Source: a virus
DNA length: 64,000 bases
Virus record (IMG/VR): IMGVR_UViG_3300042389_000724
Span: 31,390 to 95,389 of that record
Strand: one strand, 5' to 3'
The position numbers and the translations under genes were made by a program. The notes beneath the pieces are model-generated. The model saw only the letters and a program-made list of their open reading frames with translations, did not search any database and was not told the DNA's origin. How positions within the stretch are numbered: position 1 is the first letter of the stretch; each line of letters opens with the position of its first letter. Shown in pieces: positions 1 through 64,000 of the stretch.

Positions 1-89
1 GGACAGGTGGCAGAGTGGTCGAATGCGGCGGTTTGCTAAATCGCTGAAGGCAGATATGTCTTCCGAAGGTTCGAATCCTTCCTTGTCCG
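1..89 (+). tRNA. tRNA-Ser (GCU anticodon)
   Basis: A complete class II tRNA folds here. The seven-base acceptor arm at 1-7 pairs with 82-88 (one G-U pair). The anticodon stem GCGGT/ATCGC encloses the loop TTGCTAA, giving anticodon GCU (reads AGC and AGU). A long variable arm, typical of serine tRNAs, precedes the T arm with TTCGAAT. No CCA is encoded. It starts exactly at the window edge, so the tRNA cluster may continue upstream. Confidence 0.93.
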
Positions 90-90
90 T

Positions 91-161
91 TCCCTTGTTG
101 TGTAAAGGTAGCACAGGAGATTTTGATTCTTCTAGTCTTGGTTCGAATCCAAGCGAGGGAA
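91..161 (+). tRNA. tRNA-Gln (UUG anticodon)
   Basis: The acceptor arm 91-97 pairs with 154-160 and begins with a U1-A72 pair, a hallmark of glutamine tRNAs. The anticodon stem GGAGA/TCTTC encloses TTTTGAT, giving anticodon UUG (reads CAA). The T loop TTCGAAT is intact. It lies one base after the tRNA-Ser gene, so the cluster is probably one processed transcript. A shifted pairing would give UUU (Lys), but its stem is weaker and the U1-A72 pair argues for Gln. Confidence 0.88.
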
Positions 162-162
162 C

Positions 163-234
163 GCCACCTTAGCACAGCGGCAGTGCAGCGGTTTTGTAAA
201 CCGCAGGTCATCGGTTCGAATCCGATAGGTGGCT
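163..234 (+). tRNA. tRNA-Thr (UGU anticodon)
   Basis: The acceptor arm GCCACCT (163-169) pairs perfectly with AGGTGGC (227-233). The anticodon stem GCGGT/ACCGC encloses TTTGTAA, giving anticodon UGU (reads ACA). The T arm carries TTCGAAT. It follows the tRNA-Gln gene after one base. Like its neighbours it reads a codon with an A or U third base or a minor codon family, as phage tRNAs often do; that it helps translation is inference. Confidence 0.93.
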
Positions 235-278
235 TTGTTAAGGGACTGTTCAAGCACAAGCGCGGATGAACATAGGGT

Positions 279-467
279 ATGGAAACACTGCAACTCACAT
301 CACTGGGAATCGGAGTAGTCGCCGCCGCCGTTGCGGGTCTACTGAAATTTTACAGCATCGCGTATTCGCGTGGCTATGAGGACGGCAAGCACTGTGGCTT
401 CACCGAAGGTCTGTATCGTGCTGCACAGCGGGAAGCGCGTAAGACTCGCATATTACAGAGTGTCTAG
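279..467 (+). CDS. Small membrane protein, unknown function
   Basis: A 62-residue protein with one hydrophobic segment at about residues 7-27, rich in Val and Ala, followed by a charged, Arg- and Lys-rich tail. This fits a single-pass inner-membrane peptide with an N-terminal anchor. The ribosome-binding site is weak (AGGG only three to four bases before the ATG). It sits between the tRNA cluster and a convergent gene; its stop codon and that of the minus-strand gene overlap in the tetranucleotide CTAG at 464-467. No family is recognised. Confidence 0.6.
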   Translation: METLQLTSLGIGVVAAAVAGLLKFYSIAYSRGYEDGKHCGFTEGLYRAAQREARKTRILQSV

Positions 468-1771
468 TATACATTTAGACCAAGTGTCAGGCTTGGTTTG
501 TTGTCTGCTATTGATACTTCTGTGTCCATGCCTATTCTATTTTCCGAAACTGTTGCTTCGTTGAAGAAAATTCTGATTCTGTTCTTGTGTCTAGTCTCAT
601 CAGACACCATTGCAACAGTGAAATCTTTTGAATTGTTTGTTTGTGATTGAGTGTAGTATCTGATTTTTAGTTTCTGATCTGGTACAAGGCTCATGCTTTC
701 CGTTTTGGTTTCTTCAGATGGATTTTCTATCTCTAAAAGATACGATCCTTGCGGAATAGTTGATTCTGTTGCTATCTCTACTGTTGTATTGTGTGTCGAT
801 ATTCCATTCGGCAAGGTAAATCCACTCAACAGCATGGAATCAGCAGACGGTTTGTCAACAACTGTGCATATTTTTGATCCCAACGAAACAGAATTGTTGG
901 TATCTGGATCAAAAATCTCTAGTGTGGAACCAACAGACATAGAAAATTGACATGAGTAGAACTGTTTTAGTCTGTTTTCGTCAGTTTCTTGTTGTGTTAG
1001 TAAAACATACTGACCATTTTCTGTCAGTTGTACATACACACCCTCGGTCTTGATGCTGTTTGTGTCTTCTGATCGAAGAAACTTGCAGTTCTTTAGTACT
1101 TCGTCTCCTAAAAACCCTTCATTTTCTTCCCAAGAGTGGAATGTGGCATACCCGTGTTCGGTTTCTCTGCTCTTGATGATCAGTGCTAGTTGATTATTCC
1201 CTGATGTTTGCCATAAATGACACTGATGTGTGATGTCAAATTCTATTTGACCATCAACAACAGAAGAAAACGACGAACTAGCATCCAATTCGTTTTCGAA
1301 TACCCCACCTTGAATCTCCCAGATATCATCTGATGCTTCTGATGGTTTATTCCAAGACACTGATGGGTCTATTCCCGATCCCAATCTCACAAGTTTTGCT
1401 TCAAACTCGGTTGTCGATGGTGTATCTGTGGACAGAATCAGGGATGCCCTGTCAATTCCATATGAAGCGGTTCCAATTTCTTTTTGAATCGCTTCTAGTG
1501 GATAGAAAAACAGAACAGAGCGATATGTGACATCACCACTGATTCCTGCTTTAAGATATTGTCTGTGTCTAATCAGAAGTTCGCCGTCTTCTCCCTCTGG
1601 TAAGAGGGTGAACTTCTTTGATATTGAGTCGAATACTGTTCTTGTTGATAGTGGAGAATTGGTTATGAATGTATCATTCTCGTCTATCCCACCAAAAATC
1701 TTCACCTCTACAGGTGTGTACTCGGATCTATGTGAGCCGCTTATGTTGTTTCGATATCGTTGAGACAGCAT
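464..1771 (-). CDS. Putative virion protein, DNRLRE-like beta-sandwich region
   Basis: A 435-residue protein with no confident family. Residues of roughly 95-225 show the pattern of DNRLRE/CBM-type beta-sandwich domains: alternating strands, a WNKP turn, an EFDIT strand close to a tryptophan, then a LALIIKSRE strand ending near FHSWEE. The rest is Ser-, Thr- and Glu-rich with short beta-type segments. It begins eight bases after the stop of the upstream 638-residue gene, so the two form one minus-strand operon and probably work together, most simply as an outer virion or adhesion pair. The start has only a weak purine-rich site. The assignment is inference from the residue pattern and neighbours. 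Confidence 0.6.
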   Translation of the reverse strand: MLSQRYRNNISGSHRSEYTPVEVKIFGGIDENDTFITNSPLSTRTVFDSISKKFTLLPEGEDGELLIRHRQYLKAGISGDVTYRSVLFFYPLEAIQKEIGTASYGIDRASLILSTDTPSTTEFEAKLVRLGSGIDPSVSWNKPSEASDDIWEIQGGVFENELDASSSFSSVVDGQIEFDITHQCHLWQTSGNNQLALIIKSRETEHGYATFHSWEENEGFLGDEVLKNCKFLRSEDTNSIKTEGVYVQLTENGQYVLLTQQETDENRLKQFYSCQFSMSVGSTLEIFDPDTNNSVSLGSKICTVVDKPSADSMLLSGFTLPNGISTHNTTVEIATESTIPQGSYLLEIENPSEETKTESMSLVPDQKLKIRYYTQSQTNNSKDFTVAMVSDETRHKNRIRIFFNEATVSENRIGMDTEVSIADNKPSLTLGLNVY

Positions 1772-1779
1772 TCTTCATT

Positions 1780-3696
1780 TCAAGAGGCATAGAAGGAGAA
1801 TGTCAGTCCTGGACCAGTGTTGTGTGGTGCAGTTGAAGCGGAATACGGAGGATAGAAAACATAAACTTTGTTGATGTTGTCTACCTCTATAAACATTTCT
1901 TCTCCGTGATATAGCGTGTATGCGGCGGATGTTGCTGTAAGACCGTAAGCATTCGCGTCTTGAGCAGAAATCACACACATGAATTCGTTCGATGAAGCAG
2001 ATGCACCTGTTGCTACTCTTGAGGTTTTTATTCTCACACCCGTTGAACAGGTGAATCCAGGAGCAGAGTTGTATTCAGACAGATTCTTTGAAGCGTATCC
2101 GACAAATCCAGTTCTGGACATGAAGGTTGGCTGTTGCTTCACCGAAAGTACGGATACACCAATACTCTTCTGCGTTGAAACATTTACACCTTCTACAACT
2201 GCACTGTTAAGTACGGATTGGCTGACAGGAGTAATGTTGTTGTCTATTGCAGACTTTACGAGTGAATACAGTGATTCGCTGTATTTGAAATCCGTAGATC
2301 CAACAGACACATTTTGAGAATACAGTGCTGCCTTTAGAGCAGCCATGAAATCGGTGCCGTTTTTAATCTGTGACAGAGATGTTGTCAAACTGGATGACAC
2401 GCTCGACAGTGTTGTGTCCAGATTTGGCAGTTCTACTGGAAGAAGTCCTCCGCTGAATCCTTTCACTAGCACAGGACCGTTGGCAGTGTCTCCGACAACC
2501 CATACACCCACGGTTGATGATGTTGATCCTTTTACTGGAACTGGATTGTATGCTTCTTGAGAAATTCCTATTCCAGTGCTGAATGTGGCATATGCATTGA
2601 AAGATATTCCCGTGTTGACGAGATATACATTTACAGCAGATCCGCTCCATCCAGCACCAGTGAATCCTCCGACTCTCTCCATGTTTCCATTCGGTAGAAT
2701 GGTGTTCATGTAAGTTGGTACTGTAGACTTCGATTGGGTATCTGTGGCACCTTGTCCGACTACGGTGATCGTGTCTCTTGTGTAGTCTACGCTGCGAATA
2801 TCAAGACTTGCGCCACTTACTGTTATGCCAATCGAAGACTTGATATTCACATTCAGAGCGTTGTTTTCTGAATATATGGGAGCCGCTGTTGATCCCGTGA
2901 ATCCAAATAGACCCACCGACACGGTAGAAGCGGTTCCTCCACCATAAACAGTGACAGTATCCGATGCGGCAGTAAGACCTCGGATTACTATTGTTCCGAA
3001 TGTAACTCCGATAGCAGTGGCACCAGCGACACCGAATACTCCCAAGTCAGAGAAAGAAGATACTGTTACTGGCAGTGCTTGTGAAACAGTGATTCCGACA
3101 GGATACCCGCTGCAAATTCCCTGAATGCTAACATAGTCAATTGCTGATGTGTCACTGGTGACACCGATTCCACCACCTTGTAGTTTTCTGATGTTTAGGT
3201 TTGTGGAGTTTACCGTCAACTCACCTACGGTTATTCCGATTGGAGTTGCGCCAGACGCGCCTGTTACAGGCATATAGTCCATAGACGCGCCTAGACCGAC
3301 CAATGTGGTTGCTATGCTGTAGTAACCGCTGTTAGAGATGTAGTCGTATCTCTGTAGAGGACCGTCAATGGTTACATTAAGGGTCGTTCCTGTTGCAAAA
3401 CTGAGAGAAACGCCAGTAGCCCCCGCAATACTTACAAGTAGGGGTGATGTATTTGCGAATGAATTTACCTGAACTGGAATCGTTCCAACAGATGCTGTTG
3501 AGATATCAACAGCCAACGGACTAACATTGGTTACATTTACAGGAAGACCGTTGCCGCTAGTGACATCAATAGCAGAACCAGACGCTCCATATACAATTTG
3601 CACTCTCTGATGGTGTGCATCATTGACAAAACTGCTGGCTATGGTATAAGTAGTACCACTGGTTACAATGTCGTAGTTGTCGCTGGTTGCTCCCAT
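1780..3696 (-). CDS. Beta-rich putative virion structural protein with internal repeats
   Basis: A 638-residue protein very rich in Ser, Thr, Gly and Val and almost entirely of alternating strand pattern, as in phage fibres and decorating proteins. At least three imperfect repeats follow the pattern (hydrophobic)-x-IR-(hydrophobic)-x4-D-x-(hydrophobic)-x-V-x-G, seen at LNIRKL, IVIRGL and LDIRSV. A long GISV/GITV-type array fills residues 60-380, a short helical linker rich in Ser and Gln follows at about 430-510, and a compact C-terminal domain ends the chain. A GGAG ribosome site lies seven bases before the ATG. It heads a two-gene minus-strand operon divergent from gp33. It probably belongs to the tail surface, but no T4 counterpart is recognised. 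Confidence 0.65.
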   Translation of the reverse strand: MGATSDNYDIVTSGTTYTIASSFVNDAHHQRVQIVYGASGSAIDVTSGNGLPVNVTNVSPLAVDISTASVGTIPVQVNSFANTSPLLVSIAGATGVSLSFATGTTLNVTIDGPLQRYDYISNSGYYSIATTLVGLGASMDYMPVTGASGATPIGITVGELTVNSTNLNIRKLQGGGIGVTSDTSAIDYVSIQGICSGYPVGITVSQALPVTVSSFSDLGVFGVAGATAIGVTFGTIVIRGLTAASDTVTVYGGGTASTVSVGLFGFTGSTAAPIYSENNALNVNIKSSIGITVSGASLDIRSVDYTRDTITVVGQGATDTQSKSTVPTYMNTILPNGNMERVGGFTGAGWSGSAVNVYLVNTGISFNAYATFSTGIGISQEAYNPVPVKGSTSSTVGVWVVGDTANGPVLVKGFSGGLLPVELPNLDTTLSSVSSSLTTSLSQIKNGTDFMAALKAALYSQNVSVGSTDFKYSESLYSLVKSAIDNNITPVSQSVLNSAVVEGVNVSTQKSIGVSVLSVKQQPTFMSRTGFVGYASKNLSEYNSAPGFTCSTGVRIKTSRVATGASASSNEFMCVISAQDANAYGLTATSAAYTLYHGEEMFIEVDNINKVYVFYPPYSASTAPHNTGPGLTFSFYAS

Positions 3697-3744
3697 TGGG
3701 TTCTCCGCTGTGCAGGCTGTGCAGGGGGTTTCCGACTCAATCCA

Positions 3745-3752
3745 ACTAAATA
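3745..3752 (+). promoter_or_regulatory. T4-like late promoter octamer ACTAAATA (gp33)
   Basis: ACTAAATA matches the T4 late -10 octamer TATAAATA at its last six bases and stands 14 bases before the gp33 ATG at 3766. The same core occurs ahead of six other genes in this window. The call is inference from similarity and position. Confidence 0.45.
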
Positions 3753-3765
3753 GGATTACTTACCT

Positions 3766-4008
3766 ATGTATATTTCCGAAAGCAAGGCTAACATGGACAT
3801 CAACAACATCCGTTTTCCCCGTGAAGTAGAAACCCATGTCAAGAAGTATGAAGTTTCGTATATTGATGCGGTCATAGCCGTGTGTGAGCGGTTTGGTATT
3901 GAGCCACAGGTTGCTGCCAAATTCTTGAGCAAGCCCATCATTGAAAAAATCAAGGCTGAGGGGCAGGAATTGAACCTGCTTCCCAAAAAGTCAAAACTGC
4001 CTGTTTGA
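3766..4008 (+). CDS. 33: gp33-like late transcription co-activator
   Basis: The protein of up to 80 residues matches T4 gp33 over its core: SYIDAVIAVCERFGIEP corresponds to the T4 SYLEATTAFLEENSIPE segment, followed by AKFLSKPIIEKIKAE and ELNLLP. In T4, gp33 binds the beta flap of host RNA polymerase and links it to the sliding clamp so that gp55 promoters are activated. Here the C terminus ends in KKSKLPV and lacks the hydrophobic TLDFLL-type clamp-binding tail. Gene 33 next to gene 32 is T4-like, but gene 59, which lies between them in T4, is missing here. An alternative start at 3793 (MDINN) has a better-spaced AAGG site and would give 71 residues; the true start is uncertain. Confidence 0.88.
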   Translation: MYISESKANMDINNIRFPREVETHVKKYEVSYIDAVIAVCERFGIEPQVAAKFLSKPIIEKIKAEGQELNLLPKKSKLPV

Positions 4009-4011
4009 CCA

Positions 4012-4039
4012 TTGACTACACACAGGCTTGTGGTATCTT
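4012..4039 (+). promoter_or_regulatory. Sigma70-type promoter of gp32
   Basis: TTGACT (4012-4017) is followed after 16 bases by TATCTT (4034-4039), about 73 bases before the gp32 ATG. Two other DNA-metabolism genes in the window have the same arrangement with the same spacer. This suggests expression by unmodified host polymerase before late genes; no activator box was identified. Confidence 0.6.
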
Positions 4040-4112
4040 ACCTACATACCTGTGACTGAATTGTTCGTCACACATTCAACACACAGCGTACACCTCGTAC
4101 AAGGAGACAACT

Positions 4113-5051
4113 ATGGGTTTTAAGGACATGAAGAGTGCATCAAAGAACGCCTATCAGACTCTTGCATCCGAAATGGACAAGATGGCAAAGAAGTCGGAGT
4201 CTTACAAGGACGACCGCCTTTGGAGGGCTGAAACTGACAAGACTGGCAACGGCTATGCGGAGATTCGGTTTCTCCCTGCTCCCGATGGTGAGGATCTGCC
4301 GTGGGCGCGGGTCTGGCATCACGGTTTCCGTGGTCCAGGTGGTTGGTACATTGAGAACTCACTCACCACGATTGGTCTGAAGGATCCAGTCAGCGAGATG
4401 AATTCCATGTTGTGGAACAGCGGTTCCGACAAGGACAAGGCTATTGCTCGTGATCGCAAGCGCAAGTTGTCCTATGTCAGCAACATTCTTGTGATCAGCG
4501 ACCCTAAGCACCCCGAGAACGAGGGCAAGGTGTTCCTGTTCAAGTACGGCAAGAAGATCTTTGAGAAGATTCAGGAAGCAATGAATCCGCAGTTCCAAGA
4601 CGAGAAGCCTCTGAATCCGTTTGATTTTTGGTCGGGTGCAAACTTCAAGTTGAAGATTCGTCAGGTGGATGGGTACACGAACTACGACAAGAGCGAGTTC
4701 GCTGCCCCCTCTGCTCTGCTTGGTGGCGATGACGCTGCGCTTGAGAAGTTGTGGAAGACGGAACACTCTCTGAAGGAGTTCACCGATCCGAAGTCCTTCA
4801 AGTCTTATGATGAACTCAAGGCTCGTCTTGAGATGGTTCTTGGTGGCAACATTCGCGCAACGGCTGATTCGGCTGAAGCAAAGGGTGGTGCTGAAAAGGC
4901 TTCGTTTGATGACGAAGACGAGACTCCTGCTCCAGTTGCGAAGAAGGCTGCTCCGCAGCCCCCGAAGAAGAGTGTGAAGGAAGCCGTCAGCAATGACGAC
5001 GATACTGAAGATGCACTCTCTTACTTTGAGAAGTTGGCTAGTGACGACTAA
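4113..5051 (+). CDS. 32: gp32 single-stranded DNA-binding protein (cysteine-free)
   Basis: A 312-residue protein, close to the length of T4 gp32. It has the Lys/Ser-rich N-terminal cooperativity region, the OB-fold core (YAEIRFLP, NILVISDP, PENEGKVF, FKYGKKI, NFKLKIRQVDGY-NYD) and the acidic C-terminal tail (DDEDE, NDDDTEDALSYFEKLASDD) used in T4 to recruit replication partners. It coats single-stranded DNA during replication, recombination and repair. Where T4 has the zinc-binding Cys-Pro-Val-Cys, this protein has Asp-Pro-Val-Ser, and the whole chain contains no cysteine, so the zinc site is absent. An AAGGAG site precedes the start, a sigma70-type promoter lies upstream and a strong terminator follows 30 bases after the stop, so it is probably a single-gene transcript. 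Confidence 0.96.
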   Translation: MGFKDMKSASKNAYQTLASEMDKMAKKSESYKDDRLWRAETDKTGNGYAEIRFLPAPDGEDLPWARVWHHGFRGPGGWYIENSLTTIGLKDPVSEMNSMLWNSGSDKDKAIARDRKRKLSYVSNILVISDPKHPENEGKVFLFKYGKKIFEKIQEAMNPQFQDEKPLNPFDFWSGANFKLKIRQVDGYTNYDKSEFAAPSALLGGDDAALEKLWKTEHSLKEFTDPKSFKSYDELKARLEMVLGGNIRATADSAEAKGGAEKASFDDEDETPAPVAKKAAPQPPKKSVKEAVSNDDDTEDALSYFEKLASDD

Positions 5052-5081
5052 ATACTAGCAGCCTTCGGTTTCGCAGCAAGG

Positions 5082-5110
5082 GGCGCACTTCGGTGCGCCT
5101 CTTTCTTTTT
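5082..5110 (+). terminator. Rho-independent terminator after gp32
   Basis: A seven-base-pair GC stem, GGCGCAC/GTGCGCC, closed by the stable TTCG tetraloop, is followed by TCTTTCTTTTT. It lies 30 bases after the gp32 stop and touches the stop codon of the convergent tape-measure gene at 5109. The T-rich tail is only on the plus strand, so it mainly terminates gp32 transcription. Confidence 0.93.
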
Positions 5111-7316
5111 AGAAAGAGTGTGATGCTCTTTGCATCGTTAGTATTGTTGGTTCACTGTTTCGTAGTCTCAAATCGTCATTGAAGTTGTTGGTGGTGTTGT
5201 TGATCTTGGTTTGCACAACGGAGTTGACAGATGGAGCAGCAGGCTTCGCTGTCCCCACTGCTGCTGCTTTTTCTGCATCAAGAGCATTCATCTCATTATT
5301 GTACTGCTGAACCATCTTGCCTAGCGAAGTGTTTGGCGAGGCGGGAGCAGATATTTTCCCTTCAACCACAGAGGATTGATTTTGTCCCTGCTCTCCTTGT
5401 GATGTTGATACTGTTGAAGCACTTGCAATTCCTGCTGCTGCTCCTTCTGCCGCTTTTTCATTCTTCTGTTGCTCGGCTCCCCCAACATCAATGAGCGATC
5501 CGATTCCTGGAATAGATGAAACCATGTCATAGATTTTTCTTCCACCGACCGCTTCACCCAAATACTCTGCAATATTAGATCCTACCCATTCTCCACCCAG
5601 TGTTCCTACAAGCGTTCCTATTCCTGGAATTGGAATCATTGAGCCTAGGATACCGCCACCAACAGATCCGAGAACACTTCCCAAAACTTTAACCAGTCCT
5701 ACGCCTAGTTTTTCTTTCTTTTCGTCTGGTGACATTTCGGCATCATTTTTAATGCTTGCCAAATCTATTGCGCCCATGCCAGCAGTTATCAATGCCCCTA
5801 GACCTGGTATGGATACGATAGCCTTCAGAATTTTTCCTGAACTAGACTTTACTGCACTGCCTATAGCCTTTGCTGGACTCAGATTGCTTACTGCTCCAGA
5901 AACAGAACCCCATGCACGCGACAGCCATCCCCCCGCTTTGCCAGCGGTTGATGCTATTGAAGTTCCCATTCCTTTTGTTGCGGAAGCCACAGATGAACCA
6001 ACAGTTTTTGCAGCACCAACAACTTTTCCTCCAGCCTTTCCTATCATGCCACCGATAGACTTGGCATCTCGTACAAGAGGTGTATCTTTGATCAATCCGA
6101 ATGCCTTGCTTCCGAGACTTCCTATTGCTCCAAGAGCCTTGCCGCCTAGTTTTTTAGCACCAGATAGAATACCGCGACCCGTTCCCGCTAATCCTGTTTC
6201 AGTTAGCATGGACATTAGGTTTCCTAGAATACCGCTTTCGCCGTCTTGTTTTCCGAATCCTAGTAGTTTTGCCAAACCAGAAAGAAGACCACCGCTTTTT
6301 TGTGGTTTTTCTGATGCTGGTGTTGGTTTTATTCCAAGAGACTCTAGTTCTGCTTCTCTATCAGACAGTTCTTTTGTCTGTGGTTTGAATTGCTCTACTA
6401 GAAGTTTTCTTATCTCTGATATTTCTTTGTAGATTGAACCTAGAGTTGTGTCTTCTCTTCCAGAAATTAGACCTGGTATATCTGATGCCCGAGTGCCACC
6501 CGACATCTGACGGGGAATTCGACCACCAGCATAGATGTCGATGTCTGCGTTTCTCTTTCCTCTTCGTGCAATTGATCTCTGAAGACCCCCAGAATATCTT
6601 TCTAGTTCTTCCTGTGTTTCTCTTCTTTGCTTTAGGAACTCACCTAGAATTCCTCCAACAACTGGTATCTTTGAAGCCAGTCTTTCGGGAAGAGTCTTTC
6701 GGAAAGATTGTGCTTTTTCCTTGATGAACTCTTGGAAAGATGTTCTTTTCTTCAATTGCTCTTCTACGGGCGCAACAATCTCATCTAGTTTCGCTGCGAT
6801 GTCAGATTGTTCACCCTGAGTCTTCTTTGCCAACTCTCGGATGAATTTGATTTTAGCGTAGATTCGTTTTGCTTCATCGTATGATGCGCCGATAGATTGC
6901 TCGGATAACTGCGTGGCTTCATCCATCAATTCTCTTGCAGCCGCAGCAGCAGGATCTTGTCCCAAGAATCGACTTCTGTTTTGGGATATGTAATCTTCTA
7001 CGGTGGAGCGAACACCTTTCTGCCCTTCCATCCCGACAACATATTTGTCTAGTTCAGATGTTTCAAACCCCATCTCTTTTCTTCGTATCCCTATGGATTC
7101 CAGCAGACCAATTTCTTTTGGCTGATCTGTAGTCTGTTGGGTGTTCTCTGCTGATACTACTGTGGGTGCTGCTGTGGCTGAAGCAGGACTCATTACGGAT
7201 TCAAGAGTAGCAGTGGACGCTGATTTTTCGATGGGCATAAACCGACCCATAGCGTCTCTCTTTCGAGTCGCTGCTAGTTTCTGCCGTGTTGAAAGTTTAG
7301 ACCGTCTTCTAGCCAT
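5109..7316 (-). CDS. Putative tail tape measure protein (gp29 position analogue)
   Basis: A 735-residue protein with a basic N terminus (MARRRSK), a long helical, charged part at about residues 60-250, a Gly/Ala-rich stretch with repeated GKA and GSxV pieces, and then clustered hydrophobic glycine-zipper segments at about 500-610 that could insert in a membrane. This architecture and its place directly after the gp26 chaperone-like gene with its frameshift fit a tape measure protein, which sets tail length and is ejected with DNA. T4 gp29 has about 590 residues. No direct sequence match to gp29 is claimed, and coiled coil is less extensive than in many tape measures. An AAAGGAG site lies four bases before the ATG. 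It is the last gene of the minus-strand tail block. Confidence 0.65.
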   Translation of the reverse strand: MARRRSKLSTRQKLAATRKRDAMGRFMPIEKSASTATLESVMSPASATAAPTVVSAENTQQTTDQPKEIGLLESIGIRRKEMGFETSELDKYVVGMEGQKGVRSTVEDYISQNRSRFLGQDPAAAAARELMDEATQLSEQSIGASYDEAKRIYAKIKFIRELAKKTQGEQSDIAAKLDEIVAPVEEQLKKRTSFQEFIKEKAQSFRKTLPERLASKIPVVGGILGEFLKQRRETQEELERYSGGLQRSIARRGKRNADIDIYAGGRIPRQMSGGTRASDIPGLISGREDTTLGSIYKEISEIRKLLVEQFKPQTKELSDREAELESLGIKPTPASEKPQKSGGLLSGLAKLLGFGKQDGESGILGNLMSMLTETGLAGTGRGILSGAKKLGGKALGAIGSLGSKAFGLIKDTPLVRDAKSIGGMIGKAGGKVVGAAKTVGSSVASATKGMGTSIASTAGKAGGWLSRAWGSVSGAVSNLSPAKAIGSAVKSSSGKILKAIVSIPGLGALITAGMGAIDLASIKNDAEMSPDEKKEKLGVGLVKVLGSVLGSVGGGILGSMIPIPGIGTLVGTLGGEWVGSNIAEYLGEAVGGRKIYDMVSSIPGIGSLIDVGGAEQQKNEKAAEGAAAGIASASTVSTSQGEQGQNQSSVVEGKISAPASPNTSLGKMVQQYNNEMNALDAEKAAAVGTAKPAAPSVNSVVQTKINNTTNNFNDDLRLRNSEPTILTMQRASHSF

Positions 7317-7345
7317 GTTACTCCTTTGGGATCATGGTGAATTGG

Positions 7346-7534
7346 TCACAATTGCTTTTGATTGCTAACCTTGTCTTTTTCTTTTTTCAGGTGAGCAATT
7401 AGCATTTGTATGTATACCTCTCTCTCCCAAGGTATCATGCTTTCTAATTCTGCAAGAGAATAGCCGTGGTGCTGTAGAAGGCTGAAATTCAACTGGAAGA
7501 ATGCCCCCAAGTCAGTATGACAGAGGGCTATTGA
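7346..7534 (-). CDS. -1 frameshift extension of gp26 (tail assembly chaperone, GT-like)
   Basis: In the -1 frame relative to gp26 the sequence is open from the slippery T-TTT-TTT at 7540-7534 to a TGA at 7348-7346, giving 62 extra residues and a 297-residue fusion. The extension reads as real protein: LGAFFQLNF, LLQHHGYSLAELESM, IPWEREVYIQML, then a Lys/Glu-rich helix. It has no ATG before its conserved part and no ribosome site, so it is best explained as made only by frameshifting from gp26. The layout chaperone, frameshifted extension, tape measure is the classic lambda G/GT pattern. I infer this role; it was not recognised as a named family. Confidence 0.72.
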   Translation of the reverse strand, partial: SIALCHTDLGAFFQLNFSLLQHHGYSLAELESMIPWEREVYIQMLIAHLKKEKDKVSNQKQL

Positions 7535-8238
7535 AAAAAATCAGATACGCTCTTGAGTTCTACCTTTACCGCACTTCCACAAGATGGGCAATTGTAGTTG
7601 AATGAATACTTCAACTCGGGTGATGTCTGAATGAAGTCTATGAGTTTTGCAAACTGATCTGGCATCATGTTATCCACGAAGTCAGATATTTCTTTTGGAG
7701 ATATGTCTGATGCTTGATGGAGTTGATCGTTCAGCACTACCGCTTCTATGCACTTCTTTGAAAGTTCAAAAGCCATCTCTACTTCGTCTTTTGTGTAGTC
7801 AAAGTCATGGATGGATGGATACCGCATGATGAGAGATAGATTGTCGTTTATGATAACCGATGTGTCTTCCGCCTGTTCTTGTTTTTTGCCGATGGTTATT
7901 TCATCTAGTTTGATCTTGATGTTCGTTGATTTTTGGCAATTAGTGCAGGTCACTTGGGGTTTGACTTCCTCACCCACAGACTTGGATCGTATCTGTAGGA
8001 ATGCATACTCTGTGTCAGCAGCACACAACTTTCGTGTATCCAACACACCGTTTGTGCATACAGAAATGACATTTCGCATAGCGTCATTGATCTGATTTGG
8101 ATTTTTTGATTGGAGGGCGATAAGAAGTATCTTTTCTTCCTTTACGACGAACGGACGAAACTTTACTGTTTGGTTTGAAACAGGAAGCGTCATTGTATAT
8201 TGAGGAAGAGAAGCATTTTGTAAATTCAGTGTAGCCAT
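7528..8238 (-). CDS. 26: gp26-like baseplate hub/tail assembly protein with two CxxC knuckles
   Basis: A 236-residue protein of the T4 base plate protein family (gp26 type). The N-terminal half carries the typical FRPFVVKEEKILLIAL signature at residues 28-42. Cys98-x2-Cys101 and Cys217-x2-Cys220 likely form one zinc-binding site that brackets the central domain. T4 gp26 is an assembly factor of the baseplate hub; the position directly before the tape-measure gene, plus the slippery site at its last codons, suggests the related tail-chaperone role. A GATAAATA late-promoter octamer lies 25 bases upstream, overlapping the stop of the previous gene. The ribosome site GAAAGGA lies within 15 bases of the ATG. 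Confidence 0.87.
   Translation of the reverse strand: MATLNLQNASLPQYTMTLPVSNQTVKFRPFVVKEEKILLIALQSKNPNQINDAMRNVISVCTNGVLDTRKLCAADTEYAFLQIRSKSVGEEVKPQVTCTNCQKSTNIKIKLDEITIGKKQEQAEDTSVIINDNLSLIMRYPSIHDFDYTKDEVEMAFELSKKCIEAVVLNDQLHQASDISPKEISDFVDNMMPDQFAKLIDFIQTSPELKYSFNYNCPSCGSAVKVELKSVSDFFQ
7534..7540 (-). other. Slippery heptamer T-TTT-TTT for -1 ribosomal frameshifting
   Basis: Seven consecutive T bases on the coding (minus) strand sit in the phase X-XXY-YYZ relative to gp26, encoding the Phe-Phe just before its final Gln and stop. A slip of -1 avoids the TAG two codons later and opens the 62-residue extension. Confidence 0.7.
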
Positions 8239-8263
8239 AGTGATCCTTTCAATGAAGATGAAC

Positions 8264-8271
8264 TATTTATC
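8264..8271 (-). promoter_or_regulatory. T4-like late promoter octamer GATAAATA (gp26)
   Basis: On the minus strand GATAAATA differs from the T4 late octamer only in the first base. It ends 25 bases before the gp26 ATG and overlaps the TAA of the preceding gene. Confidence 0.6.
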
Positions 8272-9013
8272 GTCTTATTCTTGTGGGTGCGCCGCCATTC
8301 ATCAAGGAAAACGCTGTTTGTGGGTCGTATAGACCGTTCACGGTTCCGTCTGCACCTACTCGGTAGATTTTCCCGTCTGGTCCGTTTACGAACTTTTGAA
8401 CCTGTGCTTGTGGAGCAGATTGTGCTGCGGATGGATTTGCGGCGGCAATAGACGAGTTGATGCCTGGTCCGATGTATTGTGGTGTGTATTTTCTGAACGA
8501 TAGAGTAATGTCTTGGCGCATCACTTCGTTGTCTTTTTCATATCCTAATTGGATATCACCTAGTGCTTTGGGGTAGACTTCTTCCACTATGAATTTGTGT
8601 GTTGCAAAATCATTCTTTGTGATAACGCTTATTTCCATGTTGCTGATGTAGTCTTCGTAGTACGCAAATTTGTAGTTTGATGTGCTAGAGACAAGACTCA
8701 TCCATGTTTCAAAAAATGCTCGTTCTCGGAGATCAGCGGACAGAACCATCGACAAGTTTAGTTCTCCGCTATAGATTTGCTCGTATGGCATATTTCTAGC
8801 AGGACCATACAACCTGTACGGTGTTGTAGAGAACGATCTGCCTGGTATGGTTGCAGAATCGCAGCGGATCATGATTTGTCGTAGATCTTGAGGATCTTTG
8901 GTGGGAAATGTTTTGGGGTAGTTCACAAGCACTTCGTACCTGTTGCTGTACGCTATGCCAGTCTGCGATATAGAGTTGATCAATTCGTTGATGTTTGACG
9001 GAAGAAAGGTCAT
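8267..9013 (-). CDS. 54: Tube-like baseplate protein, gp54-type tail tube initiator
   Basis: A 248-residue protein. Residues about 20-185 follow the tail-tube fold pattern shared by gp19, gp48 and gp54 of T4-like phages: an N-terminal NRYEVLV strand, TIPGRSFSTTPYRLYG, ELNLSMVLSADLRERAFFETWM, a central KNDFATHKF pair, VYPKALGDIQLGY and a final DITLSFRKYTPQYIG. In T4, gp54 starts tube polymerisation on the baseplate. The C-terminal 60 residues are Ala/Gln-rich then Gly-rich (DGKIYRVGADGTVNGLYDP) and may wrap the tube. A GAGGA ribosome site lies six bases before the ATG. It lies between the conserved 194-residue protein and gp26 in the minus-strand tail block. gp48 is on the other strand, so gp54 is the better assignment. 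Confidence 0.72.
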   Translation of the reverse strand: MTFLPSNINELINSISQTGIAYSNRYEVLVNYPKTFPTKDPQDLRQIMIRCDSATIPGRSFSTTPYRLYGPARNMPYEQIYSGELNLSMVLSADLRERAFFETWMSLVSSTSNYKFAYYEDYISNMEISVITKNDFATHKFIVEEVYPKALGDIQLGYEKDNEVMRQDITLSFRKYTPQYIGPGINSSIAAANPSAAQSAPQAQVQKFVNGPDGKIYRVGADGTVNGLYDPQTAFSLMNGGAPTRIRR

Positions 9014-9015
9014 GG

Positions 9016-9600
9016 TTATCCTCGGAATGATTTGTGTAGTGTATCTCTGTACACTGTTGTGGCTCTTGCTTTAACGAATCTTGATGTCTCCGACTTTACC
9101 ATGTCTTCCCATATCTGAAACGGAATCACAACAGGTCGCCGTTTCATTCCACCCCAAGTGTATCTTCGGTAGCAAGGTTTGAAAAATCTGTATCGTCTGC
9201 TGGCATCTAGGCGATCATAATCAACCATCAATCTAGTTCTCCACTCATCTGACGCTTTTATTGTGGGTAGATTACGCATGATTGAATCGAACAGAAAGGT
9301 TCTGTGTTGGGGCATCAAAAAATGTAGATTGATACCTTCGAATCCTCCCCTATAAACATCGGTGATCAGTACTAGTGGAAAACTGTCATAGTATGTATTT
9401 CTCAAAATGAAAGATTGGCTTTCTGGTTTGTATTTGAAGAAAACCATCTGACCCTGAAATAGGCGGTTTGGTATGGACAGGGTTCCGTTTTTTTGCAGGG
9501 ATTGAATAAGACCGATGTAGGTTTGATCCGTTGCACCCAAAGCCGTTGTGGTTTCGGCTATTACGGACTGTATTTCTTTCTGTAGATCGGGCGTGTTCAT
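9016..9600 (-). CDS. Conserved T4-like protein of unknown function in the tail block
   Basis: A 194-residue protein starting with MNTPDLQ at 9600, chosen because this ATG overlaps the gp4 stop in ATGA. It has a helical N terminus, then a compact domain with GQMVFFKYKP, YDSFPLVLITDVYRGGFEGINLHFL and KPCYRRYTWGGMKRRPVVIP, ending RFVKARATTVYRD. The YD-FPL-L-I-x-GFxGxNLHYL pattern is one I associate with a conserved hypothetical protein of many T4-like marine phages. Its place between head completion gp4 and the tube initiator suggests a virion assembly role. A link to gp28 or gp2 of T4 is possible by position but not supported by recognised motifs. Confidence 0.75.
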   Translation of the reverse strand: MNTPDLQKEIQSVIAETTTALGATDQTYIGLIQSLQKNGTLSIPNRLFQGQMVFFKYKPESQSFILRNTYYDSFPLVLITDVYRGGFEGINLHFLMPQHRTFLFDSIMRNLPTIKASDEWRTRLMVDYDRLDASRRYRFFKPCYRRYTWGGMKRRPVVIPFQIWEDMVKSETSRFVKARATTVYRDTLHKSFRG

Positions 9601-10034
9601 GGTTTTTTGAACAGGTCTTGTTCGGTAAGTATCTTGAATTCCCACCCCTTTGCTTCGGACACCCTCTTCGCTGCTTCCCACTTTGCACTATTTACGAGCC
9701 AGGTCTTTACTTCGGAGATGTATGTTCTTGTTACTTTGGTTTTCTTCTCTGGTTGTTTGCACTGCTTCATTGGCTTGATTTCTACCAACCAAGTCTTTAT
9801 ACCTTCTGGTGTTTTGACCTCAACTAAAAAATCTACAAAGTATCTGTGTTGTTTCTTGTCCACGGGGCTTACATATGGAATGACTACCTCTTCCGATGCC
9901 CAGCGAATAACATTGGAGTTCTGATCACAGAACTTCATGAATTTTCTTTCCCACATACTTCTGTACATGATCTTGGTGGGATCGCCCATGTATTTGGACG
10001 AATTATGAGGTTTAAAAAAGCCCTTGTATGCCAT
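9597..10034 (-). CDS. 4: gp4-like head completion protein
   Basis: A 145-residue protein starting at MAYKGFF, which aligns with the start of T4 gp4 (MAYSGKW). Shared features are KYMGDPTKIMYRSMWERKFM, the VIPY segment, the RRYF-like HRYFVDFLVE, and VEIKPMKQ. This D...E-x-K pattern (FVDF, VEIKP) is a PD-(D/E)xK nuclease-like core as proposed for gp4/gp50. Gene 4 completes filled heads before tail joining. Its start is only 35 bases from the divergent gp48 start and no clear ribosome site precedes it. A longer reading frame upstream exists but the family start supports 10034. Confidence 0.92.
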   Translation of the reverse strand: MAYKGFFKPHNSSKYMGDPTKIMYRSMWERKFMKFCDQNSNVIRWASEEVVIPYVSPVDKKQHRYFVDFLVEVKTPEGIKTWLVEIKPMKQCKQPEKKTKVTRTYISEVKTWLVNSAKWEAAKRVSEAKGWEFKILTEQDLFKKP

Positions 10035-10035
10035 A

Positions 10036-10043
10036 CATAAATA
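10036..10043 (+). promoter_or_regulatory. T4-like late promoter octamer CATAAATA (gp48)
   Basis: CATAAATA lies in the 35-base gap between divergent gp4 and gp48 and ends 27 bases before the gp48 ATG. Seven of eight bases match the T4 late octamer. Confidence 0.6.
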
Positions 10044-10069
10044 TGTAGCCGCACCAACATAGGATTTCA

Positions 10070-11596
10070 ATGCCAACACCCTCAAATCCATTTCCATCGA
10101 CACCACCTAGCGGAATAGTAACCTCTAGCGGTCGTCAGTTTGCTGCTAGCAATAAAACTACCCGCGTTTCGAAGGAATTGTTCAATCAACAGCAGCAAGA
10201 CAATGTTCTTCGTTCTTTAGAAGGAACGCCAAAACTAGAGAGGGGATCCAGGAGTAGACCTAGTGTTTTGAAATATCCTGTAGACATAGGCACAGGAGAG
10301 GTTCCCCATGTCATGCAGTTTAAAGTTTTCTGGCGGTGGGAGAACAAAGACCTGAAGGAGCAGATGGCTGGTGGCTTGAACGCAGCAAAACTGGAATCCG
10401 AAAAGAAGATTGGTGAATTGTCTACTCTCGCGGGTCTTATACAGAATGGAAACCTGACCAAAGAGATGCTTGAGCAGAGTGGTCTTCCCCGAGAGAATAT
10501 TGCCGCTCTTAAAGAACTGGCAAACAGCACCGAGTTACTGAAAATCGTAGACCCGTCAATCAAGGATAATTTGGCTACTCTGCTCCAAACCAATCCAGGA
10601 AAAGCCAAAGATATAATGGAGCAAACGATTAGTTCATATCAGACTCGGCTTTCCAGTATTGAGTCTGAACTTAATGGTTCTTTTGGTAAAGTTGGGCTGG
10701 ATGAACAAGAGCGGCTGATTGTTCAGAATAGATTGGGAGAAGACATATCTGGAACAAGTGTCGGTCAGTCCGCTATAACTGGTGCTGGATCTGGTGCGAT
10801 TGCGGGTGGTTTGATTGGGTTGCTGCTTGGCGGCGGAAAAGGTGCAGCAATAGGTGCAGCAGGAGGCGCAGCAGCGGGAGCAGTAGTTGCTCCTCTGGCG
10901 GTTGCGGGAGCAAAGGCATATCAGAATCAAGCGGTCTATGATCAAATGGTTTCTCTGTACTTGCCTTTCTGTACCAAGATAAACAACGAAGACACATTTC
11001 AGTATGAAGACTCAAGTCAGTCTGCTGCTGGTGCTGCTTTTGATTTTTTGGGAAGACCGATTGAAACTGCTGCTCAGGGTCTTGAAGTCGGAGTGGAAAA
11101 GGCAGCAGGAGCAGTTGGTGCAGCAGGAGCAGGCGCACTTGCTCGTGGAAAAGTTGTGAACCCTAGATTGGAGAAGTTGTTTCGTCAGAAAGACTTTAGA
11201 AACTTCTCGTTCAGTTGGGATTTCTATCCAAAGACAAAGGAAGAAACCGAAGCAATACGAAACATCATAGAGACATTCAGGTATCACGCTCATCCTGCAT
11301 CTGATGATACCAACGCAGGAGAGGGTGAATCAAAGGTAGAAGTGGTTCTTCGTGTTCCAGCAGAATTTGAGATTCGATTCTTGTCAAGCAATCCCAATCC
11401 AAATGTTGCTGGATTTGTTGAGAACGAGTACATACCCAAGATTGGTAGATGTGCTCTTAATTCTATTTCCGTGGACTACACATCAAACTCTATTTTTAGT
11501 TCTTTCGTTGACAATTCACCCACAGCAATCACACTAACACTACAGTTCAGCGAGATGGGTGTGCTGACCAGAGAAGTAGTAGACAAGGGCTTCTGA
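10070..11596 (+). CDS. 48: gp48-like baseplate tail-tube cap
   Basis: A 508-residue protein, longer than T4 gp48 (about 364). The N-terminal LKYPVDIGTGEVPHVMQFKVF and the C-terminal tube-fold block match the gp48 family of T4-like marine phages: NFSFSWDFYPKTKEETEAIR, IIETFRYHAHP, EIRFL, IGRCALNSISVDYT, LTLQFSEMGVLTRE. gp48 caps the baseplate centre and nucleates the tube with gp54. An insert at about residues 100-350 holds a helical region and a Gly/Ala zipper (residues 235-280) with strong membrane-inserting character. The gene starts the plus-strand baseplate operon behind a late-promoter octamer and overlaps gp53 in TGATG. Confidence 0.85.
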   Translation: MPTPSNPFPSTPPSGIVTSSGRQFAASNKTTRVSKELFNQQQQDNVLRSLEGTPKLERGSRSRPSVLKYPVDIGTGEVPHVMQFKVFWRWENKDLKEQMAGGLNAAKLESEKKIGELSTLAGLIQNGNLTKEMLEQSGLPRENIAALKELANSTELLKIVDPSIKDNLATLLQTNPGKAKDIMEQTISSYQTRLSSIESELNGSFGKVGLDEQERLIVQNRLGEDISGTSVGQSAITGAGSGAIAGGLIGLLLGGGKGAAIGAAGGAAAGAVVAPLAVAGAKAYQNQAVYDQMVSLYLPFCTKINNEDTFQYEDSSQSAAGAAFDFLGRPIETAAQGLEVGVEKAAGAVGAAGAGALARGKVVNPRLEKLFRQKDFRNFSFSWDFYPKTKEETEAIRNIIETFRYHAHPASDDTNAGEGESKVEVVLRVPAEFEIRFLSSNPNPNVAGFVENEYIPKIGRCALNSISVDYTSNSIFSSFVDNSPTAITLTLQFSEMGVLTREVVDKGF

Positions 11597-12519
11597 TGTA
11601 CTTCTCCAAATTTCCATTAGTAAAGTATCCGATCAAAGACGGAAACGAATTCAGGTATGTGTTTGTACGCAATCTTTTGCGTCGAGTTGCTTTGAGTGAT
11701 GAGTTAAAGAATGGCACGGACAGCGTTTTCTTGGAATATGACATCAAAGACGGAGAACGACCAGAACATATTGCCGAGCGTGTGTATGGAGATGCAACAT
11801 ACCATTGGTTGGTTCTGCTGACTAATGATGTGTTTGATGCTTTTCACGATTGGTATAAATCTGGTTCTGCTTTGGAAGACTATGTTCAGAAAAAACACGC
11901 AGGCACATCAGTCTACTTTACTACTGCATTGAATTCATTCTATTATGATTCACGAATTGTGAGTGGTGTGTGTTTCGGTCAAGGCGGATATACGACTGAT
12001 GTTTTGGATTATCATCCTACTCTATGCAAACTAGTTCTTCGGGGCGGACAATTTGCGGCGGGATCTGGTGTTCTGGGTTTCACTACAGGAGCAACCCTAT
12101 CAGTGAAAATTCATAGGTCGGAACCTTCATATCTTGCAGTGCATCACTTTGAGATAAATCGACCAGCAAACGATGAAACGGCTAACGACAAGTACACGGT
12201 AGACCCTCTTTCACAGCAGAGTTCTAGTTTTTCGGTTTTGGGAAGCGTTGTGGGCGTAACACAAGACGAGTATCCGACTCCCGCACAGGGATTGAACTAT
12301 AGTGGCTCTGGAGTGGTTGATTTCTACGAGACATATATTGGACAATACATGGGTGTCGGTTCAAATCCTGCCATTACAGGACAACCAGTAAATCTATACA
12401 ATATCTCAAATTACATACACGAAAACAGAATCAATGATGAAAAACGAACCATCAAGATTTTGCATCCACGATTCAAGCGAGCGGCTGCTCAAGAACTAGA
12501 ATCCTTGTTGAGGGTATAA
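11596..12519 (+). CDS. 53: gp53-like baseplate wedge subunit
   Basis: A 307-residue protein. The N-terminal 105 residues carry the gp53 pattern: YFSKFP, the IKDGERPEHIAERVYGDATYHWLVLLTND segment (LysM-like geometry), a DxxxDW stretch and LEDYVQKKH. gp53 joins neighbouring wedges around the hub. It is longer than T4 gp53 (about 196) because of an added beta-rich region at 110-230; the last 50 residues again look family-like (NRINDEKRTIKILHPRF). The ATG overlaps the gp48 stop, with AAGGG at a good distance. Confidence 0.88.
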   Translation: MYFSKFPLVKYPIKDGNEFRYVFVRNLLRRVALSDELKNGTDSVFLEYDIKDGERPEHIAERVYGDATYHWLVLLTNDVFDAFHDWYKSGSALEDYVQKKHAGTSVYFTTALNSFYYDSRIVSGVCFGQGGYTTDVLDYHPTLCKLVLRGGQFAAGSGVLGFTTGATLSVKIHRSEPSYLAVHHFEINRPANDETANDKYTVDPLSQQSSSFSVLGSVVGVTQDEYPTPAQGLNYSGSGVVDFYETYIGQYMGVGSNPAITGQPVNLYNISNYIHENRINDEKRTIKILHPRFKRAAAQELESLLRV

Positions 12520-12520
12520 C

Positions 12521-13852
12521 ATGGCAGATGGACAAGGACATGGTGGATCAGCACTCAAGGCTGGTGATTACAAACTAGAAAAGTTTGCAATGTATTCGTT
12601 GATAAACGGAAGCACTATAGATTTGTCTAATATGTTCCGATACATTGAAGTATACGAAGACATATTCTCTCCATACATTACAGCAAAGTTGTATATCGAA
12701 GACGCTTCAAATTTTCCTGAGAGATTCCCAATTGTCGGACAAGAGAAGATTGAGTTGTCTTTCAAATCAGATATAAACAGTCTTCCTCTTGTTGAGTTGG
12801 TTTTTCGTGTCTATAAGTTGGACGGACAGCAGATCAGCGAGACGGGGAAAACACAAACCTATGTTCTTCATCTCATGAGTGAAGCAGGCTATTTCAATTT
12901 TTCCGAATACTGTGGGTATGCATTGAACGGTAGTGTGACAGAGATGGTAAAAACCATCTTACATAAGCATTTTCCGTCTTCTGTGTGGAAAGATAAGGTT
13001 GAGGTCGAAGACAGTTCAGACAACTATTCATTTGTCTTACCTAGATCGTTTACTCCGCTGAAAGCGATATCTTGGCTGACTTCAAAGGCTTATTCTAAAA
13101 CAGGTGTTGACTATAGCCCGTATCTTTTCTATGAAACTCTTGATGGTCACAAATTCAAGAGTATTTCCAAGATCATAGAAGACGGATCTCGTACTCCCAT
13201 CAAGTATGTTTACACGCAGGCTAACATACCACTATTGGAAGGAGAGAAGGAGAATCTTGGGTTCAACAGCGTTCTTCCGAGCAGGTATCACAAGATTCAG
13301 AAGATTGAAGAGATGAGTCGTTTTGATGCTGCTTCGAACATAATGAATGGGGTGGTGTCGTCCAATCTAGTGGTACATGATTTGATGCGTAAAGAGTTTA
13401 GAAAGTCTGAATTGTTCGAGAGAGATGTGTTTGACACCATGAAGAAACTGGGAAGCGAAACACATTTTAGAGATTCCGACCCCGAATCATCTCGTGTCAT
13501 GGAAAAGGGTGCTGCTTATTACTATCTGCCAACAACACCTTACACTGTGCATAGCAAATACAACCCGATAGTGGACAATACACAGATCGAGTCTCTTTTC
13601 CTCAAGAGAAACTATCACATGAATTCTTTTCTCACACAGAGAATCATGATTCAAGTATTTGGAGACAGTCGTCGTAGAGTTGGAGACATCGTTTCTATAT
13701 CTGTTCCAAAGCCTCAGTCTGATGTCATGTATCAGTACGACAGAGATGACAAAAATATCAGCGGAGAATACATGATCACTAGCATCAAGCATAGCATATC
13801 TGGTTCTTATAGTTGCAAGTACGAACTCTCACGAAACTGTATGGGGGTATGA
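12521..13852 (+). CDS. 27: gp27-like baseplate hub subunit
   Basis: A 443-residue protein with the order of features of T4 gp27 (391 residues), the trimeric torus of the hub that carries gp5: an N-terminal strand set (YSLINGSTIDLSNMFRYIEVYEDIFSPYITAKLYIED), a second beta domain at 70-115, PRSFTPLKAISWLTSKAY at about 168-185 and a C-terminal region with QRIMIQVFGDSRRRVGDIVSISVP and SGEYMITSIKHSI. A GAGGG site precedes the start by seven bases. It overlaps the start of gp5 by one to four bases, as expected for proteins made in equal amounts. Confidence 0.88.
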   Translation: MADGQGHGGSALKAGDYKLEKFAMYSLINGSTIDLSNMFRYIEVYEDIFSPYITAKLYIEDASNFPERFPIVGQEKIELSFKSDINSLPLVELVFRVYKLDGQQISETGKTQTYVLHLMSEAGYFNFSEYCGYALNGSVTEMVKTILHKHFPSSVWKDKVEVEDSSDNYSFVLPRSFTPLKAISWLTSKAYSKTGVDYSPYLFYETLDGHKFKSISKIIEDGSRTPIKYVYTQANIPLLEGEKENLGFNSVLPSRYHKIQKIEEMSRFDAASNIMNGVVSSNLVVHDLMRKEFRKSELFERDVFDTMKKLGSETHFRDSDPESSRVMEKGAAYYYLPTTPYTVHSKYNPIVDNTQIESLFLKRNYHMNSFLTQRIMIQVFGDSRRRVGDIVSISVPKPQSDVMYQYDRDDKNISGEYMITSIKHSISGSYSCKYELSRNCMGV

Positions 13853-14952
13853 TGAAAGGGTTTTTAGGAAAAGAAGGTTTTGTTTGGTGGCATGGTGTCG
13901 TTGAAGACACAGCAGATCCTTTGCATCTTGGTAGATGTAGAGTTCGTGTTTATGGTTTTCATGTAGAAGATAAAACCGAACTACCAACATCTTCTCTGCC
14001 TTGGGCGTATCCCATGCAACCACTTACTAGTGCTGCTCTGTCTGGAGTTGGAACTTCTCCTACTGGTCTTCTAGTTGGATCTCATGTATTTGGGTTTTTC
14101 CGTGATGGAGAAGAGGCTCAAGATCCTGTAATGATTGGATCTTTTGGTGGAGTTCCAATGAAACCCGCCGATACTTCTGTTGGATTTTCCGATTCATCGG
14201 GAAAGTATCCAGCAACGAATGCTGGAATTGCTGCAAAACAATTTCCTCTTGGTGTTTCGGTGGTAGGAGAACAAGACACCAACAGGTTGGCTAGAAATTC
14301 TGATTCCGAGCAAATGAAATCTACTGTTGTGGCATACAAGACATCAACGGTAAAAACAGACATTCCCAGTACACCAGGTGTTCGTGGAGGAAAGAATTGG
14401 AGCGAGCCAGCAACACCGTACTCCGCTGTCTATCCCAAAAACCATGTTCGCTATACTGAGAGTGGTCACATTGAAGAATTTGACGATACACCAGGATCAG
14501 AGAGAATCCATCAGTTTCATTCCTCTGGTTCGTTTGTTGAAATAGGAAACGGATGGGATAGTAATCCAAATGGAACGAGAGTTCAGAGAATAGTTGGAGA
14601 TGACTACGAAATCGTACACGGAAATAAAAAGGTATACATCAGCGGCGGCGAGGGGCTGGATGTTGTTGTTTCTGGAGGAGTCAATCTAACAGTAAGTGGT
14701 GATTGCAGAATAGAATTGAATGGTAAAACCGACATACTAGCCACCAGCGATGTGAATCTTCAAATAGAAGGATCTCTCAAGGCTTCGGGAAAAACGATTG
14801 AGTTCTATGCGGATGGAGATATTGGATTCTCGGGCAGAACCATTTCATTCATCACCGATAGTAATATCATGGTGATGCAGCAGGGCAAGCGCATAGAGGT
14901 GAACTCTGGCGATGCCGTTCTGCGTCCTAAGCGCGTAAATGTGAAGGACTGA
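13852..14952 (+). CDS. 5: gp5-like baseplate hub needle, without lysozyme domain
   Basis: About 366 residues. The N-terminal OB-fold matches gp5: GFVWWHGVVEDTADP, GRCRVRVYGFH, PWAYPMQP, the TGLLVGSHVFGFFRDGEEAQDPVMIGSFGG strand set. The C-terminal 120 residues form the repeated short strands of the triple-stranded beta-helix needle, ending near DAVLRPKRVNVKD. No lysozyme domain with its catalytic Glu is present in the 100-residue linker, unlike T4 gp5. Two adjacent ATGs (13849, 13852) overlap the gp27 stop; the second is chosen for its spacing from GGGGG. It is followed by the genes for the needle tip. Confidence 0.88.
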   Translation: MKGFLGKEGFVWWHGVVEDTADPLHLGRCRVRVYGFHVEDKTELPTSSLPWAYPMQPLTSAALSGVGTSPTGLLVGSHVFGFFRDGEEAQDPVMIGSFGGVPMKPADTSVGFSDSSGKYPATNAGIAAKQFPLGVSVVGEQDTNRLARNSDSEQMKSTVVAYKTSTVKTDIPSTPGVRGGKNWSEPATPYSAVYPKNHVRYTESGHIEEFDDTPGSERIHQFHSSGSFVEIGNGWDSNPNGTRVQRIVGDDYEIVHGNKKVYISGGEGLDVVVSGGVNLTVSGDCRIELNGKTDILATSDVNLQIEGSLKASGKTIEFYADGDIGFSGRTISFITDSNIMVMQQGKRIEVNSGDAVLRPKRVNVKD

Positions 14953-14956
14953 TCAT

Positions 14957-15175
14957 ATGAATTACCGAGGTCTTCACCGCAAATATCTTGAAGGTTCTTC
15001 TGTGTACGAGGTGTACAGAAGCGGCGATGTTGTGAAAAGGGGAGACAAGTTCTATGTTTGTGCTGTTGAAGAAACATCAGGATATCTTCCAGAAGACATG
15101 GATTCTGGTTTCGATATCATGTCTTATTTTGTAGATCCTTCTCCCAACAATATCATAGACGGGGGAAACTACTAA
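14957..15175 (+). CDS. Small protein with CBM5/12-like pattern, hub-associated
   Basis: A 72-residue protein. Residues 15-45 have the pattern Y-x2-GDVVKRGDKFYVC, which resembles the chitin-type CBM5/12 module core (GDxVxYxGxxYxA), with aromatic residues before and after. The C terminus is acidic and Pro/Asn-rich. It lies between gp5 and the PAAR gene, overlaps the latter in TAATG, and has GAAGGA eight bases before its ATG. I infer a virion component near the needle; binding to a polysaccharide is a guess from the pattern. Confidence 0.65.
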   Translation: MNYRGLHRKYLEGSSVYEVYRSGDVVKRGDKFYVCAVEETSGYLPEDMDSGFDIMSYFVDPSPNNIIDGGNY

Positions 15176-15441
15176 TGCCAGGATTTGGGGTATGTAGAGC
15201 ACACATAGATACTGCTGGAGGCACTATTTTGATAGGCAATCCATTCTTTTTTGTTGACGGTTTCCCTGTTTCTGTTGAGGGTAATCCTGTACAAGATCAC
15301 GGCAACAACGAACACGATAACGCAGTCATGGTTCAGGGAAATCCTAATTTTGTGCTTGGGGGAATTCCTGTTTGTACTGTTGCGAGTCAGGCTAGTTGCG
15401 GTCATCCTCCAACAGGTTCGGGAACTTTTTTTGTGGGGTAA
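15175..15441 (+). CDS. 5.4: PAAR-type needle tip protein (gp5.4-like)
   Basis: An 88-residue protein built of PAAR-like beta turns: AGGTILIGNPFFFVDGFPVS, then HGNNEHDNAV, MVQGNPNFVLGGIPVCTV, then CGHPPTGSGTFFVG. PAAR proteins form the sharp cone that closes the beta-helix needle and bind a metal at the apex; histidines at 42 and 47 and cysteines in the last third are candidate ligands. T4 gp5.4 has this role. It directly follows gp5 and its small partner, so needle and tip are made together. Confidence 0.88.
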   Translation: MPGFGVCRAHIDTAGGTILIGNPFFFVDGFPVSVEGNPVQDHGNNEHDNAVMVQGNPNFVLGGIPVCTVASQASCGHPPTGSGTFFVG

Positions 15442-15444
15442 CAA

Positions 15445-16248
15445 ATGGCAGATCAGCAGTGTCCATGTAAACAAAAATTGAGCGAAGGCGAAAAGGGTAT
15501 TCTCAATTTTGGATTGAGCAGCGAGATGCTTAAAAATCCAAATGCTGCTGCTATCGGATTAACACGGCAGTTGGGTGGCTCGAATGGAAATCGTCTTGCG
15601 ACTATAATCGGCAATGCTACAGCGGTTCCTCCCGTTTCGTATTCGCAGCAAATCGCTCCTCTGCTTCCGTCTCTGAATGCTCTGAAAGACAAAATAGATC
15701 AGCAATCTGGAATTGTTGATGTCTTCGAAGCAGAGTGCAACAGGATGACTGATCCGCGATATCTTACCAGCATCATAAGCAGCCTTTCTCTTTATGGAGA
15801 ATTGTCCTGTGCTTTGGGAATCGAAGGTCTTGATATTGGTGTTGGTCTTAATGTGGTCAATCAAAATGGTCAGTTGTCCATACAGGCAGCAGTTGCCGCA
15901 AATGTAAACCTAGAAAAGATACTGAATCAGTTTGATTCTGGTCTTGGAACCGATGTTGCTAGTGCTGTGCAGAGCCTACAGGCTGGATTAGATGGCGCGT
16001 TTGCTGCTATAGATCAGGTAAACGGTGCTATCAATGGTGTCATGGCTGAAGCAGCAGCAATACAAAACGCAGTCGCAGACTTTATTCAAAAATACACAAA
16101 CATTAGTTCGCTCGCCAGCCTGGTGGATACTGCAAGCACAGATCCTTGTTTTAAACTTGGATCTACTCTCAATGGTAGTCTTGTTAGTCCAGGATTCTTG
16201 AATGTTGTTCGGGGAGGAACACCGACAGGATTTGGAACAACAAGATGA
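15445..16248 (+). CDS. Conserved virion-type protein of the hub operon, unknown function
   Basis: A 267-residue protein. It begins with Cys-Pro-Cys at residues 6-8, then Lys/Glu-rich turns, and is mainly helical and Ala/Ile-rich from 75 to 240, with a long amphipathic stretch (VASAVQSLQAGLDGAFAAIDQV onward) that could form a coiled-coil. The C terminus is Gly/Thr-rich. It lies between PAAR and the GAF-like gene, with GGGG seven bases upstream and an ATGA overlap downstream. Similar proteins accompany gp5/PAAR genes in marine T4-like phages as far as I recall, but no function is known to me. Confidence 0.65.
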   Translation: MADQQCPCKQKLSEGEKGILNFGLSSEMLKNPNAAAIGLTRQLGGSNGNRLATIIGNATAVPPVSYSQQIAPLLPSLNALKDKIDQQSGIVDVFEAECNRMTDPRYLTSIISSLSLYGELSCALGIEGLDIGVGLNVVNQNGQLSIQAAVAANVNLEKILNQFDSGLGTDVASAVQSLQAGLDGAFAAIDQVNGAINGVMAEAAAIQNAVADFIQKYTNISSLASLVDTASTDPCFKLGSTLNGSLVSPGFLNVVRGGTPTGFGTTR

Positions 16249-16916
16249 TTTCCTCCGACAGCAACATCACCGAACTAAAGGATATCTCCCTTATGGTTGG
16301 AGAGATATTTGGTGTTTTTATTGTTGGGCTGGGTTTGGGGGCTTGGGGAATAATCAAGAAGCAAAACCTGAATTGGTCTTCTAGGTGGAAGGATGTAACG
16401 GAAAAGAGGTTTGTTCAGAAGCACACACAGATACATGAACTACTCACGGAGTTGAGGCTTACCTCTAGGTGCTGTCGGTGCTTGATTTTTCAATTTCACA
16501 ACGGCGGGTCTTTTGCCGATGGTAGTTCAATCAAGAGGTTTTCCGTAACCCACGAGTCGTGTGCCTCTGGGGTGGGAACTGTTATGCTTGACTCTCAAGA
16601 TGTGTTACTGACAAGGTATGCTGAATTGATACGAGTTTTAGAAGAACAACCTTCAAAAATTCTTTCGATTCGTGATGTTCCTTCTTCTGGATTCCGTTCT
16701 GGACTTGAGATAAATAGCGTAGATTACTTTACTCTGCTTCCTCTTAGATGTTCCGATGGTATTTCTCCTCTTGGTTTTGTGTGTTGTCAGTGGTGTTCTG
16801 GAGATGCACTAGATGATATTGAGAAAGAGGGTATTTCTCAAACGACTTTAGAGCAAGTGATCTCAGAGGCAGTAGAAAACATCAACGCACACATAAACTT
16901 CAAAAAGAACAAATAA
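16245..16916 (+). CDS. Membrane-anchored GAF-like domain protein in the baseplate operon
   Basis: A 223-residue protein. Residues about 14-37 form one hydrophobic segment rich in Gly, Val, Ile and Leu, preceded by an acidic N terminus, so it should be a membrane anchor. After a basic linker, residues 60-190 resemble a GAF-type sensory domain: CLIFQFHNGG, a KRFSVTHE strand, a long helix with YAELIRVLEE, then YFTLLPLRC and GFVCCQWCSG. It contains eight cysteines, several paired (CC at 84-85 and 186-187). It overlaps both neighbours, the 267-residue gene in ATGA and gp25 in TAATG, so it is translated with the baseplate. I cannot place its function; options are a membrane-side assembly scaffold, a lysis or superinfection factor, or a signal modulator. 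Confidence 0.65.
   Translation: MISSDSNITELKDISLMVGEIFGVFIVGLGLGAWGIIKKQNLNWSSRWKDVTEKRFVQKHTQIHELLTELRLTSRCCRCLIFQFHNGGSFADGSSIKRFSVTHESCASGVGTVMLDSQDVLLTRYAELIRVLEEQPSKILSIRDVPSSGFRSGLEINSVDYFTLLPLRCSDGISPLGFVCCQWCSGDALDDIEKEGISQTTLEQVISEAVENINAHINFKKNK
16709..16716 (+). promoter_or_regulatory. Possible internal late octamer GATAAATA inside the GAF-like gene
   Basis: GATAAATA, the same octamer as ahead of gp13 and gp26, lies 199 bases before the gp25 ATG within coding sequence. It may be an internal start for gp25 and gp6 or a chance match. Confidence 0.25.
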
Positions 16917-17323
16917 TGGCTCTACGCTTAACAGGAACATCCACATCGGTATACACGGACATAGATCCCATGTTTTCGAGGAATCCGAAAACTGGCGATC
17001 TTCTTCTTGTTCGTGACGATCAGGCGATACGAACTTCTTTGAAGAATCTACTCATGACTTCCTTTGGTGAACGGCTGTTTCAGCCGACCATAGGTGGATC
17101 TCTTCGTTCTCTGCTCTTTGAACCCATAGATGCAATCACGACTATGGAGATCAAAGACAGAATACTGAAAACTATATTGGATCATGAGCCAAGAGTTTCA
17201 AATGTTGTAGTTAGTATTAGTGCATCGGAAGATCAGAATGGCTACGGTGTTGAAATAGAGTATTCAATCGTTGCTGCTGGAAAAACTGATAGAGTGTCGG
17301 TTGTACTAGAAAGGGTGCGCTGA
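16916..17323 (+). CDS. 25: gp25-like baseplate wedge protein
   Basis: A 135-residue protein of the gp25-like family, almost the length of T4 gp25 (132). It has the family signatures TSFGERLFQPTIGGSLRSLLFEP at 43-66 and the conserved EPR in ILDHEPRV at about 92-99, followed by the typical VVVS strand pair. It forms part of the inner wedge and contacts the sheath start. Its ATG overlaps the stop of the GAF-like gene and no ribosome site is visible, so translation is probably coupled. It overlaps gp6 in TGATG. Confidence 0.95.
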   Translation: MALRLTGTSTSVYTDIDPMFSRNPKTGDLLLVRDDQAIRTSLKNLLMTSFGERLFQPTIGGSLRSLLFEPIDAITTMEIKDRILKTILDHEPRVSNVVVSISASEDQNGYGVEIEYSIVAAGKTDRVSVVLERVR

Positions 17324-19143
17324 TGTCCACTAACAATAACAACTTTAATATCATAGGACTTGATTTCGATGAAGCCAAGGCTTCTCTCAAGGCTTTCTTG
17401 CAGTCGCAGGATACACTCAAAGACTACAATTTTGACGGATCGGTATTGAGCACTATTCTTGATGTGTTGGCTTACAACACACACTATCAGGCATTTTATG
17501 CCAACATGGTAGCAAACGAAATGTTCTTGGACAGCGCAGTGCTTCGTCCTTCTGTGGTATCTCATGCAAAAACTCTTGGATATGTTCCTTCTTCTCGTAG
17601 AGCATCAAAGGCAGTTCTTACGGTGGATGCGCCTGGAGCAACGGACTCAACATATCTTGCTCGGGGAACTGAATTTGTAGGTACTAATGCTGCTGGAACT
17701 CAATACCGATTTGTTTTGCTTGATACGGTGTATGCAAATTCTACTACGGATAAATTTGAAGAAATTGAAGTGTATGAGGGGACTCTACGCAGGATGAGTT
17801 ATGTTTATGATCCGACAAAAAAGAGCGGATCGGTTCTACTCATACCAAACAACAAGATAGACACCACCACAATTAGAGTTCGAATCAAGAACTCTGCCAC
17901 AGACAGCACTGGAATTGGTGATGCATGGACTTATTCGGATTCATACATCGACCTGACTCCAACATCCAAGGTGTATTTTCTTCAAGAAAAAGAAACGGGT
18001 ATGTACGAACTGTATTTCGGGGACAACTTCCTTGGAATGCAGCCGCAGTCTGGTAGCATTGTTATAGTGGAATACTTGGAAACCAACGCTGACGAGGCAA
18101 ATGCCATCAGCAGATTTAGCACTGCGGTAAATGGTCTGCAAACCATTACTGTTGTGTCTTCTTCTTCTGGTGGAGTTGCCGAAGAAAGTGTTTCCAAGAT
18201 CAAATTTTTAGCCCCGAAGTATTACACAGCACAAAGCCGAGCAGTGACGGAAAACGATTACAAAGTAATGGTTTTGCGTGAGTATCCTAGTGCTAATTCT
18301 GTCTTTGTTTATGGAGGCGAAGATGTTGATCCGCCTCAGTATGGAAAGGTGTTTATTGCAATCAAACCTAGCACTGGTTCTGCGCTTACAAGCCAAGAAA
18401 AGATTTCTCTTGTAAAGCGTCTACGAGAAAATCGTTCTGTTGTTACCGTTACTCCAGAAATAGTAGATCCTGATTACATTGATCTAGTGATTGATTCTAT
18501 CGTGACATTCGATCCGTCTTTGACTAGCATCGGTGCAGGAACACTCAAGAGCATTATCGTGGCGTATTTGTACACATACTCTGCTTCTGTTTTGGAGTCC
18601 TTTGGATCTAATTTCTACTTGTCCAAGATCATTCAGGGCATCAATGGATTGAATGCGGGTATAATCAGCAACCAAACTACTGTGAAAATGAGAAAGACGA
18701 TTAATCTTTCTAGGCTTCTAGTCACAAAGGGGTTCAGCATTGACTTCAAAAATCCGATCAATCGGGTGAGTCACATGGAATCGGATATGCCGACACTTTC
18801 TAGTAGCCTGTTTTCACACAAAGATGTTTTTGGTGTCGTATACAACAATGTTAGTGCAGTGGACAATAGTGACGGAAGAATAGATTTGGTCAGGATTGAT
18901 GAAGAAGGAATGTCTAAACTCGTGTATCAAAACATAGGAAGCGTTGATTACGAAAAGGGAATCGTTCGCTTCAATACTAATTTCTCACCAACCAGCAGCG
19001 ATATTTTCTTGACCGTAACCGTAGAACCCCAAAACGATGATTTGTTTGTTTTCGAGAACAAGATGTTCCGTATCAGCAGAGCATATTCGGATTCGATTTC
19101 TGTTGACCTGACTACACAGAGCAATCGCAAGAAGGCACTATAA
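17323..19143 (+). CDS. 6: gp6-like baseplate wedge protein
   Basis: A 606-residue protein, near T4 gp6 (660). Clear family features are the N-terminal FDEAKASLKAFLQSQDTLKDYNFDGSVLSTILDVLAYNTHY-type block (gp6/J-like), ANMVANEMFLDSAVLRPSVVSHAK, LGYVPSSRRASKA, and the central SRAVTENDYKVMVLREYP followed by GGEDVDPPQYGKVFIAIKP. gp6 forms the continuous ring that carries the conformational switch of the baseplate. AAGGG lies seven bases before the ATG. It directly precedes the giant gp7-like gene. Confidence 0.95.
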   Translation: MSTNNNNFNIIGLDFDEAKASLKAFLQSQDTLKDYNFDGSVLSTILDVLAYNTHYQAFYANMVANEMFLDSAVLRPSVVSHAKTLGYVPSSRRASKAVLTVDAPGATDSTYLARGTEFVGTNAAGTQYRFVLLDTVYANSTTDKFEEIEVYEGTLRRMSYVYDPTKKSGSVLLIPNNKIDTTTIRVRIKNSATDSTGIGDAWTYSDSYIDLTPTSKVYFLQEKETGMYELYFGDNFLGMQPQSGSIVIVEYLETNADEANAISRFSTAVNGLQTITVVSSSSGGVAEESVSKIKFLAPKYYTAQSRAVTENDYKVMVLREYPSANSVFVYGGEDVDPPQYGKVFIAIKPSTGSALTSQEKISLVKRLRENRSVVTVTPEIVDPDYIDLVIDSIVTFDPSLTSIGAGTLKSIIVAYLYTYSASVLESFGSNFYLSKIIQGINGLNAGIISNQTTVKMRKTINLSRLLVTKGFSIDFKNPINRVSHMESDMPTLSSSLFSHKDVFGVVYNNVSAVDNSDGRIDLVRIDEEGMSKLVYQNIGSVDYEKGIVRFNTNFSPTSSDIFLTVTVEPQNDDLFVFENKMFRISRAYSDSISVDLTTQSNRKKAL

Positions 19144-19145
19144 TC

Positions 19146-22100
19146 ATGAGTGTAAGCAACATCATACTAAACACGAATGAGGAGACACTTGAAAACATAC
19201 TGTCTCCTTTTATAGAACAACAGTTTCCGCAGTTTGTTCGCACAGATCACAGAAAATTGGTTTTGTTTGTCAAGGCTTACTACGAGTGGTTGGAAAAGCA
19301 GGGCAATCCTGGATTTGTTGTTTCTCATCTTGATGAAGTTGCGGACATAGACGGCAACCTCGAACAGTTTTTTGATCATTTCAAACACACATATCTTGAG
19401 GGTTTTCCAGAACTACTTGCTACCACGGTCACGGGTAACAAACCGAACAAGAAAACTCTGCTCAAGAAGATCAGAGATTTTTACGGAAACAAAGGAACCG
19501 AGAGTGCGTATAAATTCTTGTTCAAGTTGCTGTATGACAGTGATTTGGAAATCTACTATCCTAACCGAGACATCCTAAAGGCATCGGATGGTATTTGGGT
19601 TGAGCCTTGTTCGATCAAGACAACTTCTGTGTCTGGTGCTGCTTTGTTCGGTGTTGAAGGTGGAAACATTTTGCAGTACACCGATGGAACTCTCACAGGC
19701 AGCGCATTCATTGAATCTGTAGTTCAATACGAATTCAGCGGATATTCTGTTACCGAATTTTTCATCAAAGATATCAACGGATCATTCGTTTCAAATCAAC
19801 AGGTAGTGCTTCAAAAAAATGCATTAGAGTACAGAGAGAATGCTTATTCGGTTTTGGGTGATTTCTTTGTTGAACTGCCAGGAGAAAATTACTCTATTGG
19901 TGATCGTGTGGTTGTGTATGATGATCGCGGAGTTGGTTTTTTGGCAAAGGTCGATCAGGTTGGATTGTTTGGAAATATCAAAAGACTCGGAATCATTAGT
20001 TCGGGTATCAACTATCCTACCAATATTGTTGTAGACATATTCAACGAACGCGGAGAACGAACCGCAAAAGTTCAAGCACTTGCTACTGCTGTTACAAAGT
20101 ATCCAGGATATTTTTCTGGAAACAGTGGTAAGATATCTTCAAACAAGCGTGTTCAAGACGGTAATTACTATCAGCCGTTTTCTTATGAATTGAGGGGTTC
20201 GGTGTCTTTAGACACCTACTTTGAGACTTTGAAATCCATTATTCACCCAGCAGGCATGAAAATGTTTGGGTCTATCTTGGTCAATGAAGTCCTGAAATCT
20301 TCTGCATATTCGTCTGCACAGGTAACGGTGTCTGAAACACCACTGATCGGTAGATATACCCCGTATACGCTTCGAACATTCAATGATTTGCGAGACAGTT
20401 ACTTTTTGCCTAATCAGGTTACTGGTTCCACCCTACAGGTTTGGTTGAGTGCCTACAACATTGATGGGTTTACTAGCACGGGCGTTACGAATGGCGTGTT
20501 TCAACTTTTTGGCAATAAAAAAGATGCTTACGGAATACGGTATTGGAGAAGCATCAATAATGGAATCACATTTGAGCCAGCAAATGCAACAGGTGTTTTC
20601 AATCAAGCAGAATCGGCACCGAGTTCCACTATTTGGCTTACTCCAAGACTGAAGGAGAATGCTGTTTCTACTCACAGCACGGTTGACATAAGACCATCCG
20701 ATTCCACATCTGAAATTTCTACTGGCAGCGGAAATGCTCGCTCTCTTGGTTTTGCTGCTTCTTCTGAGAGACTTTCCACACTAGGACTAACAATGTCTCG
20801 TTCATACTTCGTGGTCTTTAAGCCTAGAAGTGTTGGAGTGATTGGAAATCTGGGACTAGCCAGTTCAGAAACTCAGCAATGGCTATTGGGCGACGCTGGA
20901 GCATATCACGGAATTCTGCTTGGACGGACAGGTCCTTCCACAGATACTGCTCTGAAAGCCATAGCGTTTCAGTGGAACAGTGGTTCAAATAGACCATCGG
21001 TTACAGTACCAATCGGAAAAACTGGTGAATGGAAGTTGCTTGTAAACACATATGACCGAAACCCCGTAAGCGGAAACGGTCCTCTGTCGCTCTTTTTTAA
21101 TGGAGTGTGTGCTGGAACCGTAGCAAACGCAGTTCCTATTGCGGCGGCTGTACAGAATGCGGGTGCCACATTTGGAGTTGGTTGTGTAAACAATTCTATC
21201 ACCAGACAATTCGATGGAGAAATAGCAGAAGTTCTACTGTATCAGGGTGATGTTGGTCAACTGAACCGACAAAAAATAGAAGGATATCTTGCCCACAAAT
21301 ATGGTATATCCTCTGTTCTTCCGTCTACTCACCCGTACAAGTCTGCACCGCCAGGTGGATCGTTTGCTTCTGGTAAATGGTATGGAACCACTGGAGATTA
21401 CTATCCAAACGGATACAATCCATACATTGGTTCGACTTCCGATGTCGGTGTCGATGGACTCACAGCACCACCTGGTTCTGTATTCATCCGCAAATATGCA
21501 GGATACACATATACGGTTGCTCCTGAACTTGGAGTCACAAGCCACTCTCCTCTTGGCTCTCCGCTTGGCGGAATCACTTCTTGGCGTAGAAGGAAAGAAG
21601 TGAACAACGACATTTCGCAGATGAGTGGATTGGTGTTGTGGTTGAAGCCAGAAAACATTGGAGTGTGTGGATCTTTTGTCAACGGAGCAAGCATGGATGT
21701 GTGGAGAGATGCCTCTCCCTCTTCTAATGATGCAGTTCCACCAACATGGAATCGTTGGAATGGTATTGCTCACATAACAAAAACATCGGATGCAGCAAGC
21801 GATTGGGCGATGCAATCATATGCGGGCAACGCTCCCATCACTAAACTGTCGTTTTTGCTTAATGGATTGTGTGGAGGATACACTAAAGGTAGACTCTTGA
21901 TGGCTGGTTTGAATCAGAGTGGGGACATTGCCAATGCAAGTTATGCTGGAATTGATTATGCGTGGTATTCTGTTGGACCATATAGTACTGCTTTAACCCA
22001 GCAGCGAACTATGAGAATTTATGAGTCTGGAACCAACATTGGCATAATCATGAATGCTGGAAATGATATTTCTGCATACGATGATGTTGTTTTTGATGTT

Positions 22101-25001
22101 GAGTATGAAGAGCCTTATATCGTGTATAGAGCCGATGGTGTTGAAAAGCGCAAAGTGTTTTCTGGTTACGGCAAGCAGTTTTATTTTGATTCTTCTTTCA
22201 ATGCGACAACATCAACGGGTATTGAAAAGGGACACTCTATCACGATCAAGGAGATGAGTTATCGCGGTATACCCGTTGTGCCTGCATTCACCAACACTAC
22301 AGGAATAGAGACAAGAAATTACGCTGGTAGCACACTGGATCATCTCCGTCCAGTGATACAGTTTGCTTCTGCTGCTGGTGCAACTGGAATCAGTTTCAAC
22401 GGAGGGGTGATTTATTCTCCGAACAGTGTTTGGGGAGGTCAGACTCTTCTGGCAGATTCTATTGATTTCGGAAAAACCTTCGGCACAGGAACCACCGCAA
22501 GTAAAATACTGACGGGTCAGCACTTCTATCTCAGAACACCCCTAAAACTTTCTGAAGACGCTGATGTGTTCATGGTTTTCCGTAACACGGGAGAAACATG
22601 GGACAAGGGAGTTGGATTTGTTTGCTCTGAAGATGATTTGAGAAATCCTATCAACGACTCTGTGATTTTCCACAGATCATACAATTCAATTGATTCGGAT
22701 CTTTCAAAGCAAGCACTAGGAACCGTTTCGTCGTATTACAAGGTGACACCTGGCGGGACGATATTGTATCCGAGCAACACCCCAACTGGTCTTGTTGGAT
22801 TCCGCCCCGCTGGTGGAAGAACCGACTTGCAGTTGAACACCGTTGCATACGATCCTCATGTTTCTGGCGCTTGTTTGGGAACAGTGGTTGGGGAGTGGAG
22901 AAGAGGAGCGGACAACAAAATCGAGTCTTTCTTGAACGGAGATTTGTCAACCAACGAATCCAAGATTACTGGAAGGAAGATAGCCTCTACCAATTTCCTT
23001 GGTGGAGATGGATATGTTATTCGTAATGGTCTTCTTACCGAACTGGATGGAGTCACTTCGAATACTAGAAATCTTATTGCTGACTACGAAAACAATCTGC
23101 TTGCCCCGTATATTTCTGCGTGGCAACCAACTCCTGTGAACTGGTTGAATGAAACTCTTACTTGGACGGGAGATGGAACAGGAACATTTACGGCTGTTGA
23201 TGTCACTGATCAGTATGATCGTTACGGTTTGATTCCCGCTACCCGTTACGGAATGAATCAAACTTATGAGATTCGTCCCAAATCATCCAACAACGCTTAT
23301 TTGCAGTCGAACAACGACTGGATTGCTGGTTTCAATGCAAATGTGTGGACTTTCAATGTTTGGGTGAAGAGAATAGATGAAGTGGATCTTCCTGGTTCTA
23401 TGGGTGTGTATGTCTACTCTCATGGAGTTGTTAGTGGCGCAGCAGTCACTCCTGTAAAAGAACAAAACGGTTGGCACAGACTGTCTCTGACAAGAACTGG
23501 TGGAGCGTATTCAGCGACAAATACGAATTGGGCTACTTCTGCGTCTCTTGTTGGAGTCTCTGGTCTACCAGCAGGAATAACTCTTCTTTTTAGCAACCCA
23601 CAGTTGCTAAGTACAGGAACTGTTGCGGGTCAGTACTATTCTTCTAGTCTTGCTTCTAATGGCAGCAGCACTCCTGCAATATTCTCTAGTTTGCACAGTC
23701 ACCTCAATCTACCCACTGGATGGTCTGCATCTGGACCAATAGGAAATCATGAGATAGTGCATGGCTCTGACACAGAAGGATCAAACTTCAATCTCATATG
23801 GAGACTAAAGAATAGAGTGGGTGCAACAGCAGAACGAGGAGTTACAACTGGATTCCATAGTCCTCTTGTTTCTGTTGACAGAACAAAGACCTATAGAATT
23901 TCTACATGGGTTCGAAGAGTAAACACCACTTCGGATAGTGGAACCGTGCTTTTTGGAATCACTTTTGCTGGATTGAGTCCCATCACGACAAAGAGTGGTT
24001 CTGGTTTCTCTTTCGGAAACCAATACGAACCATATGCAATTGCATCCACATCTCACGAAACTGTTGGTGGTGGGGATTGGAACTTGTATGTTGCTCATAT
24101 TCATCCACACGGAAGTGCTATAGGTGAAAATCACTACGATACTGGACGATACCTATTTGATGTTGCATCAGCCAAAGGTATAAGTGCATCTCCTGAACCC
24201 GAAATTCTTGAGGATCTTGTTTGGGGAAGCGACACTTCTTCTGTTGGTGTTTCTTGTCTTGTTAGCGGAGCAGGCAACAAGAATTTGGAATTGTATTTCA
24301 CCCAACCAAGAATAGAACTGGTGGACGGAGCCGAGATATTTGTGAACGAATTGGTGAGTGCAAAAAACAGAAATTGGGAGGGGACTGGACTTGTTGGTGA
24401 TGATCCATATCTTTACAATGGAACCTATCCGTCTTCACAATTCGATGGTGTTTTGCAGTTTGATGGCAAGAACACAAAGGTACTGACTACCGATTTGCAA
24501 CAACTCACTGCAAACAGTTCATTCGAGTGTTGGGTTCGTTGTGATGAAATAGTGAATTACTACAATATGTTTGCGGGTTATTATGTTCCGTACATTGCAC
24601 TTTCATCCCCATCCGCTGGTAAGATCAGACCGAATGTGTGGAATAATTTTGGGGGTGTAGGCAAGAGTATCAGTACTCCATTGTTGTATGACATAAATCA
24701 GTGGCTTCACTTCGTGTATATCCAAGACTACGATGGATCAGCCAACACAAAGGCAAAAATATACATCAATGGATCAAAGACTATTGAAACTATATTTGCA
24801 GGCGCACCAAGATCAGTCAAAGACAATCCACTGACAATTGGTGATGGAGGATCAGCACGGGACTTCTTTGCCACAGGATTCCGTACATCGTGGTATCCGT
24901 TCAAAGGAAAAGTGTCTAATGTTCGTGTATACAATCGTGTATTGGCTGATGAAGAAGTCTTGCAAAACTTCAATTCTCTGAGAAACCGTTTCGGTGTGTA
25001 A
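19146..25001 (+). CDS. Giant gp7-position baseplate wedge protein with LamG/CBM-like modules
   Basis: A 1951-residue protein at the gene 7 position (T4 gp7 has about 1030). The N-terminal 150 residues carry a wedge-type domain (FPQFVRTDHRKL, KAYYEWLEKQGNP, KKIRDFYGNKGTESAYKFLFKLLYD). Inserted modules follow: a ConA/LamG-like domain at about 500-735 ending EVLLYQGDVGQLNRQKIEGYLAHKYG; a second LamG-like start at about 825 (GLVLWLKPE, WRDASPSSNDA); a third at about 1095-1260; a CBM-like strand set at about 1400-1450 (WTFNVWVKR); and a final LamG domain at about 1790-1945 (FECWVRCDE, WLHFVYIQDYDG, KIYINGSK, GKVSNVRVYNRVLADEE). The modules would decorate the baseplate rim and may bind glycans. No good ribosome site precedes the ATG, suggesting coupling to gp6. 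Confidence 0.78.
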   Translation: MSVSNIILNTNEETLENILSPFIEQQFPQFVRTDHRKLVLFVKAYYEWLEKQGNPGFVVSHLDEVADIDGNLEQFFDHFKHTYLEGFPELLATTVTGNKPNKKTLLKKIRDFYGNKGTESAYKFLFKLLYDSDLEIYYPNRDILKASDGIWVEPCSIKTTSVSGAALFGVEGGNILQYTDGTLTGSAFIESVVQYEFSGYSVTEFFIKDINGSFVSNQQVVLQKNALEYRENAYSVLGDFFVELPGENYSIGDRVVVYDDRGVGFLAKVDQVGLFGNIKRLGIISSGINYPTNIVVDIFNERGERTAKVQALATAVTKYPGYFSGNSGKISSNKRVQDGNYYQPFSYELRGSVSLDTYFETLKSIIHPAGMKMFGSILVNEVLKSSAYSSAQVTVSETPLIGRYTPYTLRTFNDLRDSYFLPNQVTGSTLQVWLSAYNIDGFTSTGVTNGVFQLFGNKKDAYGIRYWRSINNGITFEPANATGVFNQAESAPSSTIWLTPRLKENAVSTHSTVDIRPSDSTSEISTGSGNARSLGFAASSERLSTLGLTMSRSYFVVFKPRSVGVIGNLGLASSETQQWLLGDAGAYHGILLGRTGPSTDTALKAIAFQWNSGSNRPSVTVPIGKTGEWKLLVNTYDRNPVSGNGPLSLFFNGVCAGTVANAVPIAAAVQNAGATFGVGCVNNSITRQFDGEIAEVLLYQGDVGQLNRQKIEGYLAHKYGISSVLPSTHPYKSAPPGGSFASGKWYGTTGDYYPNGYNPYIGSTSDVGVDGLTAPPGSVFIRKYAGYTYTVAPELGVTSHSPLGSPLGGITSWRRRKEVNNDISQMSGLVLWLKPENIGVCGSFVNGASMDVWRDASPSSNDAVPPTWNRWNGIAHITKTSDAASDWAMQSYAGNAPITKLSFLLNGLCGGYTKGRLLMAGLNQSGDIANASYAGIDYAWYSVGPYSTALTQQRTMRIYESGTNIGIIMNAGNDISAYDDVVFDVEYEEPYIVYRADGVEKRKVFSGYGKQFYFDSSFNATTSTGIEKGHSITIKEMSYRGIPVVPAFTNTTGIETRNYAGSTLDHLRPVIQFASAAGATGISFNGGVIYSPNSVWGGQTLLADSIDFGKTFGTGTTASKILTGQHFYLRTPLKLSEDADVFMVFRNTGETWDKGVGFVCSEDDLRNPINDSVIFHRSYNSIDSDLSKQALGTVSSYYKVTPGGTILYPSNTPTGLVGFRPAGGRTDLQLNTVAYDPHVSGACLGTVVGEWRRGADNKIESFLNGDLSTNESKITGRKIASTNFLGGDGYVIRNGLLTELDGVTSNTRNLIADYENNLLAPYISAWQPTPVNWLNETLTWTGDGTGTFTAVDVTDQYDRYGLIPATRYGMNQTYEIRPKSSNNAYLQSNNDWIAGFNANVWTFNVWVKRIDEVDLPGSMGVYVYSHGVVSGAAVTPVKEQNGWHRLSLTRTGGAYSATNTNWATSASLVGVSGLPAGITLLFSNPQLLSTGTVAGQYYSSSLASNGSSTPAIFSSLHSHLNLPTGWSASGPIGNHEIVHGSDTEGSNFNLIWRLKNRVGATAERGVTTGFHSPLVSVDRTKTYRISTWVRRVNTTSDSGTVLFGITFAGLSPITTKSGSGFSFGNQYEPYAIASTSHETVGGGDWNLYVAHIHPHGSAIGENHYDTGRYLFDVASAKGISASPEPEILEDLVWGSDTSSVGVSCLVSGAGNKNLELYFTQPRIELVDGAEIFVNELVSAKNRNWEGTGLVGDDPYLYNGTYPSSQFDGVLQFDGKNTKVLTTDLQQLTANSSFECWVRCDEIVNYYNMFAGYYVPYIALSSPSAGKIRPNVWNNFGGVGKSISTPLLYDINQWLHFVYIQDYDGSANTKAKIYINGSKTIETIFAGAPRSVKDNPLTIGDGGSARDFFATGFRTSWYPFKGKVSNVRVYNRVLADEEVLQNFNSLRNRFGV

Positions 25002-25016
25002 ACGAAAGGCGCAACC

Positions 25017-25556
25017 ATGCCAAGCGAAATAGTAGATCCCGATGACGAGTCACAGTTTCCCGCCGCTCCCGAGCAGTACAATTCTGCTCCTATTACTATT
25101 AGTAGGTTTGGTGCATATGTGCGTTCAACTGCTGAAAGCACATCATCTAGCCCTGTGTCTTCTTGGGTAAATGACCTCACAAACAACGCAACGAATCCTT
25201 CATTTTCTTTTTCGGGTGTTTTGAGTGAGGTAATAGTCTTCAATCGCAAACTGAATGAAACAGAAAGACAACAGGTATATGCCTATCTGTCGCAGAAATA
25301 CAATTTGAACGAAAGACTGCCAAAATCTTTTGATCAATCTAGGAATTCTGCATATCAGGCTGGTCTTACATTCTGGGATGTAGAGAATCACCCAAACAAA
25401 AAGAACTTGGACGAGTTGCCGTTTGTGTGTGAGTTTTCTGGTCTTACTTTGCAGTCGTTTTTCTCTATTCCTGATCTTGTGTATAAGTCTGTCGGAACTC
25501 GTCTGGCGGACGGAACTACTCTTTCGGGCGATACATATACAAACATAGGACTGTAA
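25017..25556 (+). CDS. Truncated LamG-tail protein, virion-associated
   Basis: A 179-residue protein. Residues about 62-95 are the closing part of a LamG/ConA-type domain (FSGVLSEVIVFNRKLNETERQQVYAYLSQKYNLN), the same motif that ends the first LamG module of the upstream giant protein, but the preceding strands of a full domain are missing. The C-terminal half is unrecognised. It lies 15 bases after the giant gene and nine before gp8, with GAAAGG ahead of the ATG. Either it is a fragment left by domain shuffling or a small partner that completes a domain in trans. Confidence 0.6.
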   Translation: MPSEIVDPDDESQFPAAPEQYNSAPITISRFGAYVRSTAESTSSSPVSSWVNDLTNNATNPSFSFSGVLSEVIVFNRKLNETERQQVYAYLSQKYNLNERLPKSFDQSRNSAYQAGLTFWDVENHPNKKNLDELPFVCEFSGLTLQSFFSIPDLVYKSVGTRLADGTTLSGDTYTNIGL

Positions 25557-25565
25557 GGAGAAGAC

Positions 25566-27932
25566 ATGGCATTCGTAAAAGCATCACTGAAAAGATCATA
25601 CGCTGAGAGTTTCCTAGCCGAATTGGAGAGGAACGAAAATCAGTACTTCTTTTTTGTCGCCAAAGGCACTACATGGGAAAATGAAAACACTCCCAGTGAG
25701 TACATTGACACGATTTTGTCAGAAAATCAAGTCATGGGAGAGATCATCGGATACAAAAAGATCATCCCGCAGGATGTTGTGTTCGCTGTTCCGAGATACG
25801 AATGGATCAGTGGTGTTTCTTATGACCGATATGATGATTCTGTGGAACTGTTTTCCGAAGATGATCCAAAGCAATTCTATGTGGTCACATCTACAAATAC
25901 TGTGTACAAGTGTTTGGATAACAATGGTGGAGCAGTTTCTACCGTAGAGCCTACGATAACTTCTCCCACTCCTTTCACTACATCTGATGGTTATCGTTGG
26001 AAGTATTTAACCACACTTCAAGAATCTGACATTCCATACGAACTCACAGACTATATGCCTATCGACAAGGCTGTTAGTGCTGTTGATGTAAACACGGTCA
26101 ACCAGTTCAATACACAGATACAAGCCATTCCTGGTGAACTTGTTCGGGTTGATATTAGTAACGCTAGTGGTGCCTCTGCTGGTGTGTACCAAAATAGTGT
26201 GTTTAGAACCAATGAAAACATCGCCAACGCTTACATTCAAGTTGCTGCTTTCACCAAGATAGATGCTGAAACAAGCACTGTAAAGATAACAGATTCTGTG
26301 TCAATTGGTCGTATCAGACAGGCAAGCGTTTCTGGTTTTAGTGTGTCGAATTATGTTGGACACGCCATTCGTGTCGAAGCAAGTACGGTGAACTCTTCAC
26401 AGGTTGGAAATTACGGAATAATAAGCGCAGTTCAAGAGACAGCAAACGATATTACATTCACGGTGAAGAATGATGTGGTGAATTTCATAGTCAGTCCTTC
26501 CACGGGAACTGGATGGGCATCTGTGGAAATTCTTCCGTTCATCAATATTGTTGGTGACGGTGAAGGTGCTTATGTAAAGCCAGTAATGAATACTTCAAAG
26601 AATATCACTGGCGTGGTGGTAGTTAGTGGTGGAAAAAACTACAACAAAGTTTCTTGCGTTCTCAACAGCAATAAAAATGCTGTTACAGTGCATCCAACTT
26701 TAAGACCTGTTCTGTCTCCTAAAGAGGGTCATGGAAGCAATATTTTGAGTGAACTAAATGCTCAGGATGTGATACTCATCATTAATATTGGAGAAGAACA
26801 AGCAAACAAGATTATTGGGGGCGGATCTTACAGACAGTACGGAATCATAAAGAATCCTGTTTTGAGTAGTGGATTGAACAGAGTCGCTGGTACAGAAGAT
26901 CCTCTGTATAGAGATCTGACAGTGATATGTCCGACGCAGTATTTCTCTCCTAATCATTTTTCTGGTGATCTCTACAATTTTATCACTGGTATCGAAAGTG
27001 GTGCTTCCGCCAAGGTTGTCGAACTTCGTGCATATTCTTCTCCCAATCCATCAGAGACATGGGCTACCATAAAAACAGTGAAGTCTAGTCCAGAGTTTCT
27101 GACTCAGCGAGCAAACAGGGACATTTACTATTTGAGTCTTGATCGCAGCCCTGTCCCCTCTTTTATTCTTGGTGAAACAGTTCGGCAGTCTGTTCCCGCA
27201 GGGACTGCAATATTTCAAAGCGTTTCATATGGATTTGATGTGTTGAGTAGAGGAACCGTGTTGTCGGTTTCTGGAGCAACTCTTGAGATTCGTCTGACTA
27301 GTAACAGCGGATTTGTGGCTAATGTGCCTGGCGCGACTCTTGAGGCTGTTATTTCTGGTGTAACGGCTGCTATTACAGCAGTTTCTCCAAAGAATGGAGA
27401 GCGACTACTCATCTCTTCGGCTATCGGGGATTCTGCTCAATTTATTGAAGATGCAAGCGGTAATCAGACAGGATATTCGGTTTATGAAATTGGCTCTCCT
27501 TACAGCAACCAAAATGAAATCCCTTCATACAGCGGACTGTATGTCTTGAATCTTGTAACCAGTGCGAACGCTGCTACTGGTGGATTGGACTTGACATCAT
27601 CGCAGATGACTTTGAATTCATTTAGCAATGGAGACAAAATCGTTCAAGGCACTACAAGCGGCTATACCGATTACGCAACTGGTGATGTTTATTACTGGGA
27701 TTTTGTGAATCCTGCTTATGGCAGACTATATGTTTCCAATGTTCTTGGTGTATTCAGGAGCGTTCAAACACACGGACTGACTGGTACTACTTTGGGGGCA
27801 TTTGTGGTTGCCTCTGTTGACAAGCCAGAGATTAAACCTAATTCGGGTGAAATCTTATACATAGACAATGTACGACCCATTCAAAGAATTTTTGGTCAAG
27901 AAGAAGAATTCCGAGTCCGTCTTGGCTTCTAA
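25566..27932 (+). CDS. 8: gp8-like baseplate wedge protein
   Basis: A 788-residue protein at the gene 8 position, more than twice the length of T4 gp8 (334). The N-terminal 175 residues match gp8: RSYAESFLAELERNENQYFFFVAKGTTWENENTPSEY, VFAVPRYEW, then VYKCLDNNGGA and PFTTSDGYRWKYLTTLQESD, ending LTDYMPI. The long C-terminal addition is Ser/Val/Gly-rich with many short strands and repeated SGATLE/PGATLE units at about 580-610. A GGAG site stands before the ATG. Confidence 0.87.
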   Translation: MAFVKASLKRSYAESFLAELERNENQYFFFVAKGTTWENENTPSEYIDTILSENQVMGEIIGYKKIIPQDVVFAVPRYEWISGVSYDRYDDSVELFSEDDPKQFYVVTSTNTVYKCLDNNGGAVSTVEPTITSPTPFTTSDGYRWKYLTTLQESDIPYELTDYMPIDKAVSAVDVNTVNQFNTQIQAIPGELVRVDISNASGASAGVYQNSVFRTNENIANAYIQVAAFTKIDAETSTVKITDSVSIGRIRQASVSGFSVSNYVGHAIRVEASTVNSSQVGNYGIISAVQETANDITFTVKNDVVNFIVSPSTGTGWASVEILPFINIVGDGEGAYVKPVMNTSKNITGVVVVSGGKNYNKVSCVLNSNKNAVTVHPTLRPVLSPKEGHGSNILSELNAQDVILIINIGEEQANKIIGGGSYRQYGIIKNPVLSSGLNRVAGTEDPLYRDLTVICPTQYFSPNHFSGDLYNFITGIESGASAKVVELRAYSSPNPSETWATIKTVKSSPEFLTQRANRDIYYLSLDRSPVPSFILGETVRQSVPAGTAIFQSVSYGFDVLSRGTVLSVSGATLEIRLTSNSGFVANVPGATLEAVISGVTAAITAVSPKNGERLLISSAIGDSAQFIEDASGNQTGYSVYEIGSPYSNQNEIPSYSGLYVLNLVTSANAATGGLDLTSSQMTLNSFSNGDKIVQGTTSGYTDYATGDVYYWDFVNPAYGRLYVSNVLGVFRSVQTHGLTGTTLGAFVVASVDKPEIKPNSGEILYIDNVRPIQRIFGQEEEFRVRLGF

Positions 27933-27941
27933 GAGGAACAC

Positions 27942-30900
27942 ATGGCATACGATCCAAGCATATTCAATATCAATCCTTACTACGATGACTTTGATGCAGC
28001 AAAGGGGTTTTTGCGTGTTCTCTTCAAGCCTGGATATGCAGTTCAGGCTCGTGAACTAACACAGGCTCAAACACTTCTACAGAATCAACTATCGAAAATA
28101 GGAGATCACCTTTTCAAGGATGGATCTCGTATTATCGGTGGTGGCATTTCTGTGAGAAATGCATCTTACATCATGGTAGATGCTGGAGTTTCTTCTCCTC
28201 TACTCGGTGCTACCAATTATGAAGACTTGATTGGTTCTGTTTTGACATCAAGTATTGATGGTGACCTGACCGAAGCACGGGTGGTTCATTATGTTGCTCC
28301 CGATGTGTCCTCGGATGGATTGCTGGTACTTATCGTTGATTTTGTCTCTGGATTTGCATTCGAAAGCAGTTTCAATCTCACGAAAGGATCTTTTCAGTAT
28401 AACGGCTTTGTTCCTGCTCCATCGGCTTTTTTAGACGGTGTTGAGTACCCATCAACAGGAACCTGCAAACTCGTATCCGTAAACGAGGGAGTCTTTTATA
28501 TTGATGGATTCTTTGTGCGTTCTTCCACGCAATTCTTCTCTCCATATGAGAAAAATGCTGTTCGTAGAGATTTTCGATTCGACGGTTTTAGTCAACTGAA
28601 TAAAAAGATTGGATTCTTGATTACCCGTGATGGTGTAACGGAACGAGATGACAATACTCTGAGAGATCCTGCAATCGGATCGTACAACTACAATGCGCCT
28701 GGAGCAGATCGTTACAAGATAACTCCTGTGCTTTCACAGGTAGAACTTTTAGATACACCTGATGATTTTGTTGAACTCGTTCGTTTTGAGGGCGGAAAGG
28801 TTGTAAAGAAAGCAGATCGAATTTCTTATGGCGAAATAGAAAAAACACTAGCCAGAAGAACATTCGATGAGTCTGGTTCATACAGCGTGAATCCTTTTGA
28901 TATCTCTATCAAGAGGACTGCTGACAGCACAGAGTATTTCAATCTTGTCATGGGTCAAGGTAAGGCTTACATTCTTGGGCAAGAGGTTGAAAATGCCTAT
29001 CCAAAAGTTTTGCCGTTTCCTAGAGCGCAGACCGTTCAAGAAGAGGGGACATCAAGTCCTCTTTCCTACGATTTCAGCACGGGAAACTATTTGGATGTAA
29101 CATTCAACTCAGATTCTCAAACACTATTCGCCAGCAATCTACCGTCTATTGCGTCAGGCTCTGTGCTTGCGAGATTTTTTGGAACAACCAACAACACCGT
29201 TGCAACTGGCTATGTTCATGGTGCAATTCCCACGAATGCAAACGGTGTATCAGCGAAAACATATAGGCTCTATCTGTACGGTATAAGCGGAGCAGTTCAG
29301 AGTGGAAGATCTGCTTGCATCTATCTCCACACAAACGGAAACACACTCGGAAGATTTGCTCCATCATCGGGAACAACATTTCCTTCTCCGTCTCAAACCG
29401 TACAGCAGTCTTTGGTTTACGAGGTTACTCCAGGATATGCAGTATCTGATTTTTCTTCTTTGAGGGTTGTTGGCAAACTTGTTGGTGGAAACACCAATCT
29501 TGTTGCTGCCTCGCACACTGCGCCAAACACCACATACAGTGTAACAAAAGATCACTTCAGTGATTCATTAGTGAGTCCGAGTTCTAGTGTTTTTTCTTTC
29601 TTCAATTACGGTTCTGGTGCTAACACTTCCTCAAGCGACACGCAAGAGATTGCTATCATTGATCAGAACGGAAATGCATTTGTTCCTCCAGCATCTGGAA
29701 CAATATTGTCCTCTGTTGACACATCTCAGTTTTCGTTGGTGATTACGAATGCTGCAAATGGATTCACCAGCGGTAGTTTCCGTATAGCCGCTCCCGTAAT
29801 ATACACTCCTGTTATCAGTGATGTGAATACCTACCGATACAAGACCACTGCTACTTCAACTCATCAATTTGTTACCAACTCTTTCAAGACAGATTCTGTT
29901 GGCAGAAAGTATTTTACGCTTCCGCACATTGATGTGTTCTCGATTTCTTCGATTGTAAATCAGGCTGATCAACAAATTTTTGCAGATGATTTTGAATTGG
30001 ATGATGGTCAACGCGAATCGCATTATGAAAATGCTAGACTGTATATCAAAGAGAATGCTTCTAGCAAGTCCGTTTACAATGGAACAGCAGGAACAGCGAT
30101 TACTCTTGTTGTGTCCTACTCCAGGTTTACCCACAATGGTTTGCAGTGTGCTCCATTCATAGGAAAACACTCATACACAGATCTTGAATATGAAAAGATT
30201 CCTCTTTACACAAATCCCAGAACAGGAAAGACCGTTTCTCTTGCAAATTGCATAGACTTCAGGCGGTCTGGTTTGACATCATCGGTGGCTATGCTCAAGC
30301 CATATGGTCGCTCCGAGTTTGGTACAATTGGCGACACGCAGATCAAGTACAGCCACTACTTGCCAAGAATTGACAAGATTTGTTTGAAGGCGGATGTAGA
30401 AGACGGATCTCCTCTGTTTTTCTTGGAATCTGGTACACCAGATATTTCACCCGTGTCTCCTTCAGATCCAGCAGACTCTTTGGTGCTAGCAACTCTCACC
30501 GTTCCTGCGTACACACATAATCCAGAAGACATCATGATCTCTCCCGTGAATTCGAAGAGATATACCATGTCTGATATTGGACGAATGGAGAAGCGTGTTG
30601 ATGATGTAGAGGTGTTTACTAAACTATCTCTATCTGAAACAGAATTGGAAACGCGATCACTGAAAACATCGGTTTCTCAAACAGAACCGCTGAAGACTTC
30701 TATCTTTGTGGATGAACTGTATGGACACTCTTCTTCGGATGTAGTATCCAATTTCCATTCATGTTCTATAGATTTGGAGCGATCTGAACTAAGACCATTC
30801 TTTGTTCCGTTTGATGTTGGTTTTGTGGAAGGTGTCACATCCGATACTCGTGAATCTGCTGATGGAATCGTTACACTAAATTACACATCAAAACTCTACA

Positions 30901-32873
30901 TCGACAACAAGAAGTACACCAAGACAATCAAGCCAAATCCTTCGAATAATGTAAACTGGTTGGGTTTCTTGAAGATCACTCCTCAAGTGACCACCATTTA
31001 TGACAAATCGGTAAGACCTGTTGTGAAAACCAATTCTCTCATGGAGAATGATAATTGGCTTTCATCTAACGCAAATGATGATCGTGGATTCGGTACTCAA
31101 TGGAACGATTGGGAGAGCATTTGGTTTGGGATTAACGATATAGAGGAAGAGCAGCAGGACATACAGAACCGAATTCTACAAACTCCTCGTATAAATTCCG
31201 AGTCTTCGGTTTCCAATATCAATTCTGGAAATGTCAAAGTTTCAGCAAGCAGAAACGCACAATCTGTGGATCAGCGCACAAGTAGTTTCATGCGTACCAG
31301 ATATCTGAAAAACCGAATCAAGACAAAAATCGAAAACAAAATAATCGACAGAAGTGTAATTCCATATATCCCATATCAAACTGTGTCGGGATTGGCTACT
31401 GGACTGAAGCCAAATTCTCAGAGTCTTTCTGTGTTCTTTGACAGTGATCTTGTGTTGTCTGGAGTTACGAGTGATGAAAACGGTACATCAAGGTTTTCGT
31501 TTGACATCATAAACTCTTCTGCGCTAGTAGGAAGCAGAACTGTTCGTATTTCTGATGCAGACGCAATTGAAAATTCTACTCTTTCTGCTGATGCGGTTTA
31601 CCACTGCTCTGGGATTTTGAATCAGAGAGATTCTGGATCTTTTTCTACAAGACCCCCAGAACTACGCAGGCAGTCTGTTAATAGTGAAACCATAGCAAAA
31701 GATCCGTTCAACCGCGATCTTGATACAATCGAAAACAATCAGTGGTCAGATCCTCTTTCACAAACATTCTTTGTCGATAAGAAAACGAATGCAGAAGGAA
31801 TTTTCCTTAACAGCGTTTCTCTATTCTTCTCGTCCAAGGATTCGAAACTGCCTGTTGCTGTTCAGATTCGTCCCACTCTTTCGGGATATCCTTCTCCATC
31901 TGTTGTTCTGCCTTTCAGTACAGTTGTCAAGATGCCTTCTGAAGTAAATGCATCTAGCGTTCCAGCCGAAACCAAGTTTGAGTTCAGCAGTCCTGTGTAT
32001 TTGGAACCTGGAGAATATTCGATTTGTGTTTTGACAAACAGCGATGACTATGAGTTGTTTGCTGCCGAGTCTTCGTTCAACTCCATACCAAATTCTTCTT
32101 CCACATCTGGAAGAGCAGGAAACAATCAATTGGTGGGAACGCTCTTTGTTGCACAGGGATTGGGTGCTGCTGTTCCAGACAATACCACGGATCTTATGTT
32201 CTCATTGGAACGCTGCGAGTTTGCTTCTCAAGGAACATATAGCATCAATGGTGCTACCAATCTTTCCGATGTTCAAGTAGTGAAGTTTTATTCGAGTGAG
32301 ATTATTCCGAGTGGTTGTTCGATCAGCCGACAGATCGGAACAACAGAATTTTACAATGGAGAGTCGATTTATCCAGAGACTGCTATTACACCAAACATAG
32401 TCTATACACTTCGTCGTGGTGCGAGTAATGCAGTTTCTCCAGTCTTCGACAGGCAGACTCTTGTTGGAACATCCGTTCAAATGTACACCAATCGCACCTC
32501 CACATCTCCTTATTCTGAATATGTGTCACGAGTTGTTGAGTTGCCCGACTACATTACTTCCAATGGTATTGCGGTTTTCGTGGATGAAAACACTCCCACT
32601 CAAACACAGATAAGCGTACAGTACCGATGCAGCGTTTCTGGCGAGACTGATATTTTTGACAAGCCTTGGGCGAATCTCAGTAGAAGTTTGAATACTCCAC
32701 AATTCACCAGTTCTTCGGATCTTGACTTCCGAGAGGCAGAGTTCAGGGGTGTTACCAGTTCATTCCAGTCCTATCAGATTAAAGTGAGACTGTCTTCTGC
32801 TGCATCCCCAACATATTCAAGAACTCCATCTGTTAGAAATATTCGTACCATCAGTTTCATACAACCAACCTAA
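27942..32873 (+). CDS. DUF4815-type baseplate/virion protein at the gp9-gp10 position
   Basis: A 1643-residue protein whose N terminus has the DUF4815 signature: NINPYYDDFDAAKGFLRVLF, KPGYAVQARELTQAQTLLQNQLSKIGDHLFKDG, IIGGGISV. The middle carries TSTHQF, VFSISSIVNQAD, NCIDFRRSG and SHYLPRIDKICLK, and the C terminus a conserved DPLSQTFFVDKKTNAEGIFL block followed by EYSICVLTNSDDYELF. Proteins of this kind lie in the baseplate cluster of T4-like marine phages and probably act as the outer wedge (gp9/gp10 role). GAGG precedes the ATG. It is followed without gap by a short coiled-coil gene. Confidence 0.78.
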   Translation: MAYDPSIFNINPYYDDFDAAKGFLRVLFKPGYAVQARELTQAQTLLQNQLSKIGDHLFKDGSRIIGGGISVRNASYIMVDAGVSSPLLGATNYEDLIGSVLTSSIDGDLTEARVVHYVAPDVSSDGLLVLIVDFVSGFAFESSFNLTKGSFQYNGFVPAPSAFLDGVEYPSTGTCKLVSVNEGVFYIDGFFVRSSTQFFSPYEKNAVRRDFRFDGFSQLNKKIGFLITRDGVTERDDNTLRDPAIGSYNYNAPGADRYKITPVLSQVELLDTPDDFVELVRFEGGKVVKKADRISYGEIEKTLARRTFDESGSYSVNPFDISIKRTADSTEYFNLVMGQGKAYILGQEVENAYPKVLPFPRAQTVQEEGTSSPLSYDFSTGNYLDVTFNSDSQTLFASNLPSIASGSVLARFFGTTNNTVATGYVHGAIPTNANGVSAKTYRLYLYGISGAVQSGRSACIYLHTNGNTLGRFAPSSGTTFPSPSQTVQQSLVYEVTPGYAVSDFSSLRVVGKLVGGNTNLVAASHTAPNTTYSVTKDHFSDSLVSPSSSVFSFFNYGSGANTSSSDTQEIAIIDQNGNAFVPPASGTILSSVDTSQFSLVITNAANGFTSGSFRIAAPVIYTPVISDVNTYRYKTTATSTHQFVTNSFKTDSVGRKYFTLPHIDVFSISSIVNQADQQIFADDFELDDGQRESHYENARLYIKENASSKSVYNGTAGTAITLVVSYSRFTHNGLQCAPFIGKHSYTDLEYEKIPLYTNPRTGKTVSLANCIDFRRSGLTSSVAMLKPYGRSEFGTIGDTQIKYSHYLPRIDKICLKADVEDGSPLFFLESGTPDISPVSPSDPADSLVLATLTVPAYTHNPEDIMISPVNSKRYTMSDIGRMEKRVDDVEVFTKLSLSETELETRSLKTSVSQTEPLKTSIFVDELYGHSSSDVVSNFHSCSIDLERSELRPFFVPFDVGFVEGVTSDTRESADGIVTLNYTSKLYIDNKKYTKTIKPNPSNNVNWLGFLKITPQVTTIYDKSVRPVVKTNSLMENDNWLSSNANDDRGFGTQWNDWESIWFGINDIEEEQQDIQNRILQTPRINSESSVSNINSGNVKVSASRNAQSVDQRTSSFMRTRYLKNRIKTKIENKIIDRSVIPYIPYQTVSGLATGLKPNSQSLSVFFDSDLVLSGVTSDENGTSRFSFDIINSSALVGSRTVRISDADAIENSTLSADAVYHCSGILNQRDSGSFSTRPPELRRQSVNSETIAKDPFNRDLDTIENNQWSDPLSQTFFVDKKTNAEGIFLNSVSLFFSSKDSKLPVAVQIRPTLSGYPSPSVVLPFSTVVKMPSEVNASSVPAETKFEFSSPVYLEPGEYSICVLTNSDDYELFAAESSFNSIPNSSSTSGRAGNNQLVGTLFVAQGLGAAVPDNTTDLMFSLERCEFASQGTYSINGATNLSDVQVVKFYSSEIIPSGCSISRQIGTTEFYNGESIYPETAITPNIVYTLRRGASNAVSPVFDRQTLVGTSVQMYTNRTSTSPYSEYVSRVVELPDYITSNGIAVFVDENTPTQTQISVQYRCSVSGETDIFDKPWANLSRSLNTPQFTSSSDLDFREAEFRGVTSSFQSYQIKVRLSSAASPTYSRTPSVRNIRTISFIQPT

Positions 32874-32874
32874 C

Positions 32875-33060
32875 ATGAGAAAATATACTAGATCTAATAC
32901 GGGTGCGTTGATACTATCTGATCGGTCTGTTGTGCGTGAATATGTGGAGAAAAAGGAACAGCACGAACGAATAGAGTGTCTAGCCAGAGAGATAGATACT
33001 CTTAAGCAGCAGATTCTCGAACTTCAGAACACAGTACTCAGACTAACCAAGAGCGAGTAA
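32875..33060 (+). CDS. Short coiled-coil protein
   Basis: A 61-residue protein. After a basic N terminus, residues 20-58 form a heptad pattern (EYVEKKEQHERIECLAREI, LKQQILELQNTVLRL), a strong coiled-coil with Leu and Ile at a and d positions. It lies two bases after the DUF4815 gene and three before the large fibre gene, with no clear ribosome site, so translation is probably coupled. It may trimerise a fibre or link fibre to baseplate; that is inference. Confidence 0.75.
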   Translation: MRKYTRSNTGALILSDRSVVREYVEKKEQHERIECLAREIDTLKQQILELQNTVLRLTKSE

Positions 33061-33062
33061 CC

Positions 33063-36000
33063 ATGCCAGTAGACACAGGACCAGACCGTATTGATTTCAC
33101 GATTCCAGAAGTGGATCTTGGTGATACCTTCAACACATGGAGGGACATTACTAATACATCTGTCTATAAACTCAATAAGGTCAAACTATATGAGGGATTG
33201 TCATCAGGTAGCGTGAATGTTATTGTGTCGGATGGGGGAACGGCTCAGTTCAAACTTCAAGACAATATTGTTGATGGTTTGTGTTTTACCGCTCATGTGG
33301 TGTTTGGGCAGGGAGTCACTTTCAACGGTCCTGTTACATTCAATGCGCCAACCTTTACGGTGAACGCAAACATCGTAACGATTGATGACTACAATCTGAT
33401 TCTAGGCGACACAAGCGCAGCGAGCGATGTAAACATTCAGGCTGCTGGAGGCGGCGGTCTTTTCATTAATCGTGGATCTGGAAAAACTGCCGAGTGGCTG
33501 TATCAACCAAAACTAGATGCTTATTCCAGCATTTACGGATTGTGTGGAGCGTGGTTGGGAAATGTCAATATTGGTTTGAGTGGTGCTTCGGCTGGTATTG
33601 TTCCTTTCCTTGGCACAACTCTTCCTATTCACGGATCATCAGTTCGTCTTGATGGAATATCCGCAGGTGAACACGGATTCCAAGTCAATCTTGTTGACAA
33701 TCCAGGAAAAACTGGAACTCGTAAGATAGAATTTTCTCGGTATTCTCCCACTGGCTCTACGGCTTTCATTGATGTAATGATGGAAGAGTCTGGAATTTCA
33801 TATGGAGGAAGACCATATGTATTCATCAAAGACGGTGTAAACCGAAAAACTGTGAGAACACCAAGCAACCACGGTTTTGTGGTTGGAACTCCAATCGTTT
33901 TGACAGGTGCTGGTGCATATGTCGCCGCCAAAGCAGATACTTCTGATAATGCAGAAGTCATCGGTATTGTTTCTCGTGTCGTTGACTCGGTGACATTTGA
34001 ACTAACATTCATCGGTGAAGTCTTCAACATCAATCCAACGGCAAATGTTGATGGAACAGGACTCATCACGGGTTCTGTTTACTATTTAAGTCCGTATGTT
34101 CAGGGAAAACTCACCGTCACGCAGCCGACTCAGCAGGGAGTCGTCCACAAAGCAGTTCTGATTGCTACTTCATCCACATCGGGAGTAGTAATTCCTTGGA
34201 CTGGTGGTGTGCTCACGCAACCACTGGTACTTGGTTCTTCCACCAATACTTCGGTCAGAATTTCACAATACAACAAGTTCCGTCTTGGAGATGTTGTACG
34301 CTATCGTGCGTTTGCTTCTCCAACAGGACTCACATACAACATCCCATCAGGTATCACAGGTGCTACCTACGATTACGGAATATTCGTGGTGGCTCAGGCA
34401 AACACCACCACTGAAGCAGAAGTTGCTGGTATAGTTGTTTCTACCGAACAAATTGCTGGCACATCGGTGAACCGCGCGTTCAACCTAATGATGGACGGAT
34501 TCTTTGAATTCCCGCAGGGGGTGTCTGCTGTAAACAATGGGTCTGTTGGAAACTTGCAGACAGGCACCGTTTATTTCTTGAACACAGATTGCGCGGGAAC
34601 CACACAGGCGTTTGAGGGTAGAACTGCTTGCTATAACAATTCGTCTCCTACTCAGGTGGGATATGTTCGCAAGCCGATGATGTATGCCATCAGCCCAACA
34701 AAGGGATATCTGTTCTCATATCGCGGTGATGTTACTGGTCTACCTGGTATTTCTGCCAATGTGCCTCTTGAAAGTCTTCTGATTCGTAATCTTGCCAGTG
34801 ATCAGAACGGAGATCTGGTATTCGGTGTCTACAGCGGAGGAGTTCAGGGTGGCAAGCAGGTCATGGTGTTCGACAACACCACAAAGGGAAATGTACGCAT
34901 AGGCGACAGCAATTTCACTAGCAGTTCTGTTGGTGCTGGTGCAACTCTGTCTGTTGCTGGCTCGATTTTTGCTGGCGATACATTTGCAACGAATGGTTCG
35001 GTGATGCTTGCTAGTCGTTACACGGGAGCATTCCCCACGACTTTGAATGTCATCGGCTCGGAATATAGCACGGGAAATACCGTGGTTGCTTACGGAGTTC
35101 GTCCGTCTTCCACCTCTTCCGCAGCGTCTTTCAAAAGCACATACGGTTCTACAAGCCTTGCACGAACTGCCATTGAGACAGGAGTTGTTGACGGAACATC
35201 GAATCCAAAGATGTCGTTCTTGGCGTACTACAACACTGCACACGCTGCTCCAGGCATCACCAATACAGCAGTGGGAACCGATGTTCCCATGTACGAGGTA
35301 ATGACCGTCACTCCTATTGGTCTTGGATTTGGATCCACGGCACCAGGGGCTTCGTTGGATGTTGTTGGCAGTGCAAGAGTTCGTACTCGTATGGGAATCG
35401 GCGCGAATTCAGACACATATCTTGCTGATGCGCTGCTTAATTTCGGAAACAATTACGAAAACACAGCCACACCTACTCCGAATCAGACCACATCAACCAT
35501 TCGTATGTACTCGGCTGCGGGTGCAACATATGGATTGAGTGTTTCCACAACAGCACTGAACATTGGAGCGCACCAGAGCGGTGCTTCCATCCGCCTCCAT
35601 GTTGATGGAGCGGAACGAGCCAGATTGACTGCTTCTGGTCTTGGTATAGGAACGGGTACTCCAGGCGCAAGTCTGGATGTGGAAGGTGATGCAATTGTTT
35701 ACGGAAAACTTTCCGTTGGCACATTTAGTGTTGCATCTGCTGGTGTACTGTACGGAAGTTGGCTTGGTGTGTGTGGTGGATCAATTCTATCCATTCCCAG
35801 AAAACTGGGAAGTGGGGGACGACAGTTTGTTTTCCGAGATGTAGTGTCTTGGGGCAGCAGCAGTTCTGATTTTGATGGTGCTCTTGTGATTGAAACGCCA
35901 CAGGTTTCATCAAAAAATCAAATGGACACCTATGTTATTCGTGGGTACAACTACGGACGACCATCGTCTGGCGAAGGTGCAGGCGAGTGGGAATGCGTGA

Positions 36001-37253
36001 TTGGTGGGTATAATTACTCAGCAGCAGATGCTGGTTGGTATGGACCTGCTGGTACAGGGTATCGTATCACTGGACGAGCACCGTTTACGAGCGTTCGTCT
36101 TACCACTCTTGCCACTGCTGGAGCCGCAGGTAAAAATGTAATCGTTCTCGGAGATGTGAATACTCACTGGCGGCATCCGTACATCACAGTTGATGTGATT
36201 ACTGGATATGCGGACAACACGGTTACATACGGAAGCGAAATTCCAGGTGGATGGTCTGCTGGTGTTTCCACAAACCTTAGTGCTTGCGGATTTACTGCAA
36301 ATGCAGGAGTTCCTGTCTATACATTCCCGCAGATGAACAGCGGATTGGTTTGTGGTTTGTGTGGATCTCACGGAGTGGGAGTCACTGGACCAGTTGGAGT
36401 TCTTGAAGTTTCTCGGCGGATATATGGCGTGTCTCCCACCAATGTGGCGGGCTTCACCTCCATGAATAATCTGTCAGTGTACAACCTTGTTCTGGATGGA
36501 TCCTCACAGAACGGCAGCGGCAACACTCCAAACTACAATGGAAACGGAATAGCATTTGCTGCAAGAGACAGCAGTTCCACTCTTCCATTTGCTGCAATCT
36601 ATATTGGAGGACGCGGCAGCGGCAGTTGCATGAATTTCGCACTGTCAAGCACATACGCACAGGGTTTGACGGCTCCCGTGATGACACTGTTCAACAACCA
36701 TGTAGGAATTGGAGTCACCACTCCCACTGGTCTGGGAAATACTGCTTCTCTTGATGTTCTGGGAATTGTCAAATCTAACACTATAGCCTTTAACATGAGA
36801 GCAACTACATCAAATCACCATGTTGTTCCTGCCAATACAACAACGGGAAGTATTGGTTTGACATATGACTCATCTCTTGTCAGCAGTCCTTATGCAAGCC
36901 CCTCTACTGGATTTTTTACTGCTCCAGTTTCTGGCTTGTATGAAATGAGGTTTGCATCCCTATGTACGAAGGGTGTAACAACTGGTGCGGGTGGAACAAC
37001 ATATGTTCAAGTCTACTTCACTAAGACGGGTTTCACTCAGGTTGGTTCATATGCAATCACTCCGAATCCATTTGTAACGAGTCAGGGAAATGATAGTTAT
37101 CAAATGGTATATCTTAATGATATAGTCAGCCTGACCGCTGGAGAAACGGTGGGAGTGAATGCACAGGTGCGGAGTGGACCAAATGTTACTGGAGTGGGGG
37201 TTTTCAGAGGGCAATATAACAGTTTTTCTGGAAGATACATCGGACGAGAATAA
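33063..37253 (+). CDS. Long tail fibre protein with C-terminal C1q-like domain
   Basis: A 1396-residue fibre. The N-terminal 100 residues (FTIPEVDLGDTFNTWRDITN, YKLNKVKLYEGLSSG) resemble the attachment end of marine T4-like fibres, then come beta repeats such as FNGPVTFNAPTFTVNA. Two copies of an about 120-residue module with HGFVVGTPIVL, NAEVIGIVS and a Gly-Val strand set lie at about 255-380 and 400-550. Several GIGTxxPGASLDVxG fibre repeats follow at about 760-910. The last 160 residues form a C1q/TNF-like jelly roll (FNMRATTSNHHVVP, STGFFTAPVSGLYEMRF, VYLNDIVSLTAGETVGV). It shares the module with the next fibre gene. Confidence 0.85.
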   Translation: MPVDTGPDRIDFTIPEVDLGDTFNTWRDITNTSVYKLNKVKLYEGLSSGSVNVIVSDGGTAQFKLQDNIVDGLCFTAHVVFGQGVTFNGPVTFNAPTFTVNANIVTIDDYNLILGDTSAASDVNIQAAGGGGLFINRGSGKTAEWLYQPKLDAYSSIYGLCGAWLGNVNIGLSGASAGIVPFLGTTLPIHGSSVRLDGISAGEHGFQVNLVDNPGKTGTRKIEFSRYSPTGSTAFIDVMMEESGISYGGRPYVFIKDGVNRKTVRTPSNHGFVVGTPIVLTGAGAYVAAKADTSDNAEVIGIVSRVVDSVTFELTFIGEVFNINPTANVDGTGLITGSVYYLSPYVQGKLTVTQPTQQGVVHKAVLIATSSTSGVVIPWTGGVLTQPLVLGSSTNTSVRISQYNKFRLGDVVRYRAFASPTGLTYNIPSGITGATYDYGIFVVAQANTTTEAEVAGIVVSTEQIAGTSVNRAFNLMMDGFFEFPQGVSAVNNGSVGNLQTGTVYFLNTDCAGTTQAFEGRTACYNNSSPTQVGYVRKPMMYAISPTKGYLFSYRGDVTGLPGISANVPLESLLIRNLASDQNGDLVFGVYSGGVQGGKQVMVFDNTTKGNVRIGDSNFTSSSVGAGATLSVAGSIFAGDTFATNGSVMLASRYTGAFPTTLNVIGSEYSTGNTVVAYGVRPSSTSSAASFKSTYGSTSLARTAIETGVVDGTSNPKMSFLAYYNTAHAAPGITNTAVGTDVPMYEVMTVTPIGLGFGSTAPGASLDVVGSARVRTRMGIGANSDTYLADALLNFGNNYENTATPTPNQTTSTIRMYSAAGATYGLSVSTTALNIGAHQSGASIRLHVDGAERARLTASGLGIGTGTPGASLDVEGDAIVYGKLSVGTFSVASAGVLYGSWLGVCGGSILSIPRKLGSGGRQFVFRDVVSWGSSSSDFDGALVIETPQVSSKNQMDTYVIRGYNYGRPSSGEGAGEWECVIGGYNYSAADAGWYGPAGTGYRITGRAPFTSVRLTTLATAGAAGKNVIVLGDVNTHWRHPYITVDVITGYADNTVTYGSEIPGGWSAGVSTNLSACGFTANAGVPVYTFPQMNSGLVCGLCGSHGVGVTGPVGVLEVSRRIYGVSPTNVAGFTSMNNLSVYNLVLDGSSQNGSGNTPNYNGNGIAFAARDSSSTLPFAAIYIGGRGSGSCMNFALSSTYAQGLTAPVMTLFNNHVGIGVTTPTGLGNTASLDVLGIVKSNTIAFNMRATTSNHHVVPANTTTGSIGLTYDSSLVSSPYASPSTGFFTAPVSGLYEMRFASLCTKGVTTGAGGTTYVQVYFTKTGFTQVGSYAITPNPFVTSQGNDSYQMVYLNDIVSLTAGETVGVNAQVRSGPNVTGVGVFRGQYNSFSGRYIGRE

Positions 37254-37262
37254 AGAGGAAAC

Positions 37263-39857
37263 ATGGGATCATCATTACTACTACAGGGCGGCGCAGCCAC
37301 ACAGAACACACTGAAGGAAACCTTCGTTCAGAGTGGTCACGGTCTAGCCGTTGGCAATGCCATTCGCTATAATTCGGTTTCGTCCAAGTGGGAAAAGGCA
37401 ATCGCAGACAGTGCCGCAAACGCAGAAGTTGTTGGTGTTGTTTCTGAAGTTTCAGACGCTGATACATTCACCGTTGTGTATCAGGGGTGGATTGATCTGC
37501 CTGCTTTCTCTGGCATTTCTCATCCTGCACTGTTTCTTTCCTCCACCACTGCTGGCGGTCTGACATTTTCTCCTCCGAGTGCAATCGGCACTGTTGTAAA
37601 GCCTGTTGCTGTTCGATCAAGCAATGGTCAAGGACACATTGTTGTAAACTATCTCGGCACTCAGATCGGTGGTTCTTCCACGGTTTCAATTGATCAGATT
37701 CAGCCTGTCGGCACAATCATGCCGTATGCAGGAACTGCAATTCCCGATACTTGGTTGGAGTGTGACGGAACATCCTATGGAATTTCCGACTACACGGACC
37801 TGTACAACAGAATTCTGTATGAGACTTCTCCTCGCGCTCCCATGTACGGTCATGTGGTTGAAATTCAGTTTAGTACTGGGTCAAGCACATGGCACGGAGG
37901 TGTTCAGGTCAACGATATTGTTCTCATAAACAACAGCGCAACCACTCCCACAACCACTGCGTTCGACATGATTGGGCGAGTTCTCACGAAGACCGCTCCA
38001 TCAATGGCTGGTTCAGTCGGCTTGACTGTTCAGATTCTTCCGAAATACGACAACAGCACGAAGACTCTTACTGTTCCCAATCGTGTGGTGGCAAACGCCA
38101 ACGCAGTGGTTGCATACGACACAATCACATTCTCTAATGCTCGCGCTGGCAGCGGAACAGTCAACACCGTAAATGTTACCCGCTTCAATGTGCCTGACTT
38201 GCGGTCGCGCTTTGTACTTGGGCGGAACGCTAATGCTATAGGTGAAATCGAAAACAACACGACAGACTTCTCGTCTTCTCTTTCTGCGTATTCACAGGGA
38301 GCGTTTGGCGGTCAGGAAAGCGTTCCTGCACCTGTAGTTGGTGTGGCTTCGGGATCAATCAATGTAGTCGCTCAGTTCACGAACAACCTCATGTCGAATA
38401 TGCCGCCGTTCCTTGCAACGCGGTACATTGTCAAGGCAAAACCGTACACACGGGCTGCGGTAATTGATGCGGTTGAGATTGACTACACTAAACTCCTTGT
38501 CACAGACTTGCGGTCGGGTCTTGTTCGTGGTTCTGGTGTGGGCGAAGCACTGGTGTTCAAGACGAACACCAGTCTTTCCACAAACGGCACCGAGCGGATG
38601 CGGTTGACGAATGCGGGAAATTTGGGAATCGGCACTGATGCGCCAGCAGCACCTCTGTCTGTCTGTACTTCCAGCGGTGGCGGATTAGAAATTGTTCCTA
38701 CTAGTGCTTATGCCATTTCTCAAGCATACAATCGAGCAACGGCTCAATACATCGAAAATGTGCTTCGTGGATCGTTTTTGAGTTTCTATACAGGGCAAAC
38801 CACCACCGAGCGGATGCGGATTGATACCAATGGCAGAGTCGGAATCGGAACAGCCTCTCCAACTGCAATTCTTCAGGTAGGTGGAGCAAACGGAACTCTG
38901 CCAGGATTGTTTGTTGATCAGACTGGAACCGATGCTGCAACGCTTTCAAAAGATCTTGCTGAATTGTCTGTTCGTTCTCCTGCACAGGTGAAGTGTTCTG
39001 GCACAAGCACACTGCGTTTGCTTTTGGGTGGCTTGAGTGGTCCAGTGAACGATTTGCCTGTAGGAATACAGGCAACGAACGGAACAGGAACCACGCCGTA
39101 TAATATTTCTATTGCACCTTTTGGTGGTTATTTGGGAGTCGGTTTGGGACTCAGTGCTGCCACATCAATGCTTGATGTTCGAACAGGAGTCGCCAAGCAA
39201 CAATTTGCCAAATTCTTTATTCCAGATGCGGGCAAAACTGCTGCTTGCCGTATTCGCGGAGACTCCACATACACTGGATTCCATACCGTATTGGATACAG
39301 AAAATACTACTGCTTCTTATGGATTCGGTCTGAATATTCGTCTCGGAAATCTTACGCAAACAGACAGAACTTCTTTTGCTATTGATGCAGCAACCTCGCC
39401 AACAAACGCAACACTTGTATCAACATTCAATGTTTACGGTGATGGTCGGGTCTATGCTCGTGGTCCTGTTCAGAGTGGAACCAATATAACCACAAGTAGT
39501 CCAAGCACATATTTGACCACCAAAGGGTATGTGGATTCCCGCGAATACACATTTACTTACGGCATCACACAAGTATTGGCGAGATATAGTCGTGTTGGGT
39601 TACAAGGCAATCCCACTAGTGAAGATGGTCACTTCTCTGCCAACTATTTTGATGTCTTCCCTCCTTCTGGAAAAGACATGAATAATCTGATTGCTTTCAT
39701 TCCTTCTCCCGCCAGAATATACTACGCTGGTGGTGTGGATGGAAACGATCAGATGTGGTGCTACTATAAAGTAAAAACAGATCGCATCAGAGTCTGGGTT
39801 TTCAATACGGAAAACAATGGACTTGCGATAGGAAACTGGTTTGCTGTTTGGAGATAA
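37263..39857 (+). CDS. Tail fibre with tail-collar domain and conserved tip
   Basis: An 864-residue fibre. Residues 15-130 repeat the HG-x2-VGN-x-IRY/NAEVVGVVS module of the preceding fibre. A phage tail collar domain begins at about residue 143 (IQPVGTIMPYAGTAIPDTWLECDG) and closes with FNVPDLRSRFVLGRN near 310. GIGT-type fibre repeats with LSV or LDV strands follow at about 455-640. The tip at 756-864 carries NYFDVFPPSGKDMNNLIAFIPS, GGVDGNDQMWCYY and a final NWFAVWR, a module I know from the receptor end of many phage fibres. GAGG precedes the ATG. The 168-residue gene after it may be its partner. Confidence 0.87.
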   Translation: MGSSLLLQGGAATQNTLKETFVQSGHGLAVGNAIRYNSVSSKWEKAIADSAANAEVVGVVSEVSDADTFTVVYQGWIDLPAFSGISHPALFLSSTTAGGLTFSPPSAIGTVVKPVAVRSSNGQGHIVVNYLGTQIGGSSTVSIDQIQPVGTIMPYAGTAIPDTWLECDGTSYGISDYTDLYNRILYETSPRAPMYGHVVEIQFSTGSSTWHGGVQVNDIVLINNSATTPTTTAFDMIGRVLTKTAPSMAGSVGLTVQILPKYDNSTKTLTVPNRVVANANAVVAYDTITFSNARAGSGTVNTVNVTRFNVPDLRSRFVLGRNANAIGEIENNTTDFSSSLSAYSQGAFGGQESVPAPVVGVASGSINVVAQFTNNLMSNMPPFLATRYIVKAKPYTRAAVIDAVEIDYTKLLVTDLRSGLVRGSGVGEALVFKTNTSLSTNGTERMRLTNAGNLGIGTDAPAAPLSVCTSSGGGLEIVPTSAYAISQAYNRATAQYIENVLRGSFLSFYTGQTTTERMRIDTNGRVGIGTASPTAILQVGGANGTLPGLFVDQTGTDAATLSKDLAELSVRSPAQVKCSGTSTLRLLLGGLSGPVNDLPVGIQATNGTGTTPYNISIAPFGGYLGVGLGLSAATSMLDVRTGVAKQQFAKFFIPDAGKTAACRIRGDSTYTGFHTVLDTENTTASYGFGLNIRLGNLTQTDRTSFAIDAATSPTNATLVSTFNVYGDGRVYARGPVQSGTNITTSSPSTYLTTKGYVDSREYTFTYGITQVLARYSRVGLQGNPTSEDGHFSANYFDVFPPSGKDMNNLIAFIPSPARIYYAGGVDGNDQMWCYYKVKTDRIRVWVFNTENNGLAIGNWFAVWR

Positions 39858-39859
39858 TC

Positions 39860-40366
39860 ATGTACAAGTATTTCTGTGTAGAAAATGGTCAGTTGATTTC
39901 TGTCCTGGAATACGAGCCGCAAGTTCCGCAAACCGTGTCTGTTGTTCCTGTTGGTATCGAACACGCTGCTTTGATGGAAAGTGGAACGCATTATTTTGAT
40001 TCTGCTCATATGAGGATAGTTCCCTATCCAAAAGGTCAGCAGCGGGATTTTGATGCTGAACAATCCAACCAAGTGGTTTCTCATACTCCTGTTTGCATTC
40101 CTATTAACAGCGGAAACACTCCTGATTGGGCAAAAGGAGAGTTGTTTTTTTCATATGCTTCTAGCCACGACAAATCTGGTGTGTTGTCTGTCATAAATAA
40201 CACTGGATTCACTGTTACTGCTTCTGCATCAACGAATGTGGGGGGGTTCACAGAAACAGTGATTCAAAGTGGACAACGATACGACCATGAATGCAAATTT
40301 TCAGACACTCCTATGGGATTTCTGATGTTCAGGGCAACAAGCACCAAGAAAAGGGTAAGTAAATGA
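39860..40366 (+). CDS. Small fibre-associated protein, unknown function
   Basis: A 168-residue protein starting with MYKYF at 39860; an upstream TTG at 39848 lies inside the GGAG ribosome site, so the ATG is preferred. The N-terminal 55 residues (YFCVENGQLISVLEYEP) form a small beta domain, and residues 80-160 look like a beta sandwich (GELFFSY, GVLSVINNTGFTVTASA, DTPMGFLMFRA). It lies between the fibre tip and the beta-helix spike, overlapping the latter by four bases (ATGA). Candidate roles are a fibre-tip adhesin or a fibre chaperone, by position only. Confidence 0.7.
   Translation: MYKYFCVENGQLISVLEYEPQVPQTVSVVPVGIEHAALMESGTHYFDSAHMRIVPYPKGQQRDFDAEQSNQVVSHTPVCIPINSGNTPDWAKGELFFSYASSHDKSGVLSVINNTGFTVTASASTNVGGFTETVIQSGQRYDHECKFSDTPMGFLMFRATSTKKRVSK
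40192..40199 (+). promoter_or_regulatory. Possible internal late octamer CATAAATA before the spike gene
   Basis: CATAAATA, identical to the gp48 octamer, lies inside the 168-residue gene 163 bases ahead of the spike ATG. It may be a late promoter for the spike or chance. Confidence 0.25.
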
Positions 40367-43300
40367 CACAGTTTGGATCACATCTACCATACCCATCGCA
40401 GTACAACATCGTTCCTGGGCAAAATGTGGTTGTTGCTCAGGACGCAACCCTGTACATTGGTCCGAGCGGAAGCGATGCTGTAGGAAACGGAACCGAGGCT
40501 GCGCCATTTGCTACCCTGAAGAAAGCGTGGGAAACCGCACAGACCTATGTGATTCGCGGAAACGCTATACTGTACATCACATTTCTTCGTGGCTATTACA
40601 ACATCACTTCTCATGAAGCGTTCTTTCCTGAAAATCTGTACCACCCACAGGGCGGGAATATCATTATTCAGGGTGATCCCCGTGCAGTAAAGCAGAGTTA
40701 CCTGTATCGGGTAAACCAGTACAGTTGGGATTACGGACGGTATTCACACCACGGACATACAGGCAGTGTGAAGTTGTGGTCGCGTGGAGCCACCACAGAC
40801 ATCAATTTGCAGACAGTGACGGGTGTTGGTACAACTGCTCACGGATACAGTGCAGGAGATGTTGGCGGATATGTTGCCATTTCTTCCCCTTTCTTTTCTA
40901 GTCCGACCCGTTACTATGATCTTCAAAACAGAATTTACTCCAATCGTTACTGCACTTTCCGAGATGGAGATATGAGCAACCAAACAACCAGTGCTTGGAC
41001 TCTTCACCGAGAATCCACATCCGAAGCGTACAAGAGCCTTTGGTACGGACATCAGCCAAGATCTAGTGGTCCAACAAAGCACGGACACCAATTTGGCATC
41101 ATTGGTCTTGCTCGAATTGAGGGAGCAAGCACCGATGCGTACAACCTTACACTTGCTTTCCGAAACTCCAACCTAGACCCCCGCGCACTAACATTCTTGG
41201 ATGAAAGTGCTGGTCGTGTAAACAGTGGCGCGGCTTCTTCTGCTCCATTGCACGGAGTAGCAGGAAACTTGCCCTCCAACCAATTGTACGATCCTGTTGG
41301 TTACTACGGAGCCACTTATGCGTGGGGTCGAAACAGCACTAGTGCTGTTCCTACTGGTCGTGAAGATTTAGATAATCAAACATACACCGCTGGAGTGAAC
41401 GGAAACGCTGGCACAGATCCGAGTGTGTATCCGTCTGGCGCATCGGCTTTTGATGGCGGTGCAGTTACTCATGTAACAGATGATACCCTGTTGGTCAGCA
41501 GTTATCCTGCGGTTCTGTCTTTGCAGGATTTTGGTCAATCCAACAGCAGACGAATCCCTTTCAACATCAAGGGATCACGGCTTCGTGCGCTACGCAATCT
41601 TTTTATACTAGACGCATCACTCAACGGAACAGCGGTTGGTGCAACCGCAGATCGCCGTTCTATTGGATGGGGTATGGCTGGTCGATCAAGTAACATTATA
41701 TCACTGTCTGCCAGTCCTTCTTGCATTAGTATTATTGATTCTGAAGTAAACATTCGACACATCGGAATTGAGTCAATGTCAACGAGTGATCCCGTGATTC
41801 AAATTATTCGATCAAAGGTTGGTGTGTACTCTGATTACAATGGCTGGCAACCAACCACGGCTGCTGCTGGATACGCAGCCGAGCGCAATGACTCTGCGGG
41901 ACCAGATGTTCGCGCACGACTTGGCAGCAGTAACAACACACCCGTACTCATGGTGGACGGAAGCAGATCCACAGCAGTGTATGTTCTTGATTCCGATGTG
42001 AAACTGACTGTCGGCTCTTCTCCAGAAACAGTAGACGCAAGTGATTCAATCGGTGTTGAAAGAAGAATAGAATCAAAACACGAAGTTGACGAAAGCGTGT
42101 GGATTCAAAATCACGGGTGCAGCACTATTTTTGCGTCAAACAGTAGCCTTGTTCTCGGAAGCGCAATCATCAATTGCAATTCACAGTTCCCGTCAAGGTC
42201 TTGGTATTTCTACCTTCCATACTGGTTTGGCATGACAGCAGAAGATATTGCTGGAGCAGTTGGAGCAGTGGGATACACTAGTGGAGCGTATTCTCCACTT
42301 AGTGGTCTTGGTAATGGTAGTCAACGAAGAAGCAATGTAGTGTACTACGAAACTCCAACTACACCCGCAGGAAGCAAGGGGTTCACTCTTGGTCGTATAT
42401 GGGCAAAGATATCGCAGAGTAATGACGAGCAGTCTACAGCATCATCTAGTTTCACGACAGCCACATTCCTAAAAAACGGAGCAGCAGATCCTGGTCCTTC
42501 TGCTGGAAACGGAAGTGGATGGAGGTATTTTGGTTTCTATTTCACAGGAGTTGGAACCGAAATCAACAAGATATGGGAAACTGGTGAAATCGACAGCACC
42601 GCAGCAACATCTCTCCTTGGTTCAGGGTTTACGCTAGCAATACACAGTTTCACCGACATGACGGAAACCACGGATACGAGTTCCTATGTAAAGATTCATA
42701 GAAATGGAATCATCATGAAGGCTCCTGGCGCAACATACGCCGCAAATGGAGCGAACATTGGATTGACTTCGGTGTCTATTGCTTATACGCTTCGTCCGTT
42801 TGAAAATGGGTCTACTCTGATTCCAGGCGAACCGAATAGGCATTCTTGCATTTCTCTTTCGTCTTCTCGGCTTATTCTGCGAAAAAATCTTGTCTTGAAG
42901 GGCGGTGCTTACGGAATAGCCGCACTAAACGGCTCTCACTTCACTCCTCGGTCAACCGACACCGCCAGTAGATTCCCTTATGCGTGTGTTATGAGTGAAA
43001 TGCAGACACAGGGTGGAGTTGCAGCCTTTGATGGAAGCCATGTTCGATTGCCATCGTATCTGACAAAAGATCCACCAGTAGTGGGAATCAATGGCAGTAG
43101 TTCTATAAAGTATCCAAGTGCAGGGTTTTTCCACCAGTTGTACGCTGCTCGTGGATCTCGCATTGAACTGATGGGAGATGCAATTTTGGTGTCTCCCACA
43201 CGAACACCAAACGAAGCGTGGACAACTCAAGGTGGAGTCAGACTTTCCTATGGTGCTGCTTCGGATACATCTTCCACAACTCCAAGCACAACAATGGAAT

Positions 43301-43971
43301 TGCACCAGAGAATTTCTCCTGTTCGCGTAGAGGCAAATTCTGTAATAACTTGTCCAGACATATCACGAAATGTGATCATACTGGCATCAGACGGATTGGT
43401 GTACAACAGCGGAACACTGTTGTCGGATTACAAAGATTCTAATGCAATATTTGTGAATCAGACAACTGGTTCAGTCGTTGGTCCTTTCCACACAGTTCCA
43501 GTTACTATTGTTGGCGGGATTTCTGGTTCAAATACTCCAGACGGAAACTTCAGAATCGGTGGATGGAGAGTTCTTGGGTGGTCTGGTCCTGTTGCGGGAA
43601 GTTCATACAAAATTCAGACGCGAGAAACAGATGCCACGAAGAAGTTCAGTGACCAGTTGCAGAGCAATCCACAATGGAGATTCTGGAACAACGGCTACGG
43701 ATTCACCACTGGCTCAACTCCAAGCACTGTGTCAAATGTGTTCTATCAGTTGCCAATCATGATCAACGATACTGTCAGTGTTTACTACGGACAGAGTTCA
43801 ACCGTTGCAGTTGACGGAACGCGGAGTGGTGGGCAGTCCCCGTATGGAGAACGAGTACTTGCTGCATCTCATGTGTTCCCAAGCACAGGAGTAAGTTACG
43901 CTTTTGTGCGCGGAACATCGTCCACGACTCTCAATGCTGACGGTGGAGCCATAACTAAATATCCACTGTAA
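40363..43971 (+). CDS. Pectin-lyase-like beta-helix tail spike
   Basis: A 1202-residue protein. The start of the helix is the common phage spike motif LYIGPSGSDAVGNGTEAAPFATLKKAW at about 31-57, followed by coil-type strands (GNIIIQGDP). Through residues 380-500 and 780-920 it shows repeated short strands with stacked Ser, Asn and Val typical of right-handed parallel beta helices, including ISIIDSEVNIRHIGIES. The C terminus is a separate Gly/Ser-rich domain. Such spikes are usually trimeric and bind or cut surface polysaccharide; catalytic acid residues cannot be assigned by eye. Confidence 0.8.
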   Translation: MTQFGSHLPYPSQYNIVPGQNVVVAQDATLYIGPSGSDAVGNGTEAAPFATLKKAWETAQTYVIRGNAILYITFLRGYYNITSHEAFFPENLYHPQGGNIIIQGDPRAVKQSYLYRVNQYSWDYGRYSHHGHTGSVKLWSRGATTDINLQTVTGVGTTAHGYSAGDVGGYVAISSPFFSSPTRYYDLQNRIYSNRYCTFRDGDMSNQTTSAWTLHRESTSEAYKSLWYGHQPRSSGPTKHGHQFGIIGLARIEGASTDAYNLTLAFRNSNLDPRALTFLDESAGRVNSGAASSAPLHGVAGNLPSNQLYDPVGYYGATYAWGRNSTSAVPTGREDLDNQTYTAGVNGNAGTDPSVYPSGASAFDGGAVTHVTDDTLLVSSYPAVLSLQDFGQSNSRRIPFNIKGSRLRALRNLFILDASLNGTAVGATADRRSIGWGMAGRSSNIISLSASPSCISIIDSEVNIRHIGIESMSTSDPVIQIIRSKVGVYSDYNGWQPTTAAAGYAAERNDSAGPDVRARLGSSNNTPVLMVDGSRSTAVYVLDSDVKLTVGSSPETVDASDSIGVERRIESKHEVDESVWIQNHGCSTIFASNSSLVLGSAIINCNSQFPSRSWYFYLPYWFGMTAEDIAGAVGAVGYTSGAYSPLSGLGNGSQRRSNVVYYETPTTPAGSKGFTLGRIWAKISQSNDEQSTASSSFTTATFLKNGAADPGPSAGNGSGWRYFGFYFTGVGTEINKIWETGEIDSTAATSLLGSGFTLAIHSFTDMTETTDTSSYVKIHRNGIIMKAPGATYAANGANIGLTSVSIAYTLRPFENGSTLIPGEPNRHSCISLSSSRLILRKNLVLKGGAYGIAALNGSHFTPRSTDTASRFPYACVMSEMQTQGGVAAFDGSHVRLPSYLTKDPPVVGINGSSSIKYPSAGFFHQLYAARGSRIELMGDAILVSPTRTPNEAWTTQGGVRLSYGAASDTSSTTPSTTMELHQRISPVRVEANSVITCPDISRNVIILASDGLVYNSGTLLSDYKDSNAIFVNQTTGSVVGPFHTVPVTIVGGISGSNTPDGNFRIGGWRVLGWSGPVAGSSYKIQTRETDATKKFSDQLQSNPQWRFWNNGYGFTTGSTPSTVSNVFYQLPIMINDTVSVYYGQSSTVAVDGTRSGGQSPYGERVLAASHVFPSTGVSYAFVRGTSSTTLNADGGAITKYPL
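43954..43961 (+). promoter_or_regulatory. T4-like late promoter octamer ACTAAATA (642-residue fibre gene)
   Basis: ACTAAATA lies inside the last codons of the spike gene and ends 20 bases before the next ATG at 43982. It is identical to the octamers ahead of gp33 and gp68. Confidence 0.45.
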
Positions 43972-43981
43972 CGAGGAATCT

Positions 43982-45910
43982 ATGCCTAAAACACTGCTCA
44001 AGGTCGAGGTCGGAAGTGGTCGTGTGGTTGAGTCCACGCGGAACTACGATTTTTCTAATTTCATTCCAGAGAACACGGATCGCTTCAAGTATCTTGTGGT
44101 CGATGACGGAATCAGTTCTATTTCAATTGAAGCAGGTTTTCAGACGGGAGTGGGTACTGGATTTTCTAGCGTGGAAAACACAGGCGCACTGAATGCGGAC
44201 GGAACACCAAACCTCACACCAGTGGTGGAAAGCGTGTCCACAGAATCTACAGGTATTCCCATTCTGCTTCCAATTGCTGCTGTTTCAGAGCAAGTTTTGA
44301 GTGGAAGTGCATATGGTGTTTTTAACGCTAATGAAATCTGTTTTCAGTCAAACATCACACCTGAAGTATTCAACTTTTATGCAGTTAACGGAGTCACGGT
44401 TGCGGAGTACACACCCACGGTTGGTTCCATTGGTGCTAGCACAACAACCATTGCTGGACAGCGCGCACTAAAGTTCAAAGGAACTTATCAAGATATACCC
44501 TCTGTTCGCGCTGGTGGACTGAAAGTTCCAGGTGGATACTCTTTGTCTGCTTGTCCGTATCACCTTGTCAGCGGACACATCTATCTTGATCAGTCTTTGC
44601 CGTCGGCATATGATCCTGTTTTGTTTAGTCTGTGTCGCAGCATTACTGCTGGTTCCACTCAAGATTCGTATGCTATGGTGTACGAAAACGGATCAAGCCG
44701 CTTGAAGTTCAACTTCTCAACGAGCGGGGACAGCGCAACTGGATTTGTGAACAGCATGAATGCTTCTCCTGTTGGCATAACTCTGAACCAATGGCACCAT
44801 GTTGCTGCTGCATTTTATTATGATGGTGTGTCTGCTTCAGTTGCCACATATTTCAATGGATCACGGGTAGCAACCATTTCGGCAGCGAGCAGTGGATACC
44901 TTCGTTCGACTAATGAGCCGTTCTGCATGGGTTCCGACCAATACGGAAATCATCCTTGGCGGGGTTGGGTTGATGACTGGATCATCAGTGGAGGAAATAC
45001 CCTTGCTGCTCTTCGTGGGTTTACTCAAGGAACAGGAGCATCACTTCCTACCAGGCATCAGGAAGCAGGAGATTACACCGTTGCGTATTTGAGCATGGAC
45101 GGTCCAGCAGGAACATCTTTGGTTCCTTGTGATCGTGGTCGAAGAGTTGCTGCTTGTGTTGACGGATTTGATCGTTTTGGAAATCTGTATGTCTCTTCTG
45201 TGGAAGTAGATGATTTTTCAGTACACGGAATAACTCTGTTTGTCGGTGTCGGTGGTGGATATCAGGTAAGTGGAGTTTGCGGTGCTGCTAATGTGTTTGG
45301 GTACAATAGTGGGGCTTGTCTTGTTGTTTCTGCCGTGGAACAGAAATTAGGACTAACTCAAGAAAAGGCATACAGACAAAATTTGGCAGATCTGTCTTAC
45401 CATCTTGTTCTTGGACAAGCCGAAATGAAAGGCGAGCGTGGAGGAAGAACAGGGGATTTTGCTAATCTGATGGCTAAGTCTCTTTCAGACTTTAACGGGT
45501 ATACATTTACATTCAAGCCCTCTCAGGATCAGATCAATCAGATAAAGTATCTGTACGATGACATCACAATCAATGGCAGGACTGCTTCCTATTTCTTGGA
45601 AGACACAAGTGGAAATCTGTTTACATTCAGCACAGGAGGCATAAAAGCCCTGTACACAGACATTGTGGATTATCATGCGATTGCATTGTCATCGGCTAAT
45701 TCTCTGAAGACTAGAATTTCTGGAAGCACGCAATCTGCACAATTGAAGAGGATTGATGGAATTACCAACGAGCAGATGGTTTTTAAGTTGGCTGCTTTTG
45801 CTGAACAAAACTCTTCGGTATACATCTCTACTAAAAGCAAACTGACTGGTTCTTTTCTGGAGCCAGAAAAGGTTTCTTTGGAAGATATTACTGCTCCACC
45901 GAGAAAGTGA
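43982..45910 (+). CDS. Tail fibre/adhesin with LamG-like domain
   Basis: A 642-residue protein. Residues about 183-350 form a LamG/ConA-like domain: SGHIYLDQSLP, YAMVYENGSSRLKF, LNQWHHVAAAFYYDG, ATYFNGSRVATI and the closing WRGWVDDWIISGG. The N terminus (PKTLLKVEVGSGRVVESTRNYDF) is an attachment-like segment, and the C-terminal 180 residues are helical with a long charged region (LGLTQEKAYRQNLADLSYHL). GAGGA precedes the ATG. It is the last large adhesion gene before the neck cluster, at the T4 gp12/wac position. Confidence 0.78.
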   Translation: MPKTLLKVEVGSGRVVESTRNYDFSNFIPENTDRFKYLVVDDGISSISIEAGFQTGVGTGFSSVENTGALNADGTPNLTPVVESVSTESTGIPILLPIAAVSEQVLSGSAYGVFNANEICFQSNITPEVFNFYAVNGVTVAEYTPTVGSIGASTTTIAGQRALKFKGTYQDIPSVRAGGLKVPGGYSLSACPYHLVSGHIYLDQSLPSAYDPVLFSLCRSITAGSTQDSYAMVYENGSSRLKFNFSTSGDSATGFVNSMNASPVGITLNQWHHVAAAFYYDGVSASVATYFNGSRVATISAASSGYLRSTNEPFCMGSDQYGNHPWRGWVDDWIISGGNTLAALRGFTQGTGASLPTRHQEAGDYTVAYLSMDGPAGTSLVPCDRGRRVAACVDGFDRFGNLYVSSVEVDDFSVHGITLFVGVGGGYQVSGVCGAANVFGYNSGACLVVSAVEQKLGLTQEKAYRQNLADLSYHLVLGQAEMKGERGGRTGDFANLMAKSLSDFNGYTFTFKPSQDQINQIKYLYDDITINGRTASYFLEDTSGNLFTFSTGGIKALYTDIVDYHAIALSSANSLKTRISGSTQSAQLKRIDGITNEQMVFKLAAFAEQNSSVYISTKSKLTGSFLEPEKVSLEDITAPPRK

Positions 45911-45912
45911 TT

Positions 45913-46167
45913 ATGTCTAATCTTGTACATTATGGAAAAGAAGAGATTACACTTAATGATACAGACTATAGATTTTCTGATTTTTTGAAGTTAGATGGTG
46001 AGTATTGTGTTCCCTTTGGTTTCAATATTAGGGTGTATGAACGAGGAGTAGTTCACTACATTTCTGATGGATTCACCACCATTCATCTACCAAAGATTGA
46101 TTCATACTGTGACTCATTGTGTGCCAGAGAATCCGAACTTCGTAGGCTGATTCGCATCGACTCTTGA
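45913..46167 (+). CDS. Small conserved-type protein, unknown function
   Basis: An 84-residue protein from the ATG at 45913; a GTG at 45907 overlapping the previous stop is a less likely start. It has alternating strands (LVHYGKEEITLNDTDYRFSDFL, VYERGVVHYISDGFTTIHL) and a helical C terminus with two cysteines. It lies between the LamG adhesin and the neck operon, before the gp13 late promoter. No family is recognised. Confidence 0.65.
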   Translation: MSNLVHYGKEEITLNDTDYRFSDFLKLDGEYCVPFGFNIRVYERGVVHYISDGFTTIHLPKIDSYCDSLCARESELRRLIRIDS

Positions 46168-46185
46168 ACTGCATTCTGCCTCCAA

Positions 46186-46193
46186 GATAAATA
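46186..46193 (+). promoter_or_regulatory. T4-like late promoter octamer GATAAATA (gp13 operon)
   Basis: GATAAATA, followed by C-T-T, differs from the T4 octamer only in its first base, lies between two genes, and ends 18 bases before the gp13 ATG. It probably serves the gp13-gp17 operon. Confidence 0.68.
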
Positions 46194-46211
46194 CTTCAAA
46201 AGGAGACAGGA

Positions 46212-46976
46212 ATGGCAAAGCCACGGTCAAGACAAGAATTCAAGGAATACTGCTTACGCGCACTAGGTGCGCCAGTTATCGAAATCAATGTTGATGATTC
46301 CCAAGTTGAAGACCGTATAGATCAGGCTCTACAGTACTTTGCTGATTGGAATTCCAATGGCGCACAGCGTGCATATTGGAAGTATCAGGTAACCGCTCAG
46401 GACATAGCAAACAAGTACATCAATACAGACACACTCAGTCCTGGTGGCTCGGATATTCTCACAGTCAGTCGTGTTTTTCAGATTGGTTTCAATCTTCAGG
46501 TCAACAATATTTTCAATGTTCGATATCAGATGGCATTGAACGACTTCTACGGTCTTCGTACAGGTCAGATGAATTTGAACTACTTTGTTTCCACCATGCA
46601 GTACATAGAGATGCTACAGCAATTGCTGGATCCAGAGAAACAGGTTCGATTCAACAAGTACAACAACAAGTTGCAGATTGATATGAACTGGGAAGATTTT
46701 GCGCCAGATCAGTATCTTCTGATTGAAGGATACGCTATTGTGGATCCAGAGACATACAGTGAGGCATGGAACGATCCCATGTTGAAAAAGTATGCCACGG
46801 CACTGATCAAGCAGCAGTGGGGTGCAAACCTGTCCAAGTTTGAAGGCATTCCCATGCCAGGCAACATTACATTCAATGGACAGAGGCTGTACGAGGAAGC
46901 CACGACAGCAATACAGAACATTGAAGAAGAGGTTCTGCTGAAGTATCAAGAGCCGCCCGACTTCATCACAGGATAA
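46212..46976 (+). CDS. 13: gp13-like neck protein
   Basis: A 254-residue protein, somewhat shorter than T4 gp13 (309). Recognised features are SRQEFKEYCLRALGAPVIEINVD at the start, VEDRIDQALQYFADWNSNG, YWKYQVTAQDI and the FQIGFNLQVNNIFNVRYQ segment, plus a C-terminal KYATALIKQQWGANLSKFEGI. gp13 forms the neck ring that seals packaged heads and joins tails. AAGGAG lies eight bases before the ATG. It starts a compact neck and packaging operon. Confidence 0.95.
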   Translation: MAKPRSRQEFKEYCLRALGAPVIEINVDDSQVEDRIDQALQYFADWNSNGAQRAYWKYQVTAQDIANKYINTDTLSPGGSDILTVSRVFQIGFNLQVNNIFNVRYQMALNDFYGLRTGQMNLNYFVSTMQYIEMLQQLLDPEKQVRFNKYNNKLQIDMNWEDFAPDQYLLIEGYAIVDPETYSEAWNDPMLKKYATALIKQQWGANLSKFEGIPMPGNITFNGQRLYEEATTAIQNIEEEVLLKYQEPPDFITG

Positions 46977-46978
46977 AC

Positions 46979-47863
46979 ATGACAGTCAACCCTTACTTTC
47001 GTAGGAATAAAAAAGGCGAGCAATCGCTCATTGAATCACTCACGACCGAGGCGATCAAGATCCACGGTCATGAGATGGTTTACATTCCGCGAGAGAAGGT
47101 CACAGAAGACCTGATTCTTGGTGAAGAGGTATCGGAGTTCTTGGATGCGAACCGTATAGAGATGTACCTTGAGAACGCCGATGGATTTGAAGGCGATTCC
47201 GAGATGTCGCGGTTCGGTCTTGATGTGAAGGATTCCGCCACATTCATTGTGTCCCGCAAGCGATTCATGGATGTGATGGGACACCACCCCGAGATTCAGA
47301 AGAATGGTCGCCCCCGCGAAGGCGACATCATCTATTTTGACTATCCGTACACCATGTTTGAGATCAAGTTCGTGAAGCACGACAATCCGTTCTATCCAGG
47401 CGGTGATCGGTATTCGTTCAAGTTGAGTTGTGAAGCCTTCAAGTATTCCAGTGAGAAGATAGACACTGGCGAGTCTCAATTGGATGCGGTCATGAACATT
47501 GCATCGGATTACCTGATCGGCATCACGCTTGGCAGCGGCTCGGGAACATACACTTTGGGAGAAGAGGTCTACACGGGAACCACCGCAGACAAGCACGCCT
47601 ACGGGCGCGTCAACGAGTACACCGCTCCCATCATTGGTTCCAAGTCTGTGCGAATCAATACTGAGGAAGGTGTGTTTGAGGTGGGTGACATCCTTGTTGG
47701 ACTTGTCAGTGGTGCGTCTTACGCGATTGCTGGAATTTACGAAACAACTATTCGTGCCACGCATCAGCAGCAGCAGGACAACGAGCAACTGGAACTGGAG
47801 CAGAAGCGTGACAGCATCTTTGATTTCACCGAGCGTGATCCGTTCTCGGAGGGCGAATACTAA
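46979..47863 (+). CDS. 14: gp14-like neck protein
   Basis: A 294-residue protein with the gp14 start NPYFRRNKKGEQSLIESLTTEAIKIHGHEMVYIPRE and the following LGEEVSEFLDANRIEMYLEN, GFEGDSEMSRFG and YPYTMFEIKFVKHDNPFYPGG segments. In T4 it forms the neck with gp13 above the tail terminator. The C-terminal EQKRDSIFDFTERDPFSEGEY tail is family-like. It begins two bases after gp13 and overlaps gp15 in TAATG. Codon use here is more GC-rich than in the fibre genes, as through gp23. Confidence 0.95.
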   Translation: MTVNPYFRRNKKGEQSLIESLTTEAIKIHGHEMVYIPREKVTEDLILGEEVSEFLDANRIEMYLENADGFEGDSEMSRFGLDVKDSATFIVSRKRFMDVMGHHPEIQKNGRPREGDIIYFDYPYTMFEIKFVKHDNPFYPGGDRYSFKLSCEAFKYSSEKIDTGESQLDAVMNIASDYLIGITLGSGSGTYTLGEEVYTGTTADKHAYGRVNEYTAPIIGSKSVRINTEEGVFEVGDILVGLVSGASYAIAGIYETTIRATHQQQQDNEQLELEQKRDSIFDFTERDPFSEGEY

Positions 47864-48735
47864 TGTTCACAAACTTCTATAACGGTTCTATTCGCCGCAT
47901 GGTGGTTGCCTTCGGCTCCCTGTTCAATCAGATTTACATTGACAAGGCAGAGAGCAGTGGCACAAAGACCATGCTTGTGCCTATTTCGTATGCACCAAAG
48001 GAAAAGTACAAAGTTCGTCTCGCTGGCGATCCTTCGTTTCAAAATCCCAATCAGATCGTGCTGCCACGCATGGCGTTTGAGATAACTGGATATGTGTACG
48101 ATTCTGCTAGAAAGCGAAATAGTGTTTCGAAGAATGTGCTGCGACCGTCTGTGGAGAATCCTTCGGGGGTGGATTACACTTTTTCGGAAGTTCCATACAA
48201 CATAGATTTCGCTCTGTACATTTATGTTCGAAACATGGAAGACGGATTGCGAATCGTTGAGCAGATACTTCCTTTCTTCTCTCCTGAGTTTGTGGTTACT
48301 GTCAACTTTGACGATGTAAACAAAAAGATAGATGTTCCCATCTACTTGAATTCTGTTTCTTCCGAAGAAGACTATGAGGGAGATTTTGAGACTCGCCGCT
48401 CCATTATCTTTACTCTGAACTTCACGATGAAGACATATCTGTTTGGAGCAAAGAAGAACTACAAAGAAATTCGTGTGGTTCAAGCAGGGCTATGGAACTC
48501 TGATGTGTTCAATGATGATTTCGTTGGAGGTATTACCTACTATCCAGGAAGCACAACAGATGTTCCGAATTATGGAAATGTGATTACTGGTATTTCTGGA
48601 CCGAGCGGGGCTAGTTCTAATCTGAACAACTATAGCCCGTATGCCAAGGTGTATCAGAACGACCCTGGTGCGGGAGGCTCTACATACTCGGCAGGAATGA
48701 TTTCTGGTGGTATAACGGTCGATTGGGATATTTGA
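47863..48735 (+). CDS. 15: gp15-like tail terminator / sheath stabiliser
   Basis: A 290-residue protein. The family pattern includes FYNGSIRRMVVAFGSLFNQIYI, MLVPISYAPKEKYKVRLAGDP, LPRMAFEITGYVYDSARK and VDYTFSEVPYNIDFALYIYVRNMEDGLRIVEQILPFFSPEF. gp15 caps the tail as a hexamer and connects it to the neck. The last 65 residues are Gly/Ser-rich, a likely flexible addition. It overlaps gp14 and is ten bases before gp16. Confidence 0.95.
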   Translation: MFTNFYNGSIRRMVVAFGSLFNQIYIDKAESSGTKTMLVPISYAPKEKYKVRLAGDPSFQNPNQIVLPRMAFEITGYVYDSARKRNSVSKNVLRPSVENPSGVDYTFSEVPYNIDFALYIYVRNMEDGLRIVEQILPFFSPEFVVTVNFDDVNKKIDVPIYLNSVSSEEDYEGDFETRRSIIFTLNFTMKTYLFGAKKNYKEIRVVQAGLWNSDVFNDDFVGGITYYPGSTTDVPNYGNVITGISGPSGASSNLNNYSPYAKVYQNDPGAGGSTYSAGMISGGITVDWDI

Positions 48736-48745
48736 GGAGTAGACC

Positions 48746-49240
48746 ATGAGCGGATTTGAAAATTTAGAAAAGGCTTTGGGAGCAGAGCCTAATAAGCCTG
48801 TCATTCCACCAAATGCAATAGTGGTTTCTGTAGATCCGATTCCGCTTACAGATGAAAAACTTGAGAAGGATCTCAAAACTGACTATGAGGTAGTCAGAGA
48901 AAATCTCAAAGAACTAGTGGACATGGGCAAGAACGCACTGGATGGTGTGATTCAGGTGGCACAAGAAGGCGATCAGCCCCGTGCTTATGAAGTGGTTGCA
49001 CAGATGATCAAGACTCTCTCTGAAACCAACCGCGAACTCATGGATCTCCACAATCGCGTGAAGACCATTCGCAAGATTGACCAAAGCGTTACAAACAACA
49101 CAACAACGAATCAGTCCATCTATGTGGGTTCCACGAAGGAACTACAGGATATCATCAACTCTGCCCGTTCTTCTACGAAGGCGTTTGACAATCGCCCCGA
49201 TGTTCGTGATGTGATCCAAGGTGACAAGAACAATGAGTAA
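48746..49240 (+). CDS. 16: gp16-like small terminase subunit
   Basis: A 164-residue protein, the same length as T4 gp16. It has the long central helices typical of the family (LEKDLKTDYEVVRENLKELVDMGKNALDG, PRAYEVVAQMIKTLSETNRELMDLHNRVK), which form a coiled-coil ring, then an NNTTTNQ linker and a C-terminal STKELQDIIN. It recognises DNA and regulates the large subunit. GAGGAG precedes the ATG. It overlaps the gp17 start by eight bases. Confidence 0.93.
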   Translation: MSGFENLEKALGAEPNKPVIPPNAIVVSVDPIPLTDEKLEKDLKTDYEVVRENLKELVDMGKNALDGVIQVAQEGDQPRAYEVVAQMIKTLSETNRELMDLHNRVKTIRKIDQSVTNNTTTNQSIYVGSTKELQDIINSARSSTKAFDNRPDVRDVIQGDKNNE

Positions 49241-50903
49241 GAAAAGCACCAAGTACCTCGGCAACTCCAATCTCAAGGCAGCAGGCGTAAATGTAAACTT
49301 CTCTCCCGAACAGATTGAAGAATACATCAAGTGCGCCCAAGATCCGCTGTACTTCATCAAGAACTATGTGAAGATCGTGTCCCTTGACAAGGGCTTGGTG
49401 CCATTTGAGCCGTATGACTATCAGGAAAACATGATCCGCACCATTCACGAAAACCGCTTCGTGATCGGCAAACTGCCCCGCCAGACAGGTAAATCCACCA
49501 CGATCATCGCGTATCTGCTCCACTATGTGCTGTTCAATCAGAGTATGAGCGTTGCGATTCTTGCGAACAAACTGAACACAGCCCGCGAACTGCTTGGGCG
49601 ATTGCAGTTGGCATACGAGTATCTGCCCATGTGGTTGCAGCAGGGGGTGGTGGAGTGGAACAAGGGTTCCATTGTGTTGGAGAACGGCTCCAAGATTCTT
49701 GCCTCTGCCACATCATCGTCTGCGGTGCGTGGTGGATCGTTCAACTACATCTTCCTTGACGAGTTTGCGTATGTGCCGCAGAATGTCGCGGAAGAGTTCT
49801 TCTCGTCCGTGTACCCCACGATCACCAGTGGTCAAAGCACGAAGGTCACGATCATTTCAACGCCCAAGGGCTTGAATATGTTCTACCGCTTCTGGGTGAA
49901 TGCGAACAAGAAGCCAGGTGAAGAGGGCAAGAACGAGTATGTGCCGATGGAGGTGCATTGGAGCGATGTGCCTGGTCGTGACGACAAGTGGAAGGCACAG
50001 ACCATCGCCAACACCTCCGAGGAGCAGTTCCGCACCGAGTTTGAGTGCGAGTTCCTTGGCTCCATGCACACCCTTGTGCATCCTGAAAAACTTAAGTGCA
50101 TGGTGTACCGCACTCCCGAGTATTGGAACGGAGAGGGTCTGCGTGTGTATCAGAAGCCTGTTCCCGACCACAAATATGTGATTGTGGTTGACACAGCCCG
50201 TGGACAGGGACTGGACTATCACGCATTCTCGGTGGTGGATGTCACATCCATACCGTATCGGGTGGTGGCTACATTTAGAAATAATGAGATGCCGCCCATG
50301 TTGTATCCCAATGCCATCTACCCCATCTGCCGACAGTACAACAATGCGTACTGTCTGGTGGAGGTGAACGACATCGGGGGTCAGGTAGCCGACATTCTGC
50401 ACGATGAACTGGAGTATGACAACATCATCTATGTGTCCACTCAAGGACGCAAGGGACAGATAGTGAACGGCGGATTCGGCGGCAAGGGTGGAGCCATGAA
50501 GGGCGTGAAGACCTCTACTGCGGTGAAGCGCATCGGCTGCTCCATCCTGAAGAGCCTCATAGAAGACACCAAACTCATCGTAGAAGACTTCAACACGGTG
50601 GACGAGTTCTGCTCCTTTGTAGCCAAGGGTGACTCGTTTGAGGCAGAAGAAACCCACCATGACGATCTGGTGATGACTCTGGTGCTGTTTTCGTGGCTTA
50701 CCACACAGGCATATTTCAAATCTATCACAGGCAGCGACATCCGCAAAGACCTGTACGAGGAGCAAATGAAGAATTTGGAAGAAGAGATGACCCCCTTTGG
50801 ATTCGTGAATGACGGAAACGAGTACGAATCTTATACCGACAGGAGCGGAACCGCATGGAAAACGGGAAAGGGCGAAAACCTAGATATGGGGTGGAGTTTT
50901 TAA
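49233..50903 (+). CDS. 17: gp17-like large terminase (packaging ATPase and nuclease)
   Basis: 556 residues from the ATG at 49233; an upstream GTG is less likely. Walker A is GKLPRQTGKST at about 79-89, Walker B YIFLDEFAY at 172-180 with the catalytic Glu, and the coupling motif IISTPKG at about 208-213. The nuclease domain has IVVDTARG with the first Asp near 320, VEVNDIGGQ, and HHDDLVM near the end. It pumps DNA into proheads and cuts concatemers. T4 gp17 has about 610 residues. No intron or intein interrupts it. Confidence 0.97.
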   Translation: MSKKSTKYLGNSNLKAAGVNVNFSPEQIEEYIKCAQDPLYFIKNYVKIVSLDKGLVPFEPYDYQENMIRTIHENRFVIGKLPRQTGKSTTIIAYLLHYVLFNQSMSVAILANKLNTARELLGRLQLAYEYLPMWLQQGVVEWNKGSIVLENGSKILASATSSSAVRGGSFNYIFLDEFAYVPQNVAEEFFSSVYPTITSGQSTKVTIISTPKGLNMFYRFWVNANKKPGEEGKNEYVPMEVHWSDVPGRDDKWKAQTIANTSEEQFRTEFECEFLGSMHTLVHPEKLKCMVYRTPEYWNGEGLRVYQKPVPDHKYVIVVDTARGQGLDYHAFSVVDVTSIPYRVVATFRNNEMPPMLYPNAIYPICRQYNNAYCLVEVNDIGGQVADILHDELEYDNIIYVSTQGRKGQIVNGGFGGKGGAMKGVKTSTAVKRIGCSILKSLIEDTKLIVEDFNTVDEFCSFVAKGDSFEAEETHHDDLVMTLVLFSWLTTQAYFKSITGSDIRKDLYEEQMKNLEEEMTPFGFVNDGNEYESYTDRSGTAWKTGKGENLDMGWSF

Positions 50904-50988
50904 TCCATTCGTGAACCCTTCAAAATAATACATACACAGAGAAGCGCAGTCATACAGGCATTGACTTCTTCACGAAGGAGAGACAAAA

Positions 50989-53025
50989 ATGGCATTTAGA
51001 GTAAGCCCAGGCGTAAGCATCAAAGAAGTAGATCTGACCACAATCGTCCCTGCTGTAGCCACAACTCCAGGCGGGTTTGCTGGCTATTTCCATTGGGGAC
51101 CAGTGGAGCAAATGGTGACTGTCACCAATGAAAAAGAATTGGCTGACATCTTTGGCAAGCCAACCAACACCAACTTTGTAGATTTCTACACTCCAGCAAA
51201 CTTCCTGTCCTACGGGAACAACTGCCAAGTCGTTCGTGTTGTCGGTTCCACTGCTGCAAACTCTCAGGCAACAAAAGCAGGAGTGACTGCTTATCTTTCC
51301 GTTACTTTCAACAACGAAGTTCAGTTCAACCAAGTTAATTCTAGTTACACCGATGCACAGTTTGCAGGAAAATATCCTGGAGTCAAGGGTAATTCCATCA
51401 AGGTTGTTCTTACAACAGGAACTGGAATTTGTGGTGGGCAGACTCTCGCGGCTGCTGCTCCGCTTGGAGCAACATTCATTAATATGCAACTCGGTAGTGC
51501 ATCAGATGTTCGCTATCTGGCTGTTGGTGATGACATCATTTTCCACGATGGAACCACGGTAACAATTAATGGTGTTCAGAAAGCAAATTCTGGTGCAACT
51601 CCCACTGCAACTGTGCAGCCAGTGTTCGGAGATTTCTTTGGTGTTACGAGTGGAATGACTGGCGTTGGATCGGGAACTTCTGCGCTTCGTCTGGTTATTG
51701 ATGGTTATCTTCCAGTTGCTCAAGCAGTCGGAATGACATTCTCCATCAAGAGCCGTTACGCCAAACTCGTTTCTACGAACTCTCAGACAACCGCAAATGT
51801 TGCTGACAGCGGCGGTGCGAATGATCTGATCAATGTGCTTGTTCTTGACCGAGACGGGTCTTGGACTGGAACACAGAACCAAGTTCTTGAAAAGTTTGAA
51901 GCCCTGTCTCGTGCAACAGATGCAACGAAGACCGATGGTGGAAGTAATTACTATAGAACAGTTCTGAACGAGCAGTCCGATTATGTTTGGGCTGTTAGTG
52001 CCGATGTGAACAACAACACTGCTGGAAATAAGACCAAGACAGATTGGACTTTGCCAGGAATCGGACTATCGACTACTTCGGCAGTTGGTCACCTTGTGTC
52101 TAGCATTGGCTTGACTGGTGGTGCAGATGCGGCTCCAGACAACGCTCGCCGTTGGCAGAAAGGTTGGAGTATGTTTGCTGATTCTGACGGAGTAGATGTT
52201 TCTCTTCTTCCGCTCGGTGATGCAGACGAAGTTCTTTCGGCTCTCGTCATTCAGAATGTGTGCGAACGCCGTCTTGACTGCATGGCATTTGCTTCTCCCA
52301 AGAAGACAAATGTTGAAAACAAGATGCCGTATGAAGCACTGAACGAGATCAAGAACTATCGCAACAACAGTCTGAACATCAACTCGTCCTACGCAGTTCT
52401 TGACAGCGGTTGGAAGTATCAGTTGGACACATACAACAACATCGTTCGCGCTCTGCCTCTGAACGGAGACATTGCTGGTCTGGTTGCTCGCACAGAGTTT
52501 ACCAATGACGCTTGGTTCTCGCCTGCGGGATACAATCGTGGTCAGATCAAGAATGTTGTCAAACTTCTGTACAATCCCTCGGCAGAGGCTCACCGTGACG
52601 AACTGTATACTGCTCAGGTAAATCCAGTGGTATCTTTCCCAGGTGACGGAGTAATCCTGTTTGGTGACAAGACCATGCAGACTCGTCCGAGTTCGTTTGA
52701 CCGCATCAATGTTCGTCGTCTGTTCATCGTGCTTGAGAAGGCGATTGCAACAGCCGCCAAGTTCTTCTTGTTCGAGCAGAACGATGCGTTCACTCGCGCT
52801 CAGTTCAAGAACCTTGTTGTTCCGTTCCTCAAGACGGTTCAACAGCGTAGAGGCATCACTGACTTCAAGGTGGTGTGCGACGAAACCAACAACACAGGTG
52901 AAGTAATTGATCGCAACGAGTTTGTGGCGGATATCTTTGTGAAGCCCACTCGCAGCATCAACTTCATCCAGTTGAACTTTGTTGCCACAAAGACAGGCGT
53001 AAACTTCAGCGAAGTCGGTGGCTGA
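50989..53025 (+). CDS. 18: gp18-like tail sheath protein
   Basis: A 678-residue protein near T4 gp18 (659). The start FRVSPGVSIKEVDLTTIVPAVATTPGGFAGYFHWGPV is the standard sheath signature. The C-terminal domain has FTNDAWFSPAGYNRGQIKNVV, VNPVVSFPGDGVILFGDKTMQ, FDRINVRRLFIVLEKAI and VVCDETNNTGEVIDRNEF, which form the conserved contractile lattice. AAGGAG lies before the ATG. An 85-base leader after gp17 holds an AT-rich CAAAATAATA stretch and an inverted repeat that reaches the ribosome site. Confidence 0.97.
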   Translation: MAFRVSPGVSIKEVDLTTIVPAVATTPGGFAGYFHWGPVEQMVTVTNEKELADIFGKPTNTNFVDFYTPANFLSYGNNCQVVRVVGSTAANSQATKAGVTAYLSVTFNNEVQFNQVNSSYTDAQFAGKYPGVKGNSIKVVLTTGTGICGGQTLAAAAPLGATFINMQLGSASDVRYLAVGDDIIFHDGTTVTINGVQKANSGATPTATVQPVFGDFFGVTSGMTGVGSGTSALRLVIDGYLPVAQAVGMTFSIKSRYAKLVSTNSQTTANVADSGGANDLINVLVLDRDGSWTGTQNQVLEKFEALSRATDATKTDGGSNYYRTVLNEQSDYVWAVSADVNNNTAGNKTKTDWTLPGIGLSTTSAVGHLVSSIGLTGGADAAPDNARRWQKGWSMFADSDGVDVSLLPLGDADEVLSALVIQNVCERRLDCMAFASPKKTNVENKMPYEALNEIKNYRNNSLNINSSYAVLDSGWKYQLDTYNNIVRALPLNGDIAGLVARTEFTNDAWFSPAGYNRGQIKNVVKLLYNPSAEAHRDELYTAQVNPVVSFPGDGVILFGDKTMQTRPSSFDRINVRRLFIVLEKAIATAAKFFLFEQNDAFTRAQFKNLVVPFLKTVQQRRGITDFKVVCDETNNTGEVIDRNEFVADIFVKPTRSINFIQLNFVATKTGVNFSEVGG

Positions 53026-53028
53026 TCG

Positions 53029-53036
53029 TCTAAATA
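53029..53036 (+). promoter_or_regulatory. T4-like late promoter octamer TCTAAATA (gp19)
   Basis: TCTAAATA lies in the 28-base gap between gp18 and gp19 and ends 17 bases before the gp19 ATG, with AAGGAG between. It would allow extra tail-tube synthesis. Confidence 0.5.
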
Positions 53037-53053
53037 AGACTAAGGAGTAATCC

Positions 53054-53665
53054 ATGCCAGTAGATCCTACAAACAATATTTCAGGATTTGTAAACGCCTT
53101 CGCTGGCGGTGGTGTACGCACGAATCTGTTCATGGTCACGGGAAACATCCCTGGCTATTCAAACAATCGTGCCATCTCGTTCCTGTGCAAGGCTGCACAG
53201 ATTCCCGCTTCCTCGCTAGGAACTGTTGAAGTTCCCTATCGTGGTCGCCGCATCAAGTTGCCTGGTGATCGCACATTCCAAGACTGGACGATCACCGTTA
53301 TCTCTGATGCAAATCTCAGTCTTCGTTCAGGTTTTGAGTATTGGAGTTCAATCTTCAATTCCCATGTTGGAAATGTTGCATCAAACAACTTCATGCAGTT
53401 CATGCCCACATGGTCGGTGACGCAACTTTTCCGTGATGGCGAACCAATGCGTACCTACAACTTCATCGGTTGCTTCCCGAGTGAAGTGGGTGCTATTGAT
53501 CTCTCATACGAGAACAACGACAGCATTGCCGAGTTCCCCGTTACACTGAATTATTCTTGGTGGGAAGCCGCTCCTGGAGCCGCTGTTCCTGCCACTGGAA
53601 CTGGTCAGGAGAATATCCAAGCCTTGTTGCAGCAGGCTGGCATCAATATTGGTTCGGGCTTCTAA
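53054..53665 (+). CDS. 19: gp19-like tail tube protein
   Basis: A 203-residue protein with the tube family strands: RTNLFMVTGNIPGY, FLCKAAQIPASSLGTVEVPYRGRRIKLPGD, FQDWTITVISDANLSLRSGFEYWSS, then YNFIGCFPSEVGAIDLSYENNDSIAEFPVTLNYSWWEA. It polymerises as hexamer rings inside the sheath. It is longer than T4 gp19 (163) through an Ala/Gly-rich C-terminal tail. AAGGAG precedes the ATG. Confidence 0.96.
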   Translation: MPVDPTNNISGFVNAFAGGGVRTNLFMVTGNIPGYSNNRAISFLCKAAQIPASSLGTVEVPYRGRRIKLPGDRTFQDWTITVISDANLSLRSGFEYWSSIFNSHVGNVASNNFMQFMPTWSVTQLFRDGEPMRTYNFIGCFPSEVGAIDLSYENNDSIAEFPVTLNYSWWEAAPGAAVPATGTGQENIQALLQQAGINIGSGF

Positions 53666-53692
53666 GCCCATTTTTGACAGGATTCTTTATTC

Positions 53693-55339
53693 ATGGCAAT
53701 CAATCTATTTGGATTTTCTATTGGAAGGAAGGAGACTTCTTCGGAAGAATCGAAGAAGTCTCTATCCTTTGTTGCACCAGAGTATGATGATGGTGCTGTT
53801 CCGATAGAAGTTGGTGGTTATTTTGGAGCAGTAATAGATTTTGATGGAACGATAAAATCAGATATTGATCTGATGAAGAAGTATCGTGACATGGCTCTTC
53901 ACCCCGAGGTGGAGTCTGCAATCGCTGATATTTGTAATGAAGCGATTGTGTACGATGATACCTTTACCACAGTAAAGATAGACACCACAAATTTAAAGCA
54001 GTCCAAATCAATCAAGGACAAGATTGAGTCTGAATTTGAAGAGGTGCTTGGTCTTCTGGATTTTTCGCGGCGTGGTTATGAGATTTTTAGAAAGTGGTAC
54101 ATCGACAGTCGTTTGTACTATCACATTATAGTTGATGAGGGAAACAAGAAGCGTGGCATCAAAGAGTTGCGCCCTATTGATCCCACAAAAATTCGTAAAG
54201 TCAGGAAGATCACAAAAAAGCCACTAGAGAAAAATGCTCCTGCTGGTGTTCAAGTAGTAACATCGGTTGATGAGTTTTATATTTACAACGATCAAGAGCC
54301 TGCTTCATCGGCTCTTTCGATGCAGGGGCTGAAAATAAATCCTGATGCCATCTGCTTTGTCCATAGCGGACTGTTTGACGGCTACCACAAGAAGATCATT
54401 GGCTATCTGCACAAGGCTATCAAGGCACTGAACCAACTCCGCATGATTGAGGACGCTGTGGTGATCTACCGCATCACCCGCGCCCCCGAGCGGCGCGTGT
54501 TCTATGTGGATGTCGGAAACCTGCCTAAGCAGAAAGCAGAGGAATATGTTCGCGGCTTGATGCAGCGGTATCGCAACAAGTTGATGTACGATCCTAACAC
54601 TGGCGAGGTGCAGGACTCGCGCAAGCATATGTCCATGCTTGAGGATTTCTGGATGCCACGGCGCGAAGGCGGTCGCGGCACGGAGATTCAGACGCTTGAG
54701 GCAGGACAGAACCTGTCCGAGATGGATGATGTCAAGTACTTTCAGAAGAAACTGTTTCAATCTCTCAATGTTCCCGCCTCGCGGCTTGAGGAAACCACAG
54801 GTTTCAATCTAGGCAAGGCTTCTGAGATTTCACGCGATGAGGTAAAGTTCTTCAAATTCGTGGAACGCCTACGCATGAAGTTCTCTGAACTGTTCCTTGA
54901 ACTGTTGCGTGTGCAGTTGATTTTGAAGAATGTGATCAAAGAAGATGAGTGGGACGAGATTGAAGACCGCCTTGCCTTCAAGTTTGCGAAGGATTCACAT
55001 TTCTCCGAACTGAAGGAGAGCGAGATTCTGAAGGATCGCTTGCAGAGCGCACGGGACGCAGAGGATTTCGTTGGAAAGTACTACTCCCGCGAGTGGGTAC
55101 GCAAGAAGATCCTGCGTCAGACCGAGGACGATGTAGAGCAGATCGACAAGCAGATTGCTGCCGAAGAAAAGGCTGGCATCCTTATGCCGCCTGGTCAGGA
55201 CATGGGCATGGGTCAACCCATGCCAGGCGAACCACAGCCTGCTCCCGCTCCTGCTCCCGCTAGCAGTGGGGGTGGTGAACAGCCACAGGTAACGATAGGT
55301 GAAATCGTCCCTGCGGATGAGGAAGACTTGAACGATTGA
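53693..55339 (+). CDS. 20: gp20-like portal protein
   Basis: A 548-residue protein near T4 gp20 (524). Family features are DLMKKYRDMALHPEVESAIADICNEAIV, LLDFSRRGYEIFRKWYIDSRLYYH, GIKELRPIDPTKIRKVR, VIYRITRAPERRVFYVDVGNLPKQKAEEYVR and GRGTEIQTLEAGQNLSEMDDVKYFQKKLFQSLNVP. The dodecamer is the DNA gate and prohead initiator. The C-terminal tail is Pro/Ala/Gly-rich and acidic. Its first 60 residues have fewer family features. AGGA lies about eleven bases before the ATG. Confidence 0.97.
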   Translation: MAINLFGFSIGRKETSSEESKKSLSFVAPEYDDGAVPIEVGGYFGAVIDFDGTIKSDIDLMKKYRDMALHPEVESAIADICNEAIVYDDTFTTVKIDTTNLKQSKSIKDKIESEFEEVLGLLDFSRRGYEIFRKWYIDSRLYYHIIVDEGNKKRGIKELRPIDPTKIRKVRKITKKPLEKNAPAGVQVVTSVDEFYIYNDQEPASSALSMQGLKINPDAICFVHSGLFDGYHKKIIGYLHKAIKALNQLRMIEDAVVIYRITRAPERRVFYVDVGNLPKQKAEEYVRGLMQRYRNKLMYDPNTGEVQDSRKHMSMLEDFWMPRREGGRGTEIQTLEAGQNLSEMDDVKYFQKKLFQSLNVPASRLEETTGFNLGKASEISRDEVKFFKFVERLRMKFSELFLELLRVQLILKNVIKEDEWDEIEDRLAFKFAKDSHFSELKESEILKDRLQSARDAEDFVGKYYSREWVRKKILRQTEDDVEQIDKQIAAEEKAGILMPPGQDMGMGQPMPGEPQPAPAPAPASSGGGEQPQVTIGEIVPADEEDLND

Positions 55340-55349
55340 GGGGTACATC

Positions 55350-55514
55350 ATGCTACAGTCATATGAAGAATTCAAATCCGCAGTCACCGCCGCCTTGATG
55401 GACAAGGTTGCTCAACGGATTGAAGCAGAAAAAGAGCATATTTCAAATCAACTGCTTCATAGATCGGCAGCGGAATCCGAAGAACAATCCCAGTCAAACG
55501 CAGATGAAAACTAA
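55350..55514 (+). CDS. 67: gp67-like small prohead core protein
   Basis: A 54-residue protein with GAGGGG before its ATG, exactly at the gene 67 position between portal and gp68. Residues 6-36 (EEFKSAVTAALMDKVAQRI, EKEHISNQLL) form an amphipathic helix like the N-terminal half of T4 gp67, and the C terminus is Glu/Gln/Ser-rich, in place of the long acidic tail in T4. Its length is below common reporting cut-offs, so it is easily missed. The stop codon overlaps the late-promoter octamer for gp68. Confidence 0.75.
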   Translation: MLQSYEEFKSAVTAALMDKVAQRIEAEKEHISNQLLHRSAAESEEQSQSNADEN

Positions 55515-55517
55515 ATA
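55510..55517 (+). promoter_or_regulatory. T4-like late promoter octamer ACTAAATA (gp68-gp21)
   Basis: ACTAAATA overlaps the gp67 stop codon and ends 24 bases before the gp68 ATG at 55542, with AAAGGAG between. It is identical to the octamer ahead of gp33. Confidence 0.5.
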
Positions 55518-55541
55518 ATCGTGTCTGTAAAAGGAGAACAC

Positions 55542-55850
55542 ATGGATACCCACAAAAAGATTGCAAAGGCACTCGTCAACAAGAGTTTTGCTGAAGCCAA
55601 GGAACTGGTCTTCAAGTCGCTGTACGCCAAGGCATCACTCGCTCTTGACGAGGCTCGTTTTGCTGTGGCTAATGCTGTGTTCAATGAAGCCACCGAGCAG
55701 TTGGATGAAGTGTCTCCCCCTGATATGGAAAAGATGACAGGCTCTAAGAAGACCAAGGCTTCGTTTGCCAAGCAGTACGGCAAGCGCGGCAAGAGCGTCA
55801 TGTACGCCACCGCTTGGAAACTACACAATAAGAAGGCGGGCAAGGACTAA
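55542..55850 (+). CDS. 68: gp68-like prohead core protein
   Basis: 102 residues from the ATG at 55542, chosen because AAAGGAG lies just ahead; a GTG at 55521 is unlikely. It is helical (IAKALVNKSFAEAKELVFKSLYAKASLAL, FAVANAVF), with a basic C terminus (FAKQYGKRGKSVMYATAWKLHNKK) typical of the gp68 family at this position. It is part of the scaffold core removed by gp21. The TAATG overlap couples it to the protease gene. Confidence 0.83.
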   Translation: MDTHKKIAKALVNKSFAEAKELVFKSLYAKASLALDEARFAVANAVFNEATEQLDEVSPPDMEKMTGSKKTKASFAKQYGKRGKSVMYATAWKLHNKKAGKD

Positions 55851-56491
55851 TGAAACTCATTACCGAAACAGTTCAGGACATCAACATTCTGACCGAAACC
55901 AAAGACGGTCAGAAGCACTACTTCATTGAAGGCGTATTCATGCAGGCTGAAGCGAAGAATCGCAACGGTCGCGTGTACCCAATGGCTGTGATGGAGAAGG
56001 AACTCGGTCGGTATCAGAACGAATATGTGAAGACGAACCGCGCTATGGGAGAACTCGGTCACCCCGAAGGTCCGACCGTGAACCTTGAGCGCGTTTCCCA
56101 CCTTATCAAGGACTTGCGCCTTGAAGGTAACGATGTGTACGGCAAAGCCAAGATTCTTGACACTCCCTACGGCAAGATTGTCCGCAACCTCATTGACGAG
56201 GGCGTGAAACTGGGCGTTTCGTCCCGTGGCATGGGCAGTCTGAAGGAGCAGGACGGGGTAAATGTCGTGCAGGAAGACTTCATGCTCGCTGCGGTGGATG
56301 TGGTCGCTGATCCGTCTGCACCCAACGCTTTTGTCAACGGCATCATGGAAGGACGGGAATGGATTTGGGACGGTGGCGTTCTGAAGCCCGTGGAAGTGGA
56401 AAATTACAAGCGTATCATTGAGAAGACTTCCTCCAAAAATTTGGAGGAGCAGGCAATGAAACTGTTCAAGGATTTCATTTCAAAACTCTGA
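55850..56491 (+). CDS. 21: gp21-like prohead protease
   Basis: A 213-residue serine protease, equal in length to T4 gp21. It has IEGVFMQAEAKNRNGRVYP, the catalytic His71 in GELGHPE, and the active Ser in LGVSSRGMGS at 122-130, followed by DFMLAAVDVVADPSAP, the conserved strand pair of the family. It cleaves core proteins and capsid after acidic motifs during maturation. An ATGA-like overlap with gp68 couples them. Confidence 0.96.
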   Translation: MKLITETVQDINILTETKDGQKHYFIEGVFMQAEAKNRNGRVYPMAVMEKELGRYQNEYVKTNRAMGELGHPEGPTVNLERVSHLIKDLRLEGNDVYGKAKILDTPYGKIVRNLIDEGVKLGVSSRGMGSLKEQDGVNVVQEDFMLAAVDVVADPSAPNAFVNGIMEGREWIWDGGVLKPVEVENYKRIIEKTSSKNLEEQAMKLFKDFISKL

Positions 56492-56527
56492 CGGTTCTAC
56501 ATATTTCCTAGAAGGAGACTCACAGTC

Positions 56528-57745
56528 ATGGCTAACGAAAAGATCGAAGATGTCATCAAGAAGGTAATCCTGGGCGAAGGCTTCCTCGCGGAGAACGCCG
56601 AGGAGCAGAACATCCCCGAGGGCGACGAGGACACCTCCGATGAGGATGCCATCGCTGAGGAGGAAGTCTACGAGGACGCAGAAGAAATCGTAGAGGAAGA
56701 AGAACTCGAAGAAGCCAAGGACGAAGAGTCCGAGGAAGAAGACGAGGACGAGGAAGAAGAGGAAGAGGAAGAAGAGGAAGAAGAGGACTCCAAGGGCAAG
56801 AAGAAGATGCCCGCCTTCCTGAAGGGCAAGTTCGGTAAGAAGAAGGAGAAGGTTGAAGAATCCGCCTCCGACTACGCTTCCGAGAAGATGTACAAGACTG
56901 CCAACGGCAAGACCGCGCAGATTGCCGAGCCAACTGGCGATGCCAGCGGCAAGAACAAGGGAACCATCAAGGCGAAGCCATCGGCTGCGAAGGCTGAAAC
57001 CAAGATTCCAGAAGTCAAGCCCACCGTAAAGGAGGACATTGCTGTTCTTCTCAGCGGTCAGGAACTCTCTGAAGAGTTCAAGACTTCTGCTGCTACCCTC
57101 TTTGAGGCTCACCTGAACGAGCGCGCTCGTCAGATTGAGGAAGAGGTTCAGGCGAAGTACGAGGATCTGCTTGAGCAGCACACCGTTGCTGTTACAGAAG
57201 AACTCGTTGAGCGCATTGACGAGTATCTGAACTATGTGGTTGAGGAGTGGATGCAGGAGAATCGCCTTGCCGTTGAGCAGGGACTCCGCACTGAGATCAC
57301 CGAGAACTTCATCACGAACCTCCGTGGACTCTTTGCCGAGTCATACATTGAGGTTCCCGAAGAGAAACTTGACCTCTTTGAGTCCACCGTTGAGCAGGCG
57401 GAAGCCCTTGACGGCGAACTTCAGGAGCAGGTTGACAAGAACATCGAACTGGCTGAAGAAGTTGAGCAGTTGAAGTGCGAGATCGTTTTCCGCGAGATCG
57501 CAGAAGGTCTAACCGACACCGACAGCGAGAAACTTCGCCGTCTTGCCGAAGACCTTGAGTTCGATACCGTAGAGCAATTTGCCGAGAAGTTGGGTGTTCT
57601 CCGTGAGAACATCGAAACCATCGGCAACACCGTCACCGAGGGAGAAGCCGAAGAAGAGTCCCTAGAGGAATCTTTCGAGGACGCTTCCGAGGCTTCCCCA
57701 CTCGTTGAGGCATATGTGCGCTCAATGAGTAAGTCACGAGAGTAA
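56528..57745 (+). CDS. 22: gp22-like prohead scaffold with poly-Glu region
   Basis: A 405-residue scaffold protein, longer than T4 gp22 (269). The N-terminal 30 residues are followed by an acidic insert at about 33-88 with an uninterrupted run of Glu, then a basic hinge KGKKKMPAFLKGKFGKKK. The C-terminal 230 residues form long coiled coils (ALDGELQEQVDKNIELAEEVEQL) with the family segment IAVLLSGQELSEEFKTSAATLFEAHLNERA. It fills the prohead and is degraded by gp21. AAGGAG lies eleven bases before the ATG. It sits directly before gp23. Confidence 0.93.
   Translation: MANEKIEDVIKKVILGEGFLAENAEEQNIPEGDEDTSDEDAIAEEEVYEDAEEIVEEEELEEAKDEESEEEDEDEEEEEEEEEEEEDSKGKKKMPAFLKGKFGKKKEKVEESASDYASEKMYKTANGKTAQIAEPTGDASGKNKGTIKAKPSAAKAETKIPEVKPTVKEDIAVLLSGQELSEEFKTSAATLFEAHLNERARQIEEEVQAKYEDLLEQHTVAVTEELVERIDEYLNYVVEEWMQENRLAVEQGLRTEITENFITNLRGLFAESYIEVPEEKLDLFESTVEQAEALDGELQEQVDKNIELAEEVEQLKCEIVFREIAEGLTDTDSEKLRRLAEDLEFDTVEQFAEKLGVLRENIETIGNTVTEGEAEEESLEESFEDASEASPLVEAYVRSMSKSRE
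56749..56786 (+). repeat. Homopurine GAA/GAG tract inside gp22
   Basis: A run of GAA and GAG codons, free of pyrimidines on the plus strand, encodes the poly-Glu part of the gp22 scaffold. Such tracts can change length by slippage. Confidence 0.7.
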
Positions 57746-57790
57746 TATTCAGTCAATAGACTGTTAACACATTTCAAGGAGATAGAGAAC

Positions 57791-59230
57791 ATGGAAAATA
57801 AGTTTCTAACCGAGCAGGCACTCCGCAAGTGGAAGCCTGTCATCGACCACGCAGATATGCCTAAGATCGAAGACGCTCACAAGCGTGCTACCCTTGCCAC
57901 TCTTCTGGAGAACCAGGAGAAGGCAATCAAGGAGCAGATGCTTGTAGAGACTTCGAACATCGCTGGCGGCGGTATGTCGCCAGTTGTTGGTGGCGAAGGC
58001 AACATCAAGGGTTACGATCCAATTCTCATTCAGTTGGTTCGTCGCGCCATGCCCAACCTCATGGCTTACGATGTTTGCGGCGTTCAGGCTATGTCGGCTC
58101 CGACAGGCTTGATCTTCGCAATGCGTTCGCTGTACGGCAAGACTGGTTCGAGCAGCGGAACCTTTGGTAGCGAAGCGTTCTATAACGAGGCTCAGAGCAC
58201 CTTCTCGGGTGTAAACGCTCAGTCGGGTAACACTGGTTCGCCTGGCGCTTCGGCAACAGGTCTGACGATGGCAACCTTTGCGGTTGACCCACTTCTCGGA
58301 ACGAACCAAACTGGCGCTAGCGGTATCACCACTGGTACTGGTATGGCTACTTCGACAGGCGAAGCCATCGTTCCCGCTGAAATGGGCTTTGATATTCAGC
58401 GTATCGCTGTTGAGGCTCGTACCCGCGCTCTCGCCGCGTCGTACAGCATCGAACTCGCCCAAGACCTGAAGGCTATTCACGGTCTTGATGCCGAGACAGA
58501 ACTCAGCAACATTCTCAGCACCGAGATTCTTGCCGAGATCAACCGTGAGGTCGTTCGCACGATCTATCGCACGGCTACTCTCGGAGCACAGCAGACTGAC
58601 CTGTACTACAAGACCGTTGTTGGTGGTCTGACCACTGGCACATCGTCCACCGCCATCGGTGGAGTGTACGATCTTGTTCAGGACTCGGATGGTCGTTGGA
58701 GCGCGGAAAAGTTCCGTGGTCTGATGTTCCAGATTGAGCGTGAGTGCAACAAGATCGCCAAGGATACCCGTCGCGGTAAGGGCAACTTCATCATCTGCTC
58801 GGCAGATGTTGCTTCAGCCCTCGCAATGGGTGGCTTCCTGAACATCAGCCCCGCGCTGAATGTCAGCCTTGATGTTGATGACACTGGCAACACCTTTGCT
58901 GGTACCCTCAACGGCAAGATCAAGGTTTACATTGATCCTTATGTTGACACCGTTACGAGCGGTGCTGCCAGCAACTTCGTCTGCGTTGGATATAAGGGAA
59001 CCAGCCCGTATGATGCGGGTATGTTCTACTGCCCCTATGTCCCGCTACAGATGATGCGTGCTGTTGACACCAACACATTCCAGCCCAAGATGGCGTTCAA
59101 GACCCGCTACGGCATGGTTGCGAACCCCTTCGCTCCTGGATCAAGCATCAGCAACGGAAACCTCAACACTCGCAGCAATGTCTACTACCGCGTGTTCCGC
59201 GTGGACAACCTCCACGGTATCGCTTCGTAA
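57791..59230 (+). CDS. 23: gp23-like major capsid protein
   Basis: A 479-residue capsid protein of the HK97-like T4 branch. Features include the N-terminal delta domain (MENKFLTEQALRKWKPVIDH), LIQLVRRAMPNLMAYDVCGVQAM, GLIFAMRSLYGK, AVEARTRALAASYSIELAQDLKAIHGLDAE and the C-terminal TRYGMVANPFA. A likely gp21 cleavage point is LVE at about 51-53, before TSNIAGG. CAAGGAG lies before the ATG. A strong terminator follows, as expected for a very abundant transcript. Confidence 0.98.
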   Translation: MENKFLTEQALRKWKPVIDHADMPKIEDAHKRATLATLLENQEKAIKEQMLVETSNIAGGGMSPVVGGEGNIKGYDPILIQLVRRAMPNLMAYDVCGVQAMSAPTGLIFAMRSLYGKTGSSSGTFGSEAFYNEAQSTFSGVNAQSGNTGSPGASATGLTMATFAVDPLLGTNQTGASGITTGTGMATSTGEAIVPAEMGFDIQRIAVEARTRALAASYSIELAQDLKAIHGLDAETELSNILSTEILAEINREVVRTIYRTATLGAQQTDLYYKTVVGGLTTGTSSTAIGGVYDLVQDSDGRWSAEKFRGLMFQIERECNKIAKDTRRGKGNFIICSADVASALAMGGFLNISPALNVSLDVDDTGNTFAGTLNGKIKVYIDPYVDTVTSGAASNFVCVGYKGTSPYDAGMFYCPYVPLQMMRAVDTNTFQPKMAFKTRYGMVANPFAPGSSISNGNLNTRSNVYYRVFRVDNLHGIAS

Positions 59231-59255
59231 TAGATACTGCACACAGCAAAGAATT

Positions 59256-59288
59256 GGGGAGGGCATCAAGCCCTCCCCTTTTCTTTTC
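59256..59288 (+). terminator. Rho-independent terminator after gp23
   Basis: A nine-base-pair perfect stem GGGGAGGGC/GCCCTCCCC with a five-base ATCAA loop is followed by TTTTCTTTTC. It begins 26 bases after the gp23 stop and ends 11 bases before the gp3-like ATG. Confidence 0.96.
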
Positions 59289-59299
59289 TACATACTTGT

Positions 59300-59827
59300 A
59301 TGTCATACCCATTTGATTTCACCGACATCCCCGAAGAAATAACCGCGCGGTATCCGCAGAGTATTAATCCTCTGCTTCCAACCTATTTTAGGTTTTCGAT
59401 TGCCCGTCTTCCAAAGACCACTTATTTTTGTCAAACTGCATCTCTACCAACCGTGACTATGGGAGAGATATTGATGCCCACTCCTTTTGTCTCCTTGAAG
59501 TCTCCAACGAAGATGGATTTTGATGAGTTGAGTATCACATTTATAGTGGACGAGCAGATGGGGAATTGGTTGGAAATATTCAACTGGATGCGCTCTGTGA
59601 CCAATGTGGAAAACTATGACGAGTTCAGGGCATCTAATACCCACCTGTCTACTGCAAATCTGATCATATTGAACAGCACAAAAAATCCAAAGATCAATGT
59701 GACTTTCTACGATTTGTATCCACGAACACTCGGTTCGATAGATTTTACATCTACCCTAGTTGATCCAGAACCGTTTCAATGCACGGCTACCTTCGCATAC
59801 CGAAACTACAATATAGAACTTCTGTGA
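59300..59827 (+). CDS. 3: gp3-like tail completion/tube-fold protein
   Basis: A 175-residue protein, the length of T4 gp3 (176). It has the tube-type strand pattern YFRFSIARLPKTTYFCQTASLP, MDFDELSITFIVDEQMGNWLEIFNWM, then INVTFYDLYPRTLGSIDF and TATFAYRNYNIELL. In marine T4-like phages a gene between gp23 and uvsY is called gp3, the tail completion and sheath stabiliser; I rely on this and the length. It could instead be a gp19/gp54 paralogue. No ribosome site precedes the ATG and it lies just after the terminator, so expression must rely on readthrough or an unseen promoter. Confidence 0.65.
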   Translation: MSYPFDFTDIPEEITARYPQSINPLLPTYFRFSIARLPKTTYFCQTASLPTVTMGEILMPTPFVSLKSPTKMDFDELSITFIVDEQMGNWLEIFNWMRSVTNVENYDEFRASNTHLSTANLIILNSTKNPKINVTFYDLYPRTLGSIDFTSTLVDPEPFQCTATFAYRNYNIELL

Positions 59828-59834
59828 TTGTGGC

Positions 59835-59862
59835 TTGACTCTGTTGCTGTAGTGTGTAAACT
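59835..59862 (+). promoter_or_regulatory. Sigma70-type promoter of the uvsY-uvsW operon
   Basis: TTGACT (59835-59840), 16 bases, then TAAACT (59857-59862), ending 18 bases before the uvsY ATG. The box and spacer equal those ahead of gp32. Confidence 0.58.
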
Positions 59863-59880
59863 ACGCGAACGGAGATCTAT

Positions 59881-60315
59881 ATGACGCTAGATGACATCAG
59901 AAAAGAAATTGAACGGGATGTGAGATTGGACGAAACGGCTCTTGATCTTGAGTCGCTTAAGATTCCGCAACTGCACAGCAAGTACTTGAACTTTTTGACT
60001 GATGAAAAATTGTGTCTTCGAAAAATGGAAGGCGACTACTCTGTTCTCATGCGTGCTAAGTGGGAATACTACACGGGCAAGATGTCTCAAGAAGAATTGA
60101 CTGCCCGTGGATGGGAGCAGTTCCCTCTAAAGATTCTCCGTAATGATCTTGATCTGTATCTTCAGGGTGATTCGGATCTAAACAAAAGTAGACAAAAAAT
60201 GGAGTATCAAAAGGAAAAGATCTCCTTGCTTGAAGAAATAGTAAAGGAACTCAACAATCGTCATTGGAAGATTCGATGTGCGATTGATTGGAGAAAATTT
60301 GTCAATGGACAGTGA
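59881..60315 (+). CDS. uvsY: UvsY-like recombination mediator
   Basis: A 144-residue protein near T4 UvsY (137). Matching features are the start TLDDIRKEIERDVRLDETALDLES, LHSKYLNFL, RKMEGDYSVLMRAKWEYYTGKM, and a C-terminal helix with WKIRCAIDWRKFVNGQ. UvsY loads UvsX recombinase onto gp32-covered single-stranded DNA. GGAG lies seven bases before the ATG and a sigma70-type promoter lies upstream. It overlaps the next gene by eleven bases. Confidence 0.93.
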   Translation: MTLDDIRKEIERDVRLDETALDLESLKIPQLHSKYLNFLTDEKLCLRKMEGDYSVLMRAKWEYYTGKMSQEELTARGWEQFPLKILRNDLDLYLQGDSDLNKSRQKMEYQKEKISLLEEIVKELNNRHWKIRCAIDWRKFVNGQ

Positions 60316-60856
60316 CTTTTCAAAAGTTCTTTCGGTTGACACCAAGAATTGGTGGGTTGATCGTATGTACTTGCAAGACGCTGTTCATGCGGCGAGACAC
60401 AGTACCGATCCAAGCACACAGGTAGGAGCAGTTCTTGTTGTTCCTACAGGCACTGGTGTAATCCTAAAGAACTGGAATCGTGTGCCTAATCGCTTGAAGC
60501 AGTCTGGCTACCCTTTAAATATTAGCGACAAGAATCACTGCACGGAACACGCAGAAAGATCTGTGGTATATGATGCACTGCAAAAAGGGATTCCTACTAC
60601 TGGACTCACCATGTATTGCACATGGGCTTCTTGTTCCGAGTGTTCTCGCGCAATCATTAGTTTTGGAGTAACCCGAGTAGTCACATTTACTCGTTTGGTT
60701 GAGCGCACACCAGAAAGATGGAAGACTAGTATATTTCAGGGTCTTCGTATGATGCGAGACTGTGGAATCTCTGTTGTTGGTTGGCACGGAGACATAGGTA
60801 CTAATGTTTGTCTCAAGTTTGATGGTGAGTACATAACGGAGAAGACACTAGAATGA
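60305..60856 (+). CDS. dCMP deaminase-family protein
   Basis: 183 residues from the ATG at 60305; a GTG at 60278 inside uvsY is less likely. The zinc site is HAE in TEHAERSVVYDAL (His ligand and catalytic Glu) with the second motif CSEC in ASCSECSRAIISFGV; the residue before the first Cys is Ser rather than the usual Pro. Preceding DPSTQVGAVLV is the classic substrate-loop segment. It likely makes dUMP from dCMP for thymidylate synthesis. A cytidine or modified-base deaminase is possible. It lies between two recombination genes and overlaps both. Confidence 0.85.
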   Translation: MDSDFSKVLSVDTKNWWVDRMYLQDAVHAARHSTDPSTQVGAVLVVPTGTGVILKNWNRVPNRLKQSGYPLNISDKNHCTEHAERSVVYDALQKGIPTTGLTMYCTWASCSECSRAIISFGVTRVVTFTRLVERTPERWKTSIFQGLRMMRDCGISVVGWHGDIGTNVCLKFDGEYITEKTLE

Positions 60857-62358
60857 TGTTTGACCTTGATGTGAGCGTAGTGGATTCGGTTTATGTTCGT
60901 GTGCAGTGCGACAGAGGAATCGCGCATGAACTGTCTGATTACTTCACATTCAAGGTGCCTGGCTACAAGTTCATGCCTGCATATCGTTCTCGTTTGTGGA
61001 ACGGTGAGATCAAACTGTACAACATCCATAGCCAACTCATCTACGCGGGTTTGGTGGACTACATCAAGAAGTTCGCGGACGAGCGACAGTACACCGTCAC
61101 CTTCCCTGCGCGAAACGAAATCAACATCACGCCTGACGCTGTGAGAAAGTTTATGCAGGACTTCTTACAGGTTCATGTTGGTGGCAAGAAGGTGGACGCA
61201 CACGATCACCAAGTAAACGCGGTGCATCATGCGATGCAGCAGGAGCGATGCTTGCTCCTGTCTCCCACAGGCAGCGGCAAGAGCCTCATCATCTACACGC
61301 TCCTGCGGTACTACTTGGACAAGATTCCATCGGACAAGAAGGTATTGATCGTGGTTCCAACGGTGTCTCTCGTAGAGCAGATGCTTTCCGATTTCACGGA
61401 CTACTCGTCTGCGAACGGGTGGAGCGTGAAGAGCAACTGCCACAAGATCATGTCGGGTGAGGAAAAGAACAGCGACAAGCGGGTAGTGGTGTCCACTTGG
61501 CAGAGCATATACAAGCAGAGCGAGAAGTGGTTTCAGCAGTTTGGTGCAGTGGTTGGTGATGAGGCTCACCTGTTCAAGTCAAAGTCTCTCACCGCCATCA
61601 TGTCCAAACTAAAGACCTGTCCGTATCGCGTGGGAACCACGGGAACACTGGACGGAACCAATACTCACAAATTGGTGCTTGAAGGACTTTTTGGAAAAGC
61701 CTATGAAGTCACCAAAACAAAAACCCTGATGGAGAAGCAAATACTCAGCGATCTAAAGATTGAGTGTTTGCTGCTCTCATATCCTGATCTTGATCGTGAG
61801 TCTGTGAGGCGAGCGAAATATCAAGACGAGATCAAGTGGATCATCGGCTCCAAGCGGCGCAACGCATTCATCGCTGGTATGTGTCAGCGACTGAAGGGCA
61901 ACTCCCTCATACTATTTCAATTCGTAGAAGACCACGGAAAGGTGCTAAATAGTCTTGTGAGGGCTTGCGTTCCTCCCGAGCGTAAGGTATTCTTTGTGCA
62001 TGGTGGTACGGAGGCTGCTGATAGAGAGGAGATTCGTAAGATTGTTGAAAGCGAGTCCGATGCAGTAATCATCGCATCATATGGCACATTCAGCACAGGA
62101 ATCTCTATCCGCCGCCTCCATAACATCATATTCGCCTCACCGTCCAAATCCCGCATTCGTGTCCTACAGAGCATAGGGCGACAGTTGCGGGTGTCACAGG
62201 ACAAAACGGTGGCGCGACTTTACGACATCGGTGATGACCTTTCGTGGAAATCTTGGAAAAACCACACGCTACGACACATGAACGAGCGTATGAGATTGTA
62301 CGAAACGGAAGGGTTTGAACACAAACTAGTCAAGATACAGTTAGGAGAAGACGCATGA
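60853..62358 (+). CDS. uvsW: UvsW-like DNA/RNA helicase
   Basis: A 501-residue superfamily 2 helicase equal in length to T4 UvsW. The N-terminal domain includes YFTFKVPGYKFMPAYRSRLWNGEIKLY. Motif I is SPTGSGKS at 137-144, motif II DEAH at 236-239, motif III TGT near 266, and motif VI QSIGRQLR near 447-454. UvsW unwinds R-loops and branched DNA and ends origin-dependent replication. It begins in the dCMP-deaminase stop codon and overlaps the Sm-like gene by four bases. Confidence 0.96.
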   Translation: MMFDLDVSVVDSVYVRVQCDRGIAHELSDYFTFKVPGYKFMPAYRSRLWNGEIKLYNIHSQLIYAGLVDYIKKFADERQYTVTFPARNEINITPDAVRKFMQDFLQVHVGGKKVDAHDHQVNAVHHAMQQERCLLLSPTGSGKSLIIYTLLRYYLDKIPSDKKVLIVVPTVSLVEQMLSDFTDYSSANGWSVKSNCHKIMSGEEKNSDKRVVVSTWQSIYKQSEKWFQQFGAVVGDEAHLFKSKSLTAIMSKLKTCPYRVGTTGTLDGTNTHKLVLEGLFGKAYEVTKTKTLMEKQILSDLKIECLLLSYPDLDRESVRRAKYQDEIKWIIGSKRRNAFIAGMCQRLKGNSLILFQFVEDHGKVLNSLVRACVPPERKVFFVHGGTEAADREEIRKIVESESDAVIIASYGTFSTGISIRRLHNIIFASPSKSRIRVLQSIGRQLRVSQDKTVARLYDIGDDLSWKSWKNHTLRHMNERMRLYETEGFEHKLVKIQLGEDA

Positions 62359-63251
62359 GAAGATCAAAGAAGTCGGAACTCAGAGTCTTCAAACTTCGTA
62401 GCGGTGAAGAGATTATTGCGAAGGTTGCTGGCAAGTCGAAGGACAAGATCAAGTTGCAGCGTCCGATGAAGATCGTGGAAAACTATCAGACCGATCCTTT
62501 CACGGGAGCAAAGCGGCAGTTTGTCTTCTTTACAAATTGGCTCGGAAACACCGCAGAACTGTCTGCTGATATTCCGCTTGACTTCATTGTGGTAGAACTG
62601 TCTCCTGATCCTGACATGATCTCGCTGTACTCCAAGCAGACAGAAATAGAAGACACGAACAACACCCCTGCTCCAAAGAATCCAAAGTCTCTGTTTCCGA
62701 ACATGAGCGAAGCAGACATTCAGAAAATGTCTGATGAGATTGACGAGAAACTAGAAGAGATGCTGAAGCAGTTGGCTAGCGAAGAACCGCAGGGATCTTC
62801 TGGAGGTGCCATAAATCCTATTCCAGTGGATTGGAATGCTTCAAATCCGCCCAATCCTCTTCCACTCACTCCACCGTTGCCGTTCATCAATCCTGGTATG
62901 GGAATTCCTCCGCGATTGCCAAATTCTATTCTGTTCAGCGTGAGCATTCCGCAGGACATACTTGCTGCTTGGGTAGAGAGTGGATTCATCGACTATCTCA
63001 AAGACAGCGTTCAAGATTTCATGACCACAGATTTTCTTGAAGAGATTATGAACGATGAAGAGGACGAGGTTCCGCAGAAGCCAAAGAAGAAGCGGAACAA
63101 GCGTGAAAAGATTTCCAAGGACGAGTGGAAAGAGCCGTCCGAAGATTTGAAAAAGAAGCCCAACTACGGGAACAGCCACGAAGACTGGTCGCCGTACCTG
63201 AAGGACTACTTGCCAGAGCAAGAGCCTCCAAAAAATGAAGATGAGGGTTGA
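62355..63251 (+). CDS. Sm-like N-terminal domain protein with proline-rich and charged tail
   Basis: A 298-residue protein. Residues 8-95 resemble an Sm/LSm fold: RVFKLRSGEEIIAKVAGKSKDKIKLQRPMKIVE, then FVFFTNWLGN and the long strand DFIVVELSPDPDMISLY. A helical region (EADIQKMSDEIDEKLEEML) and a Pro-rich stretch at about 158-195 follow, then an acidic and basic C terminus (KPKKKRNKREK, EDWSPYLKDYLPEQEPP). AGGAG precedes the ATG. It is the last gene of the uvsY-uvsW run, directly before the gp55 promoter. RNA binding is a guess; no function is known to me. Confidence 0.68.
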   Translation: MRRSKKSELRVFKLRSGEEIIAKVAGKSKDKIKLQRPMKIVENYQTDPFTGAKRQFVFFTNWLGNTAELSADIPLDFIVVELSPDPDMISLYSKQTEIEDTNNTPAPKNPKSLFPNMSEADIQKMSDEIDEKLEEMLKQLASEEPQGSSGGAINPIPVDWNASNPPNPLPLTPPLPFINPGMGIPPRLPNSILFSVSIPQDILAAWVESGFIDYLKDSVQDFMTTDFLEEIMNDEEDEVPQKPKKKRNKREKISKDEWKEPSEDLKKKPNYGNSHEDWSPYLKDYLPEQEPPKNEDEG

Positions 63252-63275
63252 CAAAAACACTACATGATGGATAAT
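63248..63275 (+). promoter_or_regulatory. Sigma70-type promoter of gp55
   Basis: TTGACA (63248-63253), 16 bases, then GATAAT (63270-63275), 19 bases before the gp55 ATG at 63295. It begins inside the stop region of the previous gene and is the best of the three promoters with this layout. Confidence 0.72.
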
Positions 63276-63294
63276 GATCCGTGAAAGGCATACG

Positions 63295-63903
63295 ATGGCA
63301 AAAAAGAAAAGTGAACATTACATAGACAATCAGCAGTTTTTTGAAGAGATGCGCGAGTGGAAGACTCTTGTGAATGCAGCAGACAAGGCGGGGTCGCCGC
63401 ACCCGCCTGTCACGCACTACATTGGCGAGTGCTTTATGAAGATTGCGGAGAACCTGTCCCGCAAGCCGAACTTCATCAACTATCCGTATCGTGACGAGAT
63501 GATCTCTGACGGCATAGAGAACTGCCTGCTGTACGCATACAACTTTGATCCGTCCAAGTCCAAGAATCCATTCTCGTACTTTACGCAGATCATCTACTAT
63601 GCTTTCCTTCGCCGTATTCAGAAGGAAAAAAAGCAGGCATACATCAAACTGAAGAAGATTGAGATGAGCGATGTAGACTCGCAGATGAAGAAGTGGTTTC
63701 GTGAGAACTACCTGAAGGTTGGCGACAACTTTGAGACTCTGCCGACATTCCTCACCGAAAACGACATCAACTCGTTTGAGAAGAAGACAGGTGAGGCTGA
63801 AATCGTTGTGGACGAGCCACTAGAAAAGCCGAAGAAGACCACGAAGCCAAAGAAGCCTTCAAAGCCGAAGGCAAAGGTTTCAAAGAAAGGCAAGAAGAAG
63901 TGA
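63295..63903 (+). CDS. 55: gp55-like late sigma factor
   Basis: 202 residues from the ATG at 63295, chosen because GAAAGG lies just ahead and because an earlier ATG at 63274 overlaps the -10 box. Features match T4 gp55 (185): HYIDNQQFFEEMREWK, YIGECFMKIAENLSRKPNFINYPYRDEMISDGIENCLLYAYNFDPSK and NPFSYFTQIIYYAFLRRIQKEKKQ, the sigma region 2-like core. It directs host polymerase to late promoters. The T4 C-terminal SLDFLY clamp-binding motif is missing; the tail is instead Lys/Pro-rich. Confidence 0.93.
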   Translation: MAKKKSEHYIDNQQFFEEMREWKTLVNAADKAGSPHPPVTHYIGECFMKIAENLSRKPNFINYPYRDEMISDGIENCLLYAYNFDPSKSKNPFSYFTQIIYYAFLRRIQKEKKQAYIKLKKIEMSDVDSQMKKWFRENYLKVGDNFETLPTFLTENDINSFEKKTGEAEIVVDEPLEKPKKTTKPKKPSKPKAKVSKKGKKK

Positions 63904-64000
63904 AGATTGCCATCGTGACGGACACGCACTTTGGTGCGCGTAATGATTCCCCTGTATTCATGGAACACTTCATGCGGTTCTTTGACCGCGTGTTCTTTCC
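63900..64000 (+). CDS. 47: gp47-like recombination nuclease subunit (partial)
   Basis: A reading frame that begins with GTG at 63900, overlapping the gp55 stop, and runs off the window. Its first residues KIAIVTDTHFGARND are the metallophosphoesterase motif I (D-x-H) of gp47/SbcD/Mre11, and HFMRFFDRVFF follows. With gp46 it resects DNA ends for recombination. Only 33 codons are visible. Confidence 0.9.
   Translation, partial: MKIAIVTDTHFGARNDSPVFMEHFMRFFDRVFF

Follow-up and report, generated by a model that had tools for sequence, protein, structure and literature searches.

Tail assembly chaperones in T4-like and other tailed phages

The abstract by Vladimirov, Gautam and Davidson is said to report conserved frameshifting in several T4-like groups and the use of genes 26 and 51 in T4. 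According to the papers that cite it, their 2022 study (Virology 566:9) identified the tail assembly chaperone (TAC) genes of T4-like phages (PMC10885494, PMC12846349): the PRFect paper cites it for T4-like phages in which a short gene is accompanied by a longer, fused one (PMC10885494), and the paper on Pseudomonas phage Adele cites it in connection with poly-T slippery sites in the TAC-N genes of T4-like phages (PMC12846349). In 2016, the G-T frameshift had been described as conserved in long-tailed phages "except T4", and in the lambda model the tape measure is loaded and tail-tube subunits are recruited by many copies of the short form and few of the long one (PMC5009743). The TAC of Vandenendeviridae and Andersonviridae, exemplified by Adele, has a -1 shift at a poly-T site into TAC-C, which is read as intergenic or hypothetical (PMC12846349).

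The locus described here lies in a 64,000-nucleotide stretch (the window, positions 31390-95389) of the 95,389-base IMG/VR virus record IMGVR_UViG_3300042389_000724. Its gp26 gene and an extension in the -1 frame very probably supply this T4-like phage with its two tail assembly chaperones, a short one (TAC-N) and a long one (TAC-NC), a reading drawn from the DNA itself: frame, heptamer, selection, hairpin, homology to gp26 and gp51, and gene order. A programmed -1 frameshift from gp26 into a tail-chaperone extension before the tape measure had been proposed in the initial annotation, and is supported by conservation of the heptamer, the frame and the product and by the hairpin. The accompanying doubt, that such a frameshift might not be established for T4-like phages, was misplaced; per the citing papers, Vladimirov, Gautam and Davidson had described it in 2022. 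The frameshifted T4-like chaperone is thus known in kind, and the window locus is a new, unannotated example of it.

As far as the citing papers describe them, the T4-like chaperones of Vladimirov et al. share with the window a gp26-type TAC-N, a poly-T -1 site, a gp51-type TAC-C and a position ahead of the tape-measure gene, whereas the window differs in representing a new uncultured clade with a strong 3′ hairpin and a weak Shine-Dalgarno-like (SD-like) element. The Adele system differs in belonging to other phage families and in its motif GTTTTT (PMC12846349). Similarity of the window proteins to lambda gpG and gpGT was not detected in sequence or solved fold, PDB having been searched by profile with both halves and by fold with gp26; the proposed equivalence to lambda is accordingly drawn from the order of the genes, the logic of the frameshift and the literature. 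The lambda slippery sequence also differs from that of the window.

Genomic setting and the tape-measure candidate

The minus-strand genes around the site encode a DNA end protector (gp2), the tail tube, gp26, the extension and a 735-aa orf, with gp48/54-like, gp53 and gp5-like baseplate genes nearby; this neighbourhood is a T4-like contractile-tail module. The nearest sequences to the window are other uncultured contigs, and when the nucleotide sequence of the region was compared with phages, no close relative came up, the sole match (74%) lying outside the locus.

The 735-aa orf (5109..7316, minus strand) starts 29 nt past the stop codon of the extension and is probably the tape-measure protein. 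For most of its length it shares 41% identity with the protein of locus L033, which matches several tape-measure PHROGs (to 2e-13); no direct PHROG match was found for the window protein itself. Its relatives in the clade are 595-1157 aa long and share a constant C-terminus, as expected for a tape measure. The initial annotation of this gene as a tape-measure candidate is supported by the homology to L033, by the PHROG matches of the latter and by the variable length, and it is through L033 that the chaperone genes are placed directly upstream of a tape-measure gene. In some cyanophages, the genes in the tape-measure position (L157:3186-5018, L158:3183-5780, L137:4150-7506) contain peptidase- or endolysin-like domains and are very variable in length.

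The gp26 gene and its slippery heptamer

The first frame (7528..8238, minus strand) encodes a 236-aa gp26 that matches T4_baseplate (PF12322, E=1.8e-56) and phrog_150 (E=3.3e-56), as a TAC-N of this type should. Its AlphaFold model (pLDDT 89) resembles gp26 models from other T4-like phages, and its fold matches in BFVD are mostly T4-like gp26 proteins; neither a profile search nor Foldseek against PDB found a solved tail-chaperone structure. The protein contains two CxxC pairs (CTNC and CPSC) resembling a zinc ribbon, with weak matches to zinc-ribbon Pfam families.

On the minus strand the gene ends in GTA TCT GAT TTT TTT CAA TAG, with GAT at 7542-7540, TTT TTT at 7539-7534, and CAA followed by the TAG stop codon at 7530-7528. 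The seven T bases (7540-7534) form the heptamer T_TTT_TTT (7534..7540, minus strand) in the X_XXY_YYZ phase of the zero frame that is typical of bacterial -1 frameshifting, exactly as had been read initially. A search of Rfam gave no match at the frameshift site.

The -1-frame extension

After a -1 slip, reading restarts at 7534 and continues through SIALCHTDLGAFFQLNFSLLQHHGYSLAELESMIPWEREVYIQMLIAHLKKEKDKVSNQKQL, 62 residues long, to a TGA at 7348-7346. The extension (7346..7534 with its stop codon, minus strand) therefore has exactly the 62 open codons that had been counted to 7346. It was initially treated as an unnamed protein, but is the C-terminal domain of T4 gp51: it matches phrog_634 (E=1.6e-23), the gp51 family named "baseplate hub assembly catalyst", and, weakly, the extreme end of phrog_150. 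The second frame is thus a TAC-C, which added to gp26 makes a TAC-NC. Relatives of the extension were found in 585 phage records. Its structure is predicted to be all-helical (pLDDT 88); a profile search against PDB found no solved tail-chaperone structure, and a Foldseek search against BFVD found no informative match.

The extension is in the -1 frame at all 91 distinct sites compared, and T_TTT_TT(T/C) stands in phase before the gp26 stop codon in all 97 loci, with C as the last base in 57 and T in 40, so that the alignment of relatives proposed as a check upheld both the T-run and the frame. Phe-Phe dipeptides elsewhere in the same loci take the heptamer form in just 8.5% of cases. The codon before the heptamer ends in T in 74/74 dereplicated loci (GAT, AAT, AGT, TCT, ACT or CAT), even though the residue that it encodes varies (D, S, N, T or H). 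In a gap-free alignment of 22 relatives, the -1 frame has a pN/pS of 0.22 and no stop codons, the other two frames have pN/pS of 1.5 or more with 86 and 50 stop codons, and variation is greatest at third positions. Judged by these substitution patterns, the -1 frame is under purifying selection at the protein level, and the view that the extension is protein-like is sustained both by this and by the phrog_634 match. Shuffled extension sequences are open in just 1.4% of cases; given the rarity of open shuffles, the pN/pS of 0.22 and the heptamer in 97/97 loci against a background of 8.5%, openness of the -1 frame by chance is excluded.

The same -1 layout is found in Sinorhizobium phage phiN3, Rhizobium phage RHph_Y68 (where the heptamer is T_TTT_TTG), Caulobacter phage Cr30, Vibrio phage R11Z, Aeromonas phage Aeh1, Acidovorax phage ACP17, Pelagibacter phages HTVC008M and Mosig, and Synechococcus phage S-PM2. 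Ackermannviridae phages phiMAM1 and GG32 keep the -1 extension with another shift site (GTT TTC and ATT TTC); in Ackermannviridae loci L169:2453-2656 and L170:2498-2683 the context of this site is CAG GTT TTC and GAG ATT TTC, respectively, and not a T-run.

Predicted stimulatory elements

Five nucleotides after the heptamer is a 3′ hairpin of 6 + 4 bp (7503..7528, minus strand; -14.4 kcal/mol, z -3.2) with the RNA sequence GCCCUC-U-GUCA...UGAC-UU-GGGGGC. Across 19 clade members, no other local structure within 550 nt is as strong (-12.3, with 30-nt windows averaging -2.7). When the same protein was recoded with synonymous codons, the mean was -6.8 against -13.9 for the hairpin and none of 400 resamplings was as strong, a control computed, like that for the SD-like element below, with no correction for shared ancestry. 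The base pairs are kept in 93.8% of cells across the window's clade, where double-sided covariation was not found because the arms are almost invariant. The case for a 3′ stem-loop at the expected spacing of about 5-9 nt is therefore one of energy and synonymous control, not of covariation. A perfect hairpin, GCCCUC-loop-GAGGGC, occurs with identical spacing in Prochlorococcus P-HM-type phages; on average no hairpin was found in the other 49 relatives, and it is missing in most of the distant ones.

Those 49 relatives instead have an SD-like element 8-15 nt upstream of the heptamer, which is the strongest anti-SD match of 324 positions (-5.4 against a mean of -0.7 kcal/mol). The signal owes much to a conserved Glu/Lys-Gly, to which codon choice adds (-5.4 against -4.1; 0/1000). 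In the window's clade the element, a 5′ stimulator of a kind common at such sites but not obligatory, is weak (-1.8 kcal/mol). In the group with no hairpin, the minimum of folding energy brackets the heptamer, from 19-25 nt before it to 10 nt after. There, the SD-like GAGGG is able to pair with a downstream coding CCCTC, which may be a by-product of coding; this pairing was set aside because a translating ribosome would have opened the structure.

It is an evenly balanced proposal that an invariant T_TTT_TTY is combined with two partly interchangeable stimulators, an SD-like 5′ element in most relatives and a 3′ hairpin in the clade of the window, with P-HM-type phages having both, and that T4 escaped from this arrangement by way of a separate in-frame gene 51 fusion. 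The exchange of 5′ and 3′ stimulators may be new.

Gene 51 and alternative explanations

Tevenvirinae carry gene 51 apart from gene 26, on the opposite strand. The gp26 of T4 is homologous to the short form in the window, and the C-terminus of gp51 to the extension; in contrast to the window, gene 51 of T4 and JS98 already joins a gp26-like domain to the extension, so these phages need no frameshift. In JS98, gp51 has a PF12322 domain (7.5e-57) and, after it, the domain of the extension (residues 207-249); since it carries both, the long form is a hard-wired fusion in T4 and a predicted frameshift product in the relatives of the window. Gene 51 is also intact in T4 strain GT7 (KJ477686; 249 aa, L159:2216-2965, minus strand), although absent from the annotation of that record. 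No separate gene 51 with a gp26-like N-terminal domain of its own is present in the window, where the frame of the extension is closed immediately before the heptamer and leaves no N-terminal part.

The closure of this frame bears on the alternative of a short gp51 gene of its own, whose translation would begin at an internal ATG or TTG beyond the gp26 stop codon, either independently or by reinitiation. Such genes are annotated in GenBank for many cyanophages and others, among them P-HM2 (30 aa), Mosig, HTVC008M and S-PM2, and an ATG overlaps the gp26 stop codon in R11Z, Cr30, RHph_Y68 and KVP40-like phages, in which coupled reinitiation could add expression. However, conservation of the protein sets in at the heptamer, before any start codon, and homology to gp51 begins right at the frameshift even where the starts given in GenBank are internal ATGs. 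In the window, a -1-frame TGA (7541..7543, minus strand) directly adjoins the heptamer, as one does in 42/97 loci, so that the extension cannot be reached in its own frame from a start codon further upstream; the start codons within it are TTG at codons 9 and 15 and ATG at codon 33, and the first of these has no visible ribosome site. The initial observation that the conserved part lacks a start codon and ribosome site of its own therefore stands. Among the 97 loci no conserved start codon was found, the first being scattered over codons 3, 9, 10, 12, 15, 19, 20, 30, 33 and others. A separate gene would leave both the hairpin and the invariant T_TTT_TTY unexplained, and gp51 of the T4 type is fused to a gp26-like domain. 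On the heptamer-bound conservation and the scattered start codons, independent initiation was rejected as highly improbable.

Slippage of RNA polymerase on the T-run, in place of ribosomal slippage, is a slightly poorer explanation still. The seven Ts of the window, and of 40/97 loci, would suit it, but transcriptional slippage usually needs runs longer than T6, and 57/97 loci have just T6 followed by C. The ribosomal phase X_XXY_YYZ is moreover invariant, and the SD-like and hairpin elements flank the site at ribosomal spacing; transcriptional slippage was rejected on the short T6C runs and the invariant phase. An error of sequencing or assembly (to which homopolymer runs are prone) or a decayed gene has a negligible probability, refuted by the same offset in 97 distinct loci from many independent assemblies and finished phage genomes and by purifying selection on the frame.

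Proposed mechanism and implications

With programmed ribosomal frameshifting as the preferred explanation, the majority of ribosomes would halt at the TAG and yield the 236-aa gp26. A minority, delayed at the heptamer by the hairpin 5 nt downstream while Phe-tRNAs occupy their P and A sites on T_TTT_TTT, would slip back one base and add the 62-residue C-terminal domain of gp51, for a predicted fusion of about 297 aa. By analogy with lambda G/GT, gp26 would coat the tape-measure protein encoded just downstream, and a few gp26-51 molecules would recruit tail-tube subunits. What we infer from the locus is how efficient the frameshift is, that the fusion protein exists and what it binds.

Cyanophage gp51 has been described as just ~20% of the T4 length, and gp51 as absent in Aeh1 (Sullivan et al. 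2010, PMC3037559). In Aeh1, the same -1 extension follows GAT TTT TTC GAC TGA, and the "missing" gp51 is this unannotated extension of gp26 (L166:2471-2644). The frameshift would explain both the short cyanophage gp51 and its apparent absence from Aeh1 (PMC3037559), the remainder of the protein being gp26. GenBank gp51 entries as short as that of P-HM2, and the omission of gp51 in S-CAM4 and Sf-CH1b, suggest that many records carry a truncated or missing gp51.

The locus would extend a widespread mechanism of tail-length assembly to an uncultured T4-like clade. The exchange of stimulators, if true, would be new even where the frameshift is already known, and the relatives would provide a natural series of differing stimulators at a single slippery site.

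Follow-up and report, generated by a model that had tools for sequence, protein, structure and literature searches.

A long form of the phage Sm-like protein encoded between uvsW and gene 55 in a Kyanoviridae-like phage

Described relatives and family membership

The phage Sm-like family already has a Pfam family (PF16243, Sm_like), a crystal structure, and some members named "Sm-like domain-containing protein." The structure, PDB 3by7, is that of a 100-residue marine metagenome protein (JCVI_PEP_1096686650277). It was deposited with five chains, the TIP60 60-mer entries carry the same sequence, and the protein is said to be a pentamer in solution, a result attributed to Das et al. in 2009. 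In cyanophages, T4-GC 139 (phrog_471, annotated as "methylamine utilization") encodes a protein of ~125 to 145 amino acids and lies between uvsW and gp55. T4-GC 176 (phrog_431) and phrog_527 belong to the same Sm family, and their genes occupy a second locus (locus B), either next to regA/hsp20 and gp43 or flanked by gp43 and a RecA-like gene.

We analyzed 64,000 nucleotides of IMG/VR record IMGVR_UViG_3300042389_000724 (positions 31,390 to 95,389), referred to here as the window, in which a gene between uvsW and gene 55 encodes a longer protein of this kind. The window protein has the fold and the profile family in common with 3by7 (~21% identity), which lacks the long extension and which, among the collected phages, is matched best not by the uvsW-gp55 gene but by a locus B-type gene that Pelagibacter phage Mosig carries near gp43. 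The same N-terminal domain is found in T4-GC 139 (E = 3e-7), whose tail, a conserved helix-like segment, lacks both modules of the long form, and by place the window gene is the positional counterpart of T4-GC 139. The predicted fold of the window protein is shared with Sm/LSm chains; Hfq, archaeal SmAP, and eukaryotic Sm/LSm proteins differ from the window protein in signature residues and tail. Because of the 3by7 structure, the phrog_471/T4-GC 139 counterpart, and the PF16243 family, the fold and the family are to be regarded as already known. The original prediction that the family occurs in marine T4-like phages without a known function agrees with the T4-GC 139 annotations at the uvsW-gp55 position.

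Profile matches of the window protein to phrog_527 (E = 2.6e-7), phrog_471 (3.2e-7), and phrog_431 (6e-4), groups that have no curated cut-off, place it in the phage Sm-like family. Taken alone, the protein had no Pfam match to an Sm family at an E value of ≤1 and lies below the PF16243 gathering cut-off, but 22 of 57 family members matched PF16243 at that threshold (best, 8e-11), one relative (L135) scoring 41.6 bits against the gathering cut-off of 29.4. A tblastn search of phage records with the full window protein gave nothing at an E value of ≤0.01, and its first 107 residues retrieved 46 phage records, all with E values no better than 0.4; by name, 33 of these are cyanophages. The main text of PMC3037559 contains neither "methylamine" nor "gp33." Cellular homologues were seen at one locus in the genome contigs, on a metagenome-assembled genome (MAG) contig labelled Neomarinimicrobiota.

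The gene and its conserved setting

The ORF (Table 1) begins with ATG, encodes 298 amino acids, and has the extent originally predicted. An AGGAG sequence lies seven bases 5' of the start codon, which overlaps the uvsW stop codon by 4 nt, suggesting that translation of the Sm gene may be coupled to that of uvsW. Matches to PF21241, phrog_16, and phrog_234 bear out the predicted setting between uvsW and the late sigma factor gene; comparison with relatives makes a gp55 start at 63295 (MAKKK...) more likely than the one at 63274. The T4 late promoter sequence TATAAATA had no exact match within the window (0.83 expected). In pairwise comparisons of the Sm segment with the window, dN/dS was 0.02 to 0.10 in 10 of 15 cases and 0.11 to 0.12 in four; the remaining case (L016) was not computable, dS being saturated. 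The Sm gene is real, conserved, and under purifying selection.

Table 1. Features of the window mentioned in the text
Feature	Position	Strand	Basis
gp33	3766-4008		phrog_254
uvsW, upstream neighbour	60853..62358	+	PF21241, E 7e-17; phrog_16, E 3e-99
AGGAG, Shine-Dalgarno-like, 5' of ATG	62343..62347	+	Direct reading of sequence
ATGA, Sm gene start overlapping uvsW stop codon	62355..62358	+	ORF coordinates and direct reading
Sm-fold protein gene (long form, 298 aa)	62355..63251	+	ORF; family of 150 loci; dN/dS
Predicted Sm domain, residues 7-101 (six strands followed by helix 86-101)	62373..62657	+	AlphaFold2; 3by7 match
Predicted helix, residues 116-143	62700..62783	+	AF2 helix 119-142, block pLDDT 81-82 (121-140); identity 0.40
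Variable Pro/Gly-rich linker, residues 146-188	62790..62918	+	Identity 0.23; block pLDDT 40-53
Conserved, predicted helical module, residues 190-237 (ILFSVSIP..IL..WVESG.IDYLKD...DF)	62922..63065	+	AF2; identity 0.52
Lys-rich segment, residues 238-255	63066..63119	+	Alignment A6
Conserved C-terminal tail, residues 256-286 (DEWKEP..DLKKKPNYGNSHEDWSPYLKDYL region)	63120..63212	+	Identity; invariant residues
Gene 55 (gp55), late sigma factor, downstream neighbour	63274..63903	+	phrog_234, E 4e-58
Identities of the helix, linker, and helical module are mean pairwise values over 33 core long forms.

The order uvsW-Sm-gp55 is near-absolute when approached from either direction. In the family set of 150 loci, which drew in part on the best 80 of 109 relatives, contains many near-identical members, and was reached almost entirely via the Sm gene itself, uvsW lies directly upstream in 143 of the 146 loci with more than 150 bases of upstream sequence, and gp55 lies downstream in all 138 loci with room for it. 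Starting instead from gp55 (best 80 of 143 relatives), an Sm ORF was found directly upstream in 75 of 80 loci. Two of the other five were too short, and three had no Sm ORF directly upstream: for two of these (L453 and L483), the sequence available before gp55 is just 576 and 769 nt, and in the third (L484) the Sm ORF is ~0.9 kb away. The wider order at this locus (locus A) is uvsY ... uvsW-Sm-55-47. The trio was present in each Kyanoviridae-like lineage examined, i.e., the window kin, cyanophages, Mosig, and Methylophilales phage Melnitz-3; searches of T4 and Vibrio phage D484 yielded no Sm gene.

Sm paralogues were also identified in the gp43 block. In two kin (G003 and G004), locus B reads gp43-Sm-uvsX-helicase, with gp43 confirmed by similarity and uvsX and the helicase named by ORF reading. 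Syn1, P-HM1, and Mosig carry Sm genes immediately ahead of gp43 or separated from it by one gene, and a further copy is near the translational repressor gene regA; P-HM1 has four Sm matches, one of them weak. The conserved tail of the locus B relatives is GLITETKLP-like. A KLPV end common to gp33 and the locus B Sm protein of Mosig was rejected as a shared signal, as only 3 of the 79 complete locus B sequences among the best 80 of 191 relatives show it, all three with one identical tail.

The Sm domain and the C-terminal extension

Structure prediction, the check proposed along with the original prediction of an Sm-like N-terminal domain, gave an Sm fold whose nearest neighbor is 3by7. In the AlphaFold2 model, residues 11 to 100 have block pLDDT values of 90 to 97 and the strands fall within residues 9 to 82, whereas the pTM of the full-length model is only 0.40; the underlying alignments were hand-picked representatives (57 rows for the full length and 39 for the C-terminal fragment). 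The predicted domain superimposed on 3by7 with a VIA-align Z score of 13.7 (root mean square deviation, 1.0 Å over 82 residues), compared with 7.6 and below for Sm/LSm chains. 3by7/TIP60 headed the 50 matches listed by Foldseek, the remainder being mostly Sm/LSm, and Hfq was not among the matches listed by either program. The N-terminal alignment of the family also matched 3by7 by profile (E = 1.9e-9). By its predicted fold, a barrel of the Sm type, the protein belongs to the Sm/LSm superfamily.

Canonical Sm proteins carry the signatures G... and D-x-M-N in Sm1 and I-R-G in Sm2. The D-x-M-N residues and the R-G residues are not retained in the window protein, which reads IPLDFIVVEL at the Sm2 position. 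With a three-sequence LSm/Hfq alignment including Escherichia coli Hfq, hhalign matched 12 columns (FIIRMEQVITMS to VLIRGDNIVYIS) and 14 columns (ILKMRSGEEVIART to IIKLKGDREFRGVL) in the correct places, with Prob values of 0.15 and 0.75 on a 0-to-100 scale, and no significant profile similarity to LSm/Hfq was found. No Hfq family appeared among the Pfam/NCBIfam matches. By sequence, the window protein carries neither the Sm/LSm signature nor that of Hfq. The residues invariant in the family (K13, L14, G17, E18, E19, P37, W62, and Y92) presumably do not coincide with the canonical Sm pocket residues.

The Pro-rich and charged extensions originally predicted are present; they are not merely of low complexity, however, as two conserved modules lie within them. 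Three helices (residues 200 to 209, 211 to 223, and 225 to 233) are predicted in the first module and were recovered in a model of the C-terminal fragment alone. For the tail, mean identity among the 33 core long forms (all 39 minus L077, L078, L079, L081, L083, and L084) equals that of the Sm domain (0.63 each) and rises to 0.72 in its core, residues 270 to 286; over all 39, the Sm domain (0.56) slightly exceeds the whole tail (0.54), with the core at 0.64. Hence, it is the tail core (YGN..xDWSPxxKDY), and not the whole tail over all 39 sequences, that surpasses the Sm domain in conservation; one G and the D-W pair are invariant in 39 of 39. No other reading frame of the window, G000 (1 to 39800), or relative G003 contains the motif. 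Block pLDDT values for approximately residues 256 to 285 were 75 to 90 in the full model and 69 to 77 in the fragment without the Sm domain, a weak hint, from two models built on different alignments, that the tail may pack against the Sm domain.

Searches with the C-terminal modules alone gave nothing below an E value of 0.29 in PDB profiles, nothing at an E value of ≤10 in Foldseek, and only weak PHROG matches. The commonest of these, phrog_901 (11 of 39 members; best E, 0.0035), was found in one of ten records, solely at the same ORF, and was dismissed as chance. Two of the 39 C-terminal fragments weakly matched a virion protein PHROG (best E, 0.014).

Possible function and implications

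The reading that we favor, though tentatively and at somewhat less than an even chance, is that of a ring-forming, nucleic acid-binding Sm scaffold that serves the UvsW/gp55 module and docks a partner through its tails. By analogy with 3by7, this phage-specific Sm-fold protein would form a small ring, probably a pentamer, which may bind single-stranded nucleic acid at the machinery of recombination-dependent replication and late transcription. In each subunit, a flexible Pro-rich linker would present the helical module and the conserved C-terminal peptide, and the latter could dock on a partner, most likely one from the neighboring cluster (UvsW helicase or gp55-RNA polymerase) or from the replisome. 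Across lineages the tails are not one motif but of a window type, a cyanophage helix (GSVEEVKKNLESLFKRS) type, and a Melnitz type (EWDEDYGE..TLH); therefore, partners or binding modes may differ.

The order of locus A and the position of Sm genes by gp43, and between gp43 and uvsX in two kin, would suit an accessory of DNA replication and recombination, a ring that binds single-stranded or branched DNA and aids UvsW, UvsY, UvsX, and gp43, gp55 playing no special part. This is unlikely, as gp55 is as constant downstream as uvsW is upstream and we know of no Sm-fold recombination mediator. We regard as similarly doubtful the original prediction of an Hfq-like RNA chaperone, whose ring would bind mRNA or small RNA and control the early-to-late switch posttranscriptionally. 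The fold, the adjoining uvsW and gp55, and the copy near regA in Syn1, P-HM1, and Mosig are in its favor, but it is unproven because the canonical Sm1/Sm2 residues and significant similarity to LSm/Hfq (or SmAP) profiles are absent; moreover, the invariant residues presumably lie off the canonical pocket, and the neighbors, including those of the paralogues, are genes for DNA recombination and replication and a sigma factor. Hfq is missing from 10 of 12 Prochlorococcus strains (PMC2518516), so some cyanophage hosts might be without such a chaperone.

Quite improbable is an accessory of late transcription whose tail would bridge gp55-RNA polymerase and the sliding clamp or another factor, in place of the clamp-binding tails of T4 gp55 and gp33. 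T4 gp33 ends in NTLDFLL and T4 gp43 in SLDFLFG; such an end is missing from gp33 of the other 11 records (ten Kyanoviridae-like, including the window, and Vibrio phage D484) and, by eye, from window-type and cyanophage gp55. The clamp-binding motif of T4 gp33 is essential in vitro according to PMC7892883; for S-PM2 gp33, binding to the clamp was called "not obvious" (PMC2988020). Most cyanophage Sm tails have ends of the kind NLESLF-KRS or KLDKIF-KK, which look similar to those of kin gp43 ([ST]L[DE]SLFA). However, the window tail itself has no clamp-like motif, the cyanophage segment looks like an ordinary capped helix, and some P-HM1-type tails break the motif (LENSY) or carry N for the acidic residue (LNKIF); 20 of 81 P-HM1-type loci yielded no tail, the frame read having ended early, and another search for relatives used the best 80 of 118. 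The 2010 review (PMC2988020) also describes the gp55 C-terminal motif as retained in homologues. Replacement of a lost gp33 gene was rejected because gp33 (phrog_254) is present in 12 of the 12 records searched; two T4 regions examined for gene 33 (L028 and L153) did not contain it. A virion protein is the least credible alternative and very improbable: the head and tail block (gp23 and the tail tube protein) ends just upstream, but the gene is inside the uvsY/uvsW/55/47 block, its paralogues adjoin gp43, and searches of Pfam and PHROGs linked the window protein to no head or tail family.

A broader proposal, which we consider rather improbable, extends the scaffold reading to a multi-subunit Sm-ring system of Kyanoviridae-like T4 phages, in which paralogues from the uvsW-gp55 and gp43/uvsX loci would assemble into homo- or hetero-oligomeric rings. 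Their lineage-specific tails would connect late transcription with recombination-dependent replication (R-loops, UvsW) and take the place of the clamp-binding tails apparently missing from gp33, and often from gp55, in these phages.

The Sm fold and the phage family are already known, whereas the long form with its two extra conserved C-terminal modules seems to be undescribed in the literature covered, which included few subscription papers. The middle gene of the conserved uvsW-Sm-gp55 trio is often labelled "methylamine utilization," a label that finds no support here. An Sm fold and a defined conserved tail make a former hypothetical protein testable, and the finding bears on a question raised in the T4 late transcription review, namely, the role of gp33 in T4-like phages without an obvious clamp-binding end.

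Gene order around the Sm-fold protein gene

The ATG of the Sm-fold protein gene overlaps the uvsW stop codon as ATGA, and AGGAG lies seven bases 5' of it. Moving away in the 5' direction, the genes encode UvsW (PF21241, phrog_16), a dCMP deaminase-like protein, and UvsY; the 3' neighbor encodes the late sigma factor gp55 (phrog_234).

Features of the window and modules of the Sm-fold protein beyond its Sm domain
Feature	Position	Strand	Remarks
gp33 (phrog_254)	3766-4008		
dCMP deaminase-like ORF	60278-60856		Between uvsY and uvsW; GTG start, overlaps uvsY
Sm-fold protein gene	62355-63251	+	ORF, 298 residues
gp55, late sigma factor	63274-63903		Start at 63295 more likely than at 63274
C-terminal helix	Residues 116-143		Followed by variable Pro-rich linker
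Helical module	Residues 190-237		Followed by Lys-rich stretch and tail

Loci of close relatives were taken from IMG/VR (including the best 80 of 109), and shorter forms were obtained with Methylophilales phage and cyanophage queries. The window's own copy (L023) and three named phages are among the 150 loci with an Sm gene, many of which are near-identical. Of the 146 loci having more than 150 upstream bases, 143 have uvsW directly upstream; the exceptions are L007, in which uvsW aligned only in part, P-HM1 (L026), whose annotation splits uvsW into two ORFs, and L111, which has 166 bases of upstream sequence. gp55 lies downstream in all 138 loci with room. Because nearly all of these loci had been found via the Sm gene, a reverse test was started from gp55: among the best 80 of 143 gp55 relatives, 75 had an Sm-family ORF directly upstream, 2 were too short, and 3 were without one (the upstream sequence is limited to 576 bases in L453 and 769 in L483, and the Sm ORF of L484 is ~0.9 kb away). 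The cyanophage counterpart is T4-GC 139, labeled "methylamine utilization," a label also used in Pelagibacter phage Mosig. T4 and Vibrio phage D484 had no phrog_527 or phrog_431 match at an E value of ≤0.01.

The T4 late promoter sequence, TATAAATA, does not occur within the 64-kb window. Of 32 hand-chosen plus-strand window genes, 7 have TACATA in the 70 bases preceding them, ~8 times the background rate; this hexamer is possibly a variant late promoter.

Predicted fold and the conserved tail

The original prediction had called the N-terminal part Sm-like by eye, correctly according to the AlphaFold2 model, Foldseek, VIA-align, and the family profile. The model (57-sequence alignment; whole-model mean pLDDT 74.6, pTM 0.40) contains six strands (residues 9-14, 19-27, 31-46, 53-61, 70-74, and 78-82) followed by one helix (86-101); residues 11-100 have block pLDDT values of 90 to 97. 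The top Foldseek matches were 3by7 and TIP60, a designed protein containing the 3by7 sequence, and mostly spliceosomal Sm and LSm proteins followed among the first 50 matches listed. VIA-align superimposed 82 residues on 3by7_C (Z 13.7, rmsd 1.0 Å), with Sm/LSm chains next (Z 7.6 and below). A 30-sequence profile, built from complete short forms and from long forms trimmed to their N-terminal parts, matched 3by7 at an E value of 1.9e-9. PF16243 (Sm_like) matched 20 of these 30 sequences at E values of ≤10 and 22 of 57 family proteins at ≤1; the window protein itself had no such match at ≤1. Comparison with an alignment of Hfq and two archaeal SmAPs gave no significant profile similarity: the two short local matches, which coincide with the Sm2 and Sm1 positions, had Prob values of 0.15 and 0.75 on a scale of 100. 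The window protein is thus, as modeled, an Sm fold lacking the canonical Sm1/Sm2 signature.

Protein length is ~125 to 145 residues in cyanophages and Methylophilales phages, 273 to 299 among complete proteins from the window's closer kin, and 229 to 268 in a more distant long-form set (L077-L085). Among 33 core long forms (leaving out L077, L078, L079, L081, L083, and L084), mean pairwise identity is 0.63 in the Sm domain, 0.23 in the linker, 0.52 in the module, 0.63 in the tail (residues 256-286), and 0.72 in the tail core (270-286); across all 39 long forms, it is 0.56, 0.54, and 0.64 for the Sm domain, tail, and tail core, respectively. Nine relatives in alignment A1 (L008-L018) are 69 to 74% identical to the window protein in the Sm domain and 83 to 95% in residues 250-290; for the tenth, L021, the values are 72% and 71%. 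One Gly and an Asp-Trp pair in the tail are invariant in the 39 sequences, and the tail motif is not repeated in any further reading frame of the window, of positions 1-39800 of G000, or of the relative G003. The first 50 viral-structure matches included no protein of long-form length (targets of 79 to 181 residues, and one of 605), and the C-terminal part alone had no PDB match (none below E 0.29 in the profile search or at E values of ≤10 in Foldseek). When that part was predicted alone, confidence in the helical module was unchanged and pLDDT of the tail blocks (approximately residues 256-285) was 69 to 77, versus 75 to 90 in the full model, although the two alignments differ. This drop weakly hints that the tail may pack on the Sm domain.

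Further Sm copies around gp43

Searches with phrog_527 and phrog_431 gave Sm-family matches in all eight Kyanoviridae-like records searched, the window's own included, and, both searches counted, at least one further copy in seven. A single match came from the window's record (95,389 bases, the window being positions 31390-95389), which may be incomplete. In Syn1 and P-HM1, extra copies are located between hsp20 and gp43, close to regA; in Mosig, where 3by7 served as the query, near gp43; in Syn33, among gp45/44/62/regA; in G003 and G004, between the DNA polymerase gene and a RecA-like gene, named by reading the ORF; and in Melnitz-3, near recA. The four genes that immediately precede gp43 in P-HM1 (NC_015280, 130608-132094) are hypothetical, and three of them match Sm families, one weakly; together with the uvsW-side copy, this makes four matches.

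By sequence comparison, 3by7 belongs to this second, gp43-side locus type, because its best phage match is a Mosig gene beside a glutathione-synthetase-like gene. The placement agrees with a 2008 paper (PMC2530865) in which a homologue of 3by7 is drawn on contigs carrying putative phage rimK genes. The 3by7-type proteins (L329-L408, the best 80 of 191 loci, 79 complete) end, after the Sm domain, in a conserved GLITETKLP-like peptide.

Possible roles of the Sm-fold protein

The fold family was already known from 3by7 and PF16243, and a crystal-structure paper on it reportedly appeared in 2009. As far as literature searches go, three points are new: a long form exists that has a conserved tail, the linkage of uvsW, Sm, and gp55 has been quantified, and 3by7 is assigned to the gp43-side locus.

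An RNA chaperone, the role put forward in the original prediction, is possible but has no specific support. A link between the Sm tail and late transcription is tempting. T4 gp33 and T4 gp43 both have a clamp-binding end, whose motif is essential in T4 gp33 in vitro (PMC7892883). Among the 12 T4-like records searched (L181-L192), all of which have gp33, the gp33 form of this end, NTLDFLL, was seen only in T4; window gp33 ends in PKKSKLPV, and clamp binding by S-PM2 gp33 is described as "not made obvious" by its sequence in a T4 review (PMC2988020). Most cyanophage Sm tails carry L-[DE]-x-[LI]-[FY], like gp43 ends. In the window's close kin, the gp55 C terminus is a Lys-rich tail (versus a hydrophobic-acidic end in Melnitz-type, D484, and L077/L078 gp55). 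However, the clamp-like motif is missing from the window's own Sm tail and disrupted in some cyanophage tails, and gp55 homologues keep the clamp-binding end according to the same review, so that we consider this link improbable.

We favor a ring-forming, nucleic-acid-binding scaffold with partner-docking tails, a proposal built on the predicted fold, modular constraint, synteny, and second locus demonstrated here. The Sm protein would form a ring, the ring would bind nucleic acid, and the tails may dock a partner from the UvsW/gp55 or replisome machinery.
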